Below, piece after piece: positions 1-64,000 of a DNA stretch of 64,000 nucleotides (the first letter of the stretch is position 1; each line of letters begins with the position of its first letter). Where the stretch lies: positions 1 through 64,000 of the forward strand of contig CANLZY010000022.1 in NCBI GenBank assembly GCA_947495685.1, given 5' to 3'. Below the pieces are notes generated by a model. That model was given only the letters and a program-made list of their open reading frames with translations, was not told the origin of the DNA and ran no database searches. Made by a program: the position numbers and the translations under genes. This stretch comes from an uncultured Tropicimonas sp. Lineage in GTDB: Bacteria > Pseudomonadota > Alphaproteobacteria > Rhodobacterales > Rhodobacteraceae.

Positions 1-26
1 CAACCGGAAATGGGCGGGCGACATCA

Positions 27-66
27 GCGTTCGCCATTGTGCTTGAACCAATGGCGCATCAATGGC
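27..66. repeat. Palindromic insertion 1 in transposase
   Basis: About 38-45 nt separates codons for WAGDI from the next conserved transposase codons (TQEGW) and shifts the frame. It contains the inverted repeat CGCCATT (32-38) / AATGGCG (50-56). Confidence 0.6.
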
Positions 67-186
67 TCACTGTGGACACAGGAAGGCTGGCTCTACCTCG
101 CTGTGATCCTCGACCTGCATTCCCGGCGTGTCGTCGGCTGGGCGGTGAGCAACCGAATGAAACGCGAGCTGGCGATCCGGGCGCTG

Positions 187-228
187 ATCCCTCTCATGGT
201 TTGCAAACAAACCACTGCCGGGGAGTGG
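187..228. repeat. Palindromic insertion 2 in transposase
   Basis: A 42-nt block lies between the conserved codons IRAL and MAIALRQPP, preserving frame. It contains GGTTTG (198-203) / CAAACC (208-213) around a CAAA loop. Confidence 0.65.
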
Positions 229-256
229 ATGGCAATCGCCTTGAGGCAACCGCCAA

Positions 257-301
257 GAGGCATTCGGCATTCGCCTCGAACCGGTGGCGGCTTGAATGCC
301 T
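257..301. repeat. Palindromic insertion 3 in transposase
   Basis: About 45 nt lies between codons for RQPP and HHTDRGSQ. It contains GGCATTC (266-272) / GAATGCC (294-300), preceded by a second direct copy of GGCATTC at 259-265. Confidence 0.62.
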
Positions 302-384
302 CATTCCACCACACGGATCGCGGCAGCCAATACTGCTCTCTCGACTACCGGAAGGCCCTGCGCCAGCATGACTTCAAGGTCTCC

Positions 385-421
385 CTCTTGGCGATTGCCT
401 GCAATCGCCTGCCGGCAATGG
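385..421. repeat. Palindromic insertion 4 in transposase
   Basis: A 37-nt block lies between codons KVS and MSGK. It shifts the frame by one, exactly accounting for the change of reading frame here. It contains the perfect 8-bp inverted repeat GGCGATTG (390-397) / CAATCGCC (402-409) with a 4-nt loop. Confidence 0.7.
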
Positions 422-448
422 ATGAGCGGAAAAGCCAACTGCTACGAG

Positions 449-505
449 TTCAAGCAGGTCCGCGCCAGCGGATTGAATGATCCGGGGGATCATTCAACGG
501 CGCAG
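449..505. repeat. Palindromic insertion 5 in transposase
   Basis: A 57-nt in-frame block sits within the conserved NCYDNAAVETFF region. It carries a perfect 11-bp inverted repeat TTGAATGATCC (473-483) / GGATCATTCAA (487-497) with a GGG loop, flanked by an outer GCGCC (462-466) / GGCGC (499-503) pair. The GATCC-loop-GGATC core resembles insertion 6. Confidence 0.72.
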
Positions 506-598
506 AACGCGGCGATCGAAACCTTCTTCAAGACGATCAAGGCCGAGCTGACCTGGCGCCGTTCATGGCCGACCCGGCGGGCGGCCGAGCTGGCCGTT

Positions 599-642
599 TG
601 CGCCTGAAATCGATCCCCCGGATCGACTTCTTGACGGCTTAA
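599..642. repeat. Palindromic insertion 6 in transposase
   Basis: A roughly 44-nt block lies between codons for ELAV and KYINGFYDP and shifts frame. It contains CGATCC (611-616) / GGATCG (620-625) around CCC. It introduces a stop and separates the C-terminal transposase fragment. Confidence 0.68.
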
Positions 643-976
643 CTCAAATACATCAACGGTTTCTACGATCCGCGCCGCAAGCATTCAGCTCTCGGCTGGA
701 AAAGTCCCTTGGCCTTCGAGGCCCAGGCCGCCTAAGTGAGAACCTGGAGCGGCATCAAATCGGGACAGGTCCATTACGCGCCATGCCGCGGCCCGTTCCC
801 CTGCCTGTCGTGATGCGGGGCCGTGACTTTTTTTCGCGTTGCAGCGACGGATATCGGCGCGTACCGCGTACAAAAAGTTGCGGTCGCGCCCTTGCAACCT
901 CTTCATCCCCAAGCAGCTACGGGCACGCCAGGCTCCGAGCTGACCCAAGTGTCACCAGAAAACTCGGACCCGTTCC

Positions 977-2317
977 ATGAATCTCCGCCCATTGATGATC
1001 CTGCCTCCACTCGTGATTGCCGTGCTCGGCTTCAACTGGATGACGCGGGAACAGCCCGAGGACGTCACCCGTCACGAGGAATCCCGGCTCGCGGTGCGGG
1101 TGGTGGAGATCCTGCCGCAACCCGTCTCGGCCAGTGTCACCGGTTATGGCCGCGTCGAACCGGTTCGGGACTGGTCGGCCGTGTCCGAGGTTCAGGGACG
1201 GGTCGACAGCATCCCCGGCGACCTGGCCATCGGCAGCATCGTGGAAGCGGGCGAAGTGCTGTTTGAAATCGACGTGACTGACTACGAGCTTGCCCGGCAG
1301 AAGGCGCAGGCCAATATCACCGCGGTCGAGGCCCAGTTGCGCGAAATCGAGCGGCAGGAAGAAAACACCCGCAAGTCTCTGGAGTTGCAGGAACGGACGA
1401 AGGCCGTGGCGCAGGACGAGTATGACCGCGTCGCCTCTCTGGTCGAACGCGGTGCCTCGACTCAGGCCGCGCTCGATACCGCGCAGAAAACGCTGTTGGC
1501 GCAATCGAATTCGGTACTCGGCCTGGAGAACACGCTGGCGCTCTACCCGGCGCAGCAGGAAAGCCTGGAAGCGACACAAGCCGTGCGAAATTCCGAGCTG
1601 CGCGAAGCCGAGCGGTCAATCGAGAAGGCGACACTCACCGCGCCATTCCGCGGCCGGGTTTCGGAAATTGGTGTGGAGGTTGGGCAGTTTGTCCGCACCG
1701 GTGACACATTGCTGGTGCTGGACGACACCTCGGCCGCCGAAGTGACTGCCGAAATCCAGCCGACAACCTTTGCGCCGGTTTTCATGGCAACACGGGGCAA
1801 GGTCGACCTTTCTGCCGAGAGCATCGATACTTCCCGCGCGATCGAGTTCCTGAAAGAAGCCGGAATTTCGGCCGAAGTGCGCGTCTCGCTCGGACACCGC
1901 GAAATGTCATGGCCAGCGGAACTGGTGCGAATGCGCGGAACGCTCGACAAGGATACCGCGACGATGGGCGTTGTCGTCCGGGTCGAGGATCCGACAATCG
2001 GGCAGCCAAACCTGCAACGCGCGCGGCTCGATTCCGGTGCCTTTGTGTCCGTCATCTTCACCTCGGAGCCGATCGAAAACACCATCGTCGTTCCGCGAAG
2101 CGCCTTGCGCTATGGCGACGACGGTGCACCCTTTGTCCACCTCGCGGATGAGCAGGACCGGCTTGCCAAGGCTGCGGTCGGGGTCGGCCCCTCCATCGGT
2201 GACGACTCCATCATCCTGAGCGGGTTGGAGGGCGGCGAGCGGTTGGTGTTGAGCGAACCTTCACCGCCGGTGATCGGCATGGCGCTGGATCCCGTCATGC
2301 CCACGGCGGAGCAGTAA
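977..2317 (+). CDS. RND efflux periplasmic adaptor (HlyD/AcrA family)
   Basis: Membrane-fusion subunit of a tripartite RND pump, 446 aa. An N-terminal hydrophobic segment (about residues 5-22) anchors it to the inner membrane with no lipobox. Residues about 65-105 form the first half of a lipoyl-like hairpin (VQGRVDSI then GEVLFEIDVTDY). A long Glu/Gln/Lys-rich alpha-helical coiled-coil hairpin follows (about 108-215), then the second lipoyl half (ATLTAPFRGRVSEIGVEVGQ) and beta-barrel and membrane-proximal domains. The ATG at 977 gives the only sensible signal anchor; its Shine-Dalgarno sequence is poor. The permease gene starts one base after this stop, so they form an operon. No outer-membrane factor gene is beside them, so a shared TolC-type channel is inferred. 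Confidence 0.9.
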   Translation: MNLRPLMILPPLVIAVLGFNWMTREQPEDVTRHEESRLAVRVVEILPQPVSASVTGYGRVEPVRDWSAVSEVQGRVDSIPGDLAIGSIVEAGEVLFEIDVTDYELARQKAQANITAVEAQLREIERQEENTRKSLELQERTKAVAQDEYDRVASLVERGASTQAALDTAQKTLLAQSNSVLGLENTLALYPAQQESLEATQAVRNSELREAERSIEKATLTAPFRGRVSEIGVEVGQFVRTGDTLLVLDDTSAAEVTAEIQPTTFAPVFMATRGKVDLSAESIDTSRAIEFLKEAGISAEVRVSLGHREMSWPAELVRMRGTLDKDTATMGVVVRVEDPTIGQPNLQRARLDSGAFVSVIFTSEPIENTIVVPRSALRYGDDGAPFVHLADEQDRLAKAAVGVGPSIGDDSIILSGLEGGERLVLSEPSPPVIGMALDPVMPTAEQ

Positions 2318-2318
2318 C

Positions 2319-5300
2319 ATGATCGCCTGGTTCGTCCGTCACCCTGTCGCGTCCAATCTGCTGATGGCGCTGATCTGCATTCTCGGCCTCTCGACCGTCA
2401 GCAATATCGAGCGCGAGACCTTTCCCGACACCACCGCCTCCACCGTTCTGGTGTCCATCGCCTATCCCGGCGCCTCTGCCATCGACGTGGACGAGGATAT
2501 CTGCACCCGGCTGGAGGATGCGATCTCCGGCACCGACGGATTGGCTGAGCTCGACTGTCTCTCCGTCGACGGGCGCGCCGCAGCGACAGCCGAACTGGAG
2601 ACCGGCGGCGATATCATCCAGTTCTACAACGATGTCTCATCCGCAGTTTCAGGTGTGAACGACTTCCCGAGCGACGCAGAGACACCGTCCATCGAGCGTG
2701 GCGGGCGCACCGAGATGATCGCCCGGATCGCCGTCTCCGGTATCGACGGCAAGAAGGGCCTGCTGGAATATACCGACGAGCTGGCAAACAGGCTCCAGGG
2801 GGTGGATGGCGTAACCGAAGCGACAGTGTCGGGGCTTACCGACCGCGAGTTGCGCGTGACATTCGACGACGAGGAACTGCGCCGCTACGGGTTGTCGAGC
2901 CAGGGCGTGGTCGATGCGATCAACGCCCGCTCGCTCCAGCAACCGCTGGGCGAGGTGCAAACGACCGAAAAGAGCCTCGTGCTGCGCTATTCGGACGTGC
3001 GCCGCTCGATTGCCGATCTCGAAGACCTGATCGTCCTGCAGAACGCAAGCGGCGGCATCGTCCGGCTCAAGGATCTCGCGACCGTGCGGATCGTCGACAG
3101 CGACGAGAACACACAAAGCTTCATCAACGGCGCGCAGACGGCGACGATTCAGATCATGAAGGCGTCGGAAGGTGATTCCATCCGTATCTTCGAACGTGTC
3201 GAGGCCATTCTGGAAGAGGAACGTGCCACCTGGCCAGAGCCGTTCCAGATCACCGTCATCAACAACGTGACCGAGATTGTCGCGGAACGTCTTTCGCTCA
3301 TCGTCAGCAATATCGGTATGGGGCTGGTGCTCGTCTTTGCCGTGATGTGGATGTTCTTCACGCTGAAGGAGGCGCTCTGGATATCGGCCGCCTTGCCGGT
3401 TTCCTTCCTCGGCGGGCTGTTCCTGATGAATGCCTTTGGCGTGACCATCAACATGATCACACTCATCGCGCTGCTGATGGCGGTCGGACTGATCATGGAC
3501 GATTCCATCGTCATCGCGGAAAACATCGACAAATGGCGGTCGCGTGTCGGCGGCAAGGAAGCCGCCTGGCGCGGCACGCAGGAGATCATGCCGGGCGTGC
3601 TGTCGTCGTTTCTGACCACGGCCTGCGTCTTTGGCCCGTTGATGTTCATCGACGGTGATCTGGGACAGGTGCTCAAGTACATTCCGATGGTGCTGCTGCT
3701 GACCCTCGGATTGTCATTGCTCGAAGGGTTCCTGATCCTGCCGCACCATCTGAGCCATGCGGGAAACCAGAGTCCCACCAGTCACGCACAACGCCCCGCC
3801 GCACGGATGCTGGAACGGTTCAAGGAGAGCGCCGTCATTCCCGCCGCCGCCGCCCTTGCACGGGTCCGCTATCTGACCATCGGCACCGTGCTGGGGGCGC
3901 TCGTACTCTCGGTCGGGCTGGTCGCCTCCGGCCAGATCAAGGTCGTCGGGTTTCCGCAGGTGGAGGGCGACACGATCGAAGCAAAGATCGCGCTCACATC
4001 CGGGATCGCTCGCGAACGCACGGTGGCCAATGTCGAGCAGATCCTCGCAGGCCTTGAACGGGTAGATGCGCGCTATACCCCCGGCACCCAAGGCAGCGCG
4101 CCGCTGGTCGAACGCGTTCTCGTCAGCTACGGCTCCAATTCCAGCGTCCACGACAATGGCTCGAACACCGCGACGGTGACCGTCGACCTGTTGGAGACCG
4201 CACAGCGCAATGTGAGTGCGAACGAGGTCCTGCGGGTCTGGCGCGAGGAATCCGGAGCGCTGCCGGATCTGCATCAGATCAGCTTTGCCCAGAACGAGAT
4301 GGGCCCGGGTGGCAACGACATCGATATCGACGTCTCGGGGCGTGATCTTGGCGACGTCGAGGCGGCGGCGTCGGATGTCCTGGCACGCCTGTTGCAACGG
4401 ATCGACGTCAAGGAGGCCTATTCCGATTTCTACGGTGGGCGCCAGGAGGTGAAGCTCACGCTGAACGAATACGGCTATTCCGTCGGGCTGACACCGCAAT
4501 CGCTCTCGGCGCAACTTCGCCAGGCGTTCCAGGGCTCGGAAACCGACACGTTCCACACCGGAGCCTCCAATGTGAACGTGCAGGTGCAGCTGGGGGATAC
4601 GGTCGCGAACCTCACCGAGCTGGAGGAATTCCCGATCATCGTCGCCGATGGCAAGCAAACCGCACTGATCGCCGTGGCCGATATGGAGCTCGCCGCCTCC
4701 TACCCGACGATCACCCGCAAGGACGGGCGCGTCGTCGCCAACATCATCGGCCAGATCGACCGGAAAGCCACCACGTCCACGGCCATTTCGGCCTTCGTTC
4801 TGAACGACGTCGCGCCGGAACTGGAACGGCAATACCCCGGAACGTCGGTCTCCATCGGCGGCGCCACCGAGGATCAACAGAAATCGCAATCCTCGGTCGG
4901 CTCAAAGCTGCTGCTGGGGCTCGTCGGCGTCTACATGGTGCTCGCCTTCCAGTTCCGCAGCTACACGCTGCCGCTGGTTGTGATGCTGTCGATCCCCTTT
5001 GCGCTGATCGGGACGATCCTTGGCCACTGGGCCATGGGGCTGGATCTTTCGATGCCGAGCATGATCGGCTTTGCCTCGCTTGCGGGGATCGTGGTCAACA
5101 ACGCCATCCTGTTCCTGACCTTCTTTCAGACCCACCTGCGGGGGGATGACCATGTTGCGGCCGCCCTCGACGCCGTCCGTGCCCGCTTCCGGCCGATCCT
5201 CTTGTCAACCGGCACGACGGTGGCCGGGCTTCTTCCGCTGATCGCGAGCACCTCGGTCCATGTGCAAACCATGGTGCCGCTGGTTGTTTCGGTGGCGGCT

Positions 5301-5456
5301 GGCCTGACGGCCTCGATGATCCTGGTGACACTGGTGCTGCCATCGTTGCTCAGCATTTATTTCGACATCTTCTCGGTGCAAAAATGGGTAGAAAAATTCG
5401 ATGAGGTGGAGAGCGGCGATATCCCGGGGCAAACGGGCACGCTGACGGAGACGTGA
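2319..5456 (+). CDS. RND efflux transporter permease subunit
   Basis: Inner-membrane proton-driven RND pump of 1045 aa, the usual AcrB/MexB length. TM1 is at about residues 10-28, followed by a large periplasmic loop, the TM2-6 block, a second periplasmic loop and TM7-12. TM4 carries the proton-relay pair in VGLIMDDSIVIAEN (Asp-Asp at about 393-394). The adaptor gene ends one base upstream (TAA then C then ATG). The divergence of the periplasmic loops places it in the broad hydrophobe/amphiphile RND group; the substrate cannot be told from sequence. No regulator adjoins the pair directly; an AraC-type gene lies convergently about 0.9 kb downstream. Confidence 0.93.
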   Translation: MIAWFVRHPVASNLLMALICILGLSTVSNIERETFPDTTASTVLVSIAYPGASAIDVDEDICTRLEDAISGTDGLAELDCLSVDGRAAATAELETGGDIIQFYNDVSSAVSGVNDFPSDAETPSIERGGRTEMIARIAVSGIDGKKGLLEYTDELANRLQGVDGVTEATVSGLTDRELRVTFDDEELRRYGLSSQGVVDAINARSLQQPLGEVQTTEKSLVLRYSDVRRSIADLEDLIVLQNASGGIVRLKDLATVRIVDSDENTQSFINGAQTATIQIMKASEGDSIRIFERVEAILEEERATWPEPFQITVINNVTEIVAERLSLIVSNIGMGLVLVFAVMWMFFTLKEALWISAALPVSFLGGLFLMNAFGVTINMITLIALLMAVGLIMDDSIVIAENIDKWRSRVGGKEAAWRGTQEIMPGVLSSFLTTACVFGPLMFIDGDLGQVLKYIPMVLLLTLGLSLLEGFLILPHHLSHAGNQSPTSHAQRPAARMLERFKESAVIPAAAALARVRYLTIGTVLGALVLSVGLVASGQIKVVGFPQVEGDTIEAKIALTSGIARERTVANVEQILAGLERVDARYTPGTQGSAPLVERVLVSYGSNSSVHDNGSNTATVTVDLLETAQRNVSANEVLRVWREESGALPDLHQISFAQNEMGPGGNDIDIDVSGRDLGDVEAAASDVLARLLQRIDVKEAYSDFYGGRQEVKLTLNEYGYSVGLTPQSLSAQLRQAFQGSETDTFHTGASNVNVQVQLGDTVANLTELEEFPIIVADGKQTALIAVADMELAASYPTITRKDGRVVANIIGQIDRKATTSTAISAFVLNDVAPELERQYPGTSVSIGGATEDQQKSQSSVGSKLLLGLVGVYMVLAFQFRSYTLPLVVMLSIPFALIGTILGHWAMGLDLSMPSMIGFASLAGIVVNNAILFLTFFQTHLRGDDHVAAALDAVRARFRPILLSTGTTVAGLLPLIASTSVHVQTMVPLVVSVAAGLTASMILVTLVLPSLLSIYFDIFSVQKWVEKFDEVESGDIPGQTGTLTET

Positions 5457-6336
5457 AGCATTCGCCATCGGACGAAAGCGAGACACTCCGGGCCGAGCGA
5501 TAGACCTCCGGAGCCACCACCGAAGGCGCGCCGGAGGTCAACCTAGGCGCCTATGCGACCGCACAACGCGCCTGACGTCTGGGCGTTCCGGTGCCTGGCA
5601 GGGCATGTACACCGATGCCTAGCCGGGTGCGAAAGCTGCACAACGACCTTTGATGCAGGAACTGAGCCGGGCGTTCAGGCGGACGCGGCATGATACCGGT
5701 CCGCGGACACCATCGGGGACCGGGTCAAGAACAACGCCACGGGCGTGTGGGCGCTCAGTTGCGCACAGGTAGTCCCGATCCTGTCTTGCGGCATTTCCGC
5801 CATTCAACTCCTTGCCAATTTCGCCCCGACGTTCTCACAGCCTTTGGCAGATTTTGCCGCCGCGATCGGAGCGTGCCAGACCACACCACTGGACATCAGC
5901 GCCCAGACTTTCAGCGCGGACTTGTGGGCGAGGAGCACTTCCGCCAGCATTTGCGACTGTCCGGGATCAGCATCTGTCCGCCTGATCGAGGGATTGGTGT
6001 GACAGAAGAACGGAGGATCAAGGTGTAATCCGGGGGGCAAGTCCTCCGACAAGCGGAACAACGAAGCTGACGGCTGCACAAGACATCAATGACATCCGTC
6101 GCAAGACGCGGACACACCCTGCGGCGGCAGGGATCATCCGTGCAGTCTTGGAAGGGTTGCGCCGAGAGTGTTGCCGCGCTGTGCCCCCGGGAGGGGATTG
6201 CTGCCAGTCTGTACTACAGCTGACCGAAACAGTTCCTTGAGGCCGGGAAGGAGCGATTGGCTGGCGATACCCCGGCTTGACGCCCCCCCCCCTCGGTGAA
6301 GGATCGCCGTCTGCCTCATGCTTGACTAAGGCTTGA
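5457..6336. other. Gene-free interval between RND operon and AraC gene
   Basis: About 880 nt separates two convergent genes. Open frames in both strands are short, Arg/Pro/Ser-rich and resemble no family I know. A CCTCCGG / CCGGAGG inverted repeat lies just after the permease gene near 5510-5545 but has no T-run. A run of ten C residues is at 6283-6292. I see no supportable gene here. Confidence 0.5.
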
Positions 6337-6350
6337 CTAAGGCTTGAGTG
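6321..6350. repeat. Tandem 11-bp repeat at the 3' end of the AraC gene
   Basis: The unit CTTGACTAAGG occurs at 6321-6331 and 6332-6342, followed by a partial third copy starting CTTGA. The TAG stop codon of the minus-strand AraC gene (6337-6339) lies inside the second unit. Confidence 0.75.
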
Positions 6351-7380
6351 AAACGGATCGCGTTCGCGGCCTGTCCGACCCACGCAATTGTCGGGGAGTT
6401 GCCCCTGTCCAGCGACGGACGGCGCGGGTCAAGGTCGCCTGATCCGCAAATCCAACTGCTGCCGCTATGTCGCGGAGTTTCATCGTGCCGGAGCAGATTT
6501 CTACAAGAGCGGCATCTTTCCTTGCGGCATCGAGAAGTGCCGAAAAACTGGTCCCCTCCCCTGTCAGATCGCGTTGCAAGGACCGCACGCTGGTTCCAGC
6601 CGCCCGTGCAAGTCGCTCGATTGTGGGCGGCCGGTCCTTCAACATCGCGGCAACGACAACCCCGCCGGAATGCGTCAGTGAGCCGTCGCCTCGCATGGGT
6701 GGCCAATCCTGATCCGGTCTGGGGACACTCCGGTCGCGCGCGATTTTGCGAAACTGATGGTCGAAGACGTTCAGCGGTATCGTCAGAACCAGCACGCGTG
6801 ACGTTGCGGGCGAGATTTCGGTACCGGACAACCCGAAGTTGCGAACGAGATCGAAGCCAAATTCCGGATGCGGCTCCATCTCGAGCGACGAGATCAGCGG
6901 TGCGGATGCATTGGTGAAGCGCAGCAACGACAGAAACATCATTGCCACGTATTGCTGGATCAGGTGCAGCGCCTCCTGCTCGAAGGGCCAATACATCTGA
7001 TGGCGGATCTGAACGAAATCGTCCCCTTCCACGATGCTGATCTGCTCATGCGTGCAATGCCGCGGATGGATGGTCTGAACCCTGCACAATGCACTTCGCG
7101 GGCTGCTCGCGCCTAGAATTTCGCGCCCAAAGCGGGCCAGATCCAGAAGGCTGGCCTCGGACAGGGCCCGGCACGGAAAATCCGGGCCTTCCACATGGGC
7201 AACCGCACGCAGGAACTCCACGACGTTGAGAAGGGGAATGGGTTCTTCTGGCCTGACGGCGGGCCAATACCCCAGATCGGACGCATCGAGATACGTTTGC
7301 ACATTCCGGCCAGCCAGCACCAGCGACCTCACCAATGGAGCAATCGTGGCCGCACTGATGAGAGGAATGACCCGGGGCAC
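6337..7380 (-). CDS. AraC-family transcriptional regulator (AraC/OruR-like)
   Basis: A 347-aa protein. The N-terminal two-thirds matches the long arabinose-binding-like ligand domain of the OruR/ArgR-type AraC subgroup. Residues about 245-335 form the double helix-turn-helix (TIERLARAAGTSVRSLQRDL, then LRDIAAAVGFADQATLTRAV and WTGATPRQLR). It is transcribed away from the exported-protein run beginning at 7718, so it is the likely regulator of that run and probably of itself. The 337-nt divergent gap contains a TCACATT/AATGTGA inverted repeat. The last codons and stop fall in an 11-bp tandem repeat. The inducer is unknown. Confidence 0.88.
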   Translation of the reverse strand: MPRVIPLISAATIAPLVRSLVLAGRNVQTYLDASDLGYWPAVRPEEPIPLLNVVEFLRAVAHVEGPDFPCRALSEASLLDLARFGREILGASSPRSALCRVQTIHPRHCTHEQISIVEGDDFVQIRHQMYWPFEQEALHLIQQYVAMMFLSLLRFTNASAPLISSLEMEPHPEFGFDLVRNFGLSGTEISPATSRVLVLTIPLNVFDHQFRKIARDRSVPRPDQDWPPMRGDGSLTHSGGVVVAAMLKDRPPTIERLARAAGTSVRSLQRDLTGEGTSFSALLDAARKDAALVEICSGTMKLRDIAAAVGFADQATLTRAVRRWTGATPRQLRGSDRPRTRSVSLKP

Positions 7381-7464
7381 GCTCGTCCTTTCAAGTCAGC
7401 CCGGTTGGAACCCCCAGCTGCAGGTGGAAACAGGAATAAAAATCAACACGTCACCCACCAAACC

Positions 7465-7487
7465 TCACATTGCGCTCACAAATGTGA
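7465..7487. promoter_or_regulatory. Candidate operator in the AraC divergent intergenic region
   Basis: The inverted repeat TCACATT (7465-7471) / AATGTGA (7481-7487) lies in the 337-nt gap 7381-7717 between the AraC gene and the divergent exported-protein genes. Position and symmetry suggest a regulator site. No clear -35/-10 pair was seen and nothing else in this gap is interpretable. Confidence 0.35.
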
Positions 7488-7717
7488 CCGTCAAAGGGCA
7501 CGGTTGTCGTTGGCCCCTGTCCCCGGCGGATTTGGTCCTGCGACAGGATTCCGGCAGCGCCTGCGTGTGAAACGCACGATGCAATGCCCTTCGGTCGCAG
7601 GGTAGCTGCACATTCGTGGCGCGTGAAGTCAAAACTCGACGCGTTGTGCATCTATACTCGGTTCAGAGTGGGCGAGCATGCCAATCGAACCGCATGCCCA
7701 TAAACAGAGGTCATATC

Positions 7718-8014
7718 GTGCGCAGTTACATCGCTGTACTACCACCACTCATTGCCGCCGGACCAGTGTCGACACAGGAAATTGACAGGACATGCGCCGC
7801 AACGACATTTGGCTGTCTGTCGGAACCATCTGCCTCCGTTGAAACGGATTTTGGTCCGGGTGAGCCAAATTCGGACGGCAGTTTCGGCCTTTCCAATCTC
7901 GACATCGCGTTCATCGACCATCTCCTGGCCCGCAACCGCGACGACCGACCTCGGCGCGTTGCCCCGGCAGCATCGCCGAAGACGAACAGAGTTCATACGA
8001 GGACCAACGCATGA
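7718..8014 (+). CDS. Small hypothetical exported protein
   Basis: I do not recognise this family. A GTG at 7718 is preceded by AGAGG with about 7-nt spacing and gives a 98-aa product whose first residues (VRSYIAVLPPLIAAG) look like a short signal sequence. The rest is polar, with two Cys near residues 27-34 and a basic, low-complexity tail. Its stop overlaps the start of the DUF2092 gene as ATGA, the arrangement expected of translationally coupled genes, and this is the main support. An ATG at 7616 in the same frame is possible but lacks a ribosome site and would hide the signal sequence. It could instead be a decayed leader region. Confidence 0.42.
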   Translation: MRSYIAVLPPLIAAGPVSTQEIDRTCAATTFGCLSEPSASVETDFGPGEPNSDGSFGLSNLDIAFIDHLLARNRDDRPRRVAPAASPKTNRVHTRTNA

Positions 8015-8781
8015 CCCCACGAAATCTCGCGCTTTCGATGTCGGCCATCCTGGCAGCCGTTTGGGGCACTCAAGGGCTGGCCGACGCGTCAGATGCCAGG
8101 GCGATATTCTCTGCGATGTCGAAATACCTGGCCCAGCAATCGGTTCTTTCGTTCGACTACGATTCGAGCCTCGACATCGTGACGACCGAACGACAGAAAC
8201 TGGCCATCGCAAGTTCGGGGAGCGTTTCGCTTGAACGCCCGAACAAGCTGTATGCGACCCGGACTGGCGGCTTTGCCAGCATTGAAGCCGGCTACGACGG
8301 CAAGACCCTGACCTTGTTCAACAGCGACGCCAATGTCCTTGCGCATGTGGAGCTTCCCGGAACGGTCGAAACGTTGATCGACGCGCTTCGCGATACCCAT
8401 CGGCGCCCGATGCCGGCGGCCGACCTCCTGCTGGCCGATGTCGAAGGAACGCTGGGACCGCTGTTCCATGACGTGAAGGATCTGGGGAGCGGTGTCATTC
8501 GCAACCGCGAATGCGACCATCTGGCGTTCCGGACCGAGTGGGCCGATCTGCAAGTGTGGATCGCGCAGGGCGACTCGCCCTACCCCTGCCGATACACGGT
8601 GACCAGCATTCAGACAGATGGGGCACCCGAATACACAGTAGATGTTTACAATTGGAATGTTGGCTCCGAAGCAATTGCTGTCGCACAGATCACCGCGCCG
8701 GAGGGTGCTGTCATGGTCGCTCCGAGCGAGGTGCCAGACCTTGATGAACTGTCCGGAAACTATGCCGTGGAAGGGAACTGA
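8011..8781 (+). CDS. DUF2092 family periplasmic protein
   Basis: A 256-aa exported protein. A signal peptide is visible (about residues 1-25, ending GLADA). The mature part begins ARAIFSAMSKYLAQQSVLSFDYDS and continues as an antiparallel beta protein with SSGSVSLERPNKLYATRTGG, the pattern of DUF2092 proteins, which resemble the lipoprotein carrier LolA. The ATG at 8011 follows GAGGA at 9-nt spacing. In other alphaproteobacteria, as I recall, DUF2092 genes sit beside a short secreted protein and an arylsulfatase, as here (8786 and 9127). Function is unproven; a role in handling a hydrophobic ligand or sulfatase substrate in the periplasm is speculation. Confidence 0.85.
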   Translation: MTPRNLALSMSAILAAVWGTQGLADASDARAIFSAMSKYLAQQSVLSFDYDSSLDIVTTERQKLAIASSGSVSLERPNKLYATRTGGFASIEAGYDGKTLTLFNSDANVLAHVELPGTVETLIDALRDTHRRPMPAADLLLADVEGTLGPLFHDVKDLGSGVIRNRECDHLAFRTEWADLQVWIAQGDSPYPCRYTVTSIQTDGAPEYTVDVYNWNVGSEAIAVAQITAPEGAVMVAPSEVPDLDELSGNYAVEGN

Positions 8782-8785
8782 CCCA

Positions 8786-8992
8786 ATGACGAAACGTATC
8801 CTCAAGATCTCCACAGCGCTCCTCATCGCCGCGACCATCCTGCAGGTCGCGCCCGGTGCGATCGCGCCGCAAGCGGACGGCTTCGTCGGCGCGGCGGAGG
8901 CTCGGGTCGGTCGCCCGGTGACACCGGTCAGCGTGGCCGGTGCGGGGAGGCGGACGGTGCGCCGCTGTGCGGCGGGTGTTTACCATTGCTGA
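8786..8992 (+). CDS. Small secreted protein of the DUF2092/arylsulfatase cluster
   Basis: A 68-aa product. The ATG at 8786 lies four bases after the DUF2092 stop and follows a GGAAGGG ribosome site. It has an N-terminal signal (KRILKISTALLIAATILQVA), then a short mature part with the segment EARVGRPVTPVSVAGAGRR and a Cys near each end of the tail (RRCAAGVYHC). I recall similar short proteins with an EARVGRPxTPxSVAG stretch accompanying DUF2092 genes; no function is known to me. Too short for domain assignment, but spacing and signal peptide make it a credible gene. Confidence 0.68.
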   Translation: MTKRILKISTALLIAATILQVAPGAIAPQADGFVGAAEARVGRPVTPVSVAGAGRRTVRRCAAGVYHC

Positions 8993-9126
8993 CCGACAGG
9001 GTTCGGGCAGTGAACTGATTGGAGGCCGATTCCGCGTTCTGGAGGGTGTTTGCGTTCCCAGACGCGCTGGCAGGAAACAAGACCCTGCAGGTTCGGTATC
9101 TTCAGACTGAAGAAGGATGGTTGAAC

Positions 9127-11643
9127 ATGTTTGCCGAAATGTCCCGGATGGCACTCCCCCTTGTCGTGGCCACGTTGGTGTCTGGCTCTGTACTGGCCGA
9201 GGGTGCGCCACAGGTTACCGGCACCCCTGGCTCTCCGAGTGCGACAACGACGATTGACGGAAGCCAGCTTCCTCCCATGCCCGATACGACCTTCGGAGGC
9301 ACGATCGAGCGCAACGCGCTGCAATCGAAACCGTACTGGCCGCCCCGCGTGGTGCCGCCAGAGGGGGTGCCCAATGTGCTTCTGATCATGACCGACGATT
9401 CCGGTTATGCCGTGCCCAGCACCTTCGGCGGCGTCATTCCCACTCCGACGCTGGATCGTCTCGCCGCCGAAGGCCTGCGGTTCACCAACATGCACTCTAC
9501 GGCGGTGTGCTCTGCCACGCGCGCATCGCTTCTCACCGGTTTCAACCACCATCAGGTGGGCTTCGGAACGGTGTCGGAAACGGCGACAGGCTATCCCGGC
9601 TACAACAGCATCATCACCGGGGACAAGGCCCCGGTCGGCAAGATCATGCGCGACAATGGCTACGCGACATCCTGGTTCGGCAAGAACCACAACACGCCCG
9701 CGTTCCAGACCTCTGCACTCGGGCCGTTCGACCAATGGCCAACGGGAATGGGGTTCGAGCATTTCTACGGTTTCATGGGCGGCGACACCAACCAGTGGCA
9801 GCCGGCCAATCTCGCCCGCAATACGACGTACATCTACCCCTTCGAGGACAACCCCGATTTCAACCTGACGACAGCGATGGCCGACGAAGCAATCGAGCAT
9901 ATCCGGAAAATCGACGCGCTCGCTCCGGACAAGCCGTTCTTCATCTACTACGCGCCCGGCGGCACCCATGCGCCCCATCACCCAACGCCGGAATGGATCG
10001 AGAAGATCAGCAAGATGCGCCTGTTCGACGACGGGTGGAACACCCTGCGCGAAACCATCTTCGAGAACCAGAAGAAGTTGGGCGTGATCCCTACCGATGC
10101 GAAAATGACGCCGTGGCCCGAAGACCTCCTCAAGACATGGGAGGATCTGAGCGACGACGAGAAGAAACTCTACCTGCGCCAGGTCGATGTCTTCGCGGCC
10201 TATGTCGCCTATACCGACCACGAAATCGGGCGTGTGATCGAGACCATCGGGGATCTGGGCAAGATCGACAACACGCTGATCATCTATATCGCCGGCGACA
10301 ACGGCACCAGCGCCGAGGGCGGCCTGGACGGAACGCCGAACGAGGTCATGTCGGTGCAGGGCGTCAGCCTGCCCGTGGAGGCGCAGTTGAAATACTATGA
10401 CGCCTGGGGGTCGGACCTGACCTATCCGCACATGTCTGTGGGCTGGTCCTGGGCCTTTGATACGCCGTTCTCCTGGACCAAGATGGTGGCCTCGCATTTC
10501 GGCGGCACCCGGCAGGGCATGGCAATCTCATGGCCTGCGGTCATCAAGGACAAGGGCGGGATCCGGAACCAGTTCCACCATGTCATCGACGTCGTGCCGA
10601 CAATCCTGGAAGCGGCCCGGCTCCAGCAACCGGCAGAGGTGGAGGGCATCCCGCAAGCGCCAATGGAAGGCGTGAGCATGGCCTACACGTTCGACACGGC
10701 CAACGCCGATGCGGCCTCGACCCGCAAGACCCAGTATTTCGAGATGCTCGGCGATCACGCGATCTATCACGACGGCTGGATTGCCAGCAGCAAGGTCATG
10801 CGCGCCCCGTGGGACAACAGCGGCAAGGGGAACCACGACCCGGCAAGCTGGCCGTGGGAGCTCTACGACCTGAGCAAGGACTGGACGCAATATGAGGATG
10901 TGGCTGCCCAGTTTCCCGAGAAGCTGAAGGAGTTGGAGGCCCTGTTCTGGAAGGAAGCGGAACGCAACCAGGTCCTGCCGCTGAATGCGACCACCTTCAC
11001 CCGTTTGGTCGAACCGCGCCCCAGCCTCGCGGCCGGCCGCAACGTGTTTACCTATTCCGGCGAGCTGACCGGAACCCCCAATGGCGATGCACCCAGTGTG
11101 CTTGCGACGTCCTACAATTTCAAGGCAGAGATCGATGTTCCCAAGGAAGGGGCCGAGGGCATGATCGTGACCCAGGGCGGGCGGTTCGCGGGATACGGGT
11201 TCTACGTGCTCAAGGGCAAGCCGGTGTTCACCTGGAACCTCGTCGATCTCAAGCGGCGGAAATGGACTGGCGACGAGGTGCTGTCACCGGGCAAGCATAC
11301 GCTTGAATTCGACTTCCGCTATGATGGCCTTGGTGCCGCGACACTGGCCTACGGGTCGCCGAGCGGTCTTGGCCAGGGCGGCACGGGTACCCTCAAGGTG
11401 GACGGAAGGGTCGTCTCGACCCAGAAGATGGAGAAGACCATTCCCATGACCCTGCAATGGGACGAAAACTTCGACGTCGGCGCAGATACCGGCACCCCGG
11501 TGGACGACCGCGACTACAAGGTGCCGTTCCGGTTCAATGGCAAACTCGACAAGCTCACCCTGACCATTGATCGGCCCAAGCTGTCGCCCGGGGACATCAA
11601 GAAGCTCGAAGCCATGCTGCATGGGAACGCGGCAAGCGAATAG
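9127..11643 (+). CDS. Exported arylsulfatase
   Basis: Sulfate-ester hydrolase of the alkaline phosphatase/sulfatase superfamily, 838 aa. The ATG at 9127 follows GAAGGATGG at good spacing and gives a signal peptide ending near VLAEG; an upstream TTG at 9019 would bury it. Metal ligands appear in LIMTDDSGY (residues about 79-87). The signature is VCSATRASLLTG with Cys128, the residue matured to formylglycine; position +2 is Ala rather than the classical Pro, a variant seen in many bacterial arylsulfatases. A C-terminal beta-rich extension follows after about residue 640. A formylglycine-generating enzyme would be needed from elsewhere in the genome. It is the last gene of the exported run 7718-11643. 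Confidence 0.93.
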   Translation: MFAEMSRMALPLVVATLVSGSVLAEGAPQVTGTPGSPSATTTIDGSQLPPMPDTTFGGTIERNALQSKPYWPPRVVPPEGVPNVLLIMTDDSGYAVPSTFGGVIPTPTLDRLAAEGLRFTNMHSTAVCSATRASLLTGFNHHQVGFGTVSETATGYPGYNSIITGDKAPVGKIMRDNGYATSWFGKNHNTPAFQTSALGPFDQWPTGMGFEHFYGFMGGDTNQWQPANLARNTTYIYPFEDNPDFNLTTAMADEAIEHIRKIDALAPDKPFFIYYAPGGTHAPHHPTPEWIEKISKMRLFDDGWNTLRETIFENQKKLGVIPTDAKMTPWPEDLLKTWEDLSDDEKKLYLRQVDVFAAYVAYTDHEIGRVIETIGDLGKIDNTLIIYIAGDNGTSAEGGLDGTPNEVMSVQGVSLPVEAQLKYYDAWGSDLTYPHMSVGWSWAFDTPFSWTKMVASHFGGTRQGMAISWPAVIKDKGGIRNQFHHVIDVVPTILEAARLQQPAEVEGIPQAPMEGVSMAYTFDTANADAASTRKTQYFEMLGDHAIYHDGWIASSKVMRAPWDNSGKGNHDPASWPWELYDLSKDWTQYEDVAAQFPEKLKELEALFWKEAERNQVLPLNATTFTRLVEPRPSLAAGRNVFTYSGELTGTPNGDAPSVLATSYNFKAEIDVPKEGAEGMIVTQGGRFAGYGFYVLKGKPVFTWNLVDLKRRKWTGDEVLSPGKHTLEFDFRYDGLGAATLAYGSPSGLGQGGTGTLKVDGRVVSTQKMEKTIPMTLQWDENFDVGADTGTPVDDRDYKVPFRFNGKLDKLTLTIDRPKLSPGDIKKLEAMLHGNAASE

Positions 11644-12755
11644 ACCGTGGCCTTGGCTCCATGGTCGCGGACCGCAGGGCGACCCCGGCAGGAGTCGCCC
11701 GAACGCATGTGCTGAAACATACCGGCGATTGTCTGGGACACTGGCACGCCCGAGCCTCCGGGGGTACGGCGCTTGTAAGCGTCGCCGTGACCGGGGTCAC
11801 TTGCGGCGGCCCTTCCTGGCTCCCGATTCCTTCCATTGGCTTGCGGCATTCCCAGCACCAAGGCCAATGATCGTTCTGACGTCTATCGCAGGAAACGACA
11901 CCTGCGCGGCGGCGAGATGCGGTCACGCGGATGATCAGTGAGCGCGCTGTGCGACGAGGTATGCGGAACACACTTGTTCGGGCGCGACAACTCTGGACCC
12001 GGGGCTTGTTCGCCCTCCACAATCGGCGGCAACCGTTTCGGGCGATATCGAGGGCGTTGAGCGTGGGCAGGTGACGCTGTTCCGGAACATTTGGAAGACC
12101 GGATCGGTGAAGATCATGCACGATGAATGGATCGTTCGATATGATACTTCCCTGAGGCGTTGGTCCGTCAGAAACACCAAGGTCGCCAGAGAATTGCGAC
12201 AGGTAGACCAAGCGGGGTACAGCTTCGTTCCTGGGCTGTTCGGATCTTGGTGTCGGACAGGACGATCTTGAAGCGCGGCCGCCCTCTCCTCGTCTCCGAA
12301 AGCAGACAATCCATCGTGTGGTTCCCAGAGAGTTCCGCCAAGCGCCGGACGGGCTCCAGCGCCGTCTTGCGCTCCATTCTGGACATCCCTGCCAGGTTCG
12401 CCGGCCTTCCAGCCACCGAGAGCGTTGCTCCCCTCGGCATGCCAGACAGACTCCGGCATTTTCCGTTGAGCGGGCCGAAATGAATTGAGCGGCGAACATC
12501 TGGTTCCCACCCTTCACACACGCTTGTTCGACTTGCAGCGAGGGCTGTGTTGGGTCAAGCCCACCGTTGACCGCAATGTGATCGACGGTGGGCTCCGAGC
12601 AGTTCACGACCGTCTTTCTGATCACGTGGTTTTCCTGCTCGCCACGGCAGCGTCGGTCAGGAAACGCCGGGAGCAGGCATTCCCGGCGCCTGCATTGACC
12701 TATAACCAGTTAATATATAATGGAAATCCATCAAGTCGAGATCCGCGTCAGCCCA
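11644..12755. other. Gene-free interval
   Basis: About 1.1 kb separates the arylsulfatase gene from the convergent IclR gene. Frames on both strands are Arg/Pro/Ser-rich and match nothing I know. A perfect 10-bp inverted repeat AGCCCACCGT (12558-12567) / ACGGTGGGCT (12585-12594) is present. A short AT-rich stretch (about 12700-12720) precedes the IclR gene end. It may be decayed mobile DNA, but I could not identify a parent gene. Confidence 0.45.
11677..11700 (+). terminator. Possible hairpin terminator after arylsulfatase
   Basis: GGGCGAC (11677-11683) / GTCGCCC (11694-11700) begins 34 nt after the arylsulfatase stop. No T-run follows, so this is only a candidate. Confidence 0.3.
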
Positions 12756-13511
12756 TCAGACCATCATCTGCCTGACGCCCTCTGCTGTTCGGCGCAGTTC
12801 TGGCTCAACAGTTTTTCGGCTTTCTTCAAACCGCGTGGTCGGGATCGGCACCGAGATCGCGTGCAGGTCTCCCGCCCAGTCGCGGAAGGCAAAGCCGATT
12901 GCAGAAATGCCGGTGGTGTGGTCGCCGCAGTCATAAGCGAGTCCAGTTTCTCGGATTTTGGACAACTCCGCGAGAAATACGCCCATGTCGCCGTCGGTTC
13001 CGATCCTCTGCCATTCGGTCGAGATCAGGTCACGGGCCGTCTTCTCGGGCAGTTCAGATAGGCACGCCTTTCCGTTTGCGGTCGTCGTCAACGGGAAGAC
13101 CTCGCCCACAGAAGAGATCGTGCGCAACCGGTGGGTACCGGGAACCTGATCGAGGAATATCATTCCTGCACCACGCAGGACGGAAAGGTCTGCGGTTTCA
13201 CCGGTCCTCTGGGTCAGTTCCGTCAGGATCAGGCGGCATTGCTCGACGATGTTGTATCGGGCTGCCTCGGCCAGCGATCCGATGGCCGGGCCAAGCCGCA
13301 GCCCCCCGCCACCTCCATCGCTCATCACGAAGCGTTCGTTCTGAAGCGCCCCGGCGATTCGCTGTACCGTAGACCGGGGCAAGCCCACACGCTCGGCAAT
13401 CTGACCGAGACTCATGCCGCCCTGGTTCTCTCCGAGCGCCCGTAATATGGCCGCCGCGCGCGCAATGACCTGAATGCCAGCCCGCGATGAGTTGTTATCG
13501 TTTTCAGCCAT
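12756..13511 (-). CDS. IclR-family transcriptional regulator
   Basis: A 251-aa regulator. The N-terminal winged helix-turn-helix (about residues 15-75) reads VIARAAAILRALGEN, MSLGQIAERVGLPRSTVQRI; the C-terminal IclR effector domain includes the TTTANGKACLSELP and TGLAYDCGDHTTGISAIG segments typical of the family. The ATG at 13511 is chosen over a GTG at 13535 in the same frame because it has a GGGAG upstream and starts just before the conserved HTH region; both are possible. It diverges from the catabolic operon starting at 13728 and two nested inverted repeats lie between them, so it probably controls that operon and itself. Confidence 0.9.
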   Translation of the reverse strand: MAENDNNSSRAGIQVIARAAAILRALGENQGGMSLGQIAERVGLPRSTVQRIAGALQNERFVMSDGGGGGLRLGPAIGSLAEAARYNIVEQCRLILTELTQRTGETADLSVLRGAGMIFLDQVPGTHRLRTISSVGEVFPLTTTANGKACLSELPEKTARDLISTEWQRIGTDGDMGVFLAELSKIRETGLAYDCGDHTTGISAIGFAFRDWAGDLHAISVPIPTTRFEESRKTVEPELRRTAEGVRQMMV

Positions 13512-13570
13512 TTGCGTCACGCTCCCTACACTCACCGCGCATGCTTGCCAGATTTCCCGGCGAGATGCGA

Positions 13571-13655
13571 CTGTCCCGTATTACGATACAGCCAAACCGC
13601 ATTGCAATTTATTATTGACTGCGATGCGGTACACCTGCACCATCATACGGGACAG
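13571..13655. promoter_or_regulatory. Divergent promoter with two nested inverted repeats (IclR operator candidate)
   Basis: The outer repeat is CTGTCCCGTAT (13571-13581) / ATACGGGACAG (13645-13655), 11 bp perfect. The inner repeat is ACCGCAT (13596-13602) / ATGCGGT (13624-13630). On the minus strand a TTGCAA box and TAATAC box 18 nt apart (within about 13576-13608) would serve the IclR gene. A plus-strand TTGACT at 13615-13620 may be the -35 of the operon. The symmetry around the promoters fits repressor or activator binding by the adjacent IclR protein; this is inference. Confidence 0.6.
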
Positions 13656-13727
13656 GTGGGAGGAACCATCCTGACAGATCGGAAACGCGAACACCGGCCT
13701 CGCCGGTGAACAGAGGAGGTTTGCCCG

Positions 13728-14564
13728 ATGGTCGAAATTCGTGGCATCGAGTTCCAGGGAAACACTGAAAACGACATGGAGCTGGAGTTCTACAATCTCA
13801 GCCACCGTTACGGTTTTCAGTGCCCGAACTGGCCCTATTTCAAGGACGTCCAGATCGACCGGAAGCACTACATGGCCAAGTCCGGGGTGCTGAGCCAGAC
13901 GATCACGACAACGATGCACGTCACCACTCACATCGACGCGCCAGCGCATGTGGTCCAAGGTACGCCCTTCATCGACGAGGTGCCGCTACCGCATTTCTTC
14001 GGCTCGGGCCTTGTCGTCTCGATCCCCAAGAAGAAGTGGGAGCAGATCACGGCAGACGATCTGGAGAAAGCCTGCGGCCATGCGATCCGCAAGAACGATG
14101 TACTGATCATCAACACCGGCTGGCACAAGCAATACGAGGATGGCGACTACTTCGCCTATTGCCCGGGCCTCGTGCCCTCGGCCGCAGACTGGATGATCGA
14201 AAAGGGCGTGAAGGTCGTGGGTCACGACACGCAGGCCAATGACCACCCGTTGGCCACAGCGATCGGCCCGCAGCGCAACGGCCCGATCCTGCCGCATCTG
14301 GAGAAGGAATACCTTGAGTGGTCCGGCGGCACCCCTTGGGATGTCGATTTCCCGGAATGGGAGCCCGTGCACCAGAAGCTGTTCTCGAAAGGCATCCTCG
14401 GGATCGAGAATGTCGGCGGAGACCTTGATGCCGTCACCGGCAAACGGTGCACCTTCGCCTTCTTCCCGTGGAACTGGGACCGCGGCGACGGCTGCATCAT
14501 CCGCCTCGTGGCGATGATCGACAAGGGCCAGAACTACCGCATCGAGGCTGGCGAAGCGTTCTGA
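13728..14564 (+). CDS. Cyclase/kynurenine formamidase-like hydrolase (PF04199)
   Basis: A 278-aa metal-dependent hydrolase of the cyclase family, which includes arylformamidase and isatin hydrolase. The family metal motif HxGTHxDxPxH appears as H-V-T-T-H-I-D-A-P-A-H at residues 64-74, with Thr in place of Gly. Later conserved segments are VLIINTGWHK and VVGHDTQANDHPLA. The ATG follows an excellent AGAGGAGG site. It is the first gene of the IclR-controlled operon, so it likely opens the substrate: hydrolysis of a cyclic amide, lactone or amide to a free acid. The exact substrate is unknown. A small CG-rich hairpin (14575-14593) separates it from the next gene. Confidence 0.88.
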   Translation: MVEIRGIEFQGNTENDMELEFYNLSHRYGFQCPNWPYFKDVQIDRKHYMAKSGVLSQTITTTMHVTTHIDAPAHVVQGTPFIDEVPLPHFFGSGLVVSIPKKKWEQITADDLEKACGHAIRKNDVLIINTGWHKQYEDGDYFAYCPGLVPSAADWMIEKGVKVVGHDTQANDHPLATAIGPQRNGPILPHLEKEYLEWSGGTPWDVDFPEWEPVHQKLFSKGILGIENVGGDLDAVTGKRCTFAFFPWNWDRGDGCIIRLVAMIDKGQNYRIEAGEAF

Positions 14565-14574
14565 TCGGAGCAGG

Positions 14575-14593
14575 CCGCCCGTTGAGCGGGCGG
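14575..14593 (+). other. Intercistronic hairpin
   Basis: CCGCCCG (14575-14581) / CGGGCGG (14587-14593), 5-nt loop, between the cyclase and cupin genes. No T-run, so an mRNA processing or stability element rather than a terminator is more likely. Confidence 0.4.
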
Positions 14594-14621
14594 TCAGCCA
14601 TTCTGGAACAGGGAGGACAAA

Positions 14622-14966
14622 ATGCACGTCAAGCGTTTCAAGGACGCTCAGCCCTACGAGGCACCCAACCACAGGGCGTGTTTCGGCTTGCGGCTTCAGG
14701 GCTTTGACGAAGGCGGGCCGGAAAACCAATGGGTGGGCCTCAGCCAGTTCCTGCCCGGCGGTGGTGCTGGCCCGGACTCCACGCCCTTCGAGAAGGTCTA
14801 TGTCGTGCTGGAGGGGGAGATGACCGTCGAGATCGATGGGAACGAGACCACTCTCGGCAAGTTCGACAGCTGTACCATTGCCCCGGGCGAGGTGCGTGTC
14901 CTGACCAACAAGACCAACCTGACCACGCAGATGCTGGTCGTCATTCCCTATCCGCCGGAGGCCTGA
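14622..14966 (+). CDS. Cupin-domain protein
   Basis: A 114-aa single-domain beta-barrel protein. The cupin core runs from about residue 40 to 110: LPGGGAGPDSTPFEKVYVVLEGEMTVEIDG then FDSCTIAPGEVRVLTN. The first cupin motif usually supplies two His and a Glu; here the His positions are replaced (GPDSTPFEKVY), so canonical metal binding is doubtful. The ATG follows a GGGAGG site. It lies between the cyclase and SDR genes, three bases from the SDR start. It may be an isomerase, ligand-binding or small-molecule sensor protein in the pathway; the missing His makes dioxygenase activity unlikely. Confidence 0.82.
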   Translation: MHVKRFKDAQPYEAPNHRACFGLRLQGFDEGGPENQWVGLSQFLPGGGAGPDSTPFEKVYVVLEGEMTVEIDGNETTLGKFDSCTIAPGEVRVLTNKTNLTTQMLVVIPYPPEA

Positions 14967-14969
14967 ACG

Positions 14970-15764
14970 ATGAACGTGATGAGCAACCCGATGTCGATGT
15001 TCGACGTGACGGACAAGGTGGCGTTGATCACCGGTGCTTCGGGCGCCTTCGGGATGGTGGCCGCACGGATCCTCGCTGGCGCGGGCTGCAAACTCGTGCT
15101 CGTGGCCGGAAACAAGGACGTGCTGGAGGAGATCGCCGACGAGTGCCGCGAGATGGGTGCCGAGGTGACCGCGATCAACGCCCGCCCAACCGATGCGGAA
15201 ACTTGCGACACGTTGGTGGCCGATGCGGTCGCCACCTACGGCGTGCTCGACATTCTCGTCGTTGCCTCTGGCATGAACAAGGTCGCGCTGGTCAATGACA
15301 TGCCGCCGGAAACCTTCGAGGCGGTCATGGACGCGAATGTGACGCAAAGCTGGCTGCTGTCCCGCGCCGCGGCCGGGCAAATGAAGAAACAGGGCTCCGG
15401 CAAGATTGTTCTGGTGTCTTCGGCCCGCGGGCTGCTGGGGCATCCTGCCGGCTATTCGGCCTATTGCGCCTCCAAATCGGCGGTGGACGGGATCACCAAG
15501 GCCCTTGGATGCGAGCTCGCAGCCTCCGGAATTTCCGTCAACGCCATCGCGCCGACCGTCTTCCGTTCGCCACTCACGGCCTGGATGTTCGAGGACACGG
15601 AGGAGGCGAAGAAGGTTCGCGCCGGGTTCCTCGCACGTGTTCCGGTGGGACGGCTGGGGGAGCCCGAAGATCTCGCCGGGCCGCTGCTGTTCCTGACCAG
15701 CAAGGCGTCGGATTTCTACACCGGCCACATCCTGTATGCCGACGGCGGCTACACGGCGGGCTGA
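14970..15764 (+). CDS. Short-chain dehydrogenase/reductase
   Basis: NAD(P)-dependent oxidoreductase of the classical SDR family, 264 aa. The nucleotide-binding glycine motif is TGASGAFG (about residues 21-28), followed later by VVASG in place of the usual NNAG, the catalytic Ser in VLVSSARG and the YCASK pair (Tyr165, Lys169). The C-terminal PVGRLGEPEDLAGPLLFL and YADGGYTAG segments are typical of 3-oxoacyl-ACP reductase-like SDRs. It is preceded by three bases after the cupin stop and followed by three bases before the 3-hydroxyacyl dehydrogenase start, a tight operon. Expected to oxidise or reduce a hydroxy/keto intermediate of the substrate. Confidence 0.92.
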   Translation: MNVMSNPMSMFDVTDKVALITGASGAFGMVAARILAGAGCKLVLVAGNKDVLEEIADECREMGAEVTAINARPTDAETCDTLVADAVATYGVLDILVVASGMNKVALVNDMPPETFEAVMDANVTQSWLLSRAAAGQMKKQGSGKIVLVSSARGLLGHPAGYSAYCASKSAVDGITKALGCELAASGISVNAIAPTVFRSPLTAWMFEDTEEAKKVRAGFLARVPVGRLGEPEDLAGPLLFLTSKASDFYTGHILYADGGYTAG

Positions 15765-15767
15765 ACA

Positions 15768-16697
15768 ATGAAACCCACCACATATCGAATAGCCGTGATC
15801 GGCGCGGGGCTCATGGGGCACGGAATTGCGCTGACGCTTGCCCGCGCCGGCCACACAATCGCGATCACCGATCCCGTGGAAGACGCGCGGGAGACGGTTG
15901 CGGAGCGTATCCGTTCCAGCATGGAAGCCATGGGGATCGGCCCGTCCGAAATCACCGAGACCGTCCAGCGGATCGAGGTGGTGCCCGCGTTGGCGGATGC
16001 GGTCGGTGAAGCGCAAGTGGTCTTTGAGGCCGCACCGGAAAAGATGGCGTTGAAACAAGCCATTTTCGCGGAGATCGAGCAACATGCGCCCGAGACCTGC
16101 ATCCTTGCCTCCAACACCTCCGTCATGCCGATCACCGAGATCATGTCGGGTCTCAGGCGCAAGGAGCGGGCGCTTGGCACCCATTGGTGGAACCCGCCGC
16201 ACATGATCCCGCTGGTCGAGGTCATCAGGACCGAAGCCACCGACCCGGCCTTGGCGCAAGCGATGGTCGCGATGCTGCAAGCGGCGGGGAAGACGCCGGT
16301 CATGGTCAACAAGGACGTGCCCGGGTTCATCGGCAATCGCCTGCAACATGCGCTCTGGCGCGAGGCGGTCAGCCTCGTCGAGAACGGCATCTGCGACGCA
16401 AAGGCCGTGGACGAGGTGATCAAGTCCAGTTTCGGTCGACGGCTTGCGGTGCTTGGGCCGCTGGAAAACGCCGATCTCGTCGGCACCGACCTCACGCTCG
16501 ACATTCACCAGACAGTGCTGGCCGACCTGGAACGGCGGCCCGGGCCTTCGCCCTTTCTTGAAAAGCTCGTGGAGGACGGGCGGCTCGGAATGAAATCGGG
16601 GGAAGGCTTTTACCAGTGGACCGAAGAGGAGGCGGATGCCGTTCGCGCCCGCGTGGCGCGGCATCTGACGCGGCTGGAAGGTATTTTGGCCGATTGA
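15768..16697 (+). CDS. 3-hydroxyacyl-CoA dehydrogenase family protein (carnitine dehydrogenase/lambda-crystallin-like)
   Basis: An NAD-dependent beta-hydroxy acid dehydrogenase of 309 aa, with no fused hydratase. The Rossmann motif is IGAGLMGHGIA (Gly12, Gly14, Gly17). Further family signatures are VFEAAPEKMALKQ, ASNTSVMPITEI, GTHWWNPPHMIPLVEV (catalytic His region) and the C-terminal domain with KDVPGFIGNRLQHALWRE. The length and the HWWNPPH sequence fit the single-domain carnitine dehydrogenase/lambda-crystallin branch that acts on free beta-hydroxy acids. That reading fits the beta-keto acid cleavage enzyme encoded at 21398 in the same operon. The alternative is a CoA-ester dehydrogenase. 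Confidence 0.9.
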   Translation: MKPTTYRIAVIGAGLMGHGIALTLARAGHTIAITDPVEDARETVAERIRSSMEAMGIGPSEITETVQRIEVVPALADAVGEAQVVFEAAPEKMALKQAIFAEIEQHAPETCILASNTSVMPITEIMSGLRRKERALGTHWWNPPHMIPLVEVIRTEATDPALAQAMVAMLQAAGKTPVMVNKDVPGFIGNRLQHALWREAVSLVENGICDAKAVDEVIKSSFGRRLAVLGPLENADLVGTDLTLDIHQTVLADLERRPGPSPFLEKLVEDGRLGMKSGEGFYQWTEEEADAVRARVARHLTRLEGILAD

Positions 16698-16741
16698 ACG
16701 CGAAACCCGGGCTCAAGACCCGGACAAGGGAGGACATCACA

Positions 16742-18019
16742 ATGAAGACCACTTTTCGGAAGCCGACCCGTCGCGGATTTCTGGCGACCGGGGTCGCGGC
16801 GCTCGCAGCGCCTGCGATCCTGCGCAGCAGCCGCGCCTATGCCGCCAATCCGGTGATCAAGGTGGGCCACGTCAGCCCGCGCACTGGTCCGCTGGCGGGA
16901 TTCGCCGAGGCGGATGACTATGTGCTGGAGGCAATCGGCAAGACCTTTGCCGCGGGGCTGGAAAACAACGGCAAGTCCTATACCATCGAGATCATTTCCA
17001 AGGACAGCCAGTCCAACCCGAACCGCGCCGCCGAAGTGGCCGCGGACCTGATCCTTGGCGACGAGGTCGACATCATCGTCGCTGCCTCGACACCCGACAC
17101 CGTGAACCCGGTTGCTGATCAGGCCGAGGTCAACGAGGTGCCCTGCATCACCACCGATTGCCCATGGCAGCCTTATTTCTTTGGCCGCAATGGCGTGCCG
17201 GGCGAAGGCTTCATGAACACCTACCACTTCTTCTGGGGGCTGGAAGATGTGATCGCCGCCTTCCTCGACATGTGGGACAGCGCTGGCGTGGCCAAGAATG
17301 TCGGCGGCCTTTTCCCGAATGATGCCGATGGCAACGCCTGGGGCGACGCGGAGAATGGGTTGCCCAAGCCGCTGGCCGCAGCCGGCTACAACCTGATCGA
17401 TCCGGGCCGCTACCAGCCGCCCTCGGATGATTTCTCCAACCAGATCGCCGCTTTCAAGGAAGCGGGCTGCGAGATCGTCACCGGCAACATGATCCCCCCC
17501 GACTTCGCGACCTTCTGGGCGCAGGCCGCGCAGCAGGGGTTCAACCCGAAGATCGTCACCATCGGCAAGGCTTTGCTCTTCCCGTCGGTCATCGAGTCGC
17601 TCGGCGACCGTGGCGAGGGCCTGAGTTCCGAGGTCTGGTGGTCTCCGAACCACCCGTTCTCCTCATCGCTCACCGGCGCGTCCTCCAGAGAGCTTGCCGA
17701 AGGCTACTCCGCCGCTTCCGGCCGGCCCTGGACCCAGCCCATCGGGTTCAAGCACGCGCTCTTCGAGGTCGTGGCCGACGTCATCAGGCGCGCCGAGGAT
17801 CTCGAAGACCCGGCCGCCATCGTCTCGGCCATCGCAGCGACCAATATCGATACGATCGTCGGGCCGGTGAACTGGGCCAACGGACCGATCAACAACGTCA
17901 CAAAGACGCCGCTTGTCGCGGGACAGTGGCAGAAGGATGGCGACGCGATGGATCTCAAGATCGTCGCCAATTCCACTGCGCCGAATATCCCGACGACCGG
18001 TGAGTTGAAACTTCTCTGA
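16742..18019 (+). CDS. Branched-chain amino acid type ABC transporter, substrate-binding protein
   Basis: A 425-aa periplasmic type I binding protein (LivJ-like, Peripla_BP_6). The ATG at 16742 begins a twin-arginine signal (PTRRGFLATGVAALAAPAIL, cleavage near AYA). The mature protein starts NPVIKVGHVSPRTGPLAGF, the standard start of this family. It is larger than LivJ (about 350 aa), as is common in alphaproteobacterial members that bind aromatic or amide compounds. It is followed by a strong stem-loop and then the ATPase gene. An upstream in-frame TTG/ATG region inside the previous gene is ignored because it would remove the signal peptide. It sets the specificity of the import system 16742-21396. 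Confidence 0.92.
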   Translation: MKTTFRKPTRRGFLATGVAALAAPAILRSSRAYAANPVIKVGHVSPRTGPLAGFAEADDYVLEAIGKTFAAGLENNGKSYTIEIISKDSQSNPNRAAEVAADLILGDEVDIIVAASTPDTVNPVADQAEVNEVPCITTDCPWQPYFFGRNGVPGEGFMNTYHFFWGLEDVIAAFLDMWDSAGVAKNVGGLFPNDADGNAWGDAENGLPKPLAAAGYNLIDPGRYQPPSDDFSNQIAAFKEAGCEIVTGNMIPPDFATFWAQAAQQGFNPKIVTIGKALLFPSVIESLGDRGEGLSSEVWWSPNHPFSSSLTGASSRELAEGYSAASGRPWTQPIGFKHALFEVVADVIRRAEDLEDPAAIVSAIAATNIDTIVGPVNWANGPINNVTKTPLVAGQWQKDGDAMDLKIVANSTAPNIPTTGELKLL

Positions 18020-18034
18020 CACCACTCTCGGATC

Positions 18035-18061
18035 GGTGGCGCGCTATCGTGGCGCGCCACC
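18035..18061 (+). other. Strong stem-loop after binding-protein gene
   Basis: GGTGGCGCGC (18035-18044) / GCGCGCCACC (18052-18061), perfect 10 bp with 7-nt loop, 15 nt after the binding-protein stop and without a T-run. Such elements commonly stabilise upstream mRNA so the binding protein is made in excess. Confidence 0.65.
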
Positions 18062-18080
18062 ACCGCCCCAAGGAGAAGAG

Positions 18081-18809
18081 ATGGACAACATCCTGAAACT
18101 GGACAGACTCTCCAAGGCCTTCGGCGCCGTGAAGGTGGCCGACGAACTGAGCTACGAGGTGCCGCGCGGAGAGGCGCTTGGCGTGATCGGGCCAAATGGC
18201 GCGGGCAAGACCTCGATGTTCCACTTGATTACCGGGACGCTCAGCGCAGATTCCGGCTCCATCATGTTCGACGGGCAGGACGTGACGCGGACCAGTGCCG
18301 CCCGGCGTTGCTGTGCAGGCGTGGCCCGCAGCTTCCAGGTTCCGCAACCGTTCACACATATGACCGTGTTCGAGAATGCAATGGTCGCCGCAACACAGGC
18401 GGCGGGGTTGCGTGAACGTGCTGCTGAAAAGCTGTGCCTCGACGTTCTGGAACAGACCGAGTTGATGGCGAAGGCCAATGTCGCCGCCGGCGCGTTGACT
18501 CTTCTCGAACGCAAGCGACTGGAGTTGACACGGGCACTCTGCGCCAAGCCGAAACTGCTGTTACTGGACGAGATCGCGGGCGGACTGACCGAGGCCGAAT
18601 GCGTCTCGCTGGTGGACACGATCCGCGAGATACATCGCTCCGGCGTCACCATCATCTGGATCGAACATGTCGTGCACGCCCTGCTGGAGATCGTGGACCG
18701 GCTGATCGTCATCGATTTCGGTCGCAAGATCGCCGAGGGCGAGCCGCACGCCATCATGGAGAGTCCGGAAGTTCAGGAAATCTACCTGGGGATAGAAGTC
18801 GATGCCTGA
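18081..18809 (+). CDS. Branched-chain type ABC transporter ATP-binding protein (LivG-like)
   Basis: Cytoplasmic ATPase of 242 aa. Walker A is GPNGAGKT (residues 37-44) and Walker B is LLLLDEIAGG. The signature region reads LTLLERKRLELTRAL, so the usual LSxGQ signature is degenerate, as in some LivG-like proteins. The ATG at 18081 follows AAGGAGAAGAG; the frame is open further upstream but that part covers the stem-loop. It overlaps the LivF-like gene by 8 nt. It works with the LivF-like partner, which has a normal signature, as an ATPase heterodimer. Confidence 0.92.
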   Translation: MDNILKLDRLSKAFGAVKVADELSYEVPRGEALGVIGPNGAGKTSMFHLITGTLSADSGSIMFDGQDVTRTSAARRCCAGVARSFQVPQPFTHMTVFENAMVAATQAAGLRERAAEKLCLDVLEQTELMAKANVAAGALTLLERKRLELTRALCAKPKLLLLDEIAGGLTEAECVSLVDTIREIHRSGVTIIWIEHVVHALLEIVDRLIVIDFGRKIAEGEPHAIMESPEVQEIYLGIEVDA

Positions 18810-19509
18810 CACCATTCTCGAACTCCGCGGGCTGGACGCCCACTATGGTGATTTCCAAGCGCTTTATGGCATCGACATGCAGGTGACCGAGGGCGAGGTT
18901 CTGGCGATCATCGGGTCGAACGGAGCCGGCAAGACCACGATGATGCGTTCCATTTCCGGCCTGCTTTCGAACCGTCGCGACCAGATCCGCTATCGCGGCG
19001 GCGCCATCGGCAACCTTCGGGCAGACGAGGTGGCGCACAAGGGGATCGCGCTGGTGCCGGAAGGGCGGCAGCTTTTCCCGTCACTTTCGGTCGAGGAAAA
19101 CCTGCTGATTGGTGGGCAGGTCGGGCGGCAGGGCCATTGGAACCTGCGCCGCCTCTACGACCTCTTCCCGATTCTGGAGGAGCGGCGCAACGTGCCCTCG
19201 ACCTCGCTTTCGGGCGGGCAGCAACAGATGGTCGCCATCGGGCGGGCGCTGATGTCCAATCCCGACCTGATCCTCTTCGACGAGATCTCCCTCGGGCTTG
19301 CCCCCGTCATCATCAAGGACATCTACACCGCCCTTCCCGGCATCATCGGCCAGGGCATGAGCGCGGTGATCGTGGAGCAGGACATCTCCAAGGCGCTCTC
19401 CGTCTCCTCCCGCGTCTATTGCCTTCAGGAGGGCCGGGTGTCCCTCGAGGGTGCCTCCGACACAGTTTCGCGCGAGGATATCTCCCGCGCCTATTTCGGG
19501 ATCGACTAA
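18802..19509 (+). CDS. Branched-chain type ABC transporter ATP-binding protein (LivF-like)
   Basis: Second ATPase of the importer, 235 aa, the usual LivF size. Walker A is GSNGAGKT (residues 38-45), the signature is SLSGGQQQMVAIGRAL, Walker B is LILFDEISLGLAP followed by the H-loop region changed to VIVEQDISKAL. The start overlaps the LivG-like gene by 8 nt, and the LivH-like permease begins two bases after its stop. Together with 18081-18809 it energises the permease pair. Confidence 0.94.
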   Translation: MPDTILELRGLDAHYGDFQALYGIDMQVTEGEVLAIIGSNGAGKTTMMRSISGLLSNRRDQIRYRGGAIGNLRADEVAHKGIALVPEGRQLFPSLSVEENLLIGGQVGRQGHWNLRRLYDLFPILEERRNVPSTSLSGGQQQMVAIGRALMSNPDLILFDEISLGLAPVIIKDIYTALPGIIGQGMSAVIVEQDISKALSVSSRVYCLQEGRVSLEGASDTVSREDISRAYFGID

Positions 19510-19510
19510 C

Positions 19511-20374
19511 ATGGAATGGATCAATGCACTCGTGCAGGGCATCCTGCTGGGCGGTCTATACGCGCTCTTCGCGGCAGGGCTCTCGCTCATCTTCGGCGTC
19601 ATGCGGCTGGTGAACATCGCCCATGGTGACCTGATCGTGCTCGCGGCCTTCCTCGGCCTCACGGTGACAACGGCAACCGGCATGCACCCGCTGCTGGCGC
19701 TCATCGTCGTCGTTCCGCTCATGGCGGGTCTCGGCTACGCGCTGCAACGGGGCTTGCTCAACCAGACGCTGGGTGATGACATCCTGCCCCCCTTGCTGGT
19801 GACTTTCGGCCTCTCGGTCATCCTTCAGAACGGGCTCCTGGAGATCTACTCCGCCGATCCGCAGAAGCTCAGCGCCGGTGGGCTGGAAACGGCGAGCCTG
19901 CCTGTGGGCGGTCTCTCGCTCGGCGTCCTGCCACTCCTGACCTTCGCCATCGCGGTCTTGGTGATCTGGGGCCTGCAATGGACCTTCTACCACACGTCGC
20001 TTGGCCGCTCCTTCCGTGCGGTTTCCGACAACCAGGACATCGCTCAACTGATGGGGATCAACCGCCGCCACGTCTTCGGCCTCGCCATGGCGTTGGCGCT
20101 CGCAGTGACGGCCGTCGCCGGTATCCTGCTTGGTATCCGCACCAGTTTTGACCCATCCGTTGGTGGCGGGCGGCTGATCTTCGGTTTCGAGGCGGTGATC
20201 ATCGGCGGGCTGGGCAACCTCTGGGGCACGTTGGCCGGGGGCGTCATTCTGGGCGTTGCACAAACGATCGGCGCCAAGATCGACCCGGGCTGGCAGATCC
20301 TAGCCGGTCATATCGTCTTCCTGCTGATCCTTGCCGTTCGTCCCAATGGCCTGTTCCCGAGGATCGCGGCATGA
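19511..20374 (+). CDS. Branched-chain type ABC transporter permease (LivH-like)
   Basis: Inner-membrane permease of 287 aa. It starts MEWINALVQGILLGGLYALFA, the classic LivH opening, with about eight hydrophobic segments. Conserved features are LIFGVMRLVNIAHGDL near residue 30, LGRSFRAVSDNQDIAQLMGI near residue 165 and GFEAVIIGGLGNLWGT near residue 225. ATG at 19511 lies directly after the LivF-like stop; earlier in-frame starts would overlap that gene deeply. Its stop overlaps the LivM-like start as ATGA. Confidence 0.94.
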   Translation: MEWINALVQGILLGGLYALFAAGLSLIFGVMRLVNIAHGDLIVLAAFLGLTVTTATGMHPLLALIVVVPLMAGLGYALQRGLLNQTLGDDILPPLLVTFGLSVILQNGLLEIYSADPQKLSAGGLETASLPVGGLSLGVLPLLTFAIAVLVIWGLQWTFYHTSLGRSFRAVSDNQDIAQLMGINRRHVFGLAMALALAVTAVAGILLGIRTSFDPSVGGGRLIFGFEAVIIGGLGNLWGTLAGGVILGVAQTIGAKIDPGWQILAGHIVFLLILAVRPNGLFPRIAA

Positions 20375-21396
20375 TCGTCAACGGTTATTCAGTCACCCGG
20401 GCCACACCCGCGGCCCGTGTCGCCGCCATGCTCGGCGCCATCGTCCTTGCAATCCTGATCGCCGCGCCGTGGTGGGCAGGCCGCGCGGACTTGCGTCTGC
20501 TGGGCGAACTCTTTCTCTACCTGTCGCTCGCCAGCCTCTGGAACCTCATGGCAGGCTATGCCGGTCTCGTCTCCGTTGGCCAGCAGGCCTATGTCGGCTT
20601 CGGCGGCTATATGCTCTTCGCGCTGACCATGTTCGCGGGTCTCCCGCCTGTTGTCGCAATCGCCGCCGCGGGCGTGTTGGGCGCGCTGATCTCGGTGCCC
20701 GTGGCGGCGCTGATCTTCCGCCTGCGCGGGGCCTATTTCGCCATCGGCACCTGGGTCATGGCCGAGGTCTTCCGTCTCAGCTTCGCACAGATCTCTGCGC
20801 TTGGCGGTGGCTCCGGCTCCTCGCTGCCGGTGGGCATCGTCAAGTCGCTCGCCGCCTCGCGGCAGTCGCGCGAATGGCTCGCCTACTGGCTTGCGCTCGG
20901 CGCGGCCGTCTCGGTTATCCTCGTGGTCTACCTCTTCCTGCGCTCACGCAAGGGGCTGGCCCTCACGGCTATCCGCGACAACGAGATGGCCGCCGGGTCG
21001 CTCGGGATCGATATCTGGCGCACCAAGTTCGCCGTCTATGTCCTGACCGCCGCCCTGACCTCGATCGTTGGCGCGCTGATCTTCCTCCAGAAACTCCGCA
21101 TTTCCCCAGATGCTGCCTTCTCGGTCAACGACTGGACGGCGTTCGTGATCTTCATCGTCGTCATTGGCGGCATCGGCACCATCGAAGGACCGATCATCGG
21201 CACGCTGATCTTCTTTGCCCTGCGCGAGACGCTGGCCGATCTCGGCACGATCTACCTCATGGTGCTTGGTGTGGTCGCCATCGTGGTGATGCTGAAAGCG
21301 CCCCGCGGCGTCTGGGGCTACATCCGCGACCGCTTCGACCTCAACCTCTTTCCGCTCGGCTACCGCGTGAGCAGAACAGACCCCAAGGAGTCCTGA
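20371..21396 (+). CDS. Branched-chain type ABC transporter permease (LivM-like)
   Basis: Second permease, 341 aa, with about nine to ten membrane segments. Recognisable LivM motifs are NLMAGYAGLVSVGQQAYVGFGGY (segments near residue 50-72), RLRGAYFAIGTWVMAEVFRL, and AIRDNEMAAGSLGID in the cytoplasmic coupling loop, then VIGGIGTIEGPIIGTLIFF. It overlaps the LivH-like gene by four bases (ATGA) and the BKACE gene starts two bases after it, so the transporter and the cleavage enzyme are made together. Confidence 0.94.
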   Translation: MIVNGYSVTRATPAARVAAMLGAIVLAILIAAPWWAGRADLRLLGELFLYLSLASLWNLMAGYAGLVSVGQQAYVGFGGYMLFALTMFAGLPPVVAIAAAGVLGALISVPVAALIFRLRGAYFAIGTWVMAEVFRLSFAQISALGGGSGSSLPVGIVKSLAASRQSREWLAYWLALGAAVSVILVVYLFLRSRKGLALTAIRDNEMAAGSLGIDIWRTKFAVYVLTAALTSIVGALIFLQKLRISPDAAFSVNDWTAFVIFIVVIGGIGTIEGPIIGTLIFFALRETLADLGTIYLMVLGVVAIVVMLKAPRGVWGYIRDRFDLNLFPLGYRVSRTDPKES

Positions 21397-21397
21397 C

Positions 21398-22336
21398 ATG
21401 GCCCGCCAGAAAAAGACCATCATCACCTGCGCCGTCACCGGGGCGATCCACACCCCGACGATGTCAGATGCGCTGCCCTTCACCTTCGACGACATATCAA
21501 GACAGGCAATGGATGCGGCCGAGGCCGGGGCGTCGATCCTGCACCTGCATGCCCGCGACAACGAGACCGGCGCGCCGTCGGTTGACGTCAAGGACTTCCA
21601 GCCCTTCCTGCCGCGGATCAAGCAGGCGACCGATGCGGTGGTGAACATCTCCACCGGCGGTTCGCTGTCGCTGTCGATTCAGGATCGGATCACGCCGGCG
21701 AAGACGTTCAGCCCCGAGATGTGTTCGATGAACATGGGGAGCATGAATTTCTCCTTCCATCCACTGGCAAAACGCTTTTCAGACGACGACTGGAAGTTCG
21801 ATTGGGAGAAGGACTATGTCGCCGGGTCTGACGGCAACATCTTCCGCAATACCTTTCGCGACATCAAGGAAGCCGCCGATACGCTGGCCCCGCATCACAT
21901 CAAGTTCGAACATGAGTGCTACGATGTCGGGCACTTGTACAATCTGAAATTCTGCATGGATATCGGGCTGTTCAAGGCGCCGATCTTCATCCAGTTCATC
22001 TTCGGCATCCTTGGCGGCATCGGCCCGGAGGTGGACAACCTGATCTTCATGAAACGCACGGCCGACCGATTGTTTGGCGACGATTACCGCTGGTCGGTGC
22101 TCGGGGCCGGCGGCGCGCAGATGCCGCTTGCCACGACCGCGAGCCAGATGGGTGGCAATGTCCGCGTCGGGCTGGAGGACAGCCTGTTTATCTCTCGCGG
22201 AGAACTGGCGGACAGCAATGCCCAGCAGGTCGCCAAAATCCGCCGGATCGTCGAGGATCTGGGCTGCGAGGTCGCCACACCGGACGAGGCACGCGAAATG
22301 CTCGATCTCAAGGGGGCCGACAGGGTCGGGTTCTGA
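21398..22336 (+). CDS. Beta-keto acid cleavage enzyme (BKACE, 3-keto-5-aminohexanoate cleavage family)
   Basis: A 312-aa TIM-barrel zinc enzyme. Members transfer the acyl part of a beta-keto acid onto CoA using acetyl-CoA, releasing acetoacetate. The zinc-binding His pair is in ILHLHARD (His49, His51); the start KKTIITCAVTGAIHTPTMS and the C-terminal GAGGAQMPLATTASQMGGNVRVGLEDS (third ligand/catalytic region) are family hallmarks. It is the last gene of the operon and follows the permease by two bases. With the cyclase, SDR and 3-hydroxyacid dehydrogenase upstream it supplies the carbon-carbon cleavage step. Substrate class within BKACE cannot be fixed from sequence by eye. Confidence 0.93.
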   Translation: MARQKKTIITCAVTGAIHTPTMSDALPFTFDDISRQAMDAAEAGASILHLHARDNETGAPSVDVKDFQPFLPRIKQATDAVVNISTGGSLSLSIQDRITPAKTFSPEMCSMNMGSMNFSFHPLAKRFSDDDWKFDWEKDYVAGSDGNIFRNTFRDIKEAADTLAPHHIKFEHECYDVGHLYNLKFCMDIGLFKAPIFIQFIFGILGGIGPEVDNLIFMKRTADRLFGDDYRWSVLGAGGAQMPLATTASQMGGNVRVGLEDSLFISRGELADSNAQQVAKIRRIVEDLGCEVATPDEAREMLDLKGADRVGF

Positions 22337-22639
22337 CGTGTTCAGGCTGAATAATCCGGCGTGATGTTAGGTCCTCTGCAAGTCGCCCGCATGGCAGGGG
22401 TCACGGATCGAACCGCCGCAAACACGTGTAGTGACGACCGACAGAAGTGAGCCGGTCACGGATGATCTACTCTACGCCAGTTCGCACGCGCAGCACGGCA
22501 GTCGCCACCAAGTAGTGACGCGCCCGAAGGCCCGATCTGCCTGGCCGACCCGAGCATTTGGCTCTCGATCGCCTCGATCATCTCGGCAGTGGTGTTGCAT
22601 CCTGTAACTCGGAACCGAAATATCGCATCGTGCTGTCCG
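22337..22639. other. Gene-free interval after BKACE gene
   Basis: About 300 nt with no supportable coding frame and no clear terminator hairpin with a T-run. It leads into a cardiolipin synthase pseudogene and may include further decayed parts of that gene that I could not read. Confidence 0.4.
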
Positions 22640-23026
22640 TCATCATGTGCCCAAGCCGCAGTCGCCGGGCTTTCCCGCGCAGGTCGTCGCCAGCGGGCCG
22701 ACGGTCCGGCATTCGGCCATGCCCGAAGTGTTTGAGCGCTTGATGTAGGCCGCGTGTCTGGGGTTGGTCATCACCACCCGATATAACGCGCCAAAGGACG
22801 CGATCCAGGTCGGGCCTGTTACGAGGATCTTCTTGCCGCGGGCGTCATGGTCCAAGAACATCAGCCGGGCCTTCTGCACGACAGGGCCCTGACGGCCGAA
22901 ATGAGGGCCCGGCAAGATGCCTATATCGCCGACAGCAGGCCCGTGACTCTGGCCGAAGTCCAGGCCTGGCCATGGACCAGGCGGCTCTGGAACAACGCGA
23001 TGTCCATCGTCGGCCCACTTCTCTGA
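22640..23026 (+). pseudogene. Cardiolipin synthase (phospholipase D family) 3' remnant
   Basis: Translated pieces on the plus strand align with the C-terminal half of bacterial cardiolipin synthases. VPKPQSPGFPAQVVASGPTV and SAMPEVFERLM match the usual pre-domain stretch; a TAG stop follows at the position of the conserved Tyr. Then LVITTRYNAPKDAIQ corresponds to LVITTPYYVPDEALQ. A deletion and frame change lead to YEDLLAAGVMVQEHQPGLLH, and a second deletion removes the second HxKxxxxD site, joining directly to ALTAEMRARQDAYIADSRPV and the WPWTRRLWNNA tail, with a TGA at 23024-23026. At least one stop, one frameshift and two deletions make it non-functional. The identification rests on remembered family sequence. 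Confidence 0.72.
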
Positions 23027-23084
23027 GCGGGTCATCCGTCTCGTATCAGAGCAGAGCTTTGCCTCCGCCAGATCCGGCACAACT

Positions 23085-24341
23085 TCAGAAGCTGATCCGG
23101 ACACGTAGTCCCGCCACCCAGGCGTTTTCGAGACCTGGCGCATAGGCCGGATTCACCAGGTATTGCAGATCGGGGGTGATCTGCAGGTTCGGTGCGGGCT
23201 GGAACCGATAGAAAGCTTCGGCACTGTACTGATCGCGATCCGCCGAGCTCTCGCCATCCTCTGGTGCCCGCCCCCATGACACGCCGAGGCCGAGTTGATC
23301 CCGTCCGTCGAACAGGCTGTAGCCGGTCCCGACGCTGACGCTCTTGCCGAGCAGCGCGCCGCCGCCATCGGCATAGCCGGCACGCAGGAACGGTTGCCAG
23401 CGGTCTGCGATGGTCCGGCTGGCAGAGAATACCGCGCCCCAGCCACCCTCGATTCCGGCCGCGTCGCGATCGTCAATCTGCCAGAGGCTGAGATGCAGGT
23501 TGTCGCTGAAACGCGTGTCCCATGTCTCGTACCAGCCGACCTCGATGTGCTTGAAGGTCTCACCGGTATCGAAGAGGTCGGAAATGCTGCCGGCCGGATC
23601 ATTCGGACGGGCATTCGCGTCCGCAATTCCGGTGAGTAGATAGAAGTTATCTGCGATGCGCCATCGCATCGCCAGACCAAGGCCCTGATTGGGGGCGGGA
23701 ATTGTCGGGTTGGTCGAGAAGGACAGATTGCTGAACCCGGTCCAGGGGCTCACGAGACCGTAGACATCGAGGTAGTCGGTGACATCAACAATACCGGCGA
23801 CGAGTGCGAGCCGGTCGTTGTGAAAGGATTGCTGCCAGAACAGATTGGTCAGGATCAGACCGGCATCGCTGAAACCGACCGAAGTGAGCCCGGCATAGCC
23901 AAGCGTCGGTCCGAGGTCTTGTGGCGGGATATGGCCGCCGAGGCTGTCGCGGATCTCGACCTTGAAGTGCAATGCACCCTGATCGTTGGAGTCACGCCCG
24001 GTCACGACCCAGGTTCCATAAAGGCGCAGGACCGTGCCAGCGGCGGTCAGGTTCGTGGAGCCAGCGTCGCTCGACTGGCCCATGACATTGATGTCTCCAC
24101 CGAACGTCAGACCGGTGGAGGCATTCAGGGAGTGTTTGAAGCTGGCCCAGCCATGCTCGGAGTTGGTTTGTGCCAGGTCGGAGCGCAATTGCCCGGATGT
24201 GCTGGAAGGCCCACCGAATGCAGCGTGGGCCGAGGCGATTTCACTGGTCTCCGACTGGACCGGACCTGCGTGGAACGGCGCAATCAGCATTGCCGCGATA
24301 CCAAATTGCCATGCACGTCGAGAGGCATTTTCCATGATCAC
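23085..24341 (-). CDS. Carbohydrate-selective porin, OprB family
   Basis: Outer-membrane beta-barrel of about 418 aa. It has a signal peptide (about residues 3-30) and ends in a C-terminal aromatic residue in the pattern VAGLRVRISF, as needed for barrel insertion. The repeated alternating strands, plus GGHIPPQDLG, FWQQSFHNDRLALVAGIVDVTDYLD and the final NLQITPDLQYLVNPAYAP segment, are OprB signatures. Two starts are possible: GTG at 24341, with GAGGA six bases upstream, or ATG at 24335. It lies downstream of, and on the same strand as, the amidohydrolase gene with a 71-nt gap, so co-transcription is possible and it may admit the substrate. Confidence 0.9.
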   Translation of the reverse strand: MIMENASRRAWQFGIAAMLIAPFHAGPVQSETSEIASAHAAFGGPSSTSGQLRSDLAQTNSEHGWASFKHSLNASTGLTFGGDINVMGQSSDAGSTNLTAAGTVLRLYGTWVVTGRDSNDQGALHFKVEIRDSLGGHIPPQDLGPTLGYAGLTSVGFSDAGLILTNLFWQQSFHNDRLALVAGIVDVTDYLDVYGLVSPWTGFSNLSFSTNPTIPAPNQGLGLAMRWRIADNFYLLTGIADANARPNDPAGSISDLFDTGETFKHIEVGWYETWDTRFSDNLHLSLWQIDDRDAAGIEGGWGAVFSASRTIADRWQPFLRAGYADGGGALLGKSVSVGTGYSLFDGRDQLGLGVSWGRAPEDGESSADRDQYSAEAFYRFQPAPNLQITPDLQYLVNPAYAPGLENAWVAGLRVRISF

Positions 24342-24412
24342 GGTCGGTCCTCGGGGTGAAGGAAAAAACGGGAAGCGGCTGTGTGGGCGCTTCCCCGGAG
24401 AACGCTCTGACG

Positions 24413-25804
24413 TCAGTTGAGCGTGTTCTTGTGGACGAAACCGTCCTTCATGATGAAGTCGAGGTTGTTCTCGTAATCCTCGACAATGGTGATGTCCTCC
24501 AGCGGGTTCTGATCATAGATCAGGATATCCGCCATCGCGCCTGCCTCGATCACGCCGAGCTTGCCATAGGGGTTGCGCTTGCCCGACAGCGCCACGGTGT
24601 CACCGCCATTGCCGGTGGCCTGCACCATCAGTTCGGCGGAGGTGAACCACTTGGTGCGGATCGTCAGGTCCTTCAACTGTTCCGCACGGTCTTCAAGGCT
24701 GTCCAGAAGATCGGTGCCCCAGGCCTGTTTGACACCGTACTGCTTCGTCCATTCCATCACCTTGCCGGTGTTGTCGACCGCTTGCTGCGCCTTCACTTGA
24801 CGGACGTCTCCCTTGGGGTATTGCTTTGCGATATTCTCGGCCACAAGGACCTGAACCGACATATGCGCGCCAAGATCCGCCATCATCTTGATGGACTCCT
24901 CGTCCGCGAGGCTGTTGTGATCGAGCGAGCGAACGCCAGCTTTCAGCGCCCGTTTGATCGGGCCGGCACTGTGGACGTGAACCATCACGTAGGTCCCGTA
25001 GTCCTCGGCCGCCTTGACCGCGGCCTCGATCTCTTCCGGCAGGAACTCGTGCACGTAGAGCGGGTCCGCGAAGGAGATCACCCCGCCGCTCACTGCCATC
25101 TTGATCTGGGTTGCGCCCTTGTAGAGGTTGTCACGCGTCGCCGCGAGAACCTGCTGTTCGCCATTTGCCATGATCCCCAGCCCGATCTGCTCCAGCGGGT
25201 CGCGCGGCCCGCCCCATTCCTTGGGCAGGAAGTTGGGATTGCGGAAATCGACATGGCCGGAATACTGACCGATAACGGCCTGGGACGGATAGATCCGTGG
25301 CCCGGTGACATAGCCCTCGTCGATCGCCTTCTTCAGACCGGCCGCGGCCCCGCCAGCATCGCGCACCGTCGTCACGCCGCGCTTCACGCGCTCCTCGGAT
25401 TCCCAGGCGGCAATCGCGGCCACGTAGTTCAGCGGCGAGTTGACCAGCCCAGCGGGATCTATCGGCATCATCGAATGCCAATGCACGTCGATCAGGCCGG
25501 GCGTCAGGTAGCCGCCCATGCCGTCGATCACGGTGCCATAGGCCGAGCTCTCGCCGCCCGTATCGACAATGCCGTCGATCATGTTGCCCTTGATCACGAC
25601 ATCCTTGCCGGTGATCAGGGTTTCCTCCGTGCCTTTGAAGATGCTGACATTGGTGATCAGCACCGTCGCTTCCGGGTCGATCTTCGTGTTCGGGTCTGAC
25701 GGAACCCAGTCGGCGGCCAGGGCAGCCGTTCCCCAGGCCAGTGTCGTAGCCAGTGCCGTTGCCGCGAGAAACGGCTTCCTTGCCTGTCGGTCCGCTCGGT
25801 TCAT
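24413..25804 (-). CDS. Exported metal-dependent amidohydrolase
   Basis: A 463-aa imidazolonepropionase-like amidohydrolase (PF01979). The ATG at 25804 follows AGGAGG at 7 nt and opens a signal peptide (about residues 11-31, ending ALAAD), so the enzyme is probably periplasmic. Residues 104-110 contain the first metal motif as LIDVHWH (His108, His110). Later His ligands appear in VMVHVHSAG and SLDHNS, and the final Asp in WGTDLLDS. Members hydrolyse amide or C-N bonds in ring compounds, peptides or nucleosides; the substrate is unknown. It diverges from the AraC-type regulator at 26057 and sits upstream of the porin gene. Confidence 0.9.
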   Translation of the reverse strand: MNRADRQARKPFLAATALATTLAWGTAALAADWVPSDPNTKIDPEATVLITNVSIFKGTEETLITGKDVVIKGNMIDGIVDTGGESSAYGTVIDGMGGYLTPGLIDVHWHSMMPIDPAGLVNSPLNYVAAIAAWESEERVKRGVTTVRDAGGAAAGLKKAIDEGYVTGPRIYPSQAVIGQYSGHVDFRNPNFLPKEWGGPRDPLEQIGLGIMANGEQQVLAATRDNLYKGATQIKMAVSGGVISFADPLYVHEFLPEEIEAAVKAAEDYGTYVMVHVHSAGPIKRALKAGVRSLDHNSLADEESIKMMADLGAHMSVQVLVAENIAKQYPKGDVRQVKAQQAVDNTGKVMEWTKQYGVKQAWGTDLLDSLEDRAEQLKDLTIRTKWFTSAELMVQATGNGGDTVALSGKRNPYGKLGVIEAGAMADILIYDQNPLEDITIVEDYENNLDFIMKDGFVHKNTLN

Positions 25805-26056
25805 GTCATCCTCCTGATCAAAGTGATTGCCTTGAAGGAAGTATCGGCCGCAGCCCGCGCTGGTTCTGGCCATTTCGTGCCACGAGCCAGCGCTGCCGGA
25901 GCGAGGACAGGGAGCATGCACGACACGTCCCGCCGCCAGCGCGACTTCGTCAACCGGACCGTCGCGCTGCGACACCGGCATGTTCGGGTGTTGAGCGAAG
26001 TCATGGACGCCCCGTGCAGGTTCCGGCAATAATCCATCCAGAGGAGGTGTGAAACG

Positions 26057-27109
26057 ATGTCGGTGGTGCCAATGTCACGCGCGGCGCGGGCGCAGCCTTA
26101 TTTCTGGGCGTTGCAGGAGGCGGGCGTGGATGTCGAGCGCCGCCTTGCCAAGTCGCAGCTCCCGTCGAGTCTGCTCTACGATCCCGATATCGCCATTCCT
26201 TCCCGCACGGTCTTTGCCTTCATCGACCGGGTCGCCCGCAAGGACGGCATCGAGAATATCAGCCTGCTCGGGGCGGAACTGGATGGTGTGCGCAACCTTG
26301 AGCCCTGGCTGAGGGATTACCTGCTGGGAGCCAGCACGCTCAAGCAATTGCTGGACCGGTATTGCCGGGTCGCGCGGTATTACATCTCCTATCGGCGATA
26401 CAGGGTCGAAATCACCGATGAATTGGCCGGCATCTGCTCAACCGCCGATCTGAGTATAACCGACGAGGCGTTCCTGCGCCTGTCTGACTGGAGCAATCTG
26501 CTGCTCCTGCTGCGGGTGTTTCGCCGCGTCCTGGGCGAAGCCTTCCAGCCAACTGCCGTGACCTTTCAGACCAATGCCGAGCTGACACATGTCGAGCGCG
26601 AGAAACTGGCGGGCATCCGGGTCTATCAGGGGTGGACCAACACCTCCATCCTTCTGCCCGCGGCGCTTCTGGCGACGCCTCTCCCCGACGCACTTCGGAA
26701 GGTACCCTGCAAGGACCTTCCTGATGGTATGGTTGCGCCGGCGGACTTCTCGACCCAGTTGAACGCCTTGCTGCAACCCTGCCTGTCGGAGGACTGGCTC
26801 GACGTGAATGCAACGGTCGAGATGGCCGGGTGCAGCGTGCGCACGTTGCAGCGACGCCTGTCGGCATCAGGCCTGACCTTTTCCGAACTGCTGGACCAGT
26901 GCCGCATGTCCGCCGCCCGGTCATTGCTGAAGGACAGCGGCAACCGGGTGATCGATGTCGGGATCGAGGTCGGCTTCGAGGACGCCTCGCATTTCGCCCG
27001 CGCGTTCCGGCGCGTGCATGGCATCACCCCGACGGAGTTCCGAAAGAAAATCCTCGCCGGCAAGCCCACATCCGGCACCGCCCAGGAGGCAGCGGCGGTC
27101 CAGCCCTGA
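26057..27109 (+). CDS. AraC-family transcriptional regulator (second copy type)
   Basis: A 350-aa regulator of the same long OruR-like subgroup as the one at 6337-7380. The N-terminal ligand domain covers about residues 20-210. The C-terminal double HTH reads DVNATVEMAGCSVRTLQRRL and VIDVGIEVGFEDASHFARAFRR with HGITPTEFR after it. The ATG follows GAGGAGG. It diverges from the amidohydrolase/porin pair with a 252-nt gap and lies 186 nt before the DUF1254 gene in the same direction, so it may control both sides. Confidence 0.92.
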   Translation: MSVVPMSRAARAQPYFWALQEAGVDVERRLAKSQLPSSLLYDPDIAIPSRTVFAFIDRVARKDGIENISLLGAELDGVRNLEPWLRDYLLGASTLKQLLDRYCRVARYYISYRRYRVEITDELAGICSTADLSITDEAFLRLSDWSNLLLLLRVFRRVLGEAFQPTAVTFQTNAELTHVEREKLAGIRVYQGWTNTSILLPAALLATPLPDALRKVPCKDLPDGMVAPADFSTQLNALLQPCLSEDWLDVNATVEMAGCSVRTLQRRLSASGLTFSELLDQCRMSAARSLLKDSGNRVIDVGIEVGFEDASHFARAFRRVHGITPTEFRKKILAGKPTSGTAQEAAAVQP

Positions 27110-27295
27110 CCAGGCTCTTCTGAGCTCCCGACCCTGATCCGCCATCGCGACGGATGTCCTGCGCCCAGCACGTGGCGCGCAGGGGCCAGAAAGCCGCTCT
27201 GCGCCGTGTCATCCTTTGAGCAAACTCTGCGCCGCTGGCGGCGAAACCGGGTCTTGCCGCTTTCCCGCCGCAGGGTGTCGAAAGGATGATGGGTC

Positions 27296-28834
27296 ATGAC
27301 ACTCCATCGCATGAATGCACCGCTTCACGTGATCACCGCCGTCCTGCTCGGCGCAAGTTCCGCGCAGGCGCAAGTCTCGGAAGAGACGCTGAGATCGATC
27401 CAGACGCCTGACCGCGTCGAAACCTCGATCGGGACGCTCGACTTCGCCAAGGGTGCACCGACGAAGGCAACGGCCGAAACGGTCTACAGCTACCTGGACA
27501 CGATGCGCGGGGTGGATGCCTATATGAAAGGCATGCCGATCGCGTCGATCCACGGCCTTCTGGAGGGGCAGAAATCGCTCGGCGCCACCGAGGTTCACCA
27601 GGCGCTCATCTTCGACAGGCTGATGGATTCAAACTCGCTCTTCCTGACCGCCAATACCTCCACGCTCTACACCTTTCTCAATCTCGACCTGAAGCGCGAC
27701 GGCCCGACCGTGATCGAAGCGCCCGCCGGGATGCTGGGTGCCATCAACGACGCCGCCTTCCGCTATGTCGCCGATATCGGCCCGGCGGGGCCGGACAAGG
27801 GTGCGGGCGGCAAGTATCTCGTGGTGCCGCCGGGCTATGACAGCCAACTACCGGATGGCTATCCCGAGGGCTATTTCGTGGTCGAGTCGCAGACTTTTCG
27901 CCACTGGGTCTTCCTGAGGACCTCGGTCGCGGACGGGCTGGAGGACGCGGTCTCCCGCGTGAAATCCGGGCTTCGGGTCTACCCGCTGTCCGCGGCAGCC
28001 AACCCACCGCTCATGGAGTTCATCAGCGGGTCCGGCAAGGCGTTCAACACGATCCACGCCAATGATGTCACCTTCTACGACGAGTTGAACACGGCGGTGC
28101 AATACGAACCCTACTCCCTGCTCGATCCCGAGACGCGCGGGCTGTTTGCCGCCATTGGCATCGAGAAGGGCAAGGCGTTTGCGCCGGACGCGCGCATGAA
28201 GGCGATCCTCGAGGACGCCGTGGCTATCGGCAACGCCGCAGCCCGGTCCATCGTCTGGCATCCCCGCATCGACGGCACCATGAGCGGGGTCCCGTTCTAT
28301 CCCAACAGCGACAGTTCCTGGGTCCTGGCCTTCGAGGGTCGGAACGTGTTCTTTGACGGCCCGGACGGGCAGACGCGCAACTCGGACGCGCGGGTGAATT
28401 TCTACTATCCCTACACCGCCGTGACGCCGGCCATGTCGACGCCGCGCGAAGGCACCGGGTCCGACTACGCGATCACCTTCAAGGATGCCGGAAAGACTCC
28501 GTTCGATGGCTCGAAAACCTACAGGCTGAGTGTTCCCGAGGACCCGCCGGTGAAGGATTTCTGGGCGGTGACGCTCTACGACAACCAGACCCGCTCGATG
28601 CTGCAGACCAGCCAGCCCTTCCCGACGCTCGGCAGCCAGTCCGACGGCATCACGCAGAACGAGGACGGGTCGACCGATATCTATTTCGGCCCGCGGGCGC
28701 CCGAAGGCCAGGAAGGAAACTGGCTCGAAACCAAACCGGATCAGGGCTGGTTCGTGATCTTCCGTGCCTATGGCCCGCTGAAGCCGTGGCTGGAACAGAG
28801 CTGGCGGCTGCCGGAAATCGACCTGATTCCGTAG
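27296..28834 (+). CDS. DUF1254/DUF1214 domain protein, exported
   Basis: A 512-aa exported protein. The signal peptide is short (ITAVLLGASSAQAQ). DUF1254 (about residues 60-200) includes AETVYSYLDTMRGVDAYMKG and NTSTLYTFLNLDLKRDGPTVIEAPAGM, and DUF1214 forms the C-terminal quarter, with FWAVTLYDNQTRSMLQ and the ending WLEQSWRLPEIDLI. These domains occur together in many proteobacteria with unknown biochemical function. Two ATGs, 27296 and 27311, are close; I use the first. A GGATGATGGGTC stretch serves as a weak ribosome site. Confidence 0.9.
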   Translation: MTLHRMNAPLHVITAVLLGASSAQAQVSEETLRSIQTPDRVETSIGTLDFAKGAPTKATAETVYSYLDTMRGVDAYMKGMPIASIHGLLEGQKSLGATEVHQALIFDRLMDSNSLFLTANTSTLYTFLNLDLKRDGPTVIEAPAGMLGAINDAAFRYVADIGPAGPDKGAGGKYLVVPPGYDSQLPDGYPEGYFVVESQTFRHWVFLRTSVADGLEDAVSRVKSGLRVYPLSAAANPPLMEFISGSGKAFNTIHANDVTFYDELNTAVQYEPYSLLDPETRGLFAAIGIEKGKAFAPDARMKAILEDAVAIGNAAARSIVWHPRIDGTMSGVPFYPNSDSSWVLAFEGRNVFFDGPDGQTRNSDARVNFYYPYTAVTPAMSTPREGTGSDYAITFKDAGKTPFDGSKTYRLSVPEDPPVKDFWAVTLYDNQTRSMLQTSQPFPTLGSQSDGITQNEDGSTDIYFGPRAPEGQEGNWLETKPDQGWFVIFRAYGPLKPWLEQSWRLPEIDLIP

Positions 28835-29793
28835 GCGATGCGATCGTGGCCGACTGGCGCCGCTTCGCGTAGGCACGGGCCATCGCCCGTTCGCAAAGGT
28901 GCAGAAATTTCCTGTTCGGAGAGCCTGTCAGGCCCGGCTTGGCGCGAGATGGCCAGACCTGCTGTCCCCACTTATCCAGAATGGTGGGAACCGGGGGCCC
29001 TTCGGGCCTTCGGTTTCTGTTCGTTCGAGACCTCGGGAGGGAAAGATGAGACAGGGAAACCCGATCTACCGGCCGGAGCTGGCGCTGTTGGATTACTCCA
29101 CGGCATCGGCATCCACGCTCTCCCGGGATGCGGCAGATGCCGCGCCAAGGGCCTTGACCAACAACACGGAAATGCCGATCAAGCCGCCTTGGTCTCCGCC
29201 GATCGTCACGCTGGACGCGCCCGCTGCCGCCCCGTCGCCGGTGTTCGAGGTGAAGGCCCCCACGACCCTGCGTGAACCCTTGCGTCGATCTCGTGATCTC
29301 TCAACGTTCCCGGCGCGTTGTCGATTGACACGCTGCCGCCTTTTCAAGCGAGGGCCACGCCATCATTTTCAGGATGTCGACCGGCGAAATATTGGACCTG
29401 CTGATTTCGATAGCGGTTTTGGTTCAAGGTCTCCTTTGCCGCATTTGGCGAGGCCCGCCATTTCGGACAGGTGTCGCGAAAAAGGGAGCTGCACCGCACC
29501 GCCAAAGGTCGAGAGGGAAGCCGCCTTTGGGCCATGCACGTCGTTCGTCCCCAAAAAACTGGTGTACCTTGCTCGCAGATTCCGAGATCTGCGGAGCGGG
29601 GGGAGTACCGACCTTCGCCGTAACCTGGATCAACCTTCGATCTGCGGCGCGAATCGAGGGGGCGCGACCCTCGTATCGTCATCTCATCGGGAGCAGGGCG
29701 AAGGTGGAACACCGCTTTGTTCTCAGTTGACTTGCGAAAAGATCGTGGCCGGAGTTCTCTTGCCTCAAGGGTTGGCGCAAGGGAGACAGCAAC
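28835..29793. other. Gene-free interval before LysR gene
   Basis: About 960 nt. A plus-strand frame from 29046 stays open into the LysR gene region, but its product is Arg/Pro-rich with no family resemblance; there is an AGGGAAAG before its ATG, so a short real gene at its start cannot be excluded. The sequence looks like decayed accessory DNA; no transposase motif was found. Confidence 0.4.
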
Positions 29794-30714
29794 GTGGCGA
29801 ATTCCAGGATCGATTTGCGGTTGTTGTCCTATTTCCTGAGAACAGCCGAGCTGGGGAACATCACCAAGGCGGCTGAGGCGCTCAATGTAGCGCAACCCAC
29901 GCTATCCAAGGCGATTCAACAGCTTGAACGACAGCTGGATGCCCCGCTGTTCTATCGAAATGCGCATGGCGTCGAAACGACGCCGATCGGTGCCCGACTG
30001 TTGCGCCATGCCAAGTTGGTGACGGCGCAGGTAACCGATGCCGTTGAGGAAATCGAGGCGATGCGCGATGGATCGGTCGGACAGGTCCGCATTGGTGCCG
30101 GCCCTTCCTGGGTGCGGCGCAAGCTGCCCGATGCGGTCGCCGAGGCCCTTGCAGAGCGCCCAGGGCTTCAGATTTCCATATCCAGCGGTTTCGATGAGCG
30201 ACTGCTTCAGGGGCTTGAAGACGGGGCGCTGGATTTTGTTGTCGCCGAGAAGCCACTTTCGGGCGGCGGAGGACAATACGACTACGAGTTTCTCACCGAC
30301 GACGCGTTGATCGTGGTCGGGCGCCCGCATCATCCGCTTGCCGGTCGTCACCAGATCTCGCCGCGCGAGGCTCTCGAAGCAACCTGGGCGTTGCCTCCCC
30401 AGCACACACTCGCGCGACGGAAGCTGGAGGGAAAGGTCATCAGTCTTGGAGAGGCCCCACCCGATCCGGTGATCGTGTCCAACTCGCAAACCTTTCTGCT
30501 GAGCTTCGCTCTCAGATACGACATCCTGCTCTACACCACCCGCTCGGTCATGCTGATTCCGGAAGGCCGGGATCTCGTGGAAATCGACGTGCCCGAACTT
30601 GCCACGTCGCGCGCGGCGGGGTTGATTTATCGAAGGCCCAAGTTGCTCACACCGGCCGCTCAGTTCATGGCATTGAAATTGAAGGCCGTCTGCCGGAACG
30701 ATCCGATCAACTAA
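29794..30714 (+). CDS. LysR-family transcriptional regulator
   Basis: A 306-aa LTTR. The N-terminal winged HTH reads LRLLSYFLRTAELGNITKAA then LNVAQPTLSKAIQQLERQL (residues about 6-46), followed by the LysR substrate domain. It begins with GTG at 29794, preceded by AAGGGAGA; no ATG fits. It lies 126 nt before, and in the same direction as, the ABC transporter/sulfatase operon. LTTRs usually face their targets, so control of that operon is plausible but not certain. Confidence 0.92.
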   Translation: MANSRIDLRLLSYFLRTAELGNITKAAEALNVAQPTLSKAIQQLERQLDAPLFYRNAHGVETTPIGARLLRHAKLVTAQVTDAVEEIEAMRDGSVGQVRIGAGPSWVRRKLPDAVAEALAERPGLQISISSGFDERLLQGLEDGALDFVVAEKPLSGGGGQYDYEFLTDDALIVVGRPHHPLAGRHQISPREALEATWALPPQHTLARRKLEGKVISLGEAPPDPVIVSNSQTFLLSFALRYDILLYTTRSVMLIPEGRDLVEIDVPELATSRAAGLIYRRPKLLTPAAQFMALKLKAVCRNDPIN

Positions 30715-30716
30715 GG

Positions 30717-30733
30717 CATAGTCCCTGACTATG
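30717..30733. promoter_or_regulatory. Short perfect palindrome upstream of ABC operon
   Basis: CATAGTC (30717-30723) / GACTATG (30727-30733) with a 3-nt loop, starting three bases after the LysR stop. It could end the LysR transcript or be an operator of the following operon. No T-run follows. Confidence 0.35.
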
Positions 30734-30840
30734 GAGCCACGAGGTTTTATCATTTCAGGAATGACGGCGAGCGTGCCAGACTTGAGATGTAGTTCGATGG
30801 GCGGAGTGGCCCCGAGTCGGATAACTTTGGGAGGAAACCT

Positions 30841-32190
30841 ATGATCAAGAGACACCTTTTGGGTGAGCGCCTGCGTTTTGCCGGGCTTCTGGCCGGAACC
30901 GCAATGGCAGCCGCACTGGCAGCACCCTCGCTGGCCGCAGAGGCTCCGATCACGATCGTGATCAATCAGTCGCCCTGGTTCCCCGGCTTCCAGTCCGTGG
31001 TCGAGTTGTACGAGGAGACAACAGGAAACACGGTCGACCTGGACGTGAACCCGTTTGCAGGCTCGCTCGAAAAGCAACGCACCGCCGTGCGCACCGACGA
31101 GAGCCCCTTTGACCTGCTGATCATGAATGCCGGCTTCTTCGTGGAGTTCTACAAGGGCGGTTTCATGGATCCGCTGACCGACATCGATCCCGAGTTCAAG
31201 CTATCGGACGACATCTATGACTTTGACGAAAGCGTCTGCTGGGATGCGACCGCCCAGACAGTGAGCTGTGGAGGCGACGGAAAACTGACGGCAGTACCGG
31301 TCAACCCGAACATCCTGATCCTGCACTATCGCGCCGACCTCTACGAGGAAAAGGGGCTTGAAGTTCCCAAGACCTGGGAAGAGCTCTACGCCAACGCCGA
31401 GATGTTCAACAACCAACCCAAGATGTACGGCATCTCGCAGCGCGGCCAGCGCGGGGCGTTCGACGTCACCTTTGATGTCTTCCCCTACATCTGGTCGCAT
31501 GGTGGCGGCATCTTCAAGGACCAGAAGGCCGGCGATTTCACCATCACGATCAACAGCCCCCAAACCCTTGCGGGTATGGAAACCTACATCAAGCTGGCGA
31601 CCGATGTCGGGCATCCATCCACGGCGGGTCAAACCCAGACCAACGTGATCCAGAACATGGCGACCGGCAAGGCCGCGCATATCATGTCGGTTCTCGCCCC
31701 GGGCCTGTTCGACGATCCCAACCAGTCGGCGGTTGTCGGCAAGGTAAACTATGCGGCCACCCCGGCGTCCAAGGACTTCCCCGGAGCGACGCCGCTCGGC
31801 CACTGGCTCGCAGGGGTACCAAAGAACGTGCCCGATGAACGCAAGGCATCTGCATTGGCGTTCCTGACCTGGTTCCAGACGCCGGAAGCACAGGAAGCCT
31901 ATGCCCGTGCCGGATCCGCTCCAGTGAGCCGCGCTGTCCTCGAAGGGCCGATGTCGGAAACCGAAGAGTTCCGCTGGATGAAGGCGATGGCCGAATCCAT
32001 CCCGACCGCCGGCCTGACCTTCCTGATCCCGGAAGCCAGCCAGGTTCTCGCCGTGACGGAACTGCGGCTCAACGAGGCCATCGGTGGACAACTCGAGCTG
32101 AAAGATGCGCTCAACACCGCTGCGAAGGAGATCGCAGCTATCATGACCGAGGCCGGTTATGATGCACCGATGCTCGACGAGCTGAAGTGA
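30841..32190 (+). CDS. ABC transporter extracellular solute-binding protein, family 1 (sugar type)
   Basis: Periplasmic binding protein of 449 aa (MalE/UgpB-like cluster). A signal peptide covers about residues 1-35, ending SLAAEA. The mature start PITIVINQSPWFPGFQSVVELYEETTG and the QKAGDFTITINSPQTLAGMETY segment are typical of family 1 sugar-binding proteins. The ATG follows GGGAGGAAACCT. A strong stem-loop separates it from the first permease. Binding target is unknown; the sulfatase and epimerase-like genes downstream suggest a sulfated sugar or related sulfate ester. Confidence 0.92.
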   Translation: MIKRHLLGERLRFAGLLAGTAMAAALAAPSLAAEAPITIVINQSPWFPGFQSVVELYEETTGNTVDLDVNPFAGSLEKQRTAVRTDESPFDLLIMNAGFFVEFYKGGFMDPLTDIDPEFKLSDDIYDFDESVCWDATAQTVSCGGDGKLTAVPVNPNILILHYRADLYEEKGLEVPKTWEELYANAEMFNNQPKMYGISQRGQRGAFDVTFDVFPYIWSHGGGIFKDQKAGDFTITINSPQTLAGMETYIKLATDVGHPSTAGQTQTNVIQNMATGKAAHIMSVLAPGLFDDPNQSAVVGKVNYAATPASKDFPGATPLGHWLAGVPKNVPDERKASALAFLTWFQTPEAQEAYARAGSAPVSRAVLEGPMSETEEFRWMKAMAESIPTAGLTFLIPEASQVLAVTELRLNEAIGGQLELKDALNTAAKEIAAIMTEAGYDAPMLDELK

Positions 32191-32198
32191 TCCTCCCC

Positions 32199-32224
32199 GG
32201 TCGCCCGGCTCAGTCCGGGCGACC
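32199..32224 (+). other. Strong stem-loop after binding-protein gene
   Basis: GGTCGCCCGG (32199-32208) / CCGGGCGACC (32215-32224), perfect 10 bp, 6-nt loop, 8 nt after the binding-protein stop, no T-run. Same position as the stem-loops at 18035 and 54572. Confidence 0.65.
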
Positions 32225-32247
32225 TCCCCACTGCAGGAACCCATCCC

Positions 32248-33123
32248 ATGAAATCGGACACTTTCTGGCGCTATGCCACTCTGGCACCCGCCGTGATCCT
32301 CTTTGTCCTGCTGACGATCCTGCCGCTGTTCAATCTCGCGGCGCTCAGCTTTCACAATGTTGAATGGATCAACCGCGAGGCGGTCTGGGAATGGGTCGGC
32401 CTGCGCAATTATGCCAAGCTTCCCAACGACACACTGTTCAACGCCGGCATTCTGAACACGATCCTCTTTGCCGTCGTCGCCGTTGCATTTCAGATGGTGC
32501 TCGGCTTCTGGCTGGCACTGATGACCACGCGGGTCACGCGCCTGCGGGTCTTCTACCGGACCGTCTTTATCCTGCCGATCCTGGTGCCCGGCATTGTCAT
32601 CGGCGCCATCTGGAAGCTGATGTACTCCTATGATTTCGGTATCATCAATCAGGTGATCCTCTGGTTCGGCGGAAACCCGGTCGATTGGCTCGGAAACCCG
32701 GACCTCGCTCTGATGTCCGTCATCATCGTCGATGTCTGGCACTGGACGCCATTCTGCTTCCTGCTGATGCTGGCCAGTCTGGAAAGCCTGCCGCAGGACA
32801 TCTTCGAGGCAGCCGAGATCGACGGCGCGCGGCGGTGGCAGGTGCTGCGCTACATCATCCTGCCCTTGATGATGCCCGCGATCATCGTGACCTTCATCTT
32901 CCGCATGATCCTCGCCTTCAAGGTCTTCGACGAGATCTACCTGCTGACCGGCGGTGGACCCGGCACCTCGACCGAAGTGATCTCCTTCACCATCTATCGC
33001 CGTTTCTTTACCGAGGATCAGTCCGGTTACGGCTCGGCCATGTCGCTCGCGACAATCGCCGTGATCGCCACGATGATCATCCTCGCCTCGCGCTTTGCCA
33101 CCCGGAAAGGGCCGGAACAATGA
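32248..33123 (+). CDS. ABC sugar transporter permease (MalF/UgpA-like)
   Basis: Inner-membrane permease, 291 aa, six predicted membrane segments; TM1 is at about residues 13-33. The cytoplasmic coupling EAA loop is EAAEIDGARRWQVLRYIILP. The ending LTGGGPGTSTEVISFTIYRRFF is typical of MalF-type proteins. Its stop overlaps the next permease start as ATGA, confirming the start at 33120 for that gene. Confidence 0.94.
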   Translation: MKSDTFWRYATLAPAVILFVLLTILPLFNLAALSFHNVEWINREAVWEWVGLRNYAKLPNDTLFNAGILNTILFAVVAVAFQMVLGFWLALMTTRVTRLRVFYRTVFILPILVPGIVIGAIWKLMYSYDFGIINQVILWFGGNPVDWLGNPDLALMSVIIVDVWHWTPFCFLLMLASLESLPQDIFEAAEIDGARRWQVLRYIILPLMMPAIIVTFIFRMILAFKVFDEIYLLTGGGPGTSTEVISFTIYRRFFTEDQSGYGSAMSLATIAVIATMIILASRFATRKGPEQ

Positions 33124-33950
33124 CCGATCATGGCCGCTCTGCTCCACTTGCCCGCCACGCTGTTCTGTTCGGTTTTGCGCTGATCGTGTTGTTTCCGTTC
33201 CTCTGGATCGTGATGGCGAGCTTCAAGACGCAGATCGCATTGCTGATGGGCCAATGGAAGTTTTCGCCCACGCTTTACAGCTACGATGCCGTGCTCAACG
33301 GCAAGACCTCGGATTTCGTGACGAACTTCAAGAACTCGTCGATCATCGCGATCACCTCGACCACCATCGTGCTGACGGTTGCCACGCTCGCCGCCTTCTC
33401 GCTCTATCGCCTGCGGTGGGCGGACTGGGTGCTGCGCATTCTTCTGGCATGGTCGGTGATCTTTCACATGGTGCCACCGATCACGTTGGCGGGCGCCTGG
33501 TACACGATGTTCCGTTCCATCGGGCTGGACAATACCTACGCAGGCATCATCCTCGCCCATACCACCATCAACCTGCCGATGGCACTCTGGATGATGGGCG
33601 TGTTCATCAAGGACGTCCCGAAAGAACTGGTCGAGGCGGCCCAGATCGATGGAGCCAAGACGCCGCGCGTGTTGTGGAACGTGGTTGTTCCCATCGTCCG
33701 CCCCGGCCTCGCCGCGACCGGCATCCTGTGCTTCATCTTCTCCTGGAACGAGTTTCCGGTGGCTCTCACGCTCAGCCAGCGCGCCACCGCGACCGTGCCA
33801 CTTGGTATCGGCAAATACGCCCAGGAAAACACCATCGCCTTCACAGAAATGGCCGCCGCCTCGACCCTGTCGATTGTCCCGGCCTTTATCCTCCTGATTG
33901 TCGCCCAGCGGTTCATCGTCCGCGGGTTGACCTCAGGCGCAGTCAAGTAG
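33120..33950 (+). CDS. ABC sugar transporter permease (MalG/UgpE-like)
   Basis: Second permease, 276 aa. The ATG at 33120 overlaps the previous stop by four bases; the frame is open further upstream only because it runs inside the previous gene. It has six membrane segments, the MalG-type N-terminal FLWIVMASFKT and the EAA loop EAAQIDGAKTPRVLWNVVVP. The sulfatase gene starts 9 nt downstream. Confidence 0.94.
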   Translation: MTDHGRSAPLARHAVLFGFALIVLFPFLWIVMASFKTQIALLMGQWKFSPTLYSYDAVLNGKTSDFVTNFKNSSIIAITSTTIVLTVATLAAFSLYRLRWADWVLRILLAWSVIFHMVPPITLAGAWYTMFRSIGLDNTYAGIILAHTTINLPMALWMMGVFIKDVPKELVEAAQIDGAKTPRVLWNVVVPIVRPGLAATGILCFIFSWNEFPVALTLSQRATATVPLGIGKYAQENTIAFTEMAAASTLSIVPAFILLIVAQRFIVRGLTSGAVK

Positions 33951-33959
33951 GAGCGCTCC

Positions 33960-35489
33960 ATGCGTACTGTCTTTCTCCTGTTCGACAGCCTGAACCGCCA
34001 CATGCTCGGCCCCTATGGCGGCACGTCGGTTGAGACACCGAATTTCGATCGCCTCGCGGCGCGCTCGGCGACCTTCGACAAGCACTATGTCGGGTCAATG
34101 CCGTGCATGCCTGCCCGCCGGGATATCCTGACCGGTCGGTTGGGTTTCCTGCATCGGTCCTGGGGGCCGATAGAGCCGTTCGATGTCTGCTTTACCGAAA
34201 CGTTGATGAAGCAGAAAGGCACCTATTCGCACCTCGCCACCGACCATTTCCACTATTGGGAAGACGGCGGAGCCACCTATCACAACCGCTACGACAGTTA
34301 TGACCTGATCCGCGGTCAGGAAGGCGACGCTTGGGTGCCCGCGGCAAATCCGGACTGGACCGCGCTAAAGGAGTTGGTCCACGAGAAACAGTTTTCCGAG
34401 AAGCCGCGCAGCTACCCGCGCAAGAACATCGTCAATCGCGAACGCATCCGGGTGGAGGAGGACTTCCCGTCTCACAAGACCGTTCAGGCCGGGCTCGACT
34501 TCATCGAGCGCAACAAGGGGGGCGACAACTGGTTCCTGCAGATCGAGTGCTTTGATCCGCACGAGCCGTTCCAGGCGCCAGAGCGGTTCCGCGAGCCGTA
34601 CAAGACCGAATGGAATGGCCCGGCCCGCGACTGGCCGCCCTATAACCGGACGGGCGGCGAGACCGAAGCCGAGGCCGAAGAACTGCGCGCCAACTATCGC
34701 GCCACGCTGGCCCATTGCGACGACCTTCTGGGCCGGGTTCTGGATGCCTTCGACGCAGGCGATCTGTGGGACGATACCGCACTGGTGGTCACCACGGATC
34801 ACGGCTTCCTGCTGGGCGAGCACAATTTCTGGGCCAAGAACCGAATGAACCTCTATGAGGAACTGGCCCACTTGCCGCTGTTCCTGCACGATCCACGCAA
34901 CCCCAAACCCGGTGAACGGGTGGACGCGCTGACCCAGACGCCGGACCTTTGTGCCACCTTCCTCGATCTCTTCGACACCGACCCCGCGCCGGAAGTGCAA
35001 GGCTTGTCCCTGATCCCGATGCTTGACGGTGCGCCGGGGCACGACGCTGTCCTGTTCGGCTTCTTTGGTGGCTCGGCCAATGTCACCGACGGACGCTACA
35101 CCTATTTCCGCTATCCATCCGACCTGCGCACGCAGGAAATCTATCAGTACACGCTGATGCCAACCCACATCTTCGCGTTCTTCGCCGATGCGGAGCTGGA
35201 GGCAGCGGAACTGGTTCCGCCCCTGCCCTTCAGCCGCAACATGCCGCTGCTGAAGGTGCCCGTGCACGAGAGCGCAGTGATGCACGCGGCCTATGGGCCT
35301 GGATGCATGATGGAAGACACCACCGTCCTCTTCGACCTGGAAACCGATCCGGGCCAATTGACACCACTCGAGGATCCCGGGGCAGAAACCCGCATGTTGT
35401 CCCTGTTGACCGGCCTCATGGACGGCGTCGACGCCCCGGCAGAGGTCTTCAGGCGCCTGCGCATCACCCTGCCGGAGGCCGCGGAATGA
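33960..35489 (+). CDS. Cytoplasmic sulfatase
   Basis: Sulfate-ester hydrolase of 509 aa. It has no signal peptide: the protein begins MRTVFLLFDSLNRHMLGPYG, placing a metal-binding Asp (Asp9) at the usual N-terminal position. The signature is PCMPARRDILTG with Cys49, a classical CxPxR formylglycine site. Other conserved regions are CFDPHEPF, LVVTTDHGFLLGEH (metal ligands Asp-His) and HLPLFLHDP. Because it is encoded between the sugar permeases and the ATPase, it most likely desulfates the imported compound in the cytoplasm. It needs a formylglycine-generating enzyme encoded elsewhere. Its stop overlaps the next start as ATGA. Confidence 0.93.
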   Translation: MRTVFLLFDSLNRHMLGPYGGTSVETPNFDRLAARSATFDKHYVGSMPCMPARRDILTGRLGFLHRSWGPIEPFDVCFTETLMKQKGTYSHLATDHFHYWEDGGATYHNRYDSYDLIRGQEGDAWVPAANPDWTALKELVHEKQFSEKPRSYPRKNIVNRERIRVEEDFPSHKTVQAGLDFIERNKGGDNWFLQIECFDPHEPFQAPERFREPYKTEWNGPARDWPPYNRTGGETEAEAEELRANYRATLAHCDDLLGRVLDAFDAGDLWDDTALVVTTDHGFLLGEHNFWAKNRMNLYEELAHLPLFLHDPRNPKPGERVDALTQTPDLCATFLDLFDTDPAPEVQGLSLIPMLDGAPGHDAVLFGFFGGSANVTDGRYTYFRYPSDLRTQEIYQYTLMPTHIFAFFADAELEAAELVPPLPFSRNMPLLKVPVHESAVMHAAYGPGCMMEDTTVLFDLETDPGQLTPLEDPGAETRMLSLLTGLMDGVDAPAEVFRRLRITLPEAAE

Positions 35490-36505
35490 TCCCCGGCCCA
35501 GCCACGTCAGTGCGTGCGCGCCTGACCGAGTTGACCGGAGACCGGCGCCAGCTTGCCTCTGTCCGCCGCATAACGCTGGACGACGGGCCAGCTCAGGGTG
35601 TGCGTGCGCTGGCTTTTTCCACCGGCGGCGGCCTGGATTTCTGGGTGCTGAGCGATCGCACGATGGATATCGGTCCGCTCTGGTTTCAAGGCATGCCGGT
35701 CGCCTGGCAGCACCCGGGTGGGACGCTGTCGCCCCAATTGCATGATCCCCATGGCGATGCGGGCACTGGCGTCGGTCGCGCCCTGACCGGTTTCCTGGTG
35801 ACCTGCGGGCTGGACAATGTACGCCAGCCGCAACAGGGCATGCCGCTGCACGGTACCTTGCCGCTGACACCCGCCCGCATCACCGCCCATGGCGAGGATT
35901 GGAACGCGCCGACGCCGCTCCTGTTTGCCGAGGGCGAGATCGTGAAAGCGCATCTCTCCGGGCCATCCTTTTGCCTGACCCGCCGCATCGAGGCCCCCAT
36001 CGGTGGCACCACCCTGCGCGTGATCGACTGCGTGGAGAATATCGGCCCGGCCACCGAAGCTTTCCGCATCCTGTACCACACAAACTTTGGCTTTCCGGCA
36101 GTCGGCGACGGCACAAGGGTATCGCTCAACGGACGCGAGGTTCTCCGTCACGAGCCTCCCGGCGAGGGGCGTCACGCGCCGGAGATCCCTGCCGCGTGCC
36201 ATGATGCGACCGATGCGTCGCAGTTCAATGCAACGCTGGAACGGACCGCCGCCGGCCAATGGCACGGGCTGAACGTCTCCGTCGCGGGCGACAGCGCCGT
36301 GCTTCCCTTCGTCCAGCTTTGGTCGGACCCGCGTCCGCGCCGCAACATCGTCGCCATCGAACCGGCCAATTGCGATCGCAACGCCGACGGAACCAGCGGC
36401 CCGGGAATGGACCTGTCCCCCGGCGAATGCTGGACCTCCACCCTCACATATTCCTTCGCGTCGCCCGACGCGGACAAGAAAGGAGCGCCCCATGGCAACG
36501 GTTGA
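35486..36505 (+). CDS. DUF4432 family protein (aldose 1-epimerase-like)
   Basis: A 339-aa cytoplasmic protein with the galactose-mutarotase fold expected for DUF4432. Segments such as VLSDRTMDIGPLWFQGMPV, GFLVTCGLDNVRQP, GMPLHGTLPLTPARI and RILYHTNFGFP match the family; HGT and YHTNFG carry the His residues that act in the related epimerases. The ATG at 35486 overlaps the sulfatase stop by four bases. It overlaps the ATPase gene start by 14 nt. A role in anomer or epimer interconversion of the desulfated sugar is plausible. Confidence 0.86.
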   Translation: MIPGPATSVRARLTELTGDRRQLASVRRITLDDGPAQGVRALAFSTGGGLDFWVLSDRTMDIGPLWFQGMPVAWQHPGGTLSPQLHDPHGDAGTGVGRALTGFLVTCGLDNVRQPQQGMPLHGTLPLTPARITAHGEDWNAPTPLLFAEGEIVKAHLSGPSFCLTRRIEAPIGGTTLRVIDCVENIGPATEAFRILYHTNFGFPAVGDGTRVSLNGREVLRHEPPGEGRHAPEIPAACHDATDASQFNATLERTAAGQWHGLNVSVAGDSAVLPFVQLWSDPRPRRNIVAIEPANCDRNADGTSGPGMDLSPGECWTSTLTYSFASPDADKKGAPHGNG

Positions 36506-37559
36506 GCTCAAAGGCGTCACCAAGCGCTTCGGTGCGGTGGAAGTCATCACCAATGTCGATCTGTCGATCGAGGAGGGCGAATTCCTGGTCCTCGTCGGTC
36601 CGTCCGGATGTGGCAAATCCACGTTGTTGCGGATGATTTCCGGATTGGAGACGATCTCTGTTGGCGACATGTTCATCGGTGGCAAGCGGGTCAATGACGT
36701 GCCTGCGCGGGATCGCGGCATCTCGATGGTGTTCCAGTCCTATGCCCTCTATCCGCACATGACGAGCGCCCAGAACATGAGCTTTGCGCTAAGGTTGGCC
36801 GGGAAGACACCTGACGAGCAATCAAAACGCATCAAGCCGGCTGCCGGTGTGCTTGGCCTCGGCGACTACCTTGACCGCTTTCCGCGCGAATTGTCAGGTG
36901 GCCAGCGCCAACGCGTTGCAATGGGCCGTGCAATCGTGCGCGAGCCGGATGTGTTCCTGTTTGACGAGCCATTGTCGAACCTCGATGCAAAGCTGCGGGT
37001 CCGGATGCGGGCCGAGTTGAAGGAACTGCACCAGAAGCTGAAGACCACGACGGTTTATGTGACCCACGATCAGGTCGAGGCGATGACCTTGGCTGATCGT
37101 ATCGTTGTGCTGCGGGATGGCATTATCGAACAGGTTGGCGCACCATTGGAGTTGTATGACAACCCCAGGAACAAGTTCGTCGGATCCTTCCTCGGGTCAC
37201 CGTCAATGAACTTCTTTGACCTCCGGGTCGACCCCGACGCACCGGAGCAAGCCGTCTTTGCCGACGGCGACAAGCTTTGCCTGCCACGCTCGCTTGAGGG
37301 GCACAGCCGTGTCACCGTGGGGATCCGCCCCGAGGCGTTGAATCTGGTAGCGGAGGGCACGGAGAATGCGATTTCGGCGAAGGTGGTTGTCATCGAGCCA
37401 ACAGGCGCCGAGACGGAACTTTTCCTGCGCAAAGGCGATACCCACATCATTGCCAGCTTCCGTGAACGGCTGAACGTCCGTCCGGGCGATACGGTGTTCC
37501 TCAGCGCCGATCCTGCAAAATACCACCTGTTTGACAGCACCACGGAAATGGCGATCTGA
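36492..37559 (+). CDS. ABC sugar transporter ATP-binding protein (UgpC/MalK-like)
   Basis: ATPase of 355 aa. Walker A is GPSGCGKST (residues 36-44), Q-loop VFQSYALYPHMT, signature LSGGQRQRVAMGRAI, Walker B VFLFDEPLSNLDAKLR and the H-loop YVTHDQVEAMTLADR. The C-terminal regulatory TOBE domain (about 235-355) shows VTVGIRPEALNL. It completes the importer of the operon. The gene starts inside the end of the DUF4432 gene (14-nt overlap), and converges with the DUF3604 gene 22 nt away. Confidence 0.95.
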   Translation: MATVELKGVTKRFGAVEVITNVDLSIEEGEFLVLVGPSGCGKSTLLRMISGLETISVGDMFIGGKRVNDVPARDRGISMVFQSYALYPHMTSAQNMSFALRLAGKTPDEQSKRIKPAAGVLGLGDYLDRFPRELSGGQRQRVAMGRAIVREPDVFLFDEPLSNLDAKLRVRMRAELKELHQKLKTTTVYVTHDQVEAMTLADRIVVLRDGIIEQVGAPLELYDNPRNKFVGSFLGSPSMNFFDLRVDPDAPEQAVFADGDKLCLPRSLEGHSRVTVGIRPEALNLVAEGTENAISAKVVVIEPTGAETELFLRKGDTHIIASFRERLNVRPGDTVFLSADPAKYHLFDSTTEMAI

Positions 37560-37580
37560 ACGGGCTTCGAGGTAGAGACC

Positions 37581-39131
37581 CTACCTGCAGAAGAACGGGC
37601 TGCTCCAACTCCACTGTCCGTTTGCCTGGCGCATGCGCAGGCTCACCCAGTCTCCGGCCCCGAGCGCATCGAGGGCGACGGTGCCTGTCCATTGCCAGTC
37701 CTGCGGTCGCGGCAGCTGGTGGAGACGAAACGCCGGAGTGTCGATGCCTCCAAGGTTGCCGGACACGGCGCCTGCCAGGAGCCGATCAACACCAACGCGC
37801 AGGTTCACACCTTCGGTTCGCAGGTGCACATCGTCATCCTGCCTGACCCGTATGCGCGCCGCGACAGATTGCGTTGCCACTGTCTGGTTGTTGGGGTTGG
37901 CCTGGGCACAGATATCAAAACTGATGATGTTATCCATCAGCTGAACCGTACTACCCGGCACCGCCTGGTCTTCCGCCTCCAGGGGCGAAACCACCTCGGG
38001 CCCACGCAGGCGCGGTTCGACCGCCTCGATCACGCCACCGTCCAGCGTCAGCGTCCCGTTCCAGACATGTTCCGTGCCACGCGCGCCCCAGCCGAGTTCC
38101 AGAACCAGTATTGTCTCCAGATCCTCCCGCGTCGGACAGATCGGAGCCGGTGTCACCTGCGGGGTAATCCGGTGCACCACGCGACCGTTCCGCAACACAT
38201 CGATATAGTCGATCGCGCCGCCCGCCACCGCCTCGATCTGAAGAACCGGCATCGCGACCGGTTCGATCTGATCTCCGGGAATGGCATTTCCCAGCCACGC
38301 GAACAGGTGGCAATTATCCCCCGTCTGTGCCCCGGTGTGGCGGGAGCGAATGGCGCTCCACAGGCTCGACGACGTGTTCTGCGATGCATAGAGAACGGCA
38401 CGCCCATGACCGTGGGAGCCGGGAAATCCGGAATGGTGATCGGTGCCGCCGATCACGCCGAACATGTGCCCCGAATTCCAGCCGGCGTGCACGGTATTCG
38501 CGCCGTCGCCGGGGCCCATGGAGTGCAGGAAGGGCCTGTCTGTATTGGAGGTTTCGGAACAGCCATGCATTGAAACGATTTCCACGACCGGCGACAGCGA
38601 GGAGTCGAAACTCTCCCAGTTGATGCCCCGTGCGCCCGTGCGATAGGCGATGTGATGGGGAAATGCGATGGCATCCGTTCCGTATGCTTTCGACAGCGCC
38701 TGCCACAGTGCGCGGGGCGAGTCCGCCTTGACCATTTCCCGTTGGTCAACAGAGCGAAAGACGATCGTGTGATCCCCGTGGGCGTTCGAGTGCATCTCGT
38801 ATCCCGGAAACACCGTGAATTGCCCAGGCGCGTTGAAGGTTTCAAGCTGTTCGAAATGCGCGGGCCAGAGACGTTTGAGGCGCGCGAAACCCTTGACGTG
38901 AAAATCCACGATATGGGCAACCGATGGATCATCGACCGGCATGTCAGGCCAGTAGGCGTGACCTGTGATCGAAACGAAGTCCAACTGCTTGCGGGCGTTC
39001 CGAAGAGCGTCCTCGAGCGTGCCGTGTCCGTAGGAAATTCCGCAATGGTTGTGAAGATCTCCGTAGAACGGCCGTACTCCCGCGCCATGGGCCAGCGGGT
39101 TCAATCGAGCGGGAAGTTCCGGTGCGGCCAT
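37581..39131 (-). CDS. DUF3604 family metal-dependent (PHP-like) protein
   Basis: A 516-aa protein. The N-terminal domain has PHP-type metal motifs: FYGDLHNHCGISYGHGT (DLHNH), DFVSITGHA, FPGYEMHS and GGTDHHSGFPG. These place it with DUF3604, distantly related to PHP phosphoesterases. The C-terminal 200 residues are beta-rich with IDVLRNGRVVHR. The ATG at 39131 follows AGGAAG; an upstream TTG at 39197 adds an Arg-rich stretch and is unlikely. It has no signal peptide. It converges with the sulfatase/ABC operon with 21 nt between stops. DUF3604 genes often occur near sulfatases and phosphonate/ester hydrolases, so it may act on the same substrate; the reaction is unknown. Confidence 0.86.
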   Translation of the reverse strand: MAAPELPARLNPLAHGAGVRPFYGDLHNHCGISYGHGTLEDALRNARKQLDFVSITGHAYWPDMPVDDPSVAHIVDFHVKGFARLKRLWPAHFEQLETFNAPGQFTVFPGYEMHSNAHGDHTIVFRSVDQREMVKADSPRALWQALSKAYGTDAIAFPHHIAYRTGARGINWESFDSSLSPVVEIVSMHGCSETSNTDRPFLHSMGPGDGANTVHAGWNSGHMFGVIGGTDHHSGFPGSHGHGRAVLYASQNTSSSLWSAIRSRHTGAQTGDNCHLFAWLGNAIPGDQIEPVAMPVLQIEAVAGGAIDYIDVLRNGRVVHRITPQVTPAPICPTREDLETILVLELGWGARGTEHVWNGTLTLDGGVIEAVEPRLRGPEVVSPLEAEDQAVPGSTVQLMDNIISFDICAQANPNNQTVATQSVAARIRVRQDDDVHLRTEGVNLRVGVDRLLAGAVSGNLGGIDTPAFRLHQLPRPQDWQWTGTVALDALGAGDWVSLRMRQANGQWSWSSPFFCR

Positions 39132-40490
39132 TCTTCCTACAATCCTGTTTCGGAGAGCATACCGTCGAGATCTGCGATCTCGTGAGTCTCTGGGCAAGTG
39201 TAGACGACGACGGCACCGGCGTCACTCACAAGGGTGGCTCGGCCCATTGTGGGCCAAAGGAAGGCCGCTTGAATCAGCCCCCCTGTTCGATCCGCTCAGT
39301 CTCTCCACAAAACAGCCACGGAACACCCAAGGGCGTCTCCTCCAGTCGGTGCCTCAACGCCCTTTTCATCAGCTGGATTTCCCCCAAACGCCAAAGGTTC
39401 GGTAACTCTTGAAATTCCGCAGGCAGAATGATCGTGAGATCAAAGCGAGGCCTTGATCGGACCCAAGGGTCGTTTTTCGGAGCCCCTTTGAAGAACCCAT
39501 TGATGCGCACAGTTCCCCCTTCTCCGGACGGACTTGCCCCGCGGCTTCAGGGACGGGGATGCCGGGCCCGTATGGCCGTGGAGCACGGCGATAGGGACCA
39601 GGAGTTCGCCAGCCTGGCGGTCGAAGCCCGGCGCCCTTGCTGATGCCGACGGCCCCGCGATAATTGACCCCTGGGCCAGGAACGGCGGCCAGCGGGTCGG
39701 TTACCTCCGCGATCCTGAGGACCAAGGGCGATTTGCGGGATCTGCGTAGGCCCGGAACGAAACGCTGCATGTCTTCATGCCCTCGGCCATCCGCTGACCC
39801 AACGCGGTTGCCTTCTCCTCCTTCACGGGAATTTCCTGGCTGACGATGGCAAGGACTCCAGTCGCCAACCGGACAAGGCCCGCCAAGGAGAAAACCGATG
39901 AAATGCACACCATAACTGCAATCGGTCACCGATCCGGCTGAACGGCTTGGTCCTTCCGCCCGGCTTGCAGCTTTCTGCGTCAGCGAACTGGCGCAATCCA
40001 GCGTTCAACGAAGGCGTCGTGAACGGCTCGAGTTGGCATCTACGGTCGCACGCAGTTGCGGTCGCGGGTTCCACCCCCTGACAACCATCCATGATGCATC
40101 GATGGTTCGGAACGCACCCTCGGGTCAGGCCTGATGGCAACAGCGCATTTTGTGGATGCCGTCTTTTGGTTTGTGTCCTTCCAATGGACGCACCTGCACA
40201 CCGAGGAGTGTCCAAAAGTTCATGCGACAGATGTCTATTTCAGAACTGATGGCGGCCAATCCATTGATCGATGCGACGGCACGATCCTGCGCGGGACAAG
40301 GGCTGAGCGGGCGAGTTCTCTTGCGGGACCGGCACGCTTGGCGACACCGATCTCGGCCATGACTACCGGATCATCGACGCCACCGTTACTCAGATGCGCC
40401 TGACACTGCAGCAGGCAAGCGGCTCTCCGTGATCTGCGATCGCAAGTGACCCGGTCGCCGGCCCGCTTTCCCGGCTGGCCGGCGCACCCT
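39132..40490. other. Largely decayed interval
   Basis: About 1.36 kb with no intact gene. It includes the IS remnant at 39480-39640. The remaining frames are short and Arg/Pro-rich. A near-palindromic stretch around CATGATGCATCGATG lies near 40090-40105. Near 40340-40430 a plus-strand frame reads LGDTDLGHDYRIIDATVTQM, which looks protein-like but has no start and I cannot place it. Confidence 0.45.
39480..39640 (-). mobile_element. Decayed IS transposase C-terminal remnant, copy 1
   Basis: The minus strand reads FDRQAGELLVPIAVLHGHTG then SPSLKPRGKSV. This matches the copy at 59330-59500 (FDRQVGQPRLGSSCATATLR, SAHLTLKPWDTSV) and resembles a common transposase ending in Rhodobacteraceae (ARDFDRQVAE...IAVLN..TALG). 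The DNA alignment shows shared blocks such as CTTCGACCGCCAGG on the minus strand and a related stretch around GGAGCCCCTTTG. Family assignment is from memory and tentative. Confidence 0.42.
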
Positions 40491-40874
40491 TCAGAACATG
40501 CCGTTCTCGTGGGCGCTGGTCTTGGGCATTTCCTGCAGAACGTCCCAGTGCTCGACAATCTTGCCATTGTCGTCGAGGCGGAAGATGTCGATTCCAGCGT
40601 ATTCCAGCCCCTCGGGCCAGATCTGGTGACAGTGCAAAATCACGTGATCGCCCTCTGCCAATGCCCGCTTCACCACGACCCGCTTGCCCGGAAATTCCGC
40701 CGCCATTTTCTCAAAGTAGGCAATGAACCCTTCCTTTCCGGTTTCAACATGCGGGTTGTGCTGGATGTAATCTCCGCCGGCATAGGCCTCGATGGCCTTG
40801 CGCGGGTCGCAGGCGTTGAACATCATCTCGTAGAATGCAACCACGTTGCGCTTGTTCAGGTCCAGGTCTTGCAT
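40491..40874 (-). CDS. SnoaL-like polyketide cyclase/NTF2-fold protein
   Basis: A 127-aa single-domain NTF2-fold protein of the SnoaL/ester cyclase type. It starts MQDLDLNKRNVVAFYEMMFN; the core DYIQHNPHVETGKEGFIAYFEKM and DHVILHCHQIWPEG then GIDIFRLDDNGKIVEHWDVLQ is a hallmark of this group. It ends with EMPKTSAHENGMF. An AAGAAAAAAGAG stretch lies upstream of the ATG. It lies alone next to an alcohol dehydrogenase pseudogene on the same strand. Members include small-molecule cyclases, isomerases and many proteins of unknown role. Confidence 0.88.
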   Translation of the reverse strand: MQDLDLNKRNVVAFYEMMFNACDPRKAIEAYAGGDYIQHNPHVETGKEGFIAYFEKMAAEFPGKRVVVKRALAEGDHVILHCHQIWPEGLEYAGIDIFRLDDNGKIVEHWDVLQEMPKTSAHENGMF

Positions 40875-40952
40875 CTCTTTTTTCTTCCGAATTCACCGAG
40901 GGGCCGACATCTTTCGCCACCCCGTTCCGCCACCTTGGTTTTGCAAGGTCCC

Positions 40953-41465
40953 TCAGAACCCTTTCAGCACGAGTTTTCCGCGGGTCCCTCCGCTCTCTTT
41001 CGACGCCTGCGCCTTCCGAAGGCTCTCGGCGTTGATCCCGCAGGTCAGGTCCGTCGCGGTTGTGCGAACGCGCTCGGCATCGCCCAGATCCGCCACTTTC
41101 CTCAGGATCTCGCCCTGAACGCCCATGTCCGGGGTGTTGTACAGTGGCCGGGTGACCATGGTGAAGCGGAGAATCGCCACCGATTTCATGCCGAACGGCG
41201 TCAGCTCGCCCGAGCTAAAACTGTCCACCGGGCAGAAACGCCCCTGGGGTGCGATGATCTCCGCGATCTCGCCGACATGGCCGTCGGTGAAGTTGGTCGG
41301 CAGGATGAAACCGGGCGCGTCGAGGCCAAGTCATTCGATCTGGAGGGCCATTCGCTCGCAATGATTGATTACGGGATGGGCGCCGAGTTCCTTGACCCAT
41401 ACGACCGCCTCCGGGCGCGAGGCGGTGGAACGCAAAAGTAGTCGCACGGTGGCGTGAACGAGTAA
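40953..41465 (-). pseudogene. Zinc-binding alcohol dehydrogenase/quinone oxidoreductase family, 3' pseudogene
   Basis: The minus-strand translation from about 41465 reads TASRPEAVVWVKELGAHPVI, then QIE, a stop (TGA at 41333-41331), then GLDAPGFILPTNFTDGHVGE, IAEIIAPQGRFCPVDSFSS, and MVTRPLYNTPDMG, ending GTRGKLVLKGF at 40953. This is the NAD(P)-binding and C-terminal part of the MDR-superfamily zinc-binding alcohol dehydrogenase group. The catalytic N-terminal domain and the GxGGVG stretch are missing. With an internal stop and no N-terminus it is non-functional. A 276-nt open frame after the stop starts at ATG 41228 but would lack the cofactor site. Confidence 0.75.
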
Positions 41466-41514
41466 TTGGCCTGGTGCCCTTGGTGATGTCTTTCGAAATC
41501 TTGCTGCCAGTGAA

Positions 41515-41916
41515 GTGAAGCAGGGAGCTTTGCCCTCTCACTTCTTGTTCTGGGGCCACCTTGCCTCGCTGACGACCCCGGAAGAGAATGCTATCGCCCA
41601 TGGCCCGTTCGATGACGACAAGGTTTTCCGGGAATTTCCGCACGACGACACCTCGGCCATCCACCACCGTATCAAGATCGGCCCGTTTCTTGGCGGCTTG
41701 CGGGCCTCAGACACGGACGACTCTTTCGACGGATGGCAATGGCTCGCCGGCGAACCTTGGGACGGCACCATCTGGTCCCCCAAAAAACTCGACGATGGCG
41801 TCACCGGTCGCGACCTGAGCCGATTATTGGACACCGTCTCCCAAAACGGCGAGCGCGGCACGCCATCGGGCGATAGCAAGGGCTTCATCATCGAATATGA
41901 CGAAATGCCAAGGTAG
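41515..41916 (+). CDS. Hypothetical protein, doubtful
   Basis: A 133-aa frame. I do not recognise it. The product is acidic, with segments such as GPFDDDKVFREFPHDDTSA and SFDGWQWLAGEPWDGTIW that look more protein-like than the usual antisense translation in this region. A GAAGTGAAG stretch precedes the ATG. There is no signal peptide or membrane segment. It lies in decayed DNA between the dehydrogenase pseudogene and an IclR gene, so it may be a remnant. Confidence 0.3.
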   Translation: MKQGALPSHFLFWGHLASLTTPEENAIAHGPFDDDKVFREFPHDDTSAIHHRIKIGPFLGGLRASDTDDSFDGWQWLAGEPWDGTIWSPKKLDDGVTGRDLSRLLDTVSQNGERGTPSGDSKGFIIEYDEMPR

Positions 41917-42458
41917 TCAGGTCCGCCTCAACCAGGGAAACTAGCACGATTCCAGATTTCAACAGTTTCGTTGAACGATGCGGATCTGCGGGGAGACCGG
42001 TTCTGAAGAACTCCCCCTCCAGGCGCCGTTTGGCCCCATGGTCAGCCGAATGTCGGCCTCTGCCAGTAGACCGAAGTGTCTCCCGTGCGCAGAGACTGAC
42101 CGGCACATCCTTTTTTCCAGCCCCCAGGTTGCGAAAGGCTCGTGCACTGCGCTTGCAACGAATTGCAGGAACGCGAAAGATCTGCCGCACTCCTCTGCCA
42201 ACATTTTGATGCCGGTTCCGCTGGGCGTTGCCCCGGGGAGGTATGTCAACGTGGCGATCCTTCAGGGTTGAGAGTGCAGGCCAAGCAGTCGCTTGATCTA
42301 TTGTTCAATTCCCCAAACAGGAGCATTTGTCCAAGCGATCACTCATTGCCGATGTTGCCGAGCTTTGTCGCTGCACTTAAGGATATGTCGGTTGGATCGC
42401 AAAAGACGGAGGGGGTCCGGGCCCTTGAGGCTATTGCGGGAACTATCAGGAATATGCT
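41917..42458. other. Gene-free interval before IclR gene
   Basis: About 540 nt. Frames on both strands are open for 80-100 codons but match nothing I know. No convincing operator symmetry was seen near the IclR start. Confidence 0.4.
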
Positions 42459-43244
42459 TTGAACGAACGTCCAGAAGCCGCGACGCCTCAGCGTCACACC
42501 AGAGTTGATAGCACGCTCTCGAAGGGGTTGATGATCCTCGAGGCATTGGCTGCGTCTCATGACTCCAAGGGCGTTTCCGAACTTGCGCGGGAACTGAACC
42601 TGACCAAGTCCAATGTCTTTCGGCTCCTTCAATCGCTGCTGGCACTGGGTTATGTCAGGTCCATGGAGGACAAGACCTACAGGGCGACGCTGAAGGTCTG
42701 GCAGGTGGGACGGGCCATCGTCGACAATGTCGATCTCAGGGAGATGGCGACACAGGCGATGCAAGACCTGTCGGCACAGACACACGAGACCATCTACCTT
42801 GCGGTGCCAGACGGGTTGAACGTCATCTATATCGACAAGATCGACAGCGCCCAGTCGATCCGCTCCTGGAACCCCATTGGTGGTTCGGCACCGATCTACT
42901 GCGTTGGAACCGGCAAGGCGATTCTTGCCCTGCGCTATCAGCGCCTGCGCGAACGTCTGTCCGGGCACCTGCGCAAATACACCGAACGGACGATAACGTC
43001 GCTTCGCGAACTCGACGCCGAGATGTCCCGAACCCGCGCCCGGGGCTACGCCATCGACAACGGCGAATTCCGAGATCGGATCAAGAGCTATGGCGCTGCC
43101 ATCTGCCTTCCGGACGGGCGGCCGGTGGGGGCGATCGGGATCTCGGTCCCGGAAACCAACATGAAACCGCGGGACGAGGAGCGTTTTGGCGCCCTTGTCC
43201 GCGACGCCGCCTTGGATGTCACCTTGAAGCTTTCTGACAACTGA
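42459..43244 (+). CDS. IclR-family transcriptional regulator
   Basis: A 261-aa regulator. The N-terminal HTH is LSKGLMILEALAASHDSKGV then SELARELNLTKSNVFRLLQS, followed by the effector domain with NVIYIDKIDSAQSIRSWNPIGG and YCVGTGKAILA, and the C-terminal RGYAIDNGEFRDRIKSYGAAI. The start is TTG at 42459 with AGGAA upstream; the first internal ATG falls inside the HTH. There is no adjoining catabolic operon on either side: upstream is decayed DNA, downstream 600 nt and then dorC. Its targets may lie elsewhere or may have been lost with the pseudogenes. Confidence 0.9.
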   Translation: MNERPEAATPQRHTRVDSTLSKGLMILEALAASHDSKGVSELARELNLTKSNVFRLLQSLLALGYVRSMEDKTYRATLKVWQVGRAIVDNVDLREMATQAMQDLSAQTHETIYLAVPDGLNVIYIDKIDSAQSIRSWNPIGGSAPIYCVGTGKAILALRYQRLRERLSGHLRKYTERTITSLRELDAEMSRTRARGYAIDNGEFRDRIKSYGAAICLPDGRPVGAIGISVPETNMKPRDEERFGALVRDAALDVTLKLSDN

Positions 43245-43843
43245 CACCGCAAGGCTGACGAATCAGAGCCAGGCCAGCGGTGCGTTGCCCGTGCAAGACC
43301 GGTTGCCCATGGCCGGATCAGGCGGTCCGGCCAACTGCGCACGGCGCGACATATGCGCCATTCCTGCGGGCTCCACGCAAACACCTTGAGGCTTTTCAGA
43401 GCCCCGTGACGCGTGCGCCAGACGGCGCCGAGGTAGGGCAAGGCATTCTGAAATTGAAAAAATATCGTCCCTGCGAGCCAGGGCTTGCGACCTCAGCGCC
43501 CTGGAATGATCTGAGCGTTCACCAATCGCCCACATATCGGGCGAACGCGATGAATTTAGCGTCATTGACAGCCCTCCTTCCGATGAGCCATGCTGACTAA
43601 CGACACGCTTGTGCTGACATATGGAACGACCCTCTCGAGGAGACGCCTTCCGGACCAATACTTGCGCGCCAGATTTCGGCAATTGCCGGGTGAGAGCGAA
43701 ATGATCTTGTGCAAATCGACGTCCCCGAACCGGGGAAGGAATCCCAAGCCATCCCATCGGAAATGCCGCTGGGACGACGGGTCAGCACGCGCCGTTTCGG
43801 CGACAAGAAAAATAGAAACCGTCAGGATCACGAGGTGCCGCCA
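43245..43843. other. Upstream region of dorCDA
   Basis: About 600 nt between the IclR gene and dorC. It holds the inverted repeat GCGTTC (43515-43520) / GAACGC (43543-43548), which might bind a response regulator such as DorR; no DorS/DorR genes are present here. The frame upstream of the dorC ATG is open but lacks a better start. I see no gene. Confidence 0.4.
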
Positions 43844-45016
43844 ATGGCATTGAAACGTCTTTGGGGCTGGTTCTTCCGGCCAAGCATGCGTTGGGGCACG
43901 GGCGTGTTGCTGGTCGCCGGCGGTCTCGGCGGCGTGATTGCCTGGGGTGGGTTCCACACGGCCATGGAGTCCACGAACACACTGGAATTCTGCATCTCCT
44001 GCCACGAGATGGAGAGCAAGGCCTACGCGGAGTACAAGGAGTCGGTCCACTACAACAACCCCGCCGGCGTTCGCGCGATCTGTACCGATTGCCACGTTCC
44101 GCATGAGTGGGGCCCCTATGTGATCGCCAAGGTCCGCGCGACGAAGGATCTCTACTATCACTTCACCGGAAAGCTGGCGACGCCAGAGCTCTATGAAGAG
44201 CACCGCGCCGACATGGCCAAGGCGGTCTGGGCGCGCATGGAGGCGACGGACTCGCGGGAATGCCGCAACTGCCACTCCTACGAGTCGATGGATTTCGAGC
44301 ATCAGGATCCAGAGGCTGCCAAGCAGATGCAGGTCGCGATGGAAGACGGCGATACCTGCATCACCTGCCACAAGGGCATTGCGCACACGATGCCGGACCT
44401 CTCCGGCGGCTACAAGCTGATGTTCGAGGAGCTTCAGGCACAGGCGCTGAACGAAGGCGCCAAGGCGGATCGGGTCTATTCGCTGGCAGAGATCCCGTTC
44501 TGGCTCGACGCCGCCGAGGTTGGCGAAGGCAAGGGCGCGGGCGTGGTTCTGTCGGCAACAGGCATGGATGTCCTTGAGCGCAAGAAGGATGCCGTGAAAG
44601 TCCGGATCGAGGGCTGGCGGCAGGAAGGCGCAGACCGGGTCATGTACGAAATGATGGGACAACGGATCTTCGTTGCAACCTTCCGCCCGGACGCGGTGGA
44701 GCAGATCTCCGTCGGCGAGACGCATCTGGACGCCGACACCGAACTCACCTGGATGACAGTCAGCATCGAGGGATGGGTCCAGCCGGACATGCTCATCGCG
44801 GAGCGCAACGATCTTTGGGCCTATGCCGCGGAGATGTACTCGGCCTCCTGCGCAACCTGTCATGGCAAGCCGGAACCACAGCACTTCCTCGCCAACCAGT
44901 GGATCGGCGTCATGAAATCGATGGAACGCTTCATATCGCTGGACAAGCGCGAGTACCGCCTCGTGCAGAAGTACCTGCAGCTGAATGCATCCGACACCAG
45001 CGAATCGAGCCACTGA
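43844..45016 (+). CDS. dorC: Pentahaem c-type cytochrome of DMSO/TMAO reductase (DorC/TorC)
   Basis: Membrane-anchored quinol-oxidising cytochrome of 390 aa that passes electrons to periplasmic DorA. The ATG at 43844 gives a short cytoplasmic head (MALKRLWGWFFRP) and one membrane anchor (about residues 16-36). Five CxxCH haem sites are visible: CISCH, CTDCH, CRNCH and CITCH in the NapC/NirT-like N-terminal half, and CATCH near residue 345 in the TorC-specific C-terminal domain. This five-haem plan separates TorC/DorC from four-haem NapC. The dorD start lies 18 nt after its stop. Earlier in-frame codons upstream give a charged extension with no anchor and are rejected. Confidence 0.93.
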   Translation: MALKRLWGWFFRPSMRWGTGVLLVAGGLGGVIAWGGFHTAMESTNTLEFCISCHEMESKAYAEYKESVHYNNPAGVRAICTDCHVPHEWGPYVIAKVRATKDLYYHFTGKLATPELYEEHRADMAKAVWARMEATDSRECRNCHSYESMDFEHQDPEAAKQMQVAMEDGDTCITCHKGIAHTMPDLSGGYKLMFEELQAQALNEGAKADRVYSLAEIPFWLDAAEVGEGKGAGVVLSATGMDVLERKKDAVKVRIEGWRQEGADRVMYEMMGQRIFVATFRPDAVEQISVGETHLDADTELTWMTVSIEGWVQPDMLIAERNDLWAYAAEMYSASCATCHGKPEPQHFLANQWIGVMKSMERFISLDKREYRLVQKYLQLNASDTSESSH

Positions 45017-45034
45017 GCCGCAAGGAAGAACATC

Positions 45035-45661
45035 ATGGGGATCACCCAATCCGACCGTGCCATTGCCTATCAGCTTCTTTCCGACATTCTTGCAAAGGAG
45101 CTGACGAAGGATGGCCTGCTGCGCCTCGCCTCGCTTGGGAATGCCGGGGACCCGGCAGGCCTGCCGGAGTTTGATCCGTTGCTGGAACGCGCCGCGCAGT
45201 TGGCAGCGGCGCCTGAGCCGGCGGCACGAGATCTAGCCGGGGCCTTTGCCTTCCTGTTCCTCGGCGTCGGCGGAAAGAACGGCGCCCCTCCCTATGAGAG
45301 CGTCTATGTCGACGAGCGCGGGCGCACTGGGCGTGCGCCGACTGTCGCGATGGAACGTGAACTTTCTGCTCTCGACATGCACGTCCTGAAGTCCTTCCCG
45401 GAACCCGCCGACCATGTGGCAATCGAACTGGCGGTTGCAGCACGGCTCGCCGAGACCGACGCGTCCAATGAACGTCAGGTCACGTTCCTCAAGGAACGGC
45501 TGGCCGGTTGGCTTCCGGACTTCGCCGCTGCCTGCGCAAGAGGCGACAGGACAGGCTTCTATGCATCGGCTGCCAGCGCGGCAGCCGACTTTGTTTCCAC
45601 CGACCTCGACCGGCTCGAAGCCGGCCGAATCCCCGCATTCGAGGAGGATGACGATGCTTGA
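45035..45661 (+). CDS. dorD: TorD/DmsD-family molybdoenzyme chaperone (DorD)
   Basis: Cytoplasmic chaperone of 208 aa that binds the twin-arginine signal and apo-DorA until cofactor insertion. TorD-family features are the all-helical composition, FAFLFLGVGGKNGAPPYESVY and the conserved EPADHVAIEL motif near residues 125-135. The gene lies between dorC and dorA, the order known for Rhodobacter dor/dms operons, whereas E. coli uses torCAD. Its end overlaps dorA by 8 nt, so chaperone and client are translated together. Confidence 0.9.
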   Translation: MGITQSDRAIAYQLLSDILAKELTKDGLLRLASLGNAGDPAGLPEFDPLLERAAQLAAAPEPAARDLAGAFAFLFLGVGGKNGAPPYESVYVDERGRTGRAPTVAMERELSALDMHVLKSFPEPADHVAIELAVAARLAETDASNERQVTFLKERLAGWLPDFAAACARGDRTGFYASAASAAADFVSTDLDRLEAGRIPAFEEDDDA

Positions 45662-48125
45662 CAAGACAACCAAAGACCTGCGGCCCGGCCTGACGCGCCG
45701 GGGCTTCATGGGCACCACTGCGGCGGCCGGCCTGGGCGCATTGCTCGGCCCCTCCATCCTCGGTGCGGGTGCCGCCCGCGCAGCGACGAGCGGCGAGTTC
45801 CTCTCGGGCTGCCACTGGGGTGCATTCCAGGCGACGGTGACCGATGGCAAGATCGCGGCCATTCGCGGCTGGGACGAAGACCCCGCACCGACGCCCATGC
45901 TCGAAGGCGTGATGGACACCGTCTATTCACCGAGCCGGATCAAGTACCCGATGGTGCGCCGCGCGTATCTCGAAGGCGGTCCGGGCACGAGCCCAGAGAC
46001 CCGCGGAAAGGACGATTTCGTCCGCGTCAGCTGGGACGAGGCGCTTGACCTGGTCGCGAACGAGATCAAGCGGATGCAGGAGACCTATGGCCCGACCAGC
46101 ATCTTCTCCGGGTCCTATGGCTGGAAATCGGTTGGCAAGGTCGTGAACTCGCGGACGCTCGTGCGCCGCTGCATGAACGGCGCGGGCGGCTTCACCAGCC
46201 ATGCGGGCGACTATTCGACAGGCGCCAGCCAGGTGATCATGCGCTATGTCATGGGCACGCTGGAGGTCTATGAACAGCAGACGGCCTGGCCAGTCGTGGT
46301 GGAGAACACTGATATCCTGGTGGTCTGGGGCGCCGATCCGATGGTGACCAACCAGGTCGGTTGGGTGATCCCCGATCACGGTGCCTACCCGGGTATGAAG
46401 GCGTTCAAGGAGACCGGAAAGCGGGTGATCTGCATCGACCCGGTACGCACCAAGACAGCCGAGTACCTTGATGCCGAATGGATTGCACCGAAGCCGCAGA
46501 CCGACGTCGCGATGATGCTCGGCATGGCCTATACGCTCTACGAAGAAGAGCTGCATGACCAAGAGTTCCTCGACAATAACACCACCGGTTTCGACAAGTT
46601 CCTGCCCTATCTGACCGGCGAGAGCGATGGTACGCCGAAGACGGCCGAGTGGGCCGCCGAAATCTGCGGCGTCGAGGCGGATGTAATCAAGGCGCTGGCC
46701 CGCGACTTCGCAGCAAATCGCACGATGCTCAGCTCCGGCTGGTCGATGCAACGGATGCATCACGGCGAACAGGCACACTGGATGCTGGTGGTGCTGGCCT
46801 CGATGCTGGGCCAGATCGGCCTGCCCGGCGGCGGCTTCGGTCTCAGCTACCACTATTCCAGCGGCGGCTCGCCCTCGGCCAGCGGCCCGCGGATCAGCGG
46901 CATTACCGATGGTGGTCAGCAGATCTCACGCGGGTCGGCCTCGTCGCATTCAGTCGCGGCGGCGGCGATCCCTGTGGCGCGGATCGTCGAGATGCTGGAG
47001 AACCCGGGCGGCGAGTTCGACTTCAACGGCAAGCGGGAGATCTACCCGGACGTCAAGATGGTCTACTGGGCCGGCGGCAACCCGATGCATCACCATCAGG
47101 ACCGCAACCGGCAACTCAAGGCCTTCGAGAAAGTCGAAACCTTCGTGGTCAACGACTACCAGTGGACAGCCTCGGCACGGCACGCCGATATCGTCCTGCC
47201 GGTGACGACGATCTTCGAGCATGATGACGTCGAATCCTATGGCGACTATTCCGGCAAGGGCATCATCGCGATGAAGAAGATGATCGAGCCGATGTATGAA
47301 GCGCGCTCGGAATTCGAGATCTTCGCCGATATCTCCGAGCGTCTCGGCACCCGCGCGTTCTTCGACGAAGGCAAGGACGCGATGGCCTGGATCAAGGGCT
47401 TCTACGAAGATGCCGCCAAGCAGGGTGACAGCTTTGGCATCGACATGCCCGATTTTGACGGCTTCTGGGAACAGGGCTATGTGCTCTATGAGGTGACCGA
47501 AGAAGGCAAGCAATGGGTGCGCCATGCGGACTTCCGGGAAGATCCGCTGCTCGAGCCGCTGGGCACGCCGTCCGGCCTGATCGAGATCTACTCGAACAAT
47601 ATCGAGAAGATGGGCTATGACGACTGCGGCCCGCACCCGATGTGGATGGAACCGACCGAACGGCTCGACGGGCCGGATGCCAAGTTCCCGCTGCATGTCA
47701 CCACCAGCCACTCCGTTGGCCGGCTCCACTCGCAGCTTTGCGGGACGTCCTTCCGCAAGACCTACACGGTTGCCGATCGCGAGCCCTGCGTTATCAGCCC
47801 GGCAGATGCCGAGGCTCGAGGCATCGCAGATGGCGACGTGGTGCGCGTCTTCAACGATCGCGGCCAGATCCTGGCAGGTGCGGTCGTGAGCGACGGCGTT
47901 CGCAAAGGTGTGATCCGGGTCTGCGAGGGCGGCTGGTATGATCCGGCTCCGGGCCCGGACGGCAAGCTGATCTGCGCCTTTGGCGACGTCAACAACCTGT
48001 CGAAGGACCTTGGCACCTCCAAGCTTGGTCAGGGCAACTGCGGCCACACGATCATCGCGGATGTCGAAAAGTTCGAGGGCGAGTTGCCACCGGTGAAGGT
48101 GTTCGACGCTCCGACCAACGGCTGA
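45654..48125 (+). CDS. dorA: Dimethyl sulfoxide/TMAO reductase, molybdopterin subunit (DorA)
   Basis: Periplasmic terminal reductase with a bis-MGD molybdenum centre, 823-aa precursor. The Tat signal is LTRRGFMGTT (residues about 13-22), cleaved near ARAAT. There is no N-terminal iron-sulfur Cys motif, as in DorA/TorA. The Mo-ligand Ser is in GDYSTGASQ (Ser188 of the precursor). SGSYGWKS carries the Tyr and Trp corresponding to Tyr114 and Trp116 of Rhodobacter DMSO reductase, which argues for DMSO-type rather than strict TMAO specificity. MHHGEQAHWMLV and AYWAGGNP-like VYWAGGNPMHHHQDRNR are conserved. It ends the operon and is followed by a strong terminator. Confidence 0.95.
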   Translation: MLDKTTKDLRPGLTRRGFMGTTAAAGLGALLGPSILGAGAARAATSGEFLSGCHWGAFQATVTDGKIAAIRGWDEDPAPTPMLEGVMDTVYSPSRIKYPMVRRAYLEGGPGTSPETRGKDDFVRVSWDEALDLVANEIKRMQETYGPTSIFSGSYGWKSVGKVVNSRTLVRRCMNGAGGFTSHAGDYSTGASQVIMRYVMGTLEVYEQQTAWPVVVENTDILVVWGADPMVTNQVGWVIPDHGAYPGMKAFKETGKRVICIDPVRTKTAEYLDAEWIAPKPQTDVAMMLGMAYTLYEEELHDQEFLDNNTTGFDKFLPYLTGESDGTPKTAEWAAEICGVEADVIKALARDFAANRTMLSSGWSMQRMHHGEQAHWMLVVLASMLGQIGLPGGGFGLSYHYSSGGSPSASGPRISGITDGGQQISRGSASSHSVAAAAIPVARIVEMLENPGGEFDFNGKREIYPDVKMVYWAGGNPMHHHQDRNRQLKAFEKVETFVVNDYQWTASARHADIVLPVTTIFEHDDVESYGDYSGKGIIAMKKMIEPMYEARSEFEIFADISERLGTRAFFDEGKDAMAWIKGFYEDAAKQGDSFGIDMPDFDGFWEQGYVLYEVTEEGKQWVRHADFREDPLLEPLGTPSGLIEIYSNNIEKMGYDDCGPHPMWMEPTERLDGPDAKFPLHVTTSHSVGRLHSQLCGTSFRKTYTVADREPCVISPADAEARGIADGDVVRVFNDRGQILAGAVVSDGVRKGVIRVCEGGWYDPAPGPDGKLICAFGDVNNLSKDLGTSKLGQGNCGHTIIADVEKFEGELPPVKVFDAPTNG

Positions 48126-48145
48126 CACCACCTTGGATCAAGATT

Positions 48146-48181
48146 GAGCGGCCCGTTCGAAAGAGCGGGCCGCTCTTTGTT
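48146..48181 (+). terminator. Rho-independent terminator after dorA
   Basis: GAGCGGCCCG (48146-48155) / CGGGCCGCTC (48166-48175), perfect 10-bp stem with a 10-nt loop, followed by TTTGTT, 20 nt after the dorA stop. Confidence 0.85.
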
Positions 48182-48482
48182 GCGGGAACGGTGCCGAAAC
48201 AAGTGCTTGGCGTGCCCCTCGCGCTACGGCGGGGCTGTTCGGTTGACGCATGGGGGAACTCCTGCCGGGCACATTGGGGGATCACACCTCACATTGCACC
48301 GTGGCCTGTCAAACGTGATCGAGCTCGGGAGACTCACGGGTTGCGCTCAAGGTCGAACCGACTTCTATCGGCTCAAAGACAGCTTTCCGCGAAACGCTTC
48401 GGGTATTTTCGTTCGTAGCGAATTGCTGGTCCGAATGCCCGCGACCCTCGCTTGCCGCCTGGTCGCCCGGGCGGGATCACGT
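48182..48482. other. Gene-free interval between dorA and kinase gene
   Basis: About 300 nt between convergent transcription units. No gene, remnant or second terminator recognised. Confidence 0.45.
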
Positions 48483-49949
48483 TCAAGTCTTCACCCGCTC
48501 AACGGCCGCCCGCCAGTTTCGGAGGATCCGGTCCCGGTCCTGCGCATCCATGGCCGGAGCAAAGTCCTCCGACTGCGCTTGGCCGAGTATCTGTTCCGAC
48601 GCGACGCCGAGGGTTTCGAAGGCCATGGCGGCGACACCCATCGCGCCAATCTCGGCGATATCCCGGCGCGTCACGCAGCGGTCCAGAAGATCGGCTTGCA
48701 GCTGCATCAGGAAGCCGTTGGCCGAGGCCCCGCCATCGGCCTGCAAGCCCTCCAGGCGGCGTCCGACATCCCGTTCCATCGCCGTGAAGACATCCGCGAT
48801 CTGCATGGCGATGGCCTCGAACGTGGCACGGGCGATCTGCGCCCGGTTGCTCGCAAGCGTCAGGCCCGAAATCGCGCCCTTGGCCGTGTCGTCCCAATGC
48901 GGCGCGCCGAGACCGGACAGCGCGGGAACAAAGCACACATCCCCAGACGACTCCGTGGTTTCGGCGAGGGCCGACAACGCCGCTGCATCCTCAAGTCCGA
49001 GCAGGTCCGCCGTAAAGGCTGCCGCCTGGGCGGAGACGGTGATGTTGCCTTCGATGGCATAGACAACCTGCTGACCGCGGGACCAGGCAATCGTTCCCGA
49101 CAGGCCGTGCGTGGATCCGACGCGCTCGCTCGACAGCACCATGAGGGACGAGCCGGTGCCATAGGTCGCCTTGACCAGCCCCGGTTCGCGAATGGCGTGC
49201 CCATAGAGCGCAGCATGGGAATCGCCCATCATGGCGAGGATCGGCGTGCCATCCGGGAGACCGCTGACGCCCTGTGTCTCTCCCATGAAAGCATCCGAAG
49301 CACGGGTTTCGGGCAGCGCAGCATTGGGCGCGCCGAACAGCGCGCACAACTCGGCATCCCATCGAAGCTGCTCGGTATCGAAAAGCTGGGTTCGCGAAGC
49401 GTTCGAATGGTCCGTCGCAAAGACCCCTCCCGCGGTGAGGTTCCACAACAGCCAGCAATCGATTGTCCCGGCGCGCAGGCGCCCGCTCGCGGCCAGGTCC
49501 GTCGCTTCGGGGATGTTCTGCATGACCCAGCCCAGCTTGCTCGCCGGGAAAAGCGGGTTGATAGACAGGCCGGTGCGCTCGGTCACCAAGGCGTTGTGGC
49601 CCGCTTCGTGAAGCGCACGGGTCGCATCTGCGGTCCGGCGGCATTGCCACAGAATGCATGGGGCGATCGGCTGGCTGGTCTCCGCATCCCAGACCACCAG
49701 GGACTCGCGCTGGTTGGTGATGGCGATGCCAGCGATCCCTTCCGTTCCCACCCGCTGCACGATGTCCGAGATGACCTGTCGGACGCCCCGCCAGATCTCG
49801 TCGGCGGATTGCTCCGCCCAGCCGGGATGCGGGTAGTCCGACACGCTCGGCACCGACGCGCGTTCGACAATCTGGCCGCCTTCGTCCACCAGCACGGCCT
49901 TGGTGTTGGTGGTGCCCTGATCGATGGCCAGGATCCGGCGACCGGTCAT
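48483..49949 (-). CDS. FGGY-family carbohydrate kinase
   Basis: ATP-dependent sugar or polyol kinase of 488 aa. The ATG at 49949 begins MTGRRILAIDQGTTNTKAVLVD, the phosphate-binding start of the family. Other signatures are AGIAITNQRESLVVWD, ILWQCRRTAD, and the C-terminal GLGAPHWDDTAKGAISGLTL and LQADGGASANGFLMQLQAD. It is closest in feel to glycerol/xylulose kinases. It is the last gene of a minus-strand operon after a sugar isomerase and two transketolase subunits; its start and the preceding stop share one base (TGATG). It likely phosphorylates the keto-sugar produced by the isomerase. Confidence 0.92.
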   Translation of the reverse strand: MTGRRILAIDQGTTNTKAVLVDEGGQIVERASVPSVSDYPHPGWAEQSADEIWRGVRQVISDIVQRVGTEGIAGIAITNQRESLVVWDAETSQPIAPCILWQCRRTADATRALHEAGHNALVTERTGLSINPLFPASKLGWVMQNIPEATDLAASGRLRAGTIDCWLLWNLTAGGVFATDHSNASRTQLFDTEQLRWDAELCALFGAPNAALPETRASDAFMGETQGVSGLPDGTPILAMMGDSHAALYGHAIREPGLVKATYGTGSSLMVLSSERVGSTHGLSGTIAWSRGQQVVYAIEGNITVSAQAAAFTADLLGLEDAAALSALAETTESSGDVCFVPALSGLGAPHWDDTAKGAISGLTLASNRAQIARATFEAIAMQIADVFTAMERDVGRRLEGLQADGGASANGFLMQLQADLLDRCVTRRDIAEIGAMGVAAMAFETLGVASEQILGQAQSEDFAPAMDAQDRDRILRNWRAAVERVKT

Positions 49950-50908
49950 CACGACGCCTTCCGCGCCAGAACCTTGCGCACAGAGTCTGCGATGCCATCG
50001 ACGGTCAGGTTGAAATGGCCGAACAGCCACTCGACCGAACCGGTCGGCAGAAAGCCGGGGAAGCCCATGATCTCCATTGGCACCGGCGTGTGGGTCGCCA
50101 CGAACTCGGCCACCGCGCCGCCAAGCCCGCCGCGAACGGAGGCCTCTTCGACAGTCACGATGGCGCCGGTTTCGGCGGCGTCGCGGATTGCCTCCGTGTC
50201 CAGCGGATTGATCGAGGAATGGTTGAGAACGCGTGCCGAAATACCGGTTTGTGCAAGCATCGCGGCGGCATCAACGGCCAGGTGCACCATCGTCCCGCAG
50301 GCGATGATCGTCAGGTCACCGCCTTCGCAAACACGTTCGGCCCGCCCGGGTCGGAATTGTCGGTCTGGAATGTCGAGTGCGGGCACGGGCATCCGGCTCA
50401 GGCGGATATAGACCGGCCCTTCATGCGCTGCGGCCCATCTGACGGCCTCGGCGGTCTCCCATGGATCGGCGGGGACAATGATCGTGACGTTGGTCAAGGG
50501 GCGCAGCCAGGCAAAGTCCTCGATCGAGTGGTGCGTAGCGCCCAGTTCGCCATAGGCCACGCCACTCGACTGGCCGACAAGCTTCACGTTTGCATTTGAA
50601 TAGGCAACGTCCGCCTTGATCTGCTCCAGCGCACGACCGGTCAGGAAGCAGGAGGCCGCAGAGACAAAGGGGATCTTGCCGCCATTCGCAAGCCCCGCAC
50701 TGGAACCGACCAGCATCTGTTCGGCAATGCCAACATTAACCAACCGATCAGGAAACTTCTTCTGGAAGCCGCCGAGCTTGGAGGAACCGATACTGTCATT
50801 GGCCACGGCGACGATCCGATCATCGGCTTCGGCCAGCGTTTCCAACGTTTCCACAAACGCATTCCGGCAATCGAACATGGGCCGGTCCTTGGGTGCCTGT
50901 TCAGCCAT
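49949..50908 (-). CDS. Transketolase, C-terminal subunit
   Basis: The pyrimidine-binding and C-terminal domains of a split thiamine-diphosphate transketolase, 319 aa. The key catalytic Glu is in RLVNVGIAEQMLVG. GATHHSIEDFAWLRPL and VTIIVPADPWETAEAVRWAA are typical of the Transket_pyr domain, and ALDTEA-like PLDTEAIRDAAE and VTVEEASVRGGLGGAVAEF belong to the C-terminal domain. It overlaps the N-terminal subunit gene by 8 nt and touches the kinase gene (TGATG). Split transketolases are common outside the housekeeping pentose pathway and often serve a dedicated sugar. Confidence 0.93.
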   Translation of the reverse strand: MAEQAPKDRPMFDCRNAFVETLETLAEADDRIVAVANDSIGSSKLGGFQKKFPDRLVNVGIAEQMLVGSSAGLANGGKIPFVSAASCFLTGRALEQIKADVAYSNANVKLVGQSSGVAYGELGATHHSIEDFAWLRPLTNVTIIVPADPWETAEAVRWAAAHEGPVYIRLSRMPVPALDIPDRQFRPGRAERVCEGGDLTIIACGTMVHLAVDAAAMLAQTGISARVLNHSSINPLDTEAIRDAAETGAIVTVEEASVRGGLGGAVAEFVATHTPVPMEIMGFPGFLPTGSVEWLFGHFNLTVDGIADSVRKVLARKAS

Positions 50909-51761
50909 CTTGCGCCAGCTCCTTCATTGCGGTTTCGAATTCTTCGGCGTTGGGGATGCCGTGGTGCCACTTGGCCACGTCTTCCATGAACGAAACGCCC
51001 TTGCCCTTGATCGTGTTGGCGATCACGCAGAGCGGTTTTTGTCGGGTGCCAACCGGGCGGCCGAGCACCTCCAGAAGCTGGGCATGGTCATGCCCGTCCA
51101 CCATCTCGACATGCCATCCGAAGGCTTCCCACTTGGCATCAAGCGGGTCGAGCCCGCAGGTCTCTTCGGTCCGGGCGCCTTGCTGCAGCCGGTTGCGGTC
51201 GACGATGACGGTCAGGTTCTGCAGCTTGCGGTGGCCGGCTGTCATGGCCGCTTCCCAATTGGACCCCTCCTGGCTCTCCCCGTCGCCGACAAGAACATAG
51301 GTGCGATAGTCGACGCCGGAGATCTGACCGGCGATGGCAATGCCCGTGCCGACTGGCAAGCCGTGGCCGAGCGGCCCGGTATTGGTTTCCACACCGGGCA
51401 GATAGGTCCGGTTCGGGTGGCCGTTCAGGCGGGATTGTGGCCGCATGTAGGTGCAAAGCTCTTCCTTCGGATAGTATCCGGCGGCGGCAAGAACGCAGTA
51501 GAGCGAGCCGGTGCAATGCCCCTTGCTCATGATGAAGCGATCACGATCCGGCGTGGCAGGCTGCGTCGGGTCATACCGAAGAACACCGAAATAGAGCGTC
51601 GCGAGGATATCGGTGGCCGACAGGTCGCCGCCAGGGTGGCCGAGTTTTGCGTCAAACACCATCTGAAGGCTCCGCCGGCGCATCCAGGCGGCCTGATTGC
51701 GGATCGTCTCGAGTGTCTTTTCGCCGGAATCCGGTCGGGTCAGGGTCGGGAGGTCGGTCAT
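50901..51761 (-). CDS. Transketolase, N-terminal (ThDP-binding) subunit
   Basis: Diphosphate-binding subunit of the split transketolase, 286 aa. The ThDP motif begins at GDGESQEGSNWEAAM and ends at NLTVIVDRNRLQQ. KLGHPGGDLSATDILATLYF and FIMSKGHCTGSLYCVLA carry the conserved His residues. ATG at 51761 has GAGG at 8 nt; an in-frame ATG at 51791 would overlap the upstream isomerase gene and has no ribosome site. It works with the 319-aa partner encoded immediately downstream. Confidence 0.93.
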   Translation of the reverse strand: MTDLPTLTRPDSGEKTLETIRNQAAWMRRRSLQMVFDAKLGHPGGDLSATDILATLYFGVLRYDPTQPATPDRDRFIMSKGHCTGSLYCVLAAAGYYPKEELCTYMRPQSRLNGHPNRTYLPGVETNTGPLGHGLPVGTGIAIAGQISGVDYRTYVLVGDGESQEGSNWEAAMTAGHRKLQNLTVIVDRNRLQQGARTEETCGLDPLDAKWEAFGWHVEMVDGHDHAQLLEVLGRPVGTRQKPLCVIANTIKGKGVSFMEDVAKWHHGIPNAEEFETAMKELAQDG

Positions 51762-51775
51762 GTCGAATCCTCGTT

Positions 51776-53239
51776 TCAGCGGGTGGGCCATGTCAGGGTG
51801 GGGACGCTCGGCCCGCCGTGGTGATAGAGAGGCCAGTGGAGGTAGCGTGTTGTCGCTTCCGCCACGATGTCGGCGTGGTGACCACGCACCATCGCGACAT
51901 GGTGCTCGAACCCGTTCTGGGTGACAAAGCCCATCAACTCGCGCAGGCGCTCGACCTTGGTCACCGCGATACCACCGTCCATCGGGAATGGGTCAGCGGT
52001 GAACGCACCCTGGCCGGTATAGGCCTTGAGCGTGCCGGCGCGATCGTCGGAGGAAACCCGGAAATAGGTCATCGGGCCGGGCTGCACCTTGCCCTTGACG
52101 GCGCCAAAGCATTTGGAACGCCCGATGGTTTCGCCCAGAACGTCCAACTCACCCACCTCGGGCACCTCCCCCATGAATTGCTTGGGGTAGTTGCCACAAT
52201 GGGTGCAGACGCACTTGTCCACCTCGTCGGCATAGTTGTTGTTCCAGTCGAGGATTGCCGAGGGTTGGCCGGCGGCGAGCGTCAGCGCGTACATCGAGAC
52301 GGCGCCCATGATGTCCACCTCGCAGGCGGAGGGCATCAGTTCCTCGCCCATCATCGACATGGTCAGGCATGTGGCGCAGCCGAAGTTATCCTGCAGAGAG
52401 CGCCAGCACTGGATGGCCGAGGCGTCGCATTCGTTCTCCGCGATCCAGCGATTGACCGCGAGGCTCCACTTGGCCTGACGCAGGATCTGGTCCTTGGTGA
52501 TGTGGCCGGGAATGGTGCCATAGGCCTGTATGGCAGCCAGCTTGGCCTGCATGTCGCCGTCGTTGTCGTCAATTGCACCGGCGGTGGCGATCAGTTCGGA
52601 CATGTCGACCGTGACCACCGTGATACCCGCATCCTGCAACAGCTTTTCGCTGTAGCGCATGGTCTGGAACGGCGCTGTCCGGGCACCGATGGCCCCGAGA
52701 CGTGCGTTCTTCAGCCCGCCCACCGTGCGGCAGATCCGGGCAAAGCGGTCGAGGTCCTGCCCAAAGGCTTCGCCATGGGTGTCGCAGGTGTGATGCGTGG
52801 TTTCGGTGAACGGCACGCTGTACTGGAAGAAGTTGTTGGCCACCGAAAGCTTGCCACAAAAGGCATCGCGGCGAGAATGAACATCCACCTTGTCGACTTC
52901 GTCATTGCTTGCCTGGAGCAGGATGGGAACATCCAGCTTCGCGCGGTTGACCAGCTCGGCGACCGCGATCTCGTCGCCGAAATTCGGCAGGCAGATCACG
53001 AGACCGTCGATCTCGTCCCGGCTTTCTCTGAAATACTCCGCATAGAGCTTTGCATCTTCAATGCTCTGAACGGCACCATTGACTGTGGCCTCATACGGCA
53101 GGATCCTGCAGTCGACGCCGAGGCGTTCCATCTGCGCGATGGTTTCTTCGCGTGCAGCCTTGCAAGGTGCGCCGTTGAAGAAGGCGCGGCTACCGATGAC
53201 GAGGCCCAGCGTAACCGGCTTCGGGGCTGTGGTGGACAT
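51776..53239 (-). CDS. L-fucose/L-arabinose isomerase family protein
   Basis: A 487-aa aldose-ketose isomerase-type protein of the FucI/AraA superfamily. Segments such as LVICLPNFGDEIAVAEL, DVPILLQASNDEVDK, FGQDLDRFARICR and CLTMSMMGEELMPSACEVDIMGAV (metal-site Glu region) followed by ALTLAAGQPSAILDWNNNY fit the family. A CVCTHCGNYP stretch adds a Cys cluster. ATG at 53239 is preceded by AGGAGGAG with short spacing; a TTG at 53263 is the alternative. It is the first gene of the operon and diverges from the sugar-binding protein gene. It probably converts the imported aldose to the ketose phosphorylated by the kinase. Confidence 0.87.
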   Translation of the reverse strand: MSTTAPKPVTLGLVIGSRAFFNGAPCKAAREETIAQMERLGVDCRILPYEATVNGAVQSIEDAKLYAEYFRESRDEIDGLVICLPNFGDEIAVAELVNRAKLDVPILLQASNDEVDKVDVHSRRDAFCGKLSVANNFFQYSVPFTETTHHTCDTHGEAFGQDLDRFARICRTVGGLKNARLGAIGARTAPFQTMRYSEKLLQDAGITVVTVDMSELIATAGAIDDNDGDMQAKLAAIQAYGTIPGHITKDQILRQAKWSLAVNRWIAENECDASAIQCWRSLQDNFGCATCLTMSMMGEELMPSACEVDIMGAVSMYALTLAAGQPSAILDWNNNYADEVDKCVCTHCGNYPKQFMGEVPEVGELDVLGETIGRSKCFGAVKGKVQPGPMTYFRVSSDDRAGTLKAYTGQGAFTADPFPMDGGIAVTKVERLRELMGFVTQNGFEHHVAMVRGHHADIVAEATTRYLHWPLYHHGGPSVPTLTWPTR

Positions 53240-54555
<1,316 letters not shown>

Positions 54556-54571
54556 TCGCCGCGCACGAAGC

Positions 54572-54601
54572 GGCCCGGTGCTCCTCCTTTGGCGCCGGGC
54601 C
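54572..54601 (+). other. Strong stem-loop after binding-protein gene
   Basis: GGCCCGGTGC (54572-54581) / GCGCCGGGCC (54592-54601), 10 bp with one G-T pair and a 10-nt loop, 16 nt after the binding-protein stop. Confidence 0.62.
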
Positions 54602-54654
54602 ATTCTCAGCCGTCGGCCTTGGCGGCCAGGCTCTCCATTATGTGAAGGTTCGAC

Positions 54655-55308
54655 ATGACACGGAACCTGCTGATCGCAACCTGTGTGCTGGCTCTGGTGC
54701 CTGTGCTCTCCGCTTGCAAGGTCGTCAAGAATCCGACCGCAGAAGAAATCGAACAATCAGGCGTGAACATGACCGACGCCGAGCGCATGGCTGCGCGTGC
54801 AGCGGAGGACTATGCACCCAAGGTCATTCCCCATATGAACGCCGGGGCAAAGGACATCGTGGCAGTGCTTGAAGCCATCGGACAGGATCTCGACACCGCC
54901 GGCCACGCGTTGGGCATTCCCAAGGCAAGCGAGGGCAGCCCGTGGAACTTCATCGCCACGGGAAGCGGCACGATTGTCGCCTCCAACCGCGAGTCCCGCG
55001 CCGCGAAGCTGGAAGTCGACGTGACCGATGATGGTACCGCGGACCTGTCGATCCAGCTTGGGCCGGTGATCAAGGGGACAGCACTCCGGGACTCCGCCAA
55101 CTTCTACGTGTTCACGGATTTCCGTGACCAGATCGAGTTCGCCAAGCTCGCCCGGGCGCTCAACGACATCGCAGGGGCGGCAATTTCGCTTCCTGACGGA
55201 GATCTTGTCGGAGAGACGGTGCAGTTTACCGGGGCATTTTCAACCAAGAAGAACACCGATCCCGTTCAGCTCGTGCCGGTCGACATTTCCGTTGGTGGTG
55301 GCCAGTGA
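54655..55308 (+). CDS. DUF2291 family lipoprotein
   Basis: A 217-aa predicted periplasmic lipoprotein. The lipobox is LSAC with Cys at about residue 20. The mature part starts KVVKNPTAEE and contains DVTDDGTADLSIQLGPVIKG and SANFYVFTDFRDQIEFAKLARALND, characteristic of DUF2291. In many alphaproteobacteria this gene sits between the binding-protein and ATPase genes of ribose-type transporters, exactly as here. Its stop and the ATPase start share one base (TGATG). Function is unknown; an accessory role in substrate delivery to the permease is plausible. Confidence 0.9.
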   Translation: MTRNLLIATCVLALVPVLSACKVVKNPTAEEIEQSGVNMTDAERMAARAAEDYAPKVIPHMNAGAKDIVAVLEAIGQDLDTAGHALGIPKASEGSPWNFIATGSGTIVASNRESRAAKLEVDVTDDGTADLSIQLGPVIKGTALRDSANFYVFTDFRDQIEFAKLARALNDIAGAAISLPDGDLVGETVQFTGAFSTKKNTDPVQLVPVDISVGGGQ

Positions 55309-56861
55309 TGGATGCTCCTGATGTCGGACTGACAATTCGCGGCGGCACCAAGCTCTATCCGGGCACTGTTGCGCTCAACAACGTCGATTTCGACCTCCAC
55401 ATGGGCGCGGTGAACGTGCTTGTTGGCGAAAACGGCGCTGGCAAGTCGACGATGATGAAAATCGTGGCCGGCGTGGAACCGTTGACCGAGGGCCGGATGG
55501 AGCTCTTTGGCAAGCCCGTCGATTTCCGCGACAAGAACGAGGCCGCTCGCAATGGCATCGGGATCGTGTTTCAGGAACTGAACCTGTTTCCGAACATGAG
55601 CGTGGCCGAGAACATCTTTGTCGGACGCGAGATCACCCGCCACGGCGTGGATATCGACCTTGATGCCCAACGCGCGGCCACGCGCAAGGTGCTGGAACGT
55701 CTGGAGCATGGCGGAATCGACCCGGATACGCCGGTGGGCGACTTGCGGATCGGCCAGCAGCAGATCATCGAGATTGCCAAGAGCCTGATCGAGGACGCAA
55801 GGATCCTGATCCTTGACGAGCCGACTTCGGCCCTGTCCGCAGCAGAGGTGGAGATCCTTTTCCGGGTCATCAAGGACCTGAAGGCCGATGGTGTCGGGAT
55901 CGTCTATATCTCGCACCGACTGGAAGAGCTCGTACGGATTGGCGACTATATCACGGTGCTGCGCGATGGTGCGGTGACCGGTGCCCGCAGCATGGAGGGC
56001 GTCGACCTCGGCTGGATCGTGCAGAACATGATCGGAGGGGCGTCCAAGGACTTTCCCAAGACCGACGTGCTCGAATTCGGCCCGGAGGTTTTCCGCGTTG
56101 AGGATCTCGTCCTTCCGCGGATGGGTGGCGGCTTCACCGTCGATCACGTCTCTCTTTCCGTGCGCTCAGGCGAGATCCTCGGGGTCTATGGCCTCATGGG
56201 GGCCGGGCGGTCCGAGATCTTCGAATGCGTCATGGCCCAGCATCCGCTTGCCAAGGGCAGGATATTCGTCGAGGGCAAGGAAATCCGCGAGAAGACGGTT
56301 GCCGGGCGGATCGCGCGCGGCATTGCCCTGATCCCCGAGAACAGAAAGCGTGACGGCCTGGTCGAAATCCTGTCGATCCGGGAAAACATCACGCTCTCGT
56401 CACTCAAGGATTTCACAAAGATCTTTCACATGAACCTCGCCGCCGAGATCCAGGCCGCGAAGGACTTCGTGAAAGAGCTGTCGATCAAGATCGCGTCGCT
56501 TGAAAACCCGGTGTCGAGCCTGTCGGGCGGCAACCAGCAAAAGGTCGTCGTGTCCAAGGCGCTGATGACGCGCCCCAAGGTGCTGCTGATGGACGAACCC
56601 TCGCGTGGCATCGACATCGGTGCCAAGGCCGAAATGTTCCGCACCATGCGCAAGCTGACGGCGGACGGGCTCGGCATCGTCTTTGTCACCTCGGATCTCG
56701 ACGAGGTCAGGGCCCTTTCCGACCGCATAGCCGTCATGGCCGACGGGCGCATCACCGCGGAGTTCGATGCAAGCGACGTCACCAGCGAACAGATCGTCGC
56801 CGCCTCCACCCCCGGAAAGACCACCGAAGACCAATCGAACGTGAAGGAACCCGCGGCATGA
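55308..56861 (+). CDS. Ribose-type ABC transporter ATP-binding protein (RbsA-like, two ATPase domains)
   Basis: A 517-aa duplicated ATPase. Domain 1 has Walker A GENGAGKST (about residues 38-46), Walker B ARILILDEPTSAL and H-loop YISHRLEEL. Domain 2 has the degenerate Walker A GLMGAGRSE usual for this family, an intact signature LSGGNQQKVVVSKAL and Walker B VLLMDEPSRGIDIG. ATG at 55308 is used; a GTG at 55305 also fits. The permease start overlaps the stop as ATGA. Confidence 0.95.
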   Translation: MDAPDVGLTIRGGTKLYPGTVALNNVDFDLHMGAVNVLVGENGAGKSTMMKIVAGVEPLTEGRMELFGKPVDFRDKNEAARNGIGIVFQELNLFPNMSVAENIFVGREITRHGVDIDLDAQRAATRKVLERLEHGGIDPDTPVGDLRIGQQQIIEIAKSLIEDARILILDEPTSALSAAEVEILFRVIKDLKADGVGIVYISHRLEELVRIGDYITVLRDGAVTGARSMEGVDLGWIVQNMIGGASKDFPKTDVLEFGPEVFRVEDLVLPRMGGGFTVDHVSLSVRSGEILGVYGLMGAGRSEIFECVMAQHPLAKGRIFVEGKEIREKTVAGRIARGIALIPENRKRDGLVEILSIRENITLSSLKDFTKIFHMNLAAEIQAAKDFVKELSIKIASLENPVSSLSGGNQQKVVVSKALMTRPKVLLMDEPSRGIDIGAKAEMFRTMRKLTADGLGIVFVTSDLDEVRALSDRIAVMADGRITAEFDASDVTSEQIVAASTPGKTTEDQSNVKEPAA

Positions 56862-57925
56862 CCAACGCAACCGCAAGCCAACCAGCCAAGGACACCGGCT
56901 CCAGCGCCTTCCTGCTGGTCCTGCTCAAGGCGCGGACGTTCATCGCGCTGATCCTTGTCTTTGCCTTCTTCGCCTTTGCCGCGCCGAACTTCCTGAGTGC
57001 GTCGAACATGGTGATCATGTCGAAACACGTTGCGCTGAACGCCTTCCTGGCAATCGGCATGACCTTCGTGATCATCACTGGCGGTATCGACCTCTCCGTC
57101 GGTTCGATTGTCGGCCTGTGCGGCATGGTCGCCGGTTGGCTGATTCTGAACGGGATCGACATCGGTCTGGGCTGGACCATGCAGTTCAACACGATCGAGA
57201 TCTGCCTGATCGTCATCCTGGTCGGACTATTCATCGGGCTGATCAACGGATTATTGATAACAAAGCTCAACGTGGCGCCATTCATCGCGACCCTCGGAAT
57301 GCTCTATGTCGCCCGCGGCGCGGCGCTGCTCTCCTCCGACGGGCGCACCTTCCCCAATCTCAACGGCAACCCGGAATACGGCAATGACACGTTCTACCTG
57401 ATTGGCGCGGGGAACCTGTTTGGCATTCCAATCTCGATCTGGATGTTGATCGCCGTGGGGCTCGGCGCGGCATACGTCGCAAAGCGCACGCCGCTCGGGC
57501 GGCATATCTATGCAGTCGGCGGCAATGAAAAGGGAGCGGGGCTCTCCGGTGTGCAGGTCGACCGGGTCAAGATCGCCGTCTATGTCTTCTCCGGCTTCTG
57601 TGCCGCGCTGGTGGGGCTCATCATCTCGTCGCAACTCGTCGCGTCCCACCCGGCCACCGGGAACACCTTCGAGCTCAACGCCATCGCTGCGGCGGTGCTC
57701 GGCGGCACATCGATGTCAGGTGGGCGCGGCAAGATCGCCGGAACGATCATCGGTGCCTTCGTCATCGGCATCCTGTCGGACGGGCTGGTGATGATGGGGG
57801 TTTCGGCATTCTGGCAGACCGTCATCAAGGGCCTCGTCATCATTGCCGCCGTCGTCGTTGACCAGGCGCAGCAAAAGCTCCAGGCCCGCGTTGTTCTTCA
57901 ACAGCAGGCAGCGCTCAACAAGTAG
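56858..57925 (+). CDS. Ribose-type ABC transporter permease (RbsC-like)
   Basis: Inner-membrane permease of 355 aa with about eight to ten hydrophobic segments. The RbsC hallmark FVIITGGIDLSVGSIVGLCG is at about residues 67-86, later GMLYVARGAALL, YAVGGNEKGAGLSGVQVDRVK and AVLGGTSMSGGRGKIAGTIIGAF. It overlaps the ATPase gene by four bases. It is followed by a hairpin at 57931-57957 and then the DeoR gene. Confidence 0.95.
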   Translation: MTNATASQPAKDTGSSAFLLVLLKARTFIALILVFAFFAFAAPNFLSASNMVIMSKHVALNAFLAIGMTFVIITGGIDLSVGSIVGLCGMVAGWLILNGIDIGLGWTMQFNTIEICLIVILVGLFIGLINGLLITKLNVAPFIATLGMLYVARGAALLSSDGRTFPNLNGNPEYGNDTFYLIGAGNLFGIPISIWMLIAVGLGAAYVAKRTPLGRHIYAVGGNEKGAGLSGVQVDRVKIAVYVFSGFCAALVGLIISSQLVASHPATGNTFELNAIAAAVLGGTSMSGGRGKIAGTIIGAFVIGILSDGLVMMGVSAFWQTVIKGLVIIAAVVVDQAQQKLQARVVLQQQAALNK

Positions 57926-57930
57926 CCGTG

Positions 57931-57957
57931 CCTCCCGGCGGCGTGTTCGCCGGGAGG
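57931..57957 (+). terminator. Hairpin after permease gene
   Basis: CCTCCCGGCG (57931-57940) / CGCCGGGAGG (57948-57957), perfect 10 bp with 7-nt loop, 5 nt after the permease stop. No T-run, so it may end the ABC message partially or protect it. Confidence 0.5.
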
Positions 57958-58090
57958 CCCATTGCAATTGAGTACGAATGGCTCCGCTTGCATCCATACG
58001 GCGCCAATGTCAGGACAGAAGCGAGAGCACTCGACGGTCAAAACGCAAGTAACGGCCTTCCAGAGCACGTACCCGGCCCGAGGCAACAAC

Positions 58091-58909
58091 ATGAACAAAT
58101 CTGCGTCTGACAAGCCGCACCTTCCCGCCGAAGCCACGACAGGCCTTCTGGCCGAGCCCCGCCGCCGCAAGATCATGGCGTGGCTGGAGGAGGAAGGCAG
58201 CGCTCGCGTGCGCGACCTGTCGGCTGCCTTCGAAGTGTCGGAGGCGACGATCCGTCAGGATCTTGAGCGGTTGGAACGGGACGGCCGCATCACGCGTGAA
58301 CATGGTGGCGCCCATCTCAATCGCCGGCCTCCACAGGCTGGGACTATGGTGCTGCAGCACATGGAAAACATGGACAAGAAGGCCAAGATCGGTGCCTATG
58401 CCGCATCGCTTGTTTCCGACGGCGAAACCCTGATCCTCGATGCAGGCACGACAACGACCGAGGTCGCCACCCGCCTGACCGACCGCAGCAGCCTCACGAT
58501 CATCACCAACGCGCTCAATGTCGCGATCCTTCTCGGCGCCGTCCCCGGATTCGCCGTGCACCTGCCCGGAGGCCAGTTCAAATCCCCGACGCTGTCCGTC
58601 AGCGGGGACAAGGCGGTCGAGTATTTCCACAACATATTCGCAGGAAAACTCTTCCTTGCGACGGCGGGCGTCGGGCCGGAATCCGGCCTGACCTATCCGA
58701 GCTTCGCCGATCTCGAATTGAAGAAAGCGATGATAAACGCAGCATCCCAAGTTTACCTCGTCGCGGATTCCACCAAGATCAACAAATCCTCTTTCACACG
58801 CCTCGGCGCATTGGAGTTGATCAACACTTTCGTGACGGATGACGGAATCTCGGACAAGGACGCCAAGGAGTTCGAACGCCGCGGGATCGAACTGCTTATT
58901 GCTGGATGA
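58091..58909 (+). CDS. DeoR/GlpR-family transcriptional regulator
   Basis: A 272-aa sugar-responsive regulator. The N-terminal DeoR HTH reads EPRRRKIMAWLEEEGSARVRD then FEVSEATIRQDLERLERDG, with REHGGAHL after it. The C-terminal sugar-phosphate sensing domain has GETLILDAGTTTTEVATRL, TIITNALNVAILLG and VADSTKINKSSF. ATG at 58091 places the HTH at the usual distance from the N-terminus and has GAGG upstream; earlier in-frame codons add unrelated residues. It is the natural regulator of both divergent operons around 53.3 kb, probably sensing a phosphorylated intermediate. Confidence 0.92.
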   Translation: MNKSASDKPHLPAEATTGLLAEPRRRKIMAWLEEEGSARVRDLSAAFEVSEATIRQDLERLERDGRITREHGGAHLNRRPPQAGTMVLQHMENMDKKAKIGAYAASLVSDGETLILDAGTTTTEVATRLTDRSSLTIITNALNVAILLGAVPGFAVHLPGGQFKSPTLSVSGDKAVEYFHNIFAGKLFLATAGVGPESGLTYPSFADLELKKAMINAASQVYLVADSTKINKSSFTRLGALELINTFVTDDGISDKDAKEFERRGIELLIAG

Positions 58910-60035
58910 TACCGGCAGGCCGAAGCATGCCCGATATCTGACGGCGTTTCACACGGCTGGACGGTCTGGCTATCCCACGGTGAATTCCTATTGTCGACTT
59001 CCCCGGATTTGATGCCTCAGATCGTCGATCACAGGACCGGTTGGCGCTCTTTGGAGCGGACACCGATGAACGAGTAAGTCACGTCTTCTCCCCAAGAACC
59101 AGATGTCCACTCAGATCAGGTGTTGCCCCGGGTCTTTCAGCGACTGCGGAATCGCAGTCTCGTCAGATGGGCTGCACGCAGAAACATCCGGATCTCGTTG
59201 GCAGTGTCGTGCGTTGCCAACATTTGCTCGGACGGCGGTGCAAGAAATCGCCCGAAGGAGAGTGCAACTCCACGCCTCCAAGAGCCAAAATGTACCAATG
59301 AGCCTTGCGAATGGAGTGCTCCTTTGCGCAAATCAATCGATGTTCGCGGCGCCCCTTCCCCCGGACGGATGTGTCCCACGGCTTCAGTGTCAGGTGTGCT
59401 GAGCGCAGTGTGGCCGTTGCGCACGACGATCCGAGCCTGGGCTGGCCAACCTGGCGGTCGAAGTCCCGAGCAAAGAGGCGCTGACCCAGATATCTCACAC
59501 AGCGCATCCACTGACCGGCAGGGCATTGCGCCACAATGCCCGAAAGGAAACCAAACGGTGAAGGTGGCCTCTCGAACCACGATACCGGATCCTTGCAGCC
59601 AAGGACTTTCGACGTCGCCACCGGGTGCCATGGCTTCGTGCCGGCCAGTCGAGCTCGATCAGCGGCGGCAGGCTGCCGACGGCCCCGGTCGGCTGTCGCA
59701 ATGTCATCCCGAGCAGCATTTGGGTTGAAACGATCCACCAGATCGATTCAGGGATGCCCTGCACGCATCGTCAGACAGGCTGGACCGCTGCGTCGGTCAG
59801 ATCTGTTGGGAGTGTCATGCACTCTGTGTTTCTGGCCTGTCCCATGCAGGCATCAATTGCCGGTCAATGGATCGTCAGGGGTACGCCCTCCGGCAACGCC
59901 TCGCTCGCCATTGGGCTCGACCCAATGGGGACTCAAAGGCTTGATCGATTGGTGGTCCTGACATCTTGTTCCAACGGCGCCCATCAGCCGGTCGGGCGGC
60001 TGTGATGGGGCGTGGCCAACGACGACCGCGCGGCC
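58910..60035. other. Largely decayed interval
   Basis: About 1.1 kb with no intact gene. It includes the second IS remnant (59330-59500). Other frames are short and unrecognised. It resembles 39132-40490 in composition and content. Confidence 0.45.
59330..59500 (-). mobile_element. Decayed IS transposase C-terminal remnant, copy 2
   Basis: The minus strand reads LGQRLFARDFDRQVGQPRLG then SAHLTLKPWDTSVRGKG, matching copy 1 at 39480-39640 and, from memory, the C-terminus of a transposase common in Rhodobacteraceae. Upstream codons FLSGIVAQC and MRCVRYLGQRL extend the remnant beyond 59500 to about 59560. No start, catalytic residues or terminal repeats were identified. Confidence 0.45.
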
Positions 60036-60395
60036 TTATGCTCTTTCGTGGATGTCCTCGTATCTGGCAATAATCAGAGGAAACAATCGATACCGCCATG
60101 TGGCCCCGGAAATCCCGCCTCTTGACACGCCTTCGTCCGCGAAACGTTCCACGAGGACCTCGGCACTGAACGACAAGCTGTGGCCGGTTGCGTCCCAGAA
60201 GGCCTGCTCCAACAGCCTTTCAAGCTGCCGAACATCTGCCGGCAACGGTTGATCGGCCAGGGTTGTCGCAAGATCGCGCCACAGGAATTGATCCCCACGC
60301 AGCCCCCAGTTCTCCGGCTCAACCTCAAAAAGTTTACCAACGTTCACTACATTTTCCTCCGCAAAAACTGATAGCTTTGGAGCATTAAAGCTCAT
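60036..60395 (-). CDS. Conserved-looking hypothetical protein
   Basis: A 119-aa protein that I cannot assign. Its composition is protein-like: SFNAPKLSVFAEENVVNVGK, ENWGLRGDQFLWRDLATTLA, QLERLLEQAFWDATG and FPLIIARYEDIHE. There is no signal peptide or membrane segment. The ATG at 60395 has only a weak upstream purine stretch; frame and codon choice resemble real genes, unlike the flanking decayed DNA. It stands alone between the IS remnant and the TRAP operon. An orphan from a polymorphic or toxin-antidote type locus is possible but nothing shows it. Confidence 0.6.
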   Translation of the reverse strand: MSFNAPKLSVFAEENVVNVGKLFEVEPENWGLRGDQFLWRDLATTLADQPLPADVRQLERLLEQAFWDATGHSLSFSAEVLVERFADEGVSRGGISGATWRYRLFPLIIARYEDIHERA

Positions 60396-60963
60396 CGCGC
60401 ATCAAGGTTCTTTGTCTCAGATCAACCAGACTTGGCGCACTTCCCGCAGTGGTTGGGTGCCAAGTTCGCCCGTTGCAGATCTCCACGACATACCCACATC
60501 CAGCCAGCAGGCGTCTGGACCATATGGGTGGGGCCCTCAGCGAACCAGACCAGTCCCAATCAAGGAAGGGTCGAGCAGTTGCATCGAACCTGCGGATTGG
60601 TTGCACCGATTGGAGCACCCTATCGACGTTGCAGCCAGCCCCGATCTGCTCGGACGGCAGTTCGGGTCGGTTGCTCTGGCACCGATGGGCGGTCAGTCCC
60701 GACGCATTCGCCTGATGGCACCCCCAGGGCCTGATCCCCAGGTGCCCCTGTTTGTTTTACCGCGCATCAGGGCCTTTGCGTCCCGACGTTCGGCAATCTC
60801 AATCGGCGCCTGTCGAAGCGGTCGCCTGCCGCCTGCAAGAGCGCATCAATTCAACGCCGTGCGGCACTTGGACACGATCTTTTCGGCTGTCGCGATCAAT
60901 TGCGTGCCAAGGCTTGCACATGTCCTGAGGTTTCGGCATTCGGCTCCCGACAAGGAGAAACGG
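60396..60963. other. Upstream region of the TRAP operon
   Basis: About 570 nt between divergent genes. No gene recognised; the frame joining the TRAP small permease is open far upstream but gives an Arg/Pro-rich product with no membrane helix. The promoter of the TRAP operon should lie here, but I could not identify it. Confidence 0.4.
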
Positions 60964-61461
60964 ATGACCGTTCTGACAAGGAACGCCGCGCGTGTGCACC
61001 AGGTGACGCGGCGAGTATGCCAGCTGTTGCTGGGGTTGATTTTCATCGGGCAGTTGACCGTTGTGATCCTGCGCTATGTCTTTGGCGTCGGGTTCATCGA
61101 GCTGCAGGACGCCGTGGCGTACAGCTTTGCGGCTCTGGTGGTGCTGAGCCTGCCTGTGGCGCAGGCGCAGGATTCCCACGTGCGGGTGGACGTGTTTCGG
61201 GCCGGGCAGTCATTGCAGACCCAGAACTGGGTCGATCGGGTGGGCGTCGCTGCGTTCCTGATCCCGGTCTTTGGACTGACGATCTGGTGGGTCTGGCCCG
61301 ACGTGGCCTATAGCTGGTCGATCCACGAACGATCGGTCGAAACCGGCGGCTTGCCCGGCCTCTACCTGGTCAAGACCATGTTGCCGCTGGCTTGTGGGTT
61401 GATGATCCTGCAAGGCGTTGCGGGCCTGTTTGCCGCTGTCGAGGAGCCGAACGATGGTTGA
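60964..61461 (+). CDS. TRAP transporter small permease subunit (DctQ-type)
   Basis: A 165-aa membrane protein with four hydrophobic segments, the standard DctQ plan. The family pattern is visible as VVILRYVFGVGFIELQDAVAYSF and DSHVRVDVFRA, the latter being the conserved HVRVD motif. ATG at 60964 follows CAAGGAGAAACGG. It overlaps the large permease gene by 8 nt. Its role is to stabilise the complex with the large subunit in sodium-driven uptake. Confidence 0.92.
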   Translation: MTVLTRNAARVHQVTRRVCQLLLGLIFIGQLTVVILRYVFGVGFIELQDAVAYSFAALVVLSLPVAQAQDSHVRVDVFRAGQSLQTQNWVDRVGVAAFLIPVFGLTIWWVWPDVAYSWSIHERSVETGGLPGLYLVKTMLPLACGLMILQGVAGLFAAVEEPNDG

Positions 61462-63070
61462 GCACATCTGGCTGATCATTCTCGGGCTGAGCCTGCTGGG
61501 CGGTATTCTGTCGGGTGTCCCGGTGATGCTGGCCCTCTCCGGAGTGCCGGTTTTGGTGGCTTTTCTGGCTGCGGGGTTCGGTGCCTTCGACCTGAGCTTT
61601 CTGCAGGCCTACCCACAACGCGCCTATGGCGTGATGCAGAACTCCCTGCTTTTGGCCGTCCCGCTGTTCGTTCTGATGGGCGTGTTACTGGAACGGTCGC
61701 AAGTGGCAGAACGAACGCTGATGCAGGTCGGCCGGCTTCTGGGCGGATCCCCCCGCGCGCTGGCGCTGTCGGTGCTACTGATCTCGACGTTGATCGCTGC
61801 GTCAACCGGGATCATCGGTGCAACCATCGTGATGCTGGGCATGATCAGCCTTCCAGCCATGCGGCGGGTGGGGGTTCCCGATGGCACGGCAAGCGGACTG
61901 ATCTGCGCGGCCGGGACATTGGGGCAGATCATTCCGCCGTCCATCGTCCTGATCCTGCTCGGGGACCAGGTGTCGAATGCCTATCTTGACGCCCAGCAAC
62001 GGGCCGGGAACTTTGCCCCTGACGCTGTGACCGTAGGCGACCTGTTCGCCGGCGCGCTGCTGCCGGGTCTCGTCCTGGTCGGCCTCTACGGGATCTACGT
62101 TTCAATTCGGTTGGCACGTACCCCTGCGCTCGTGAAGGACAAGACGCCTGACATCAGCATCTGGGACCTCGCGCGCGAGGTCCTGCCGCCGATCCTGTTG
62201 ATCCTCGCCGTGCTGGGCTCGATCCTGGCTGGCGTCGCGACGCCGACCGAAGCGGCGGCCATCGGCGTGGCTGGAACCCTGCTGATCACCGCATCACGGG
62301 TTGGTTCGGCACCCGACAAGGAGGCGCTGCCCGGCGCCCCCTCGCAGCCGGCCCTGGACCTGGGACACGCCCCGGGCTGGTTGCGGCACGTGACCACGGT
62401 CACGGCGCTGGCCGGTTTCGCCCTGGTGGTCCTGCGCCTGACCGGCGTTGGACGGGTCAACCTGTCGGCGGCAGACCTGACAATGGGCGCCGGATCAATG
62501 CTCGCCCTCGGTCTGACCGTGGTGCTGGTCCTCGGGCTGATCGTCGCAGTGTTGGTGTTGACACAGGCCGGCGTATTCGGCGCGGCGCTTGGGCAGGCGG
62601 CCCGGGTGTCGGGCATGATCTTTGGCATCATTCTGGCCGCATCCATGCTGTCGCTCGTCTTTCGCGGCTTCGGCGGCGACGTATGGGTCCACGAGCTTCT
62701 GACCGGGTTGCCCGGAGACCACCGTACCATGCTCCTGTTCACGCTTCTGGTGATCTTCGCCATGGGGTTTGTGCTGGAATTCGTGGAAATCGTCTTCATC
62801 GTCATCCCGCTGGTCGGTCCGATCCTGCTGCAGGACGTCGATCCGGTCTGGTTTGCTGTCCTCGTGGCGCTGAACCTGCAAACCTCGTTCCTGACCCCGC
62901 CCTTCGGCTTCGCGCTGTTCTACTACCGCTCGACGGCGCCGGCCGACATTTCCACCGGAACAATCTACAGGGCCGTGATCCCGTTCGTCCTGATACAGGT
63001 CGTGACTCTTGGCGTGGTATTTCTATGGCCCCCACTTGCGACCTGGCTGCCGAACGTGTTGTTTGGCTGA
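61454..63070 (+). CDS. TRAP transporter large permease subunit (DctM-type)
   Basis: A 538-aa membrane protein. It starts MVEHIWLIILGLSLLGG; ATG at 61454 overlaps the small permease by 8 nt. Hallmarks are LLAVPLFVLMGVLLERS, ASTGIIGATIVMLGMISLPAM and GTLGQIIPPSIVLILLGD in the first half, and LEFVEIVFIVIPLVGP and TSFLTPPFGFALFY in the second. It is about 100 residues longer than the usual DctM (around 430): the extra part is a loop with polar residues (about 285-325) and one or two added hydrophobic segments (about 328-385). A hairpin GGGCGG/CCGCCC (63083-63098) separates it from the binding-protein gene. Confidence 0.93.
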   Translation: MVEHIWLIILGLSLLGGILSGVPVMLALSGVPVLVAFLAAGFGAFDLSFLQAYPQRAYGVMQNSLLLAVPLFVLMGVLLERSQVAERTLMQVGRLLGGSPRALALSVLLISTLIAASTGIIGATIVMLGMISLPAMRRVGVPDGTASGLICAAGTLGQIIPPSIVLILLGDQVSNAYLDAQQRAGNFAPDAVTVGDLFAGALLPGLVLVGLYGIYVSIRLARTPALVKDKTPDISIWDLAREVLPPILLILAVLGSILAGVATPTEAAAIGVAGTLLITASRVGSAPDKEALPGAPSQPALDLGHAPGWLRHVTTVTALAGFALVVLRLTGVGRVNLSAADLTMGAGSMLALGLTVVLVLGLIVAVLVLTQAGVFGAALGQAARVSGMIFGIILAASMLSLVFRGFGGDVWVHELLTGLPGDHRTMLLFTLLVIFAMGFVLEFVEIVFIVIPLVGPILLQDVDPVWFAVLVALNLQTSFLTPPFGFALFYYRSTAPADISTGTIYRAVIPFVLIQVVTLGVVFLWPPLATWLPNVLFG

Positions 63071-63116
63071 CAAGAATTCCTTGGGCGGGACGCCGCCCGC
63101 AAATCGGAGACTGACC

Positions 63117-64000
63117 ATGAAACGTCGTGCATTCCTGAAGACCGGGGCGCTTGCCGTCCCCGCCGCCGCGCTGGCCGCGCCAGCCCTGTCTCAGGGCATC
63201 ATCGAGTGGAAATGCCCCACTTCCTTCCCAGCGCAGGCCCCCGGAATCGGCACCAATGCCACGACCTTTGTCGCGCGCGTCAACGCCATGGCCGAAGGCA
63301 AGCTGAGGCTGAAGCTCTATTCGGGCGGTGAACTCGTGCCCCCCTTTGCCGTCGAAGACGCGGTCCAGCAAGGCACGGCCGAGATCGGTCACGGAACGCC
63401 CTATTACAACGCCGGCAAGAACTCCGCGCTGCACTTCTTCACCACCATTCCCTTCGGCCTCTCGGCGGCTGAAATGTCGGCATGGCTGCGCTATGGCGGC
63501 GGTCAGGAACTCTACAACGAAATCTATGCCCAACGTGGGCTGGTCCCGTTCAACTCCGGCAACTCCACGGTTCAGGCCGCGGGCTGGTTCAAGAAAGAGA
63601 TCACCAGCGTCGCTGACTTCTCCGGCCTGAACATGCGCATCGCCGGTCTGGGCGGTGAAGCCATGCGCAAGCTCGGCGTGAACGCGGTCTTGCTGCCGCC
63701 AACCGAAATCTTCCCGGCCTTCCAGTCCGGCGCTATCGACGCGGCGGAATGGGTCGGCCCGATGCTCGACCAGGCATTCGGCATGAACAAGGTCGCGAAC
63801 TATTGCTATGCCCCGGCCTTTCACGAGCCCGGTGCCGGCCTGAACGTCGTGGTCAACAAGGATGCCTGGGACAGCCTGACGCCGGATCTTCAGGCGATCA
63901 TCCGCAATGCCGCCGACGCCGCAGAGTCCGAGACCATCAGCCAGTTCGAGTATTTCAACGCACAGGCCTTCAAGTCGCTGCAGGATTCCGGCGTTGAGTT
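63117..64000 (+). CDS. TRAP transporter substrate-binding protein (DctP/TakP-like), partial
   Basis: Begins with ATG at 63117 and is cut by the window end after about 294 codons; the missing C-terminus is perhaps 60-80 residues. The signal resembles a Tat type without the second Arg-rich consensus (KRRAFLKTGALAVPAAALAA). Mature start IIEWKCPTSFPAQAPG. TRAP features include MRIAGLGGEAMRKLGVNAV and FPAFQSGAIDAAEWVGPMLD followed by YCYAPAFHEPGAGLNVVVNK, which resembles the 2-oxoacid-binding TakP group with its Trp/Asp/Glu ligand region. A carboxylate, possibly an alpha-keto acid, is the likely ligand. Confidence 0.92.
   Translation, partial: MKRRAFLKTGALAVPAAALAAPALSQGIIEWKCPTSFPAQAPGIGTNATTFVARVNAMAEGKLRLKLYSGGELVPPFAVEDAVQQGTAEIGHGTPYYNAGKNSALHFFTTIPFGLSAAEMSAWLRYGGGQELYNEIYAQRGLVPFNSGNSTVQAAGWFKKEITSVADFSGLNMRIAGLGGEAMRKLGVNAVLLPPTEIFPAFQSGAIDAAEWVGPMLDQAFGMNKVANYCYAPAFHEPGAGLNVVVNKDAWDSLTPDLQAIIRNAADAAESETISQFEYFNAQAFKSLQDSGVE

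What the first reader, a model, noticed from the sequence alone, without database searches (positions are those of the whole stretch)
1..735. One IS3 transposase carries six different hairpin-bearing short insertions
Seen directly: six blocks of about 37-57 nt interrupt an otherwise readable transposase, each at a place where conserved codons on both sides join cleanly once the block is removed, and each contains a perfect 6-11 bp inverted repeat (32-56, 198-213, 266-300, 390-409, 473-497, 611-625). The frame changes are accounted for by the block lengths (37 nt, 57 nt, 44 nt). The stems differ in sequence, though blocks 5 and 6 share a GATCC-loop-GGATC core. Six independent palindromes in 700 bp suggests miniature elements that home to transposase DNA, or repeated insertion by a family of tiny palindromic elements. 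Roseobacters are known to carry many short palindromic repeats.
Basis: partly seen in the sequence, partly recalled or inferred. Interest (0 to 1): 0.72.

Follow-up and report, generated by a model that had tools for sequence, protein, structure and literature searches.

The report
Tiny hairpin elements invading transposase genes
A broken transposase gene has been hit six times by very small hairpin-shaped elements; the best studied kind moves as a 37-43-letter unit that keeps its shape while its sequence changes, and it turns up mostly in transposase genes within one bacterial family.

Summary
The IS3 transposase remnant at 1-735 carries six short inserts with hairpins beyond chance. They fall into three groups: I (blocks 2, 4), II (blocks 1, 3) and, more loosely, III (blocks 5, 6). 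Family I was studied in depth: CCCTCTC-R-[hairpin]-CTGCCGGGCARTG, 37-43 nt in 202 of 214 contexts. Its ends are conserved; its stem varies but stays complementary. It has 32 pattern matches in this genome, 0 for the reversed pattern, and matches in 51 of 150 genomes of the family (five of these hold only a stemless match) and 0 of 189 class genomes outside it. For 66 of 214 contexts an empty site was held; 49 are clean insertions without target duplication. The target is roughly C^GAY. Flanks are mostly transposase genes of many IS families. Only 30 of 214 lengths are multiples of three. Yet ISs carrying two to four inserts have multiplied with no close intact copy. Most likely these are non-autonomous, shape-recognised mobile elements that accumulate in ISs and ride on them. 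The enzyme is unknown; Y1, Y2 and reverse-transcriptase genes are not obligate partners.

The parts
1..735 (+). 3' part of an IS3-family transposase (orfB), cut at the contig start, interrupted six times
   Evidence: Pfam rve for 1-480; aligns with annotated uninterrupted IS3 transposases L147-L149
28..68 (-). block 1: family II element (conserved centre GCCATTGGTTCAAG, stem GCCATTG/CAATGGC); borders +-2
   Evidence: 8-bp hairpin 32-56; 8 other matches in own genome, several with the same flanks; family II list
189..227 (+). block 2: family I element, 39 nt, stem GGTTTGC type, at the RAL^xMA site of orfB
   Evidence: 10 other matches in own genome, flanks shown; same site and stem type in G093 copies
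262..298 (-). block 3: family II variant with another outer stem (GGCATTC/GAATGCC); borders +-5
384..420 (+). block 4: family I element, 37 nt, stem GGCGATTGC
   Evidence: empty site in the C20 paralogue and in homologues; relatives at C5 and C3
449..505 (+). block 5: 57-nt in-frame insert with 11-bp hairpin 473-497, assigned to family III by its GATCC-GGG-GGATC core
   Evidence: shared by IS copies in C20 and C52; stem changed on both sides in C52 but on one side only in C20; core shared with L075, L110
596..647 (-). block 6: family III-like insert with hairpin 610-626 (GATCC-CCC-GGATC); borders uncertain
   Evidence: second copy in contig C84; core in L078, L211

Best explanation
The six blocks are insertions of very small, non-autonomous mobile elements of three families. 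The best studied, family I, is usually 37-43 nt with fixed ends (CCCTCTC ... CTGCCGGGCARTG) and a hairpin whose sequence is free but whose pairing is kept. Shown: many copies, precise insertion without target duplication, target preference C^GAY, near-restriction to one bacterial family in the samples, strong excess beside and inside transposase genes of many IS families, and multiplication of ISs that already carry inserts. Inferred: an enzyme acting in trans recognises the folded single strand (DNA more likely than RNA) by shape and conserved ends and pastes it exactly. Inserts are rarely tolerated in host genes, so they persist in ISs. The loaded ISs, usually with a broken frame, are moved by transposase supplied in trans and carry the elements to new genomes and plasmids, where new sites are hit.
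For: Copies: 32 pattern matches in own genome, 0 for the reversed pattern; 51 of 150 family genomes, reversed pattern in 3 of 150. Precise insertion: 66 of 214 contexts have an empty-site relative among held loci, 49 of the 66 with zero bases left over; by distinct site 52 of 161, 37 with zero, and 13 of the 15 compared at 85% identity or more. Structure, without selecting on pairing: 35 distinct 22-nt middles, Watson-Crick fraction 0.917 against mean 0.663, maximum 0.740 when 3' arms are dealt anew 500 times; 19 distinct 18-nt middles 0.850 against 0.584, maximum 0.699. Target: host C on the left 169 of 214, GAY on the right 128 of 214. Context: 83 flanking segments of one cluster hit only transposase, integrase-core or HTH families; of 30 segments from other loci 18 hit transposase families, 2 HTH only, 1 phage integrase, 3 host families, 6 nothing. 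Multiplication: G020 six copies with four inserts each, no intact copy found; G054 three near-identical copies with two inserts each.
Against: No moving enzyme was found. Y1_Tnp is in 16 of 150 genomes, 8 of which carry family I; Y2_Tnp in 17, 9 of which do; RVT_1 in 40, 17 of which do (16 without G021, whose one match has no stem). None is obligate: G010, G020, G086 and G093 have no Y1 match, and G074 and G123 no Y2 or RVT_1 match. No insertion event was observed in progress. The transposase excess may be inflated, because element-bearing ISs multiply; no genome-wide baseline was computed. Of the 66 empty-site comparisons 17 leave 1-2 bases over, many at only about 80% identity. In the small 20-nt class (8 distinct) pairing is not above the dealt-anew maximum (0.929 both). 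Sites seen more than once with different stems (16 of 28 loosely, 8 of 20 strictly) could also mean stem exchange in place.
Confidence: 0.75

Rival explanations
1. They are REP-type palindromes (GTAG or CGTC superfamily) mobilised by REP-associated tyrosine transposases (RAYT, Y1).
For: Similar size, hairpin, alphaproteobacterial host; CGTC REPs are alpha-rich and lack a dedicated transposase (PMC3733652, passages). Precise, duplication-free insertion resembles single-strand HUH transposition (recalled).
Against: No GTAG or CGTC tag, no complementary AT at the stem base (first pair G-C in 43 of 43 of the 22-nt class), no CCA tail; Y1_Tnp not needed.
Confidence: 0.12
2. They are protein-coding palindromes like Rickettsia palindromic elements, tolerated because they add an in-frame peptide.
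For: Blocks 2 (39 nt) and 5 (57 nt) are in frame; block 5 is shared by related IS copies.
Against: Only 30 of 214 insert lengths are multiples of three, and inserts lie in both orientations, two sense and two antisense in the G020 IS.
Confidence: 0.04
3. The inserts are silent: skipped by ribosomes or removed from the message, so interrupted ISs still make transposase (compare phage T4 gene 60 and mitochondrial byps, both recalled).
For: G020: six copies with four frame-breaking inserts, no intact copy found; the copy compared has no stop in 286 orfB codons and no other indel in the coding part. G054: three copies 99.9-100% identical with two 41-nt inserts each; full-length relatives only 73-75%. 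About 22 of 161 sites lie at catalytic or Walker B Asp codons by my reading; inteins favour such places (recalled).
Against: Both orientations occur in one gene. G093 has copies with an extra frame lesion and two that share an internal deletion, so dead copies can spread. After multiplication the G020 copies differ at 5 nonsynonymous and 2 synonymous codons, which looks unconstrained. One of six copies has ATC for the orfA ATG.
Confidence: 0.08
4. Chance palindromes or decay inside a dead transposase.
For: The window copy is degenerate.
Against: Multi-copy with conserved ends, empty sites, 0 of 200 shuffles.
Confidence: 0.01

Closest known systems
RUP element of Streptococcus pneumoniae
   Same: Small non-autonomous repeat reported to sit in IS elements of more than six families and to inactivate transposase genes (PMC2229807, passages)
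   Different: RUP is 107 bp with terminal inverted repeats, TA target and IS630-Spn1 as proposed mover; family I is 37-43 nt, without target duplication, with a free stem sequence
CGTC-tagged and GTAG-tagged REPs
   Same: 20-40-bp hairpin repeats, some inside genes; the CGTC class is rich in alphaproteobacteria and has no dedicated transposase (PMC3733652, passages)
   Different: Tags, AT stem base and CCA tail absent; no dependence on Y1 genes; excess beside transposase genes (that paper reports only a few fortuitous associations of CGTC elements with other transposase genes)
Rickettsia palindromic elements (RPE)
   Same: Palindromic repeats inserted inside genes of alphaproteobacteria (PMC2229807, passages)
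   Different: That review gives 105-146 bp and in-frame fusion; here most lengths break the frame. PMC3733652 equates RPE-4 and RPE-6 with CGTC REPs
Small dispersed repeats (SDR) of Nostoc (Elhai 2008, recalled; not found in the library)
   Same: Very small mobile repeats with compensatory stem changes (recalled)
   Different: 21-27 nt, cyanobacteria, other contexts (recalled)

Membership tests
REP (GTAG/RAYT) | GTAG tetranucleotide at one end of the hairpin | tested here: not met
   ends are CCCTCTC and CTGCCGGGCARTG
REP (GTAG/RAYT) | associated Y1 tyrosine transposase gene in the genome | tested here: not met
   16 of 150 genomes have Y1, 8 of them with family I; element-rich G020, G086, G093, G010 have no Y1 match
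CGTC REP | CGTC/TGTC/CCTC tag, AT at stem positions 1-2, CCA tail | tested here: not met
   first pair G-C in 43 of 43 of the 22-nt class; tail CTGCCGGGCARTG; definition from passages of PMC3733652
Rickettsia palindromic elements | in-frame insertion | tested here: not met
   30 of 214 inserted lengths divisible by three
MITE of a DDE transposase (RUP-like) | terminal inverted repeats and target-site duplication | tested here: not met
   49 of 66 empty-site comparisons leave 0 bases; the two ends are unlike each other by sequence
Very small mobile repeats with compensatory stems (SDR-like) | stem kept by compensatory change while sequence varies | tested here: met
   22-nt and 18-nt classes, with and without selection on pairing; the 20-nt class without selection (8 distinct) is inconclusive
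Known structured RNA families | match to an Rfam model | tested here: not met
   window 1-1000: one match, 540-607 minus strand, E 0.45, 23.6 bits against a gathering score of 70; it only touches the edge of block 6
IS200/IS605-type single-strand transposition (works like) | enzymatic cleavage of a hairpin single strand, exact excision | not testable with these tools
   needs biochemistry; absence of target duplication is compatible

The most novel reading that the evidence does not exclude
Families of shape-recognised hairpins are hyperparasites of insertion sequences that aim at catalytic codons of transposase genes, and the host or the element has a way to skip or remove them on expression, so that ISs broken into several pieces still produce transposase and multiply.
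Probability: 0.08. Interest if true: 0.92.

Novelty: new variant of a known kind. Interest (0 to 1): 0.62.

Why it matters
If right, these are among the smallest mobile DNAs known in bacteria (by recall), too small to code for an enzyme, with a stem that can be many sequences as long as it pairs. That makes the question of how minimal hairpins move directly testable, because stem, ends and target can be varied one by one. Their pile-up in transposase genes, in part exactly at catalytic Asp codons, also bears on how genomes and parasites of parasites limit or exploit insertion sequences.

Tried and rejected
Chance hairpins: rejected by shuffles and copy number. In-frame peptide inserts: rejected for family I by length. 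RAYT/Y1, IS91 Y2 or reverse transcriptase as obligate mover: no obligate association. Folding of the element-strand RNA: wobble pairs on the element strand (GT/TG, 13) are not more common than their counterpart for the other strand (CA/AC, 29), so it is not favoured; the counts include related copies. An earlier idea, in my notes, that the orfA start was lost in G020 was wrong: it is lost in 1 of 6 copies. Rfam: nothing convincing. Literature: eight searches; none of the listed titles or abstract openings names such elements; PMC3733652 and PMC2229807 were seen as passages, all others as listings.

Rows dropped: 7 of 132 strict matches before classifying flanks, five as stemless by the script (L184, L219, L230, L277, L288), one with 3 pairs (L261), and L183, which has a poor 6-pair fold, by hand as a chance match; L261 and L277 may be decayed real elements. 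In one search contexts were kept only with at least 5 pairs, at most 2 mismatches and enough flank, which raises the pairing fraction; one search repeats it without that choice. The 214 contexts may still hold a few chance matches (L183 is among them). Eleven of 41 loci outside the main cluster were not sent to Pfam (identical copies L290 and L293, and L292, L208, L265, L210, L244_6443, L287, L180, L223, L196_3787). The empty-site search used only held loci, so 148 of 214 contexts had no comparison. Families II and III have no empty-site, context or covariation test; the family II stems were read from about 20 loose matches, some chance.

Full report
1. What was checked. The window starts at the end of a contig (G000:C22:1) inside an IS3-family transposase gene; window 1-480 hits Pfam rve. 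The six blocks are real. Five perfect hairpins with stems of 7 bp or more lie in 735 nt; 200 dinucleotide shuffles give a mean of 0.57 and never five. Compared with annotated uninterrupted transposases of the same IS group (L147, L148, L149) and with a paralogue in contig C20, blocks 2, 4 and 5 are clean inserts. The C20 paralogue lacks block 4 (37 nt) but shares block 5. C52 shares block 5 too, with a stem pair changed on both sides; C20 has that change on one side only. So block 5 is an older, inherited insert.

2. The blocks are repeats. A DNA search of the own genome with window 1-735 gave 27 matches including itself, many covering only block 1, 2 or 4 in other surroundings. Blocks 2 and 4 belong to one family, called family I here: CCCTCTC-R-hairpin-CTGCCGGGCARTG. 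Blocks 1 and 3 share a conserved centre, about CGCCANNGGTTCGAG, inside an outer stem that differs between copies (GCCATTG/CAATGGC, GGCATTC/GAATGCC, GCCTGT/ACAGGC, GATCCT/AGGATC, AGCATC/GATGCT), called family II (read by eye, no control). Its core has 8 matches in the own genome against 1 for the reversed pattern. Blocks 5 and 6 share a GATCC-GGG-GGATC core with a third group, called family III; one of its cores has 4 places in the own genome, control 0. That grouping is weaker. The family names are mine.

3. Family I in depth. The pattern CCTCTCN{14,26}CTGCCGGGCA has 32 matches in the own genome, and the reversed control has 0. In 150 genomes of the same family, 51 match; the control occurs in 3. 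Five of the 51 (G021, G070, G102, G108, G145) have a single match and it has no stem. With a stricter pattern 2 of 192 class-wide genomes match, both of the same family; 0 of 189 outside it. Of the 80 listed titles, 75 are Rhodobacterales names or just Alphaproteobacteria (two of these); genera were assigned to the order by recall. The exceptions are one Vreelandella contig (two rows, with stems) and three rows that I take as chance (L183 with a poor stem, L184 and L230 without). Viral contigs gave 7 stretches, one without a stem. Of 132 matches in the loci were kept.

4. Shape is kept, sequence is not. Among 214 distinct contexts stems occur with many sequences. A large class has a single unpaired base three pairs up, A in 66 of 71 contexts. 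Contexts had been chosen for pairing, so the test was repeated on the 132 strict matches without that choice. In 35 distinct 22-nt middles 91.7% of pair cells are Watson-Crick, against a mean of 66.3% and a maximum of 74.0% when 3' arms are dealt anew; in 19 distinct 18-nt middles 85.0% against 58.4% (maximum 69.9%). In 8 distinct 20-nt middles 92.9% equals the maximum, so that class says nothing. Six of the 16 pairs in the first two classes show three or more Watson-Crick types. Dealing arms anew does not remove relatedness, so the contrast is indicative.

5. Insertion is exact. For 66 of 214 contexts another held locus has the same site empty. Removing CCCTCTC...RTG leaves zero bases difference in 49, one in 15 and two in 2. 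Counted by distinct site: 52 of 161 sites, 37 with zero; of the 15 compared at 85% identity or more, 13 with zero. There is no target-site duplication. The host base on the left is C in 169 of 214 and the right side is GAY in 128 of 214. By loosely clustered 20+20-nt flanks there are 161 sites, 28 seen more than once and 16 of these with clearly different stems; with the strictest clustering tried, 186 sites, 20 and 8. Use of one site by different stems means either independent insertions or exchange of the stem in place.

6. Where they sit. In a sample of 30 loci from different genomes (L105-L134), 5 have no stem. Of the remaining 25, Pfam supports a transposase beside the element in 9 and a host gene family in 4 (L123, L127, L131, L133; L123 below its cut-off). 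Five gave nothing (L121, L122, L126, L130, L134), and 7 were not sent and are read as transposases from motifs only (L111, L116, L117, L118, L120, L125, L132). In the larger set of 125, 84 fall in one chained cluster of flanks. Eighty-three of their segments, each within 400 nt of an element, were scanned; all 19 Pfam families hit are transposase, integrase-core or HTH families, the largest being rve with 19 members and DDE_Tnp_1 with 13. The answer does not say how many of the 83 matched anything. Of the other 41 loci, 30 were scanned: 18 transposase, 2 HTH only, 1 phage integrase, 3 host families (gyrase B end, a peptidase and dehydrogenase pair, SnoaL), 6 nothing. IS3, IS5, IS21, IS66, IS91, IS256, IS630, IS1182-like and IS6-like hosts are seen; some of these labels are my reading. 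By my reading, about 22 of 161 sites lie at a catalytic Asp codon (for example ^DRTGIK, ^DATYLKAH, HHP^DRG, ^DNG, ^DKGY, LHG^DDT) or the IstB Walker B Asp. The C^GAY preference may explain this, since catalytic Asp codons often follow a codon ending in C. Transposase genes are a small part of such genomes (general knowledge, no baseline computed), so the excess is large. But ISs multiply, so copies are not independent.

7. The inserts usually break the gene. Only 30 of 214 inserted lengths are multiples of three, and both orientations occur within one gene. Yet ISs that carry them have spread. G020, a genome in two contigs, has six copies (98.8-99.5% identical to the first) of one IS with the same four inserts (38, 40, 38, 38 nt). 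A search with 122 residues of orfB found no intact copy: the other matches are pieces at 53-78% identity and other transposases at 39% or lower. The copy compared has no other indel in the coding part and no stop in 286 orfB codons; five of six copies keep the orfA ATG. G054 has three copies 99.9-100% identical with two 41-nt inserts each. Its full-length relatives are 73-75% identical: three lack these inserts and one has inserts of its own; there is also a 125-nt piece at 86%. These facts would fit inserts that are skipped or removed. Against that, in G093 two copies carry six inserts and two more carry part of them with a shared internal deletion, and all four have an extra base in orfA, so dead copies of this IS can spread. 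The G020 copies differ at five nonsynonymous and two synonymous codons, which looks unconstrained. I therefore prefer movement of dead ISs in trans.

8. How it most likely works. A trans-acting enzyme recognises the folded single strand by shape plus the conserved ends and inserts it exactly. On the strand opposite to the element the preferred target reads CRTC before the element, which recalls the short left target of IS200/IS605 transposition (recalled). But Y1 transposase genes are not obligate: 16 of 150 genomes have one and 8 of these carry family I. Neither are Y2 (17 of 150; 9 of these) or reverse transcriptases (40 of 150; 17 of these, one of them the stemless G021). A reverse-transcribed RNA is possible but less favoured. 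The mover stays unknown.

9. Compared with the known. RUP of pneumococcus is the closest in ecology: small repeats that sit in ISs of several families (PMC2229807, passages). CGTC REPs, rich in alphaproteobacteria and without a dedicated transposase, are the closest in size and host (PMC3733652, passages). Their defining tags, stem base and tail are not met. RPE as described in that review are longer and in frame. In eight literature searches no listed title or abstract opening named these elements. I file it as a new variant of very small non-autonomous palindromic mobile elements.

Noticed in passing
L179, L224 (Vreelandella neptunia contig NZ_JAKVTW010000024.1): Two family-I matches in a gammaproteobacterial assembly; horizontal transfer or contamination.
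   Followed up: no
L196 about 4003-4213, L223 about 6135-6175: Family-I elements with no transposase seen beside them, the first behind what reads like a peptide transporter gene end; one site is shared by two Sulfitobacter genomes with different stems.
   Followed up: partly
L210, L242, L244, L265, L131, L208: A subgroup with longer stems (GGCAGATTTTGC type) followed by GATGSCSGG-like sequence; one lies beside the end of a gyrase B gene, one beside a DDE_3 transposase; may be a separate, partly intergenic subfamily.
   Followed up: no
window 977-5456: HlyD-like adaptor and AcrB-like pump genes next to the broken IS; open frames, ordinary.
   Followed up: no
G000:C84:1-146 (L002, L045): A second copy of the window's transposase end with block 6, also at a contig start, so the multi-insert IS is probably multi-copy in this genome.
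   Followed up: partly
L036 15086-15108, L039 12556-12578: Family III cores (ACGGTCC-NNN-GGACCGT) elsewhere in the own genome, 4 places by exact pattern.
   Followed up: partly
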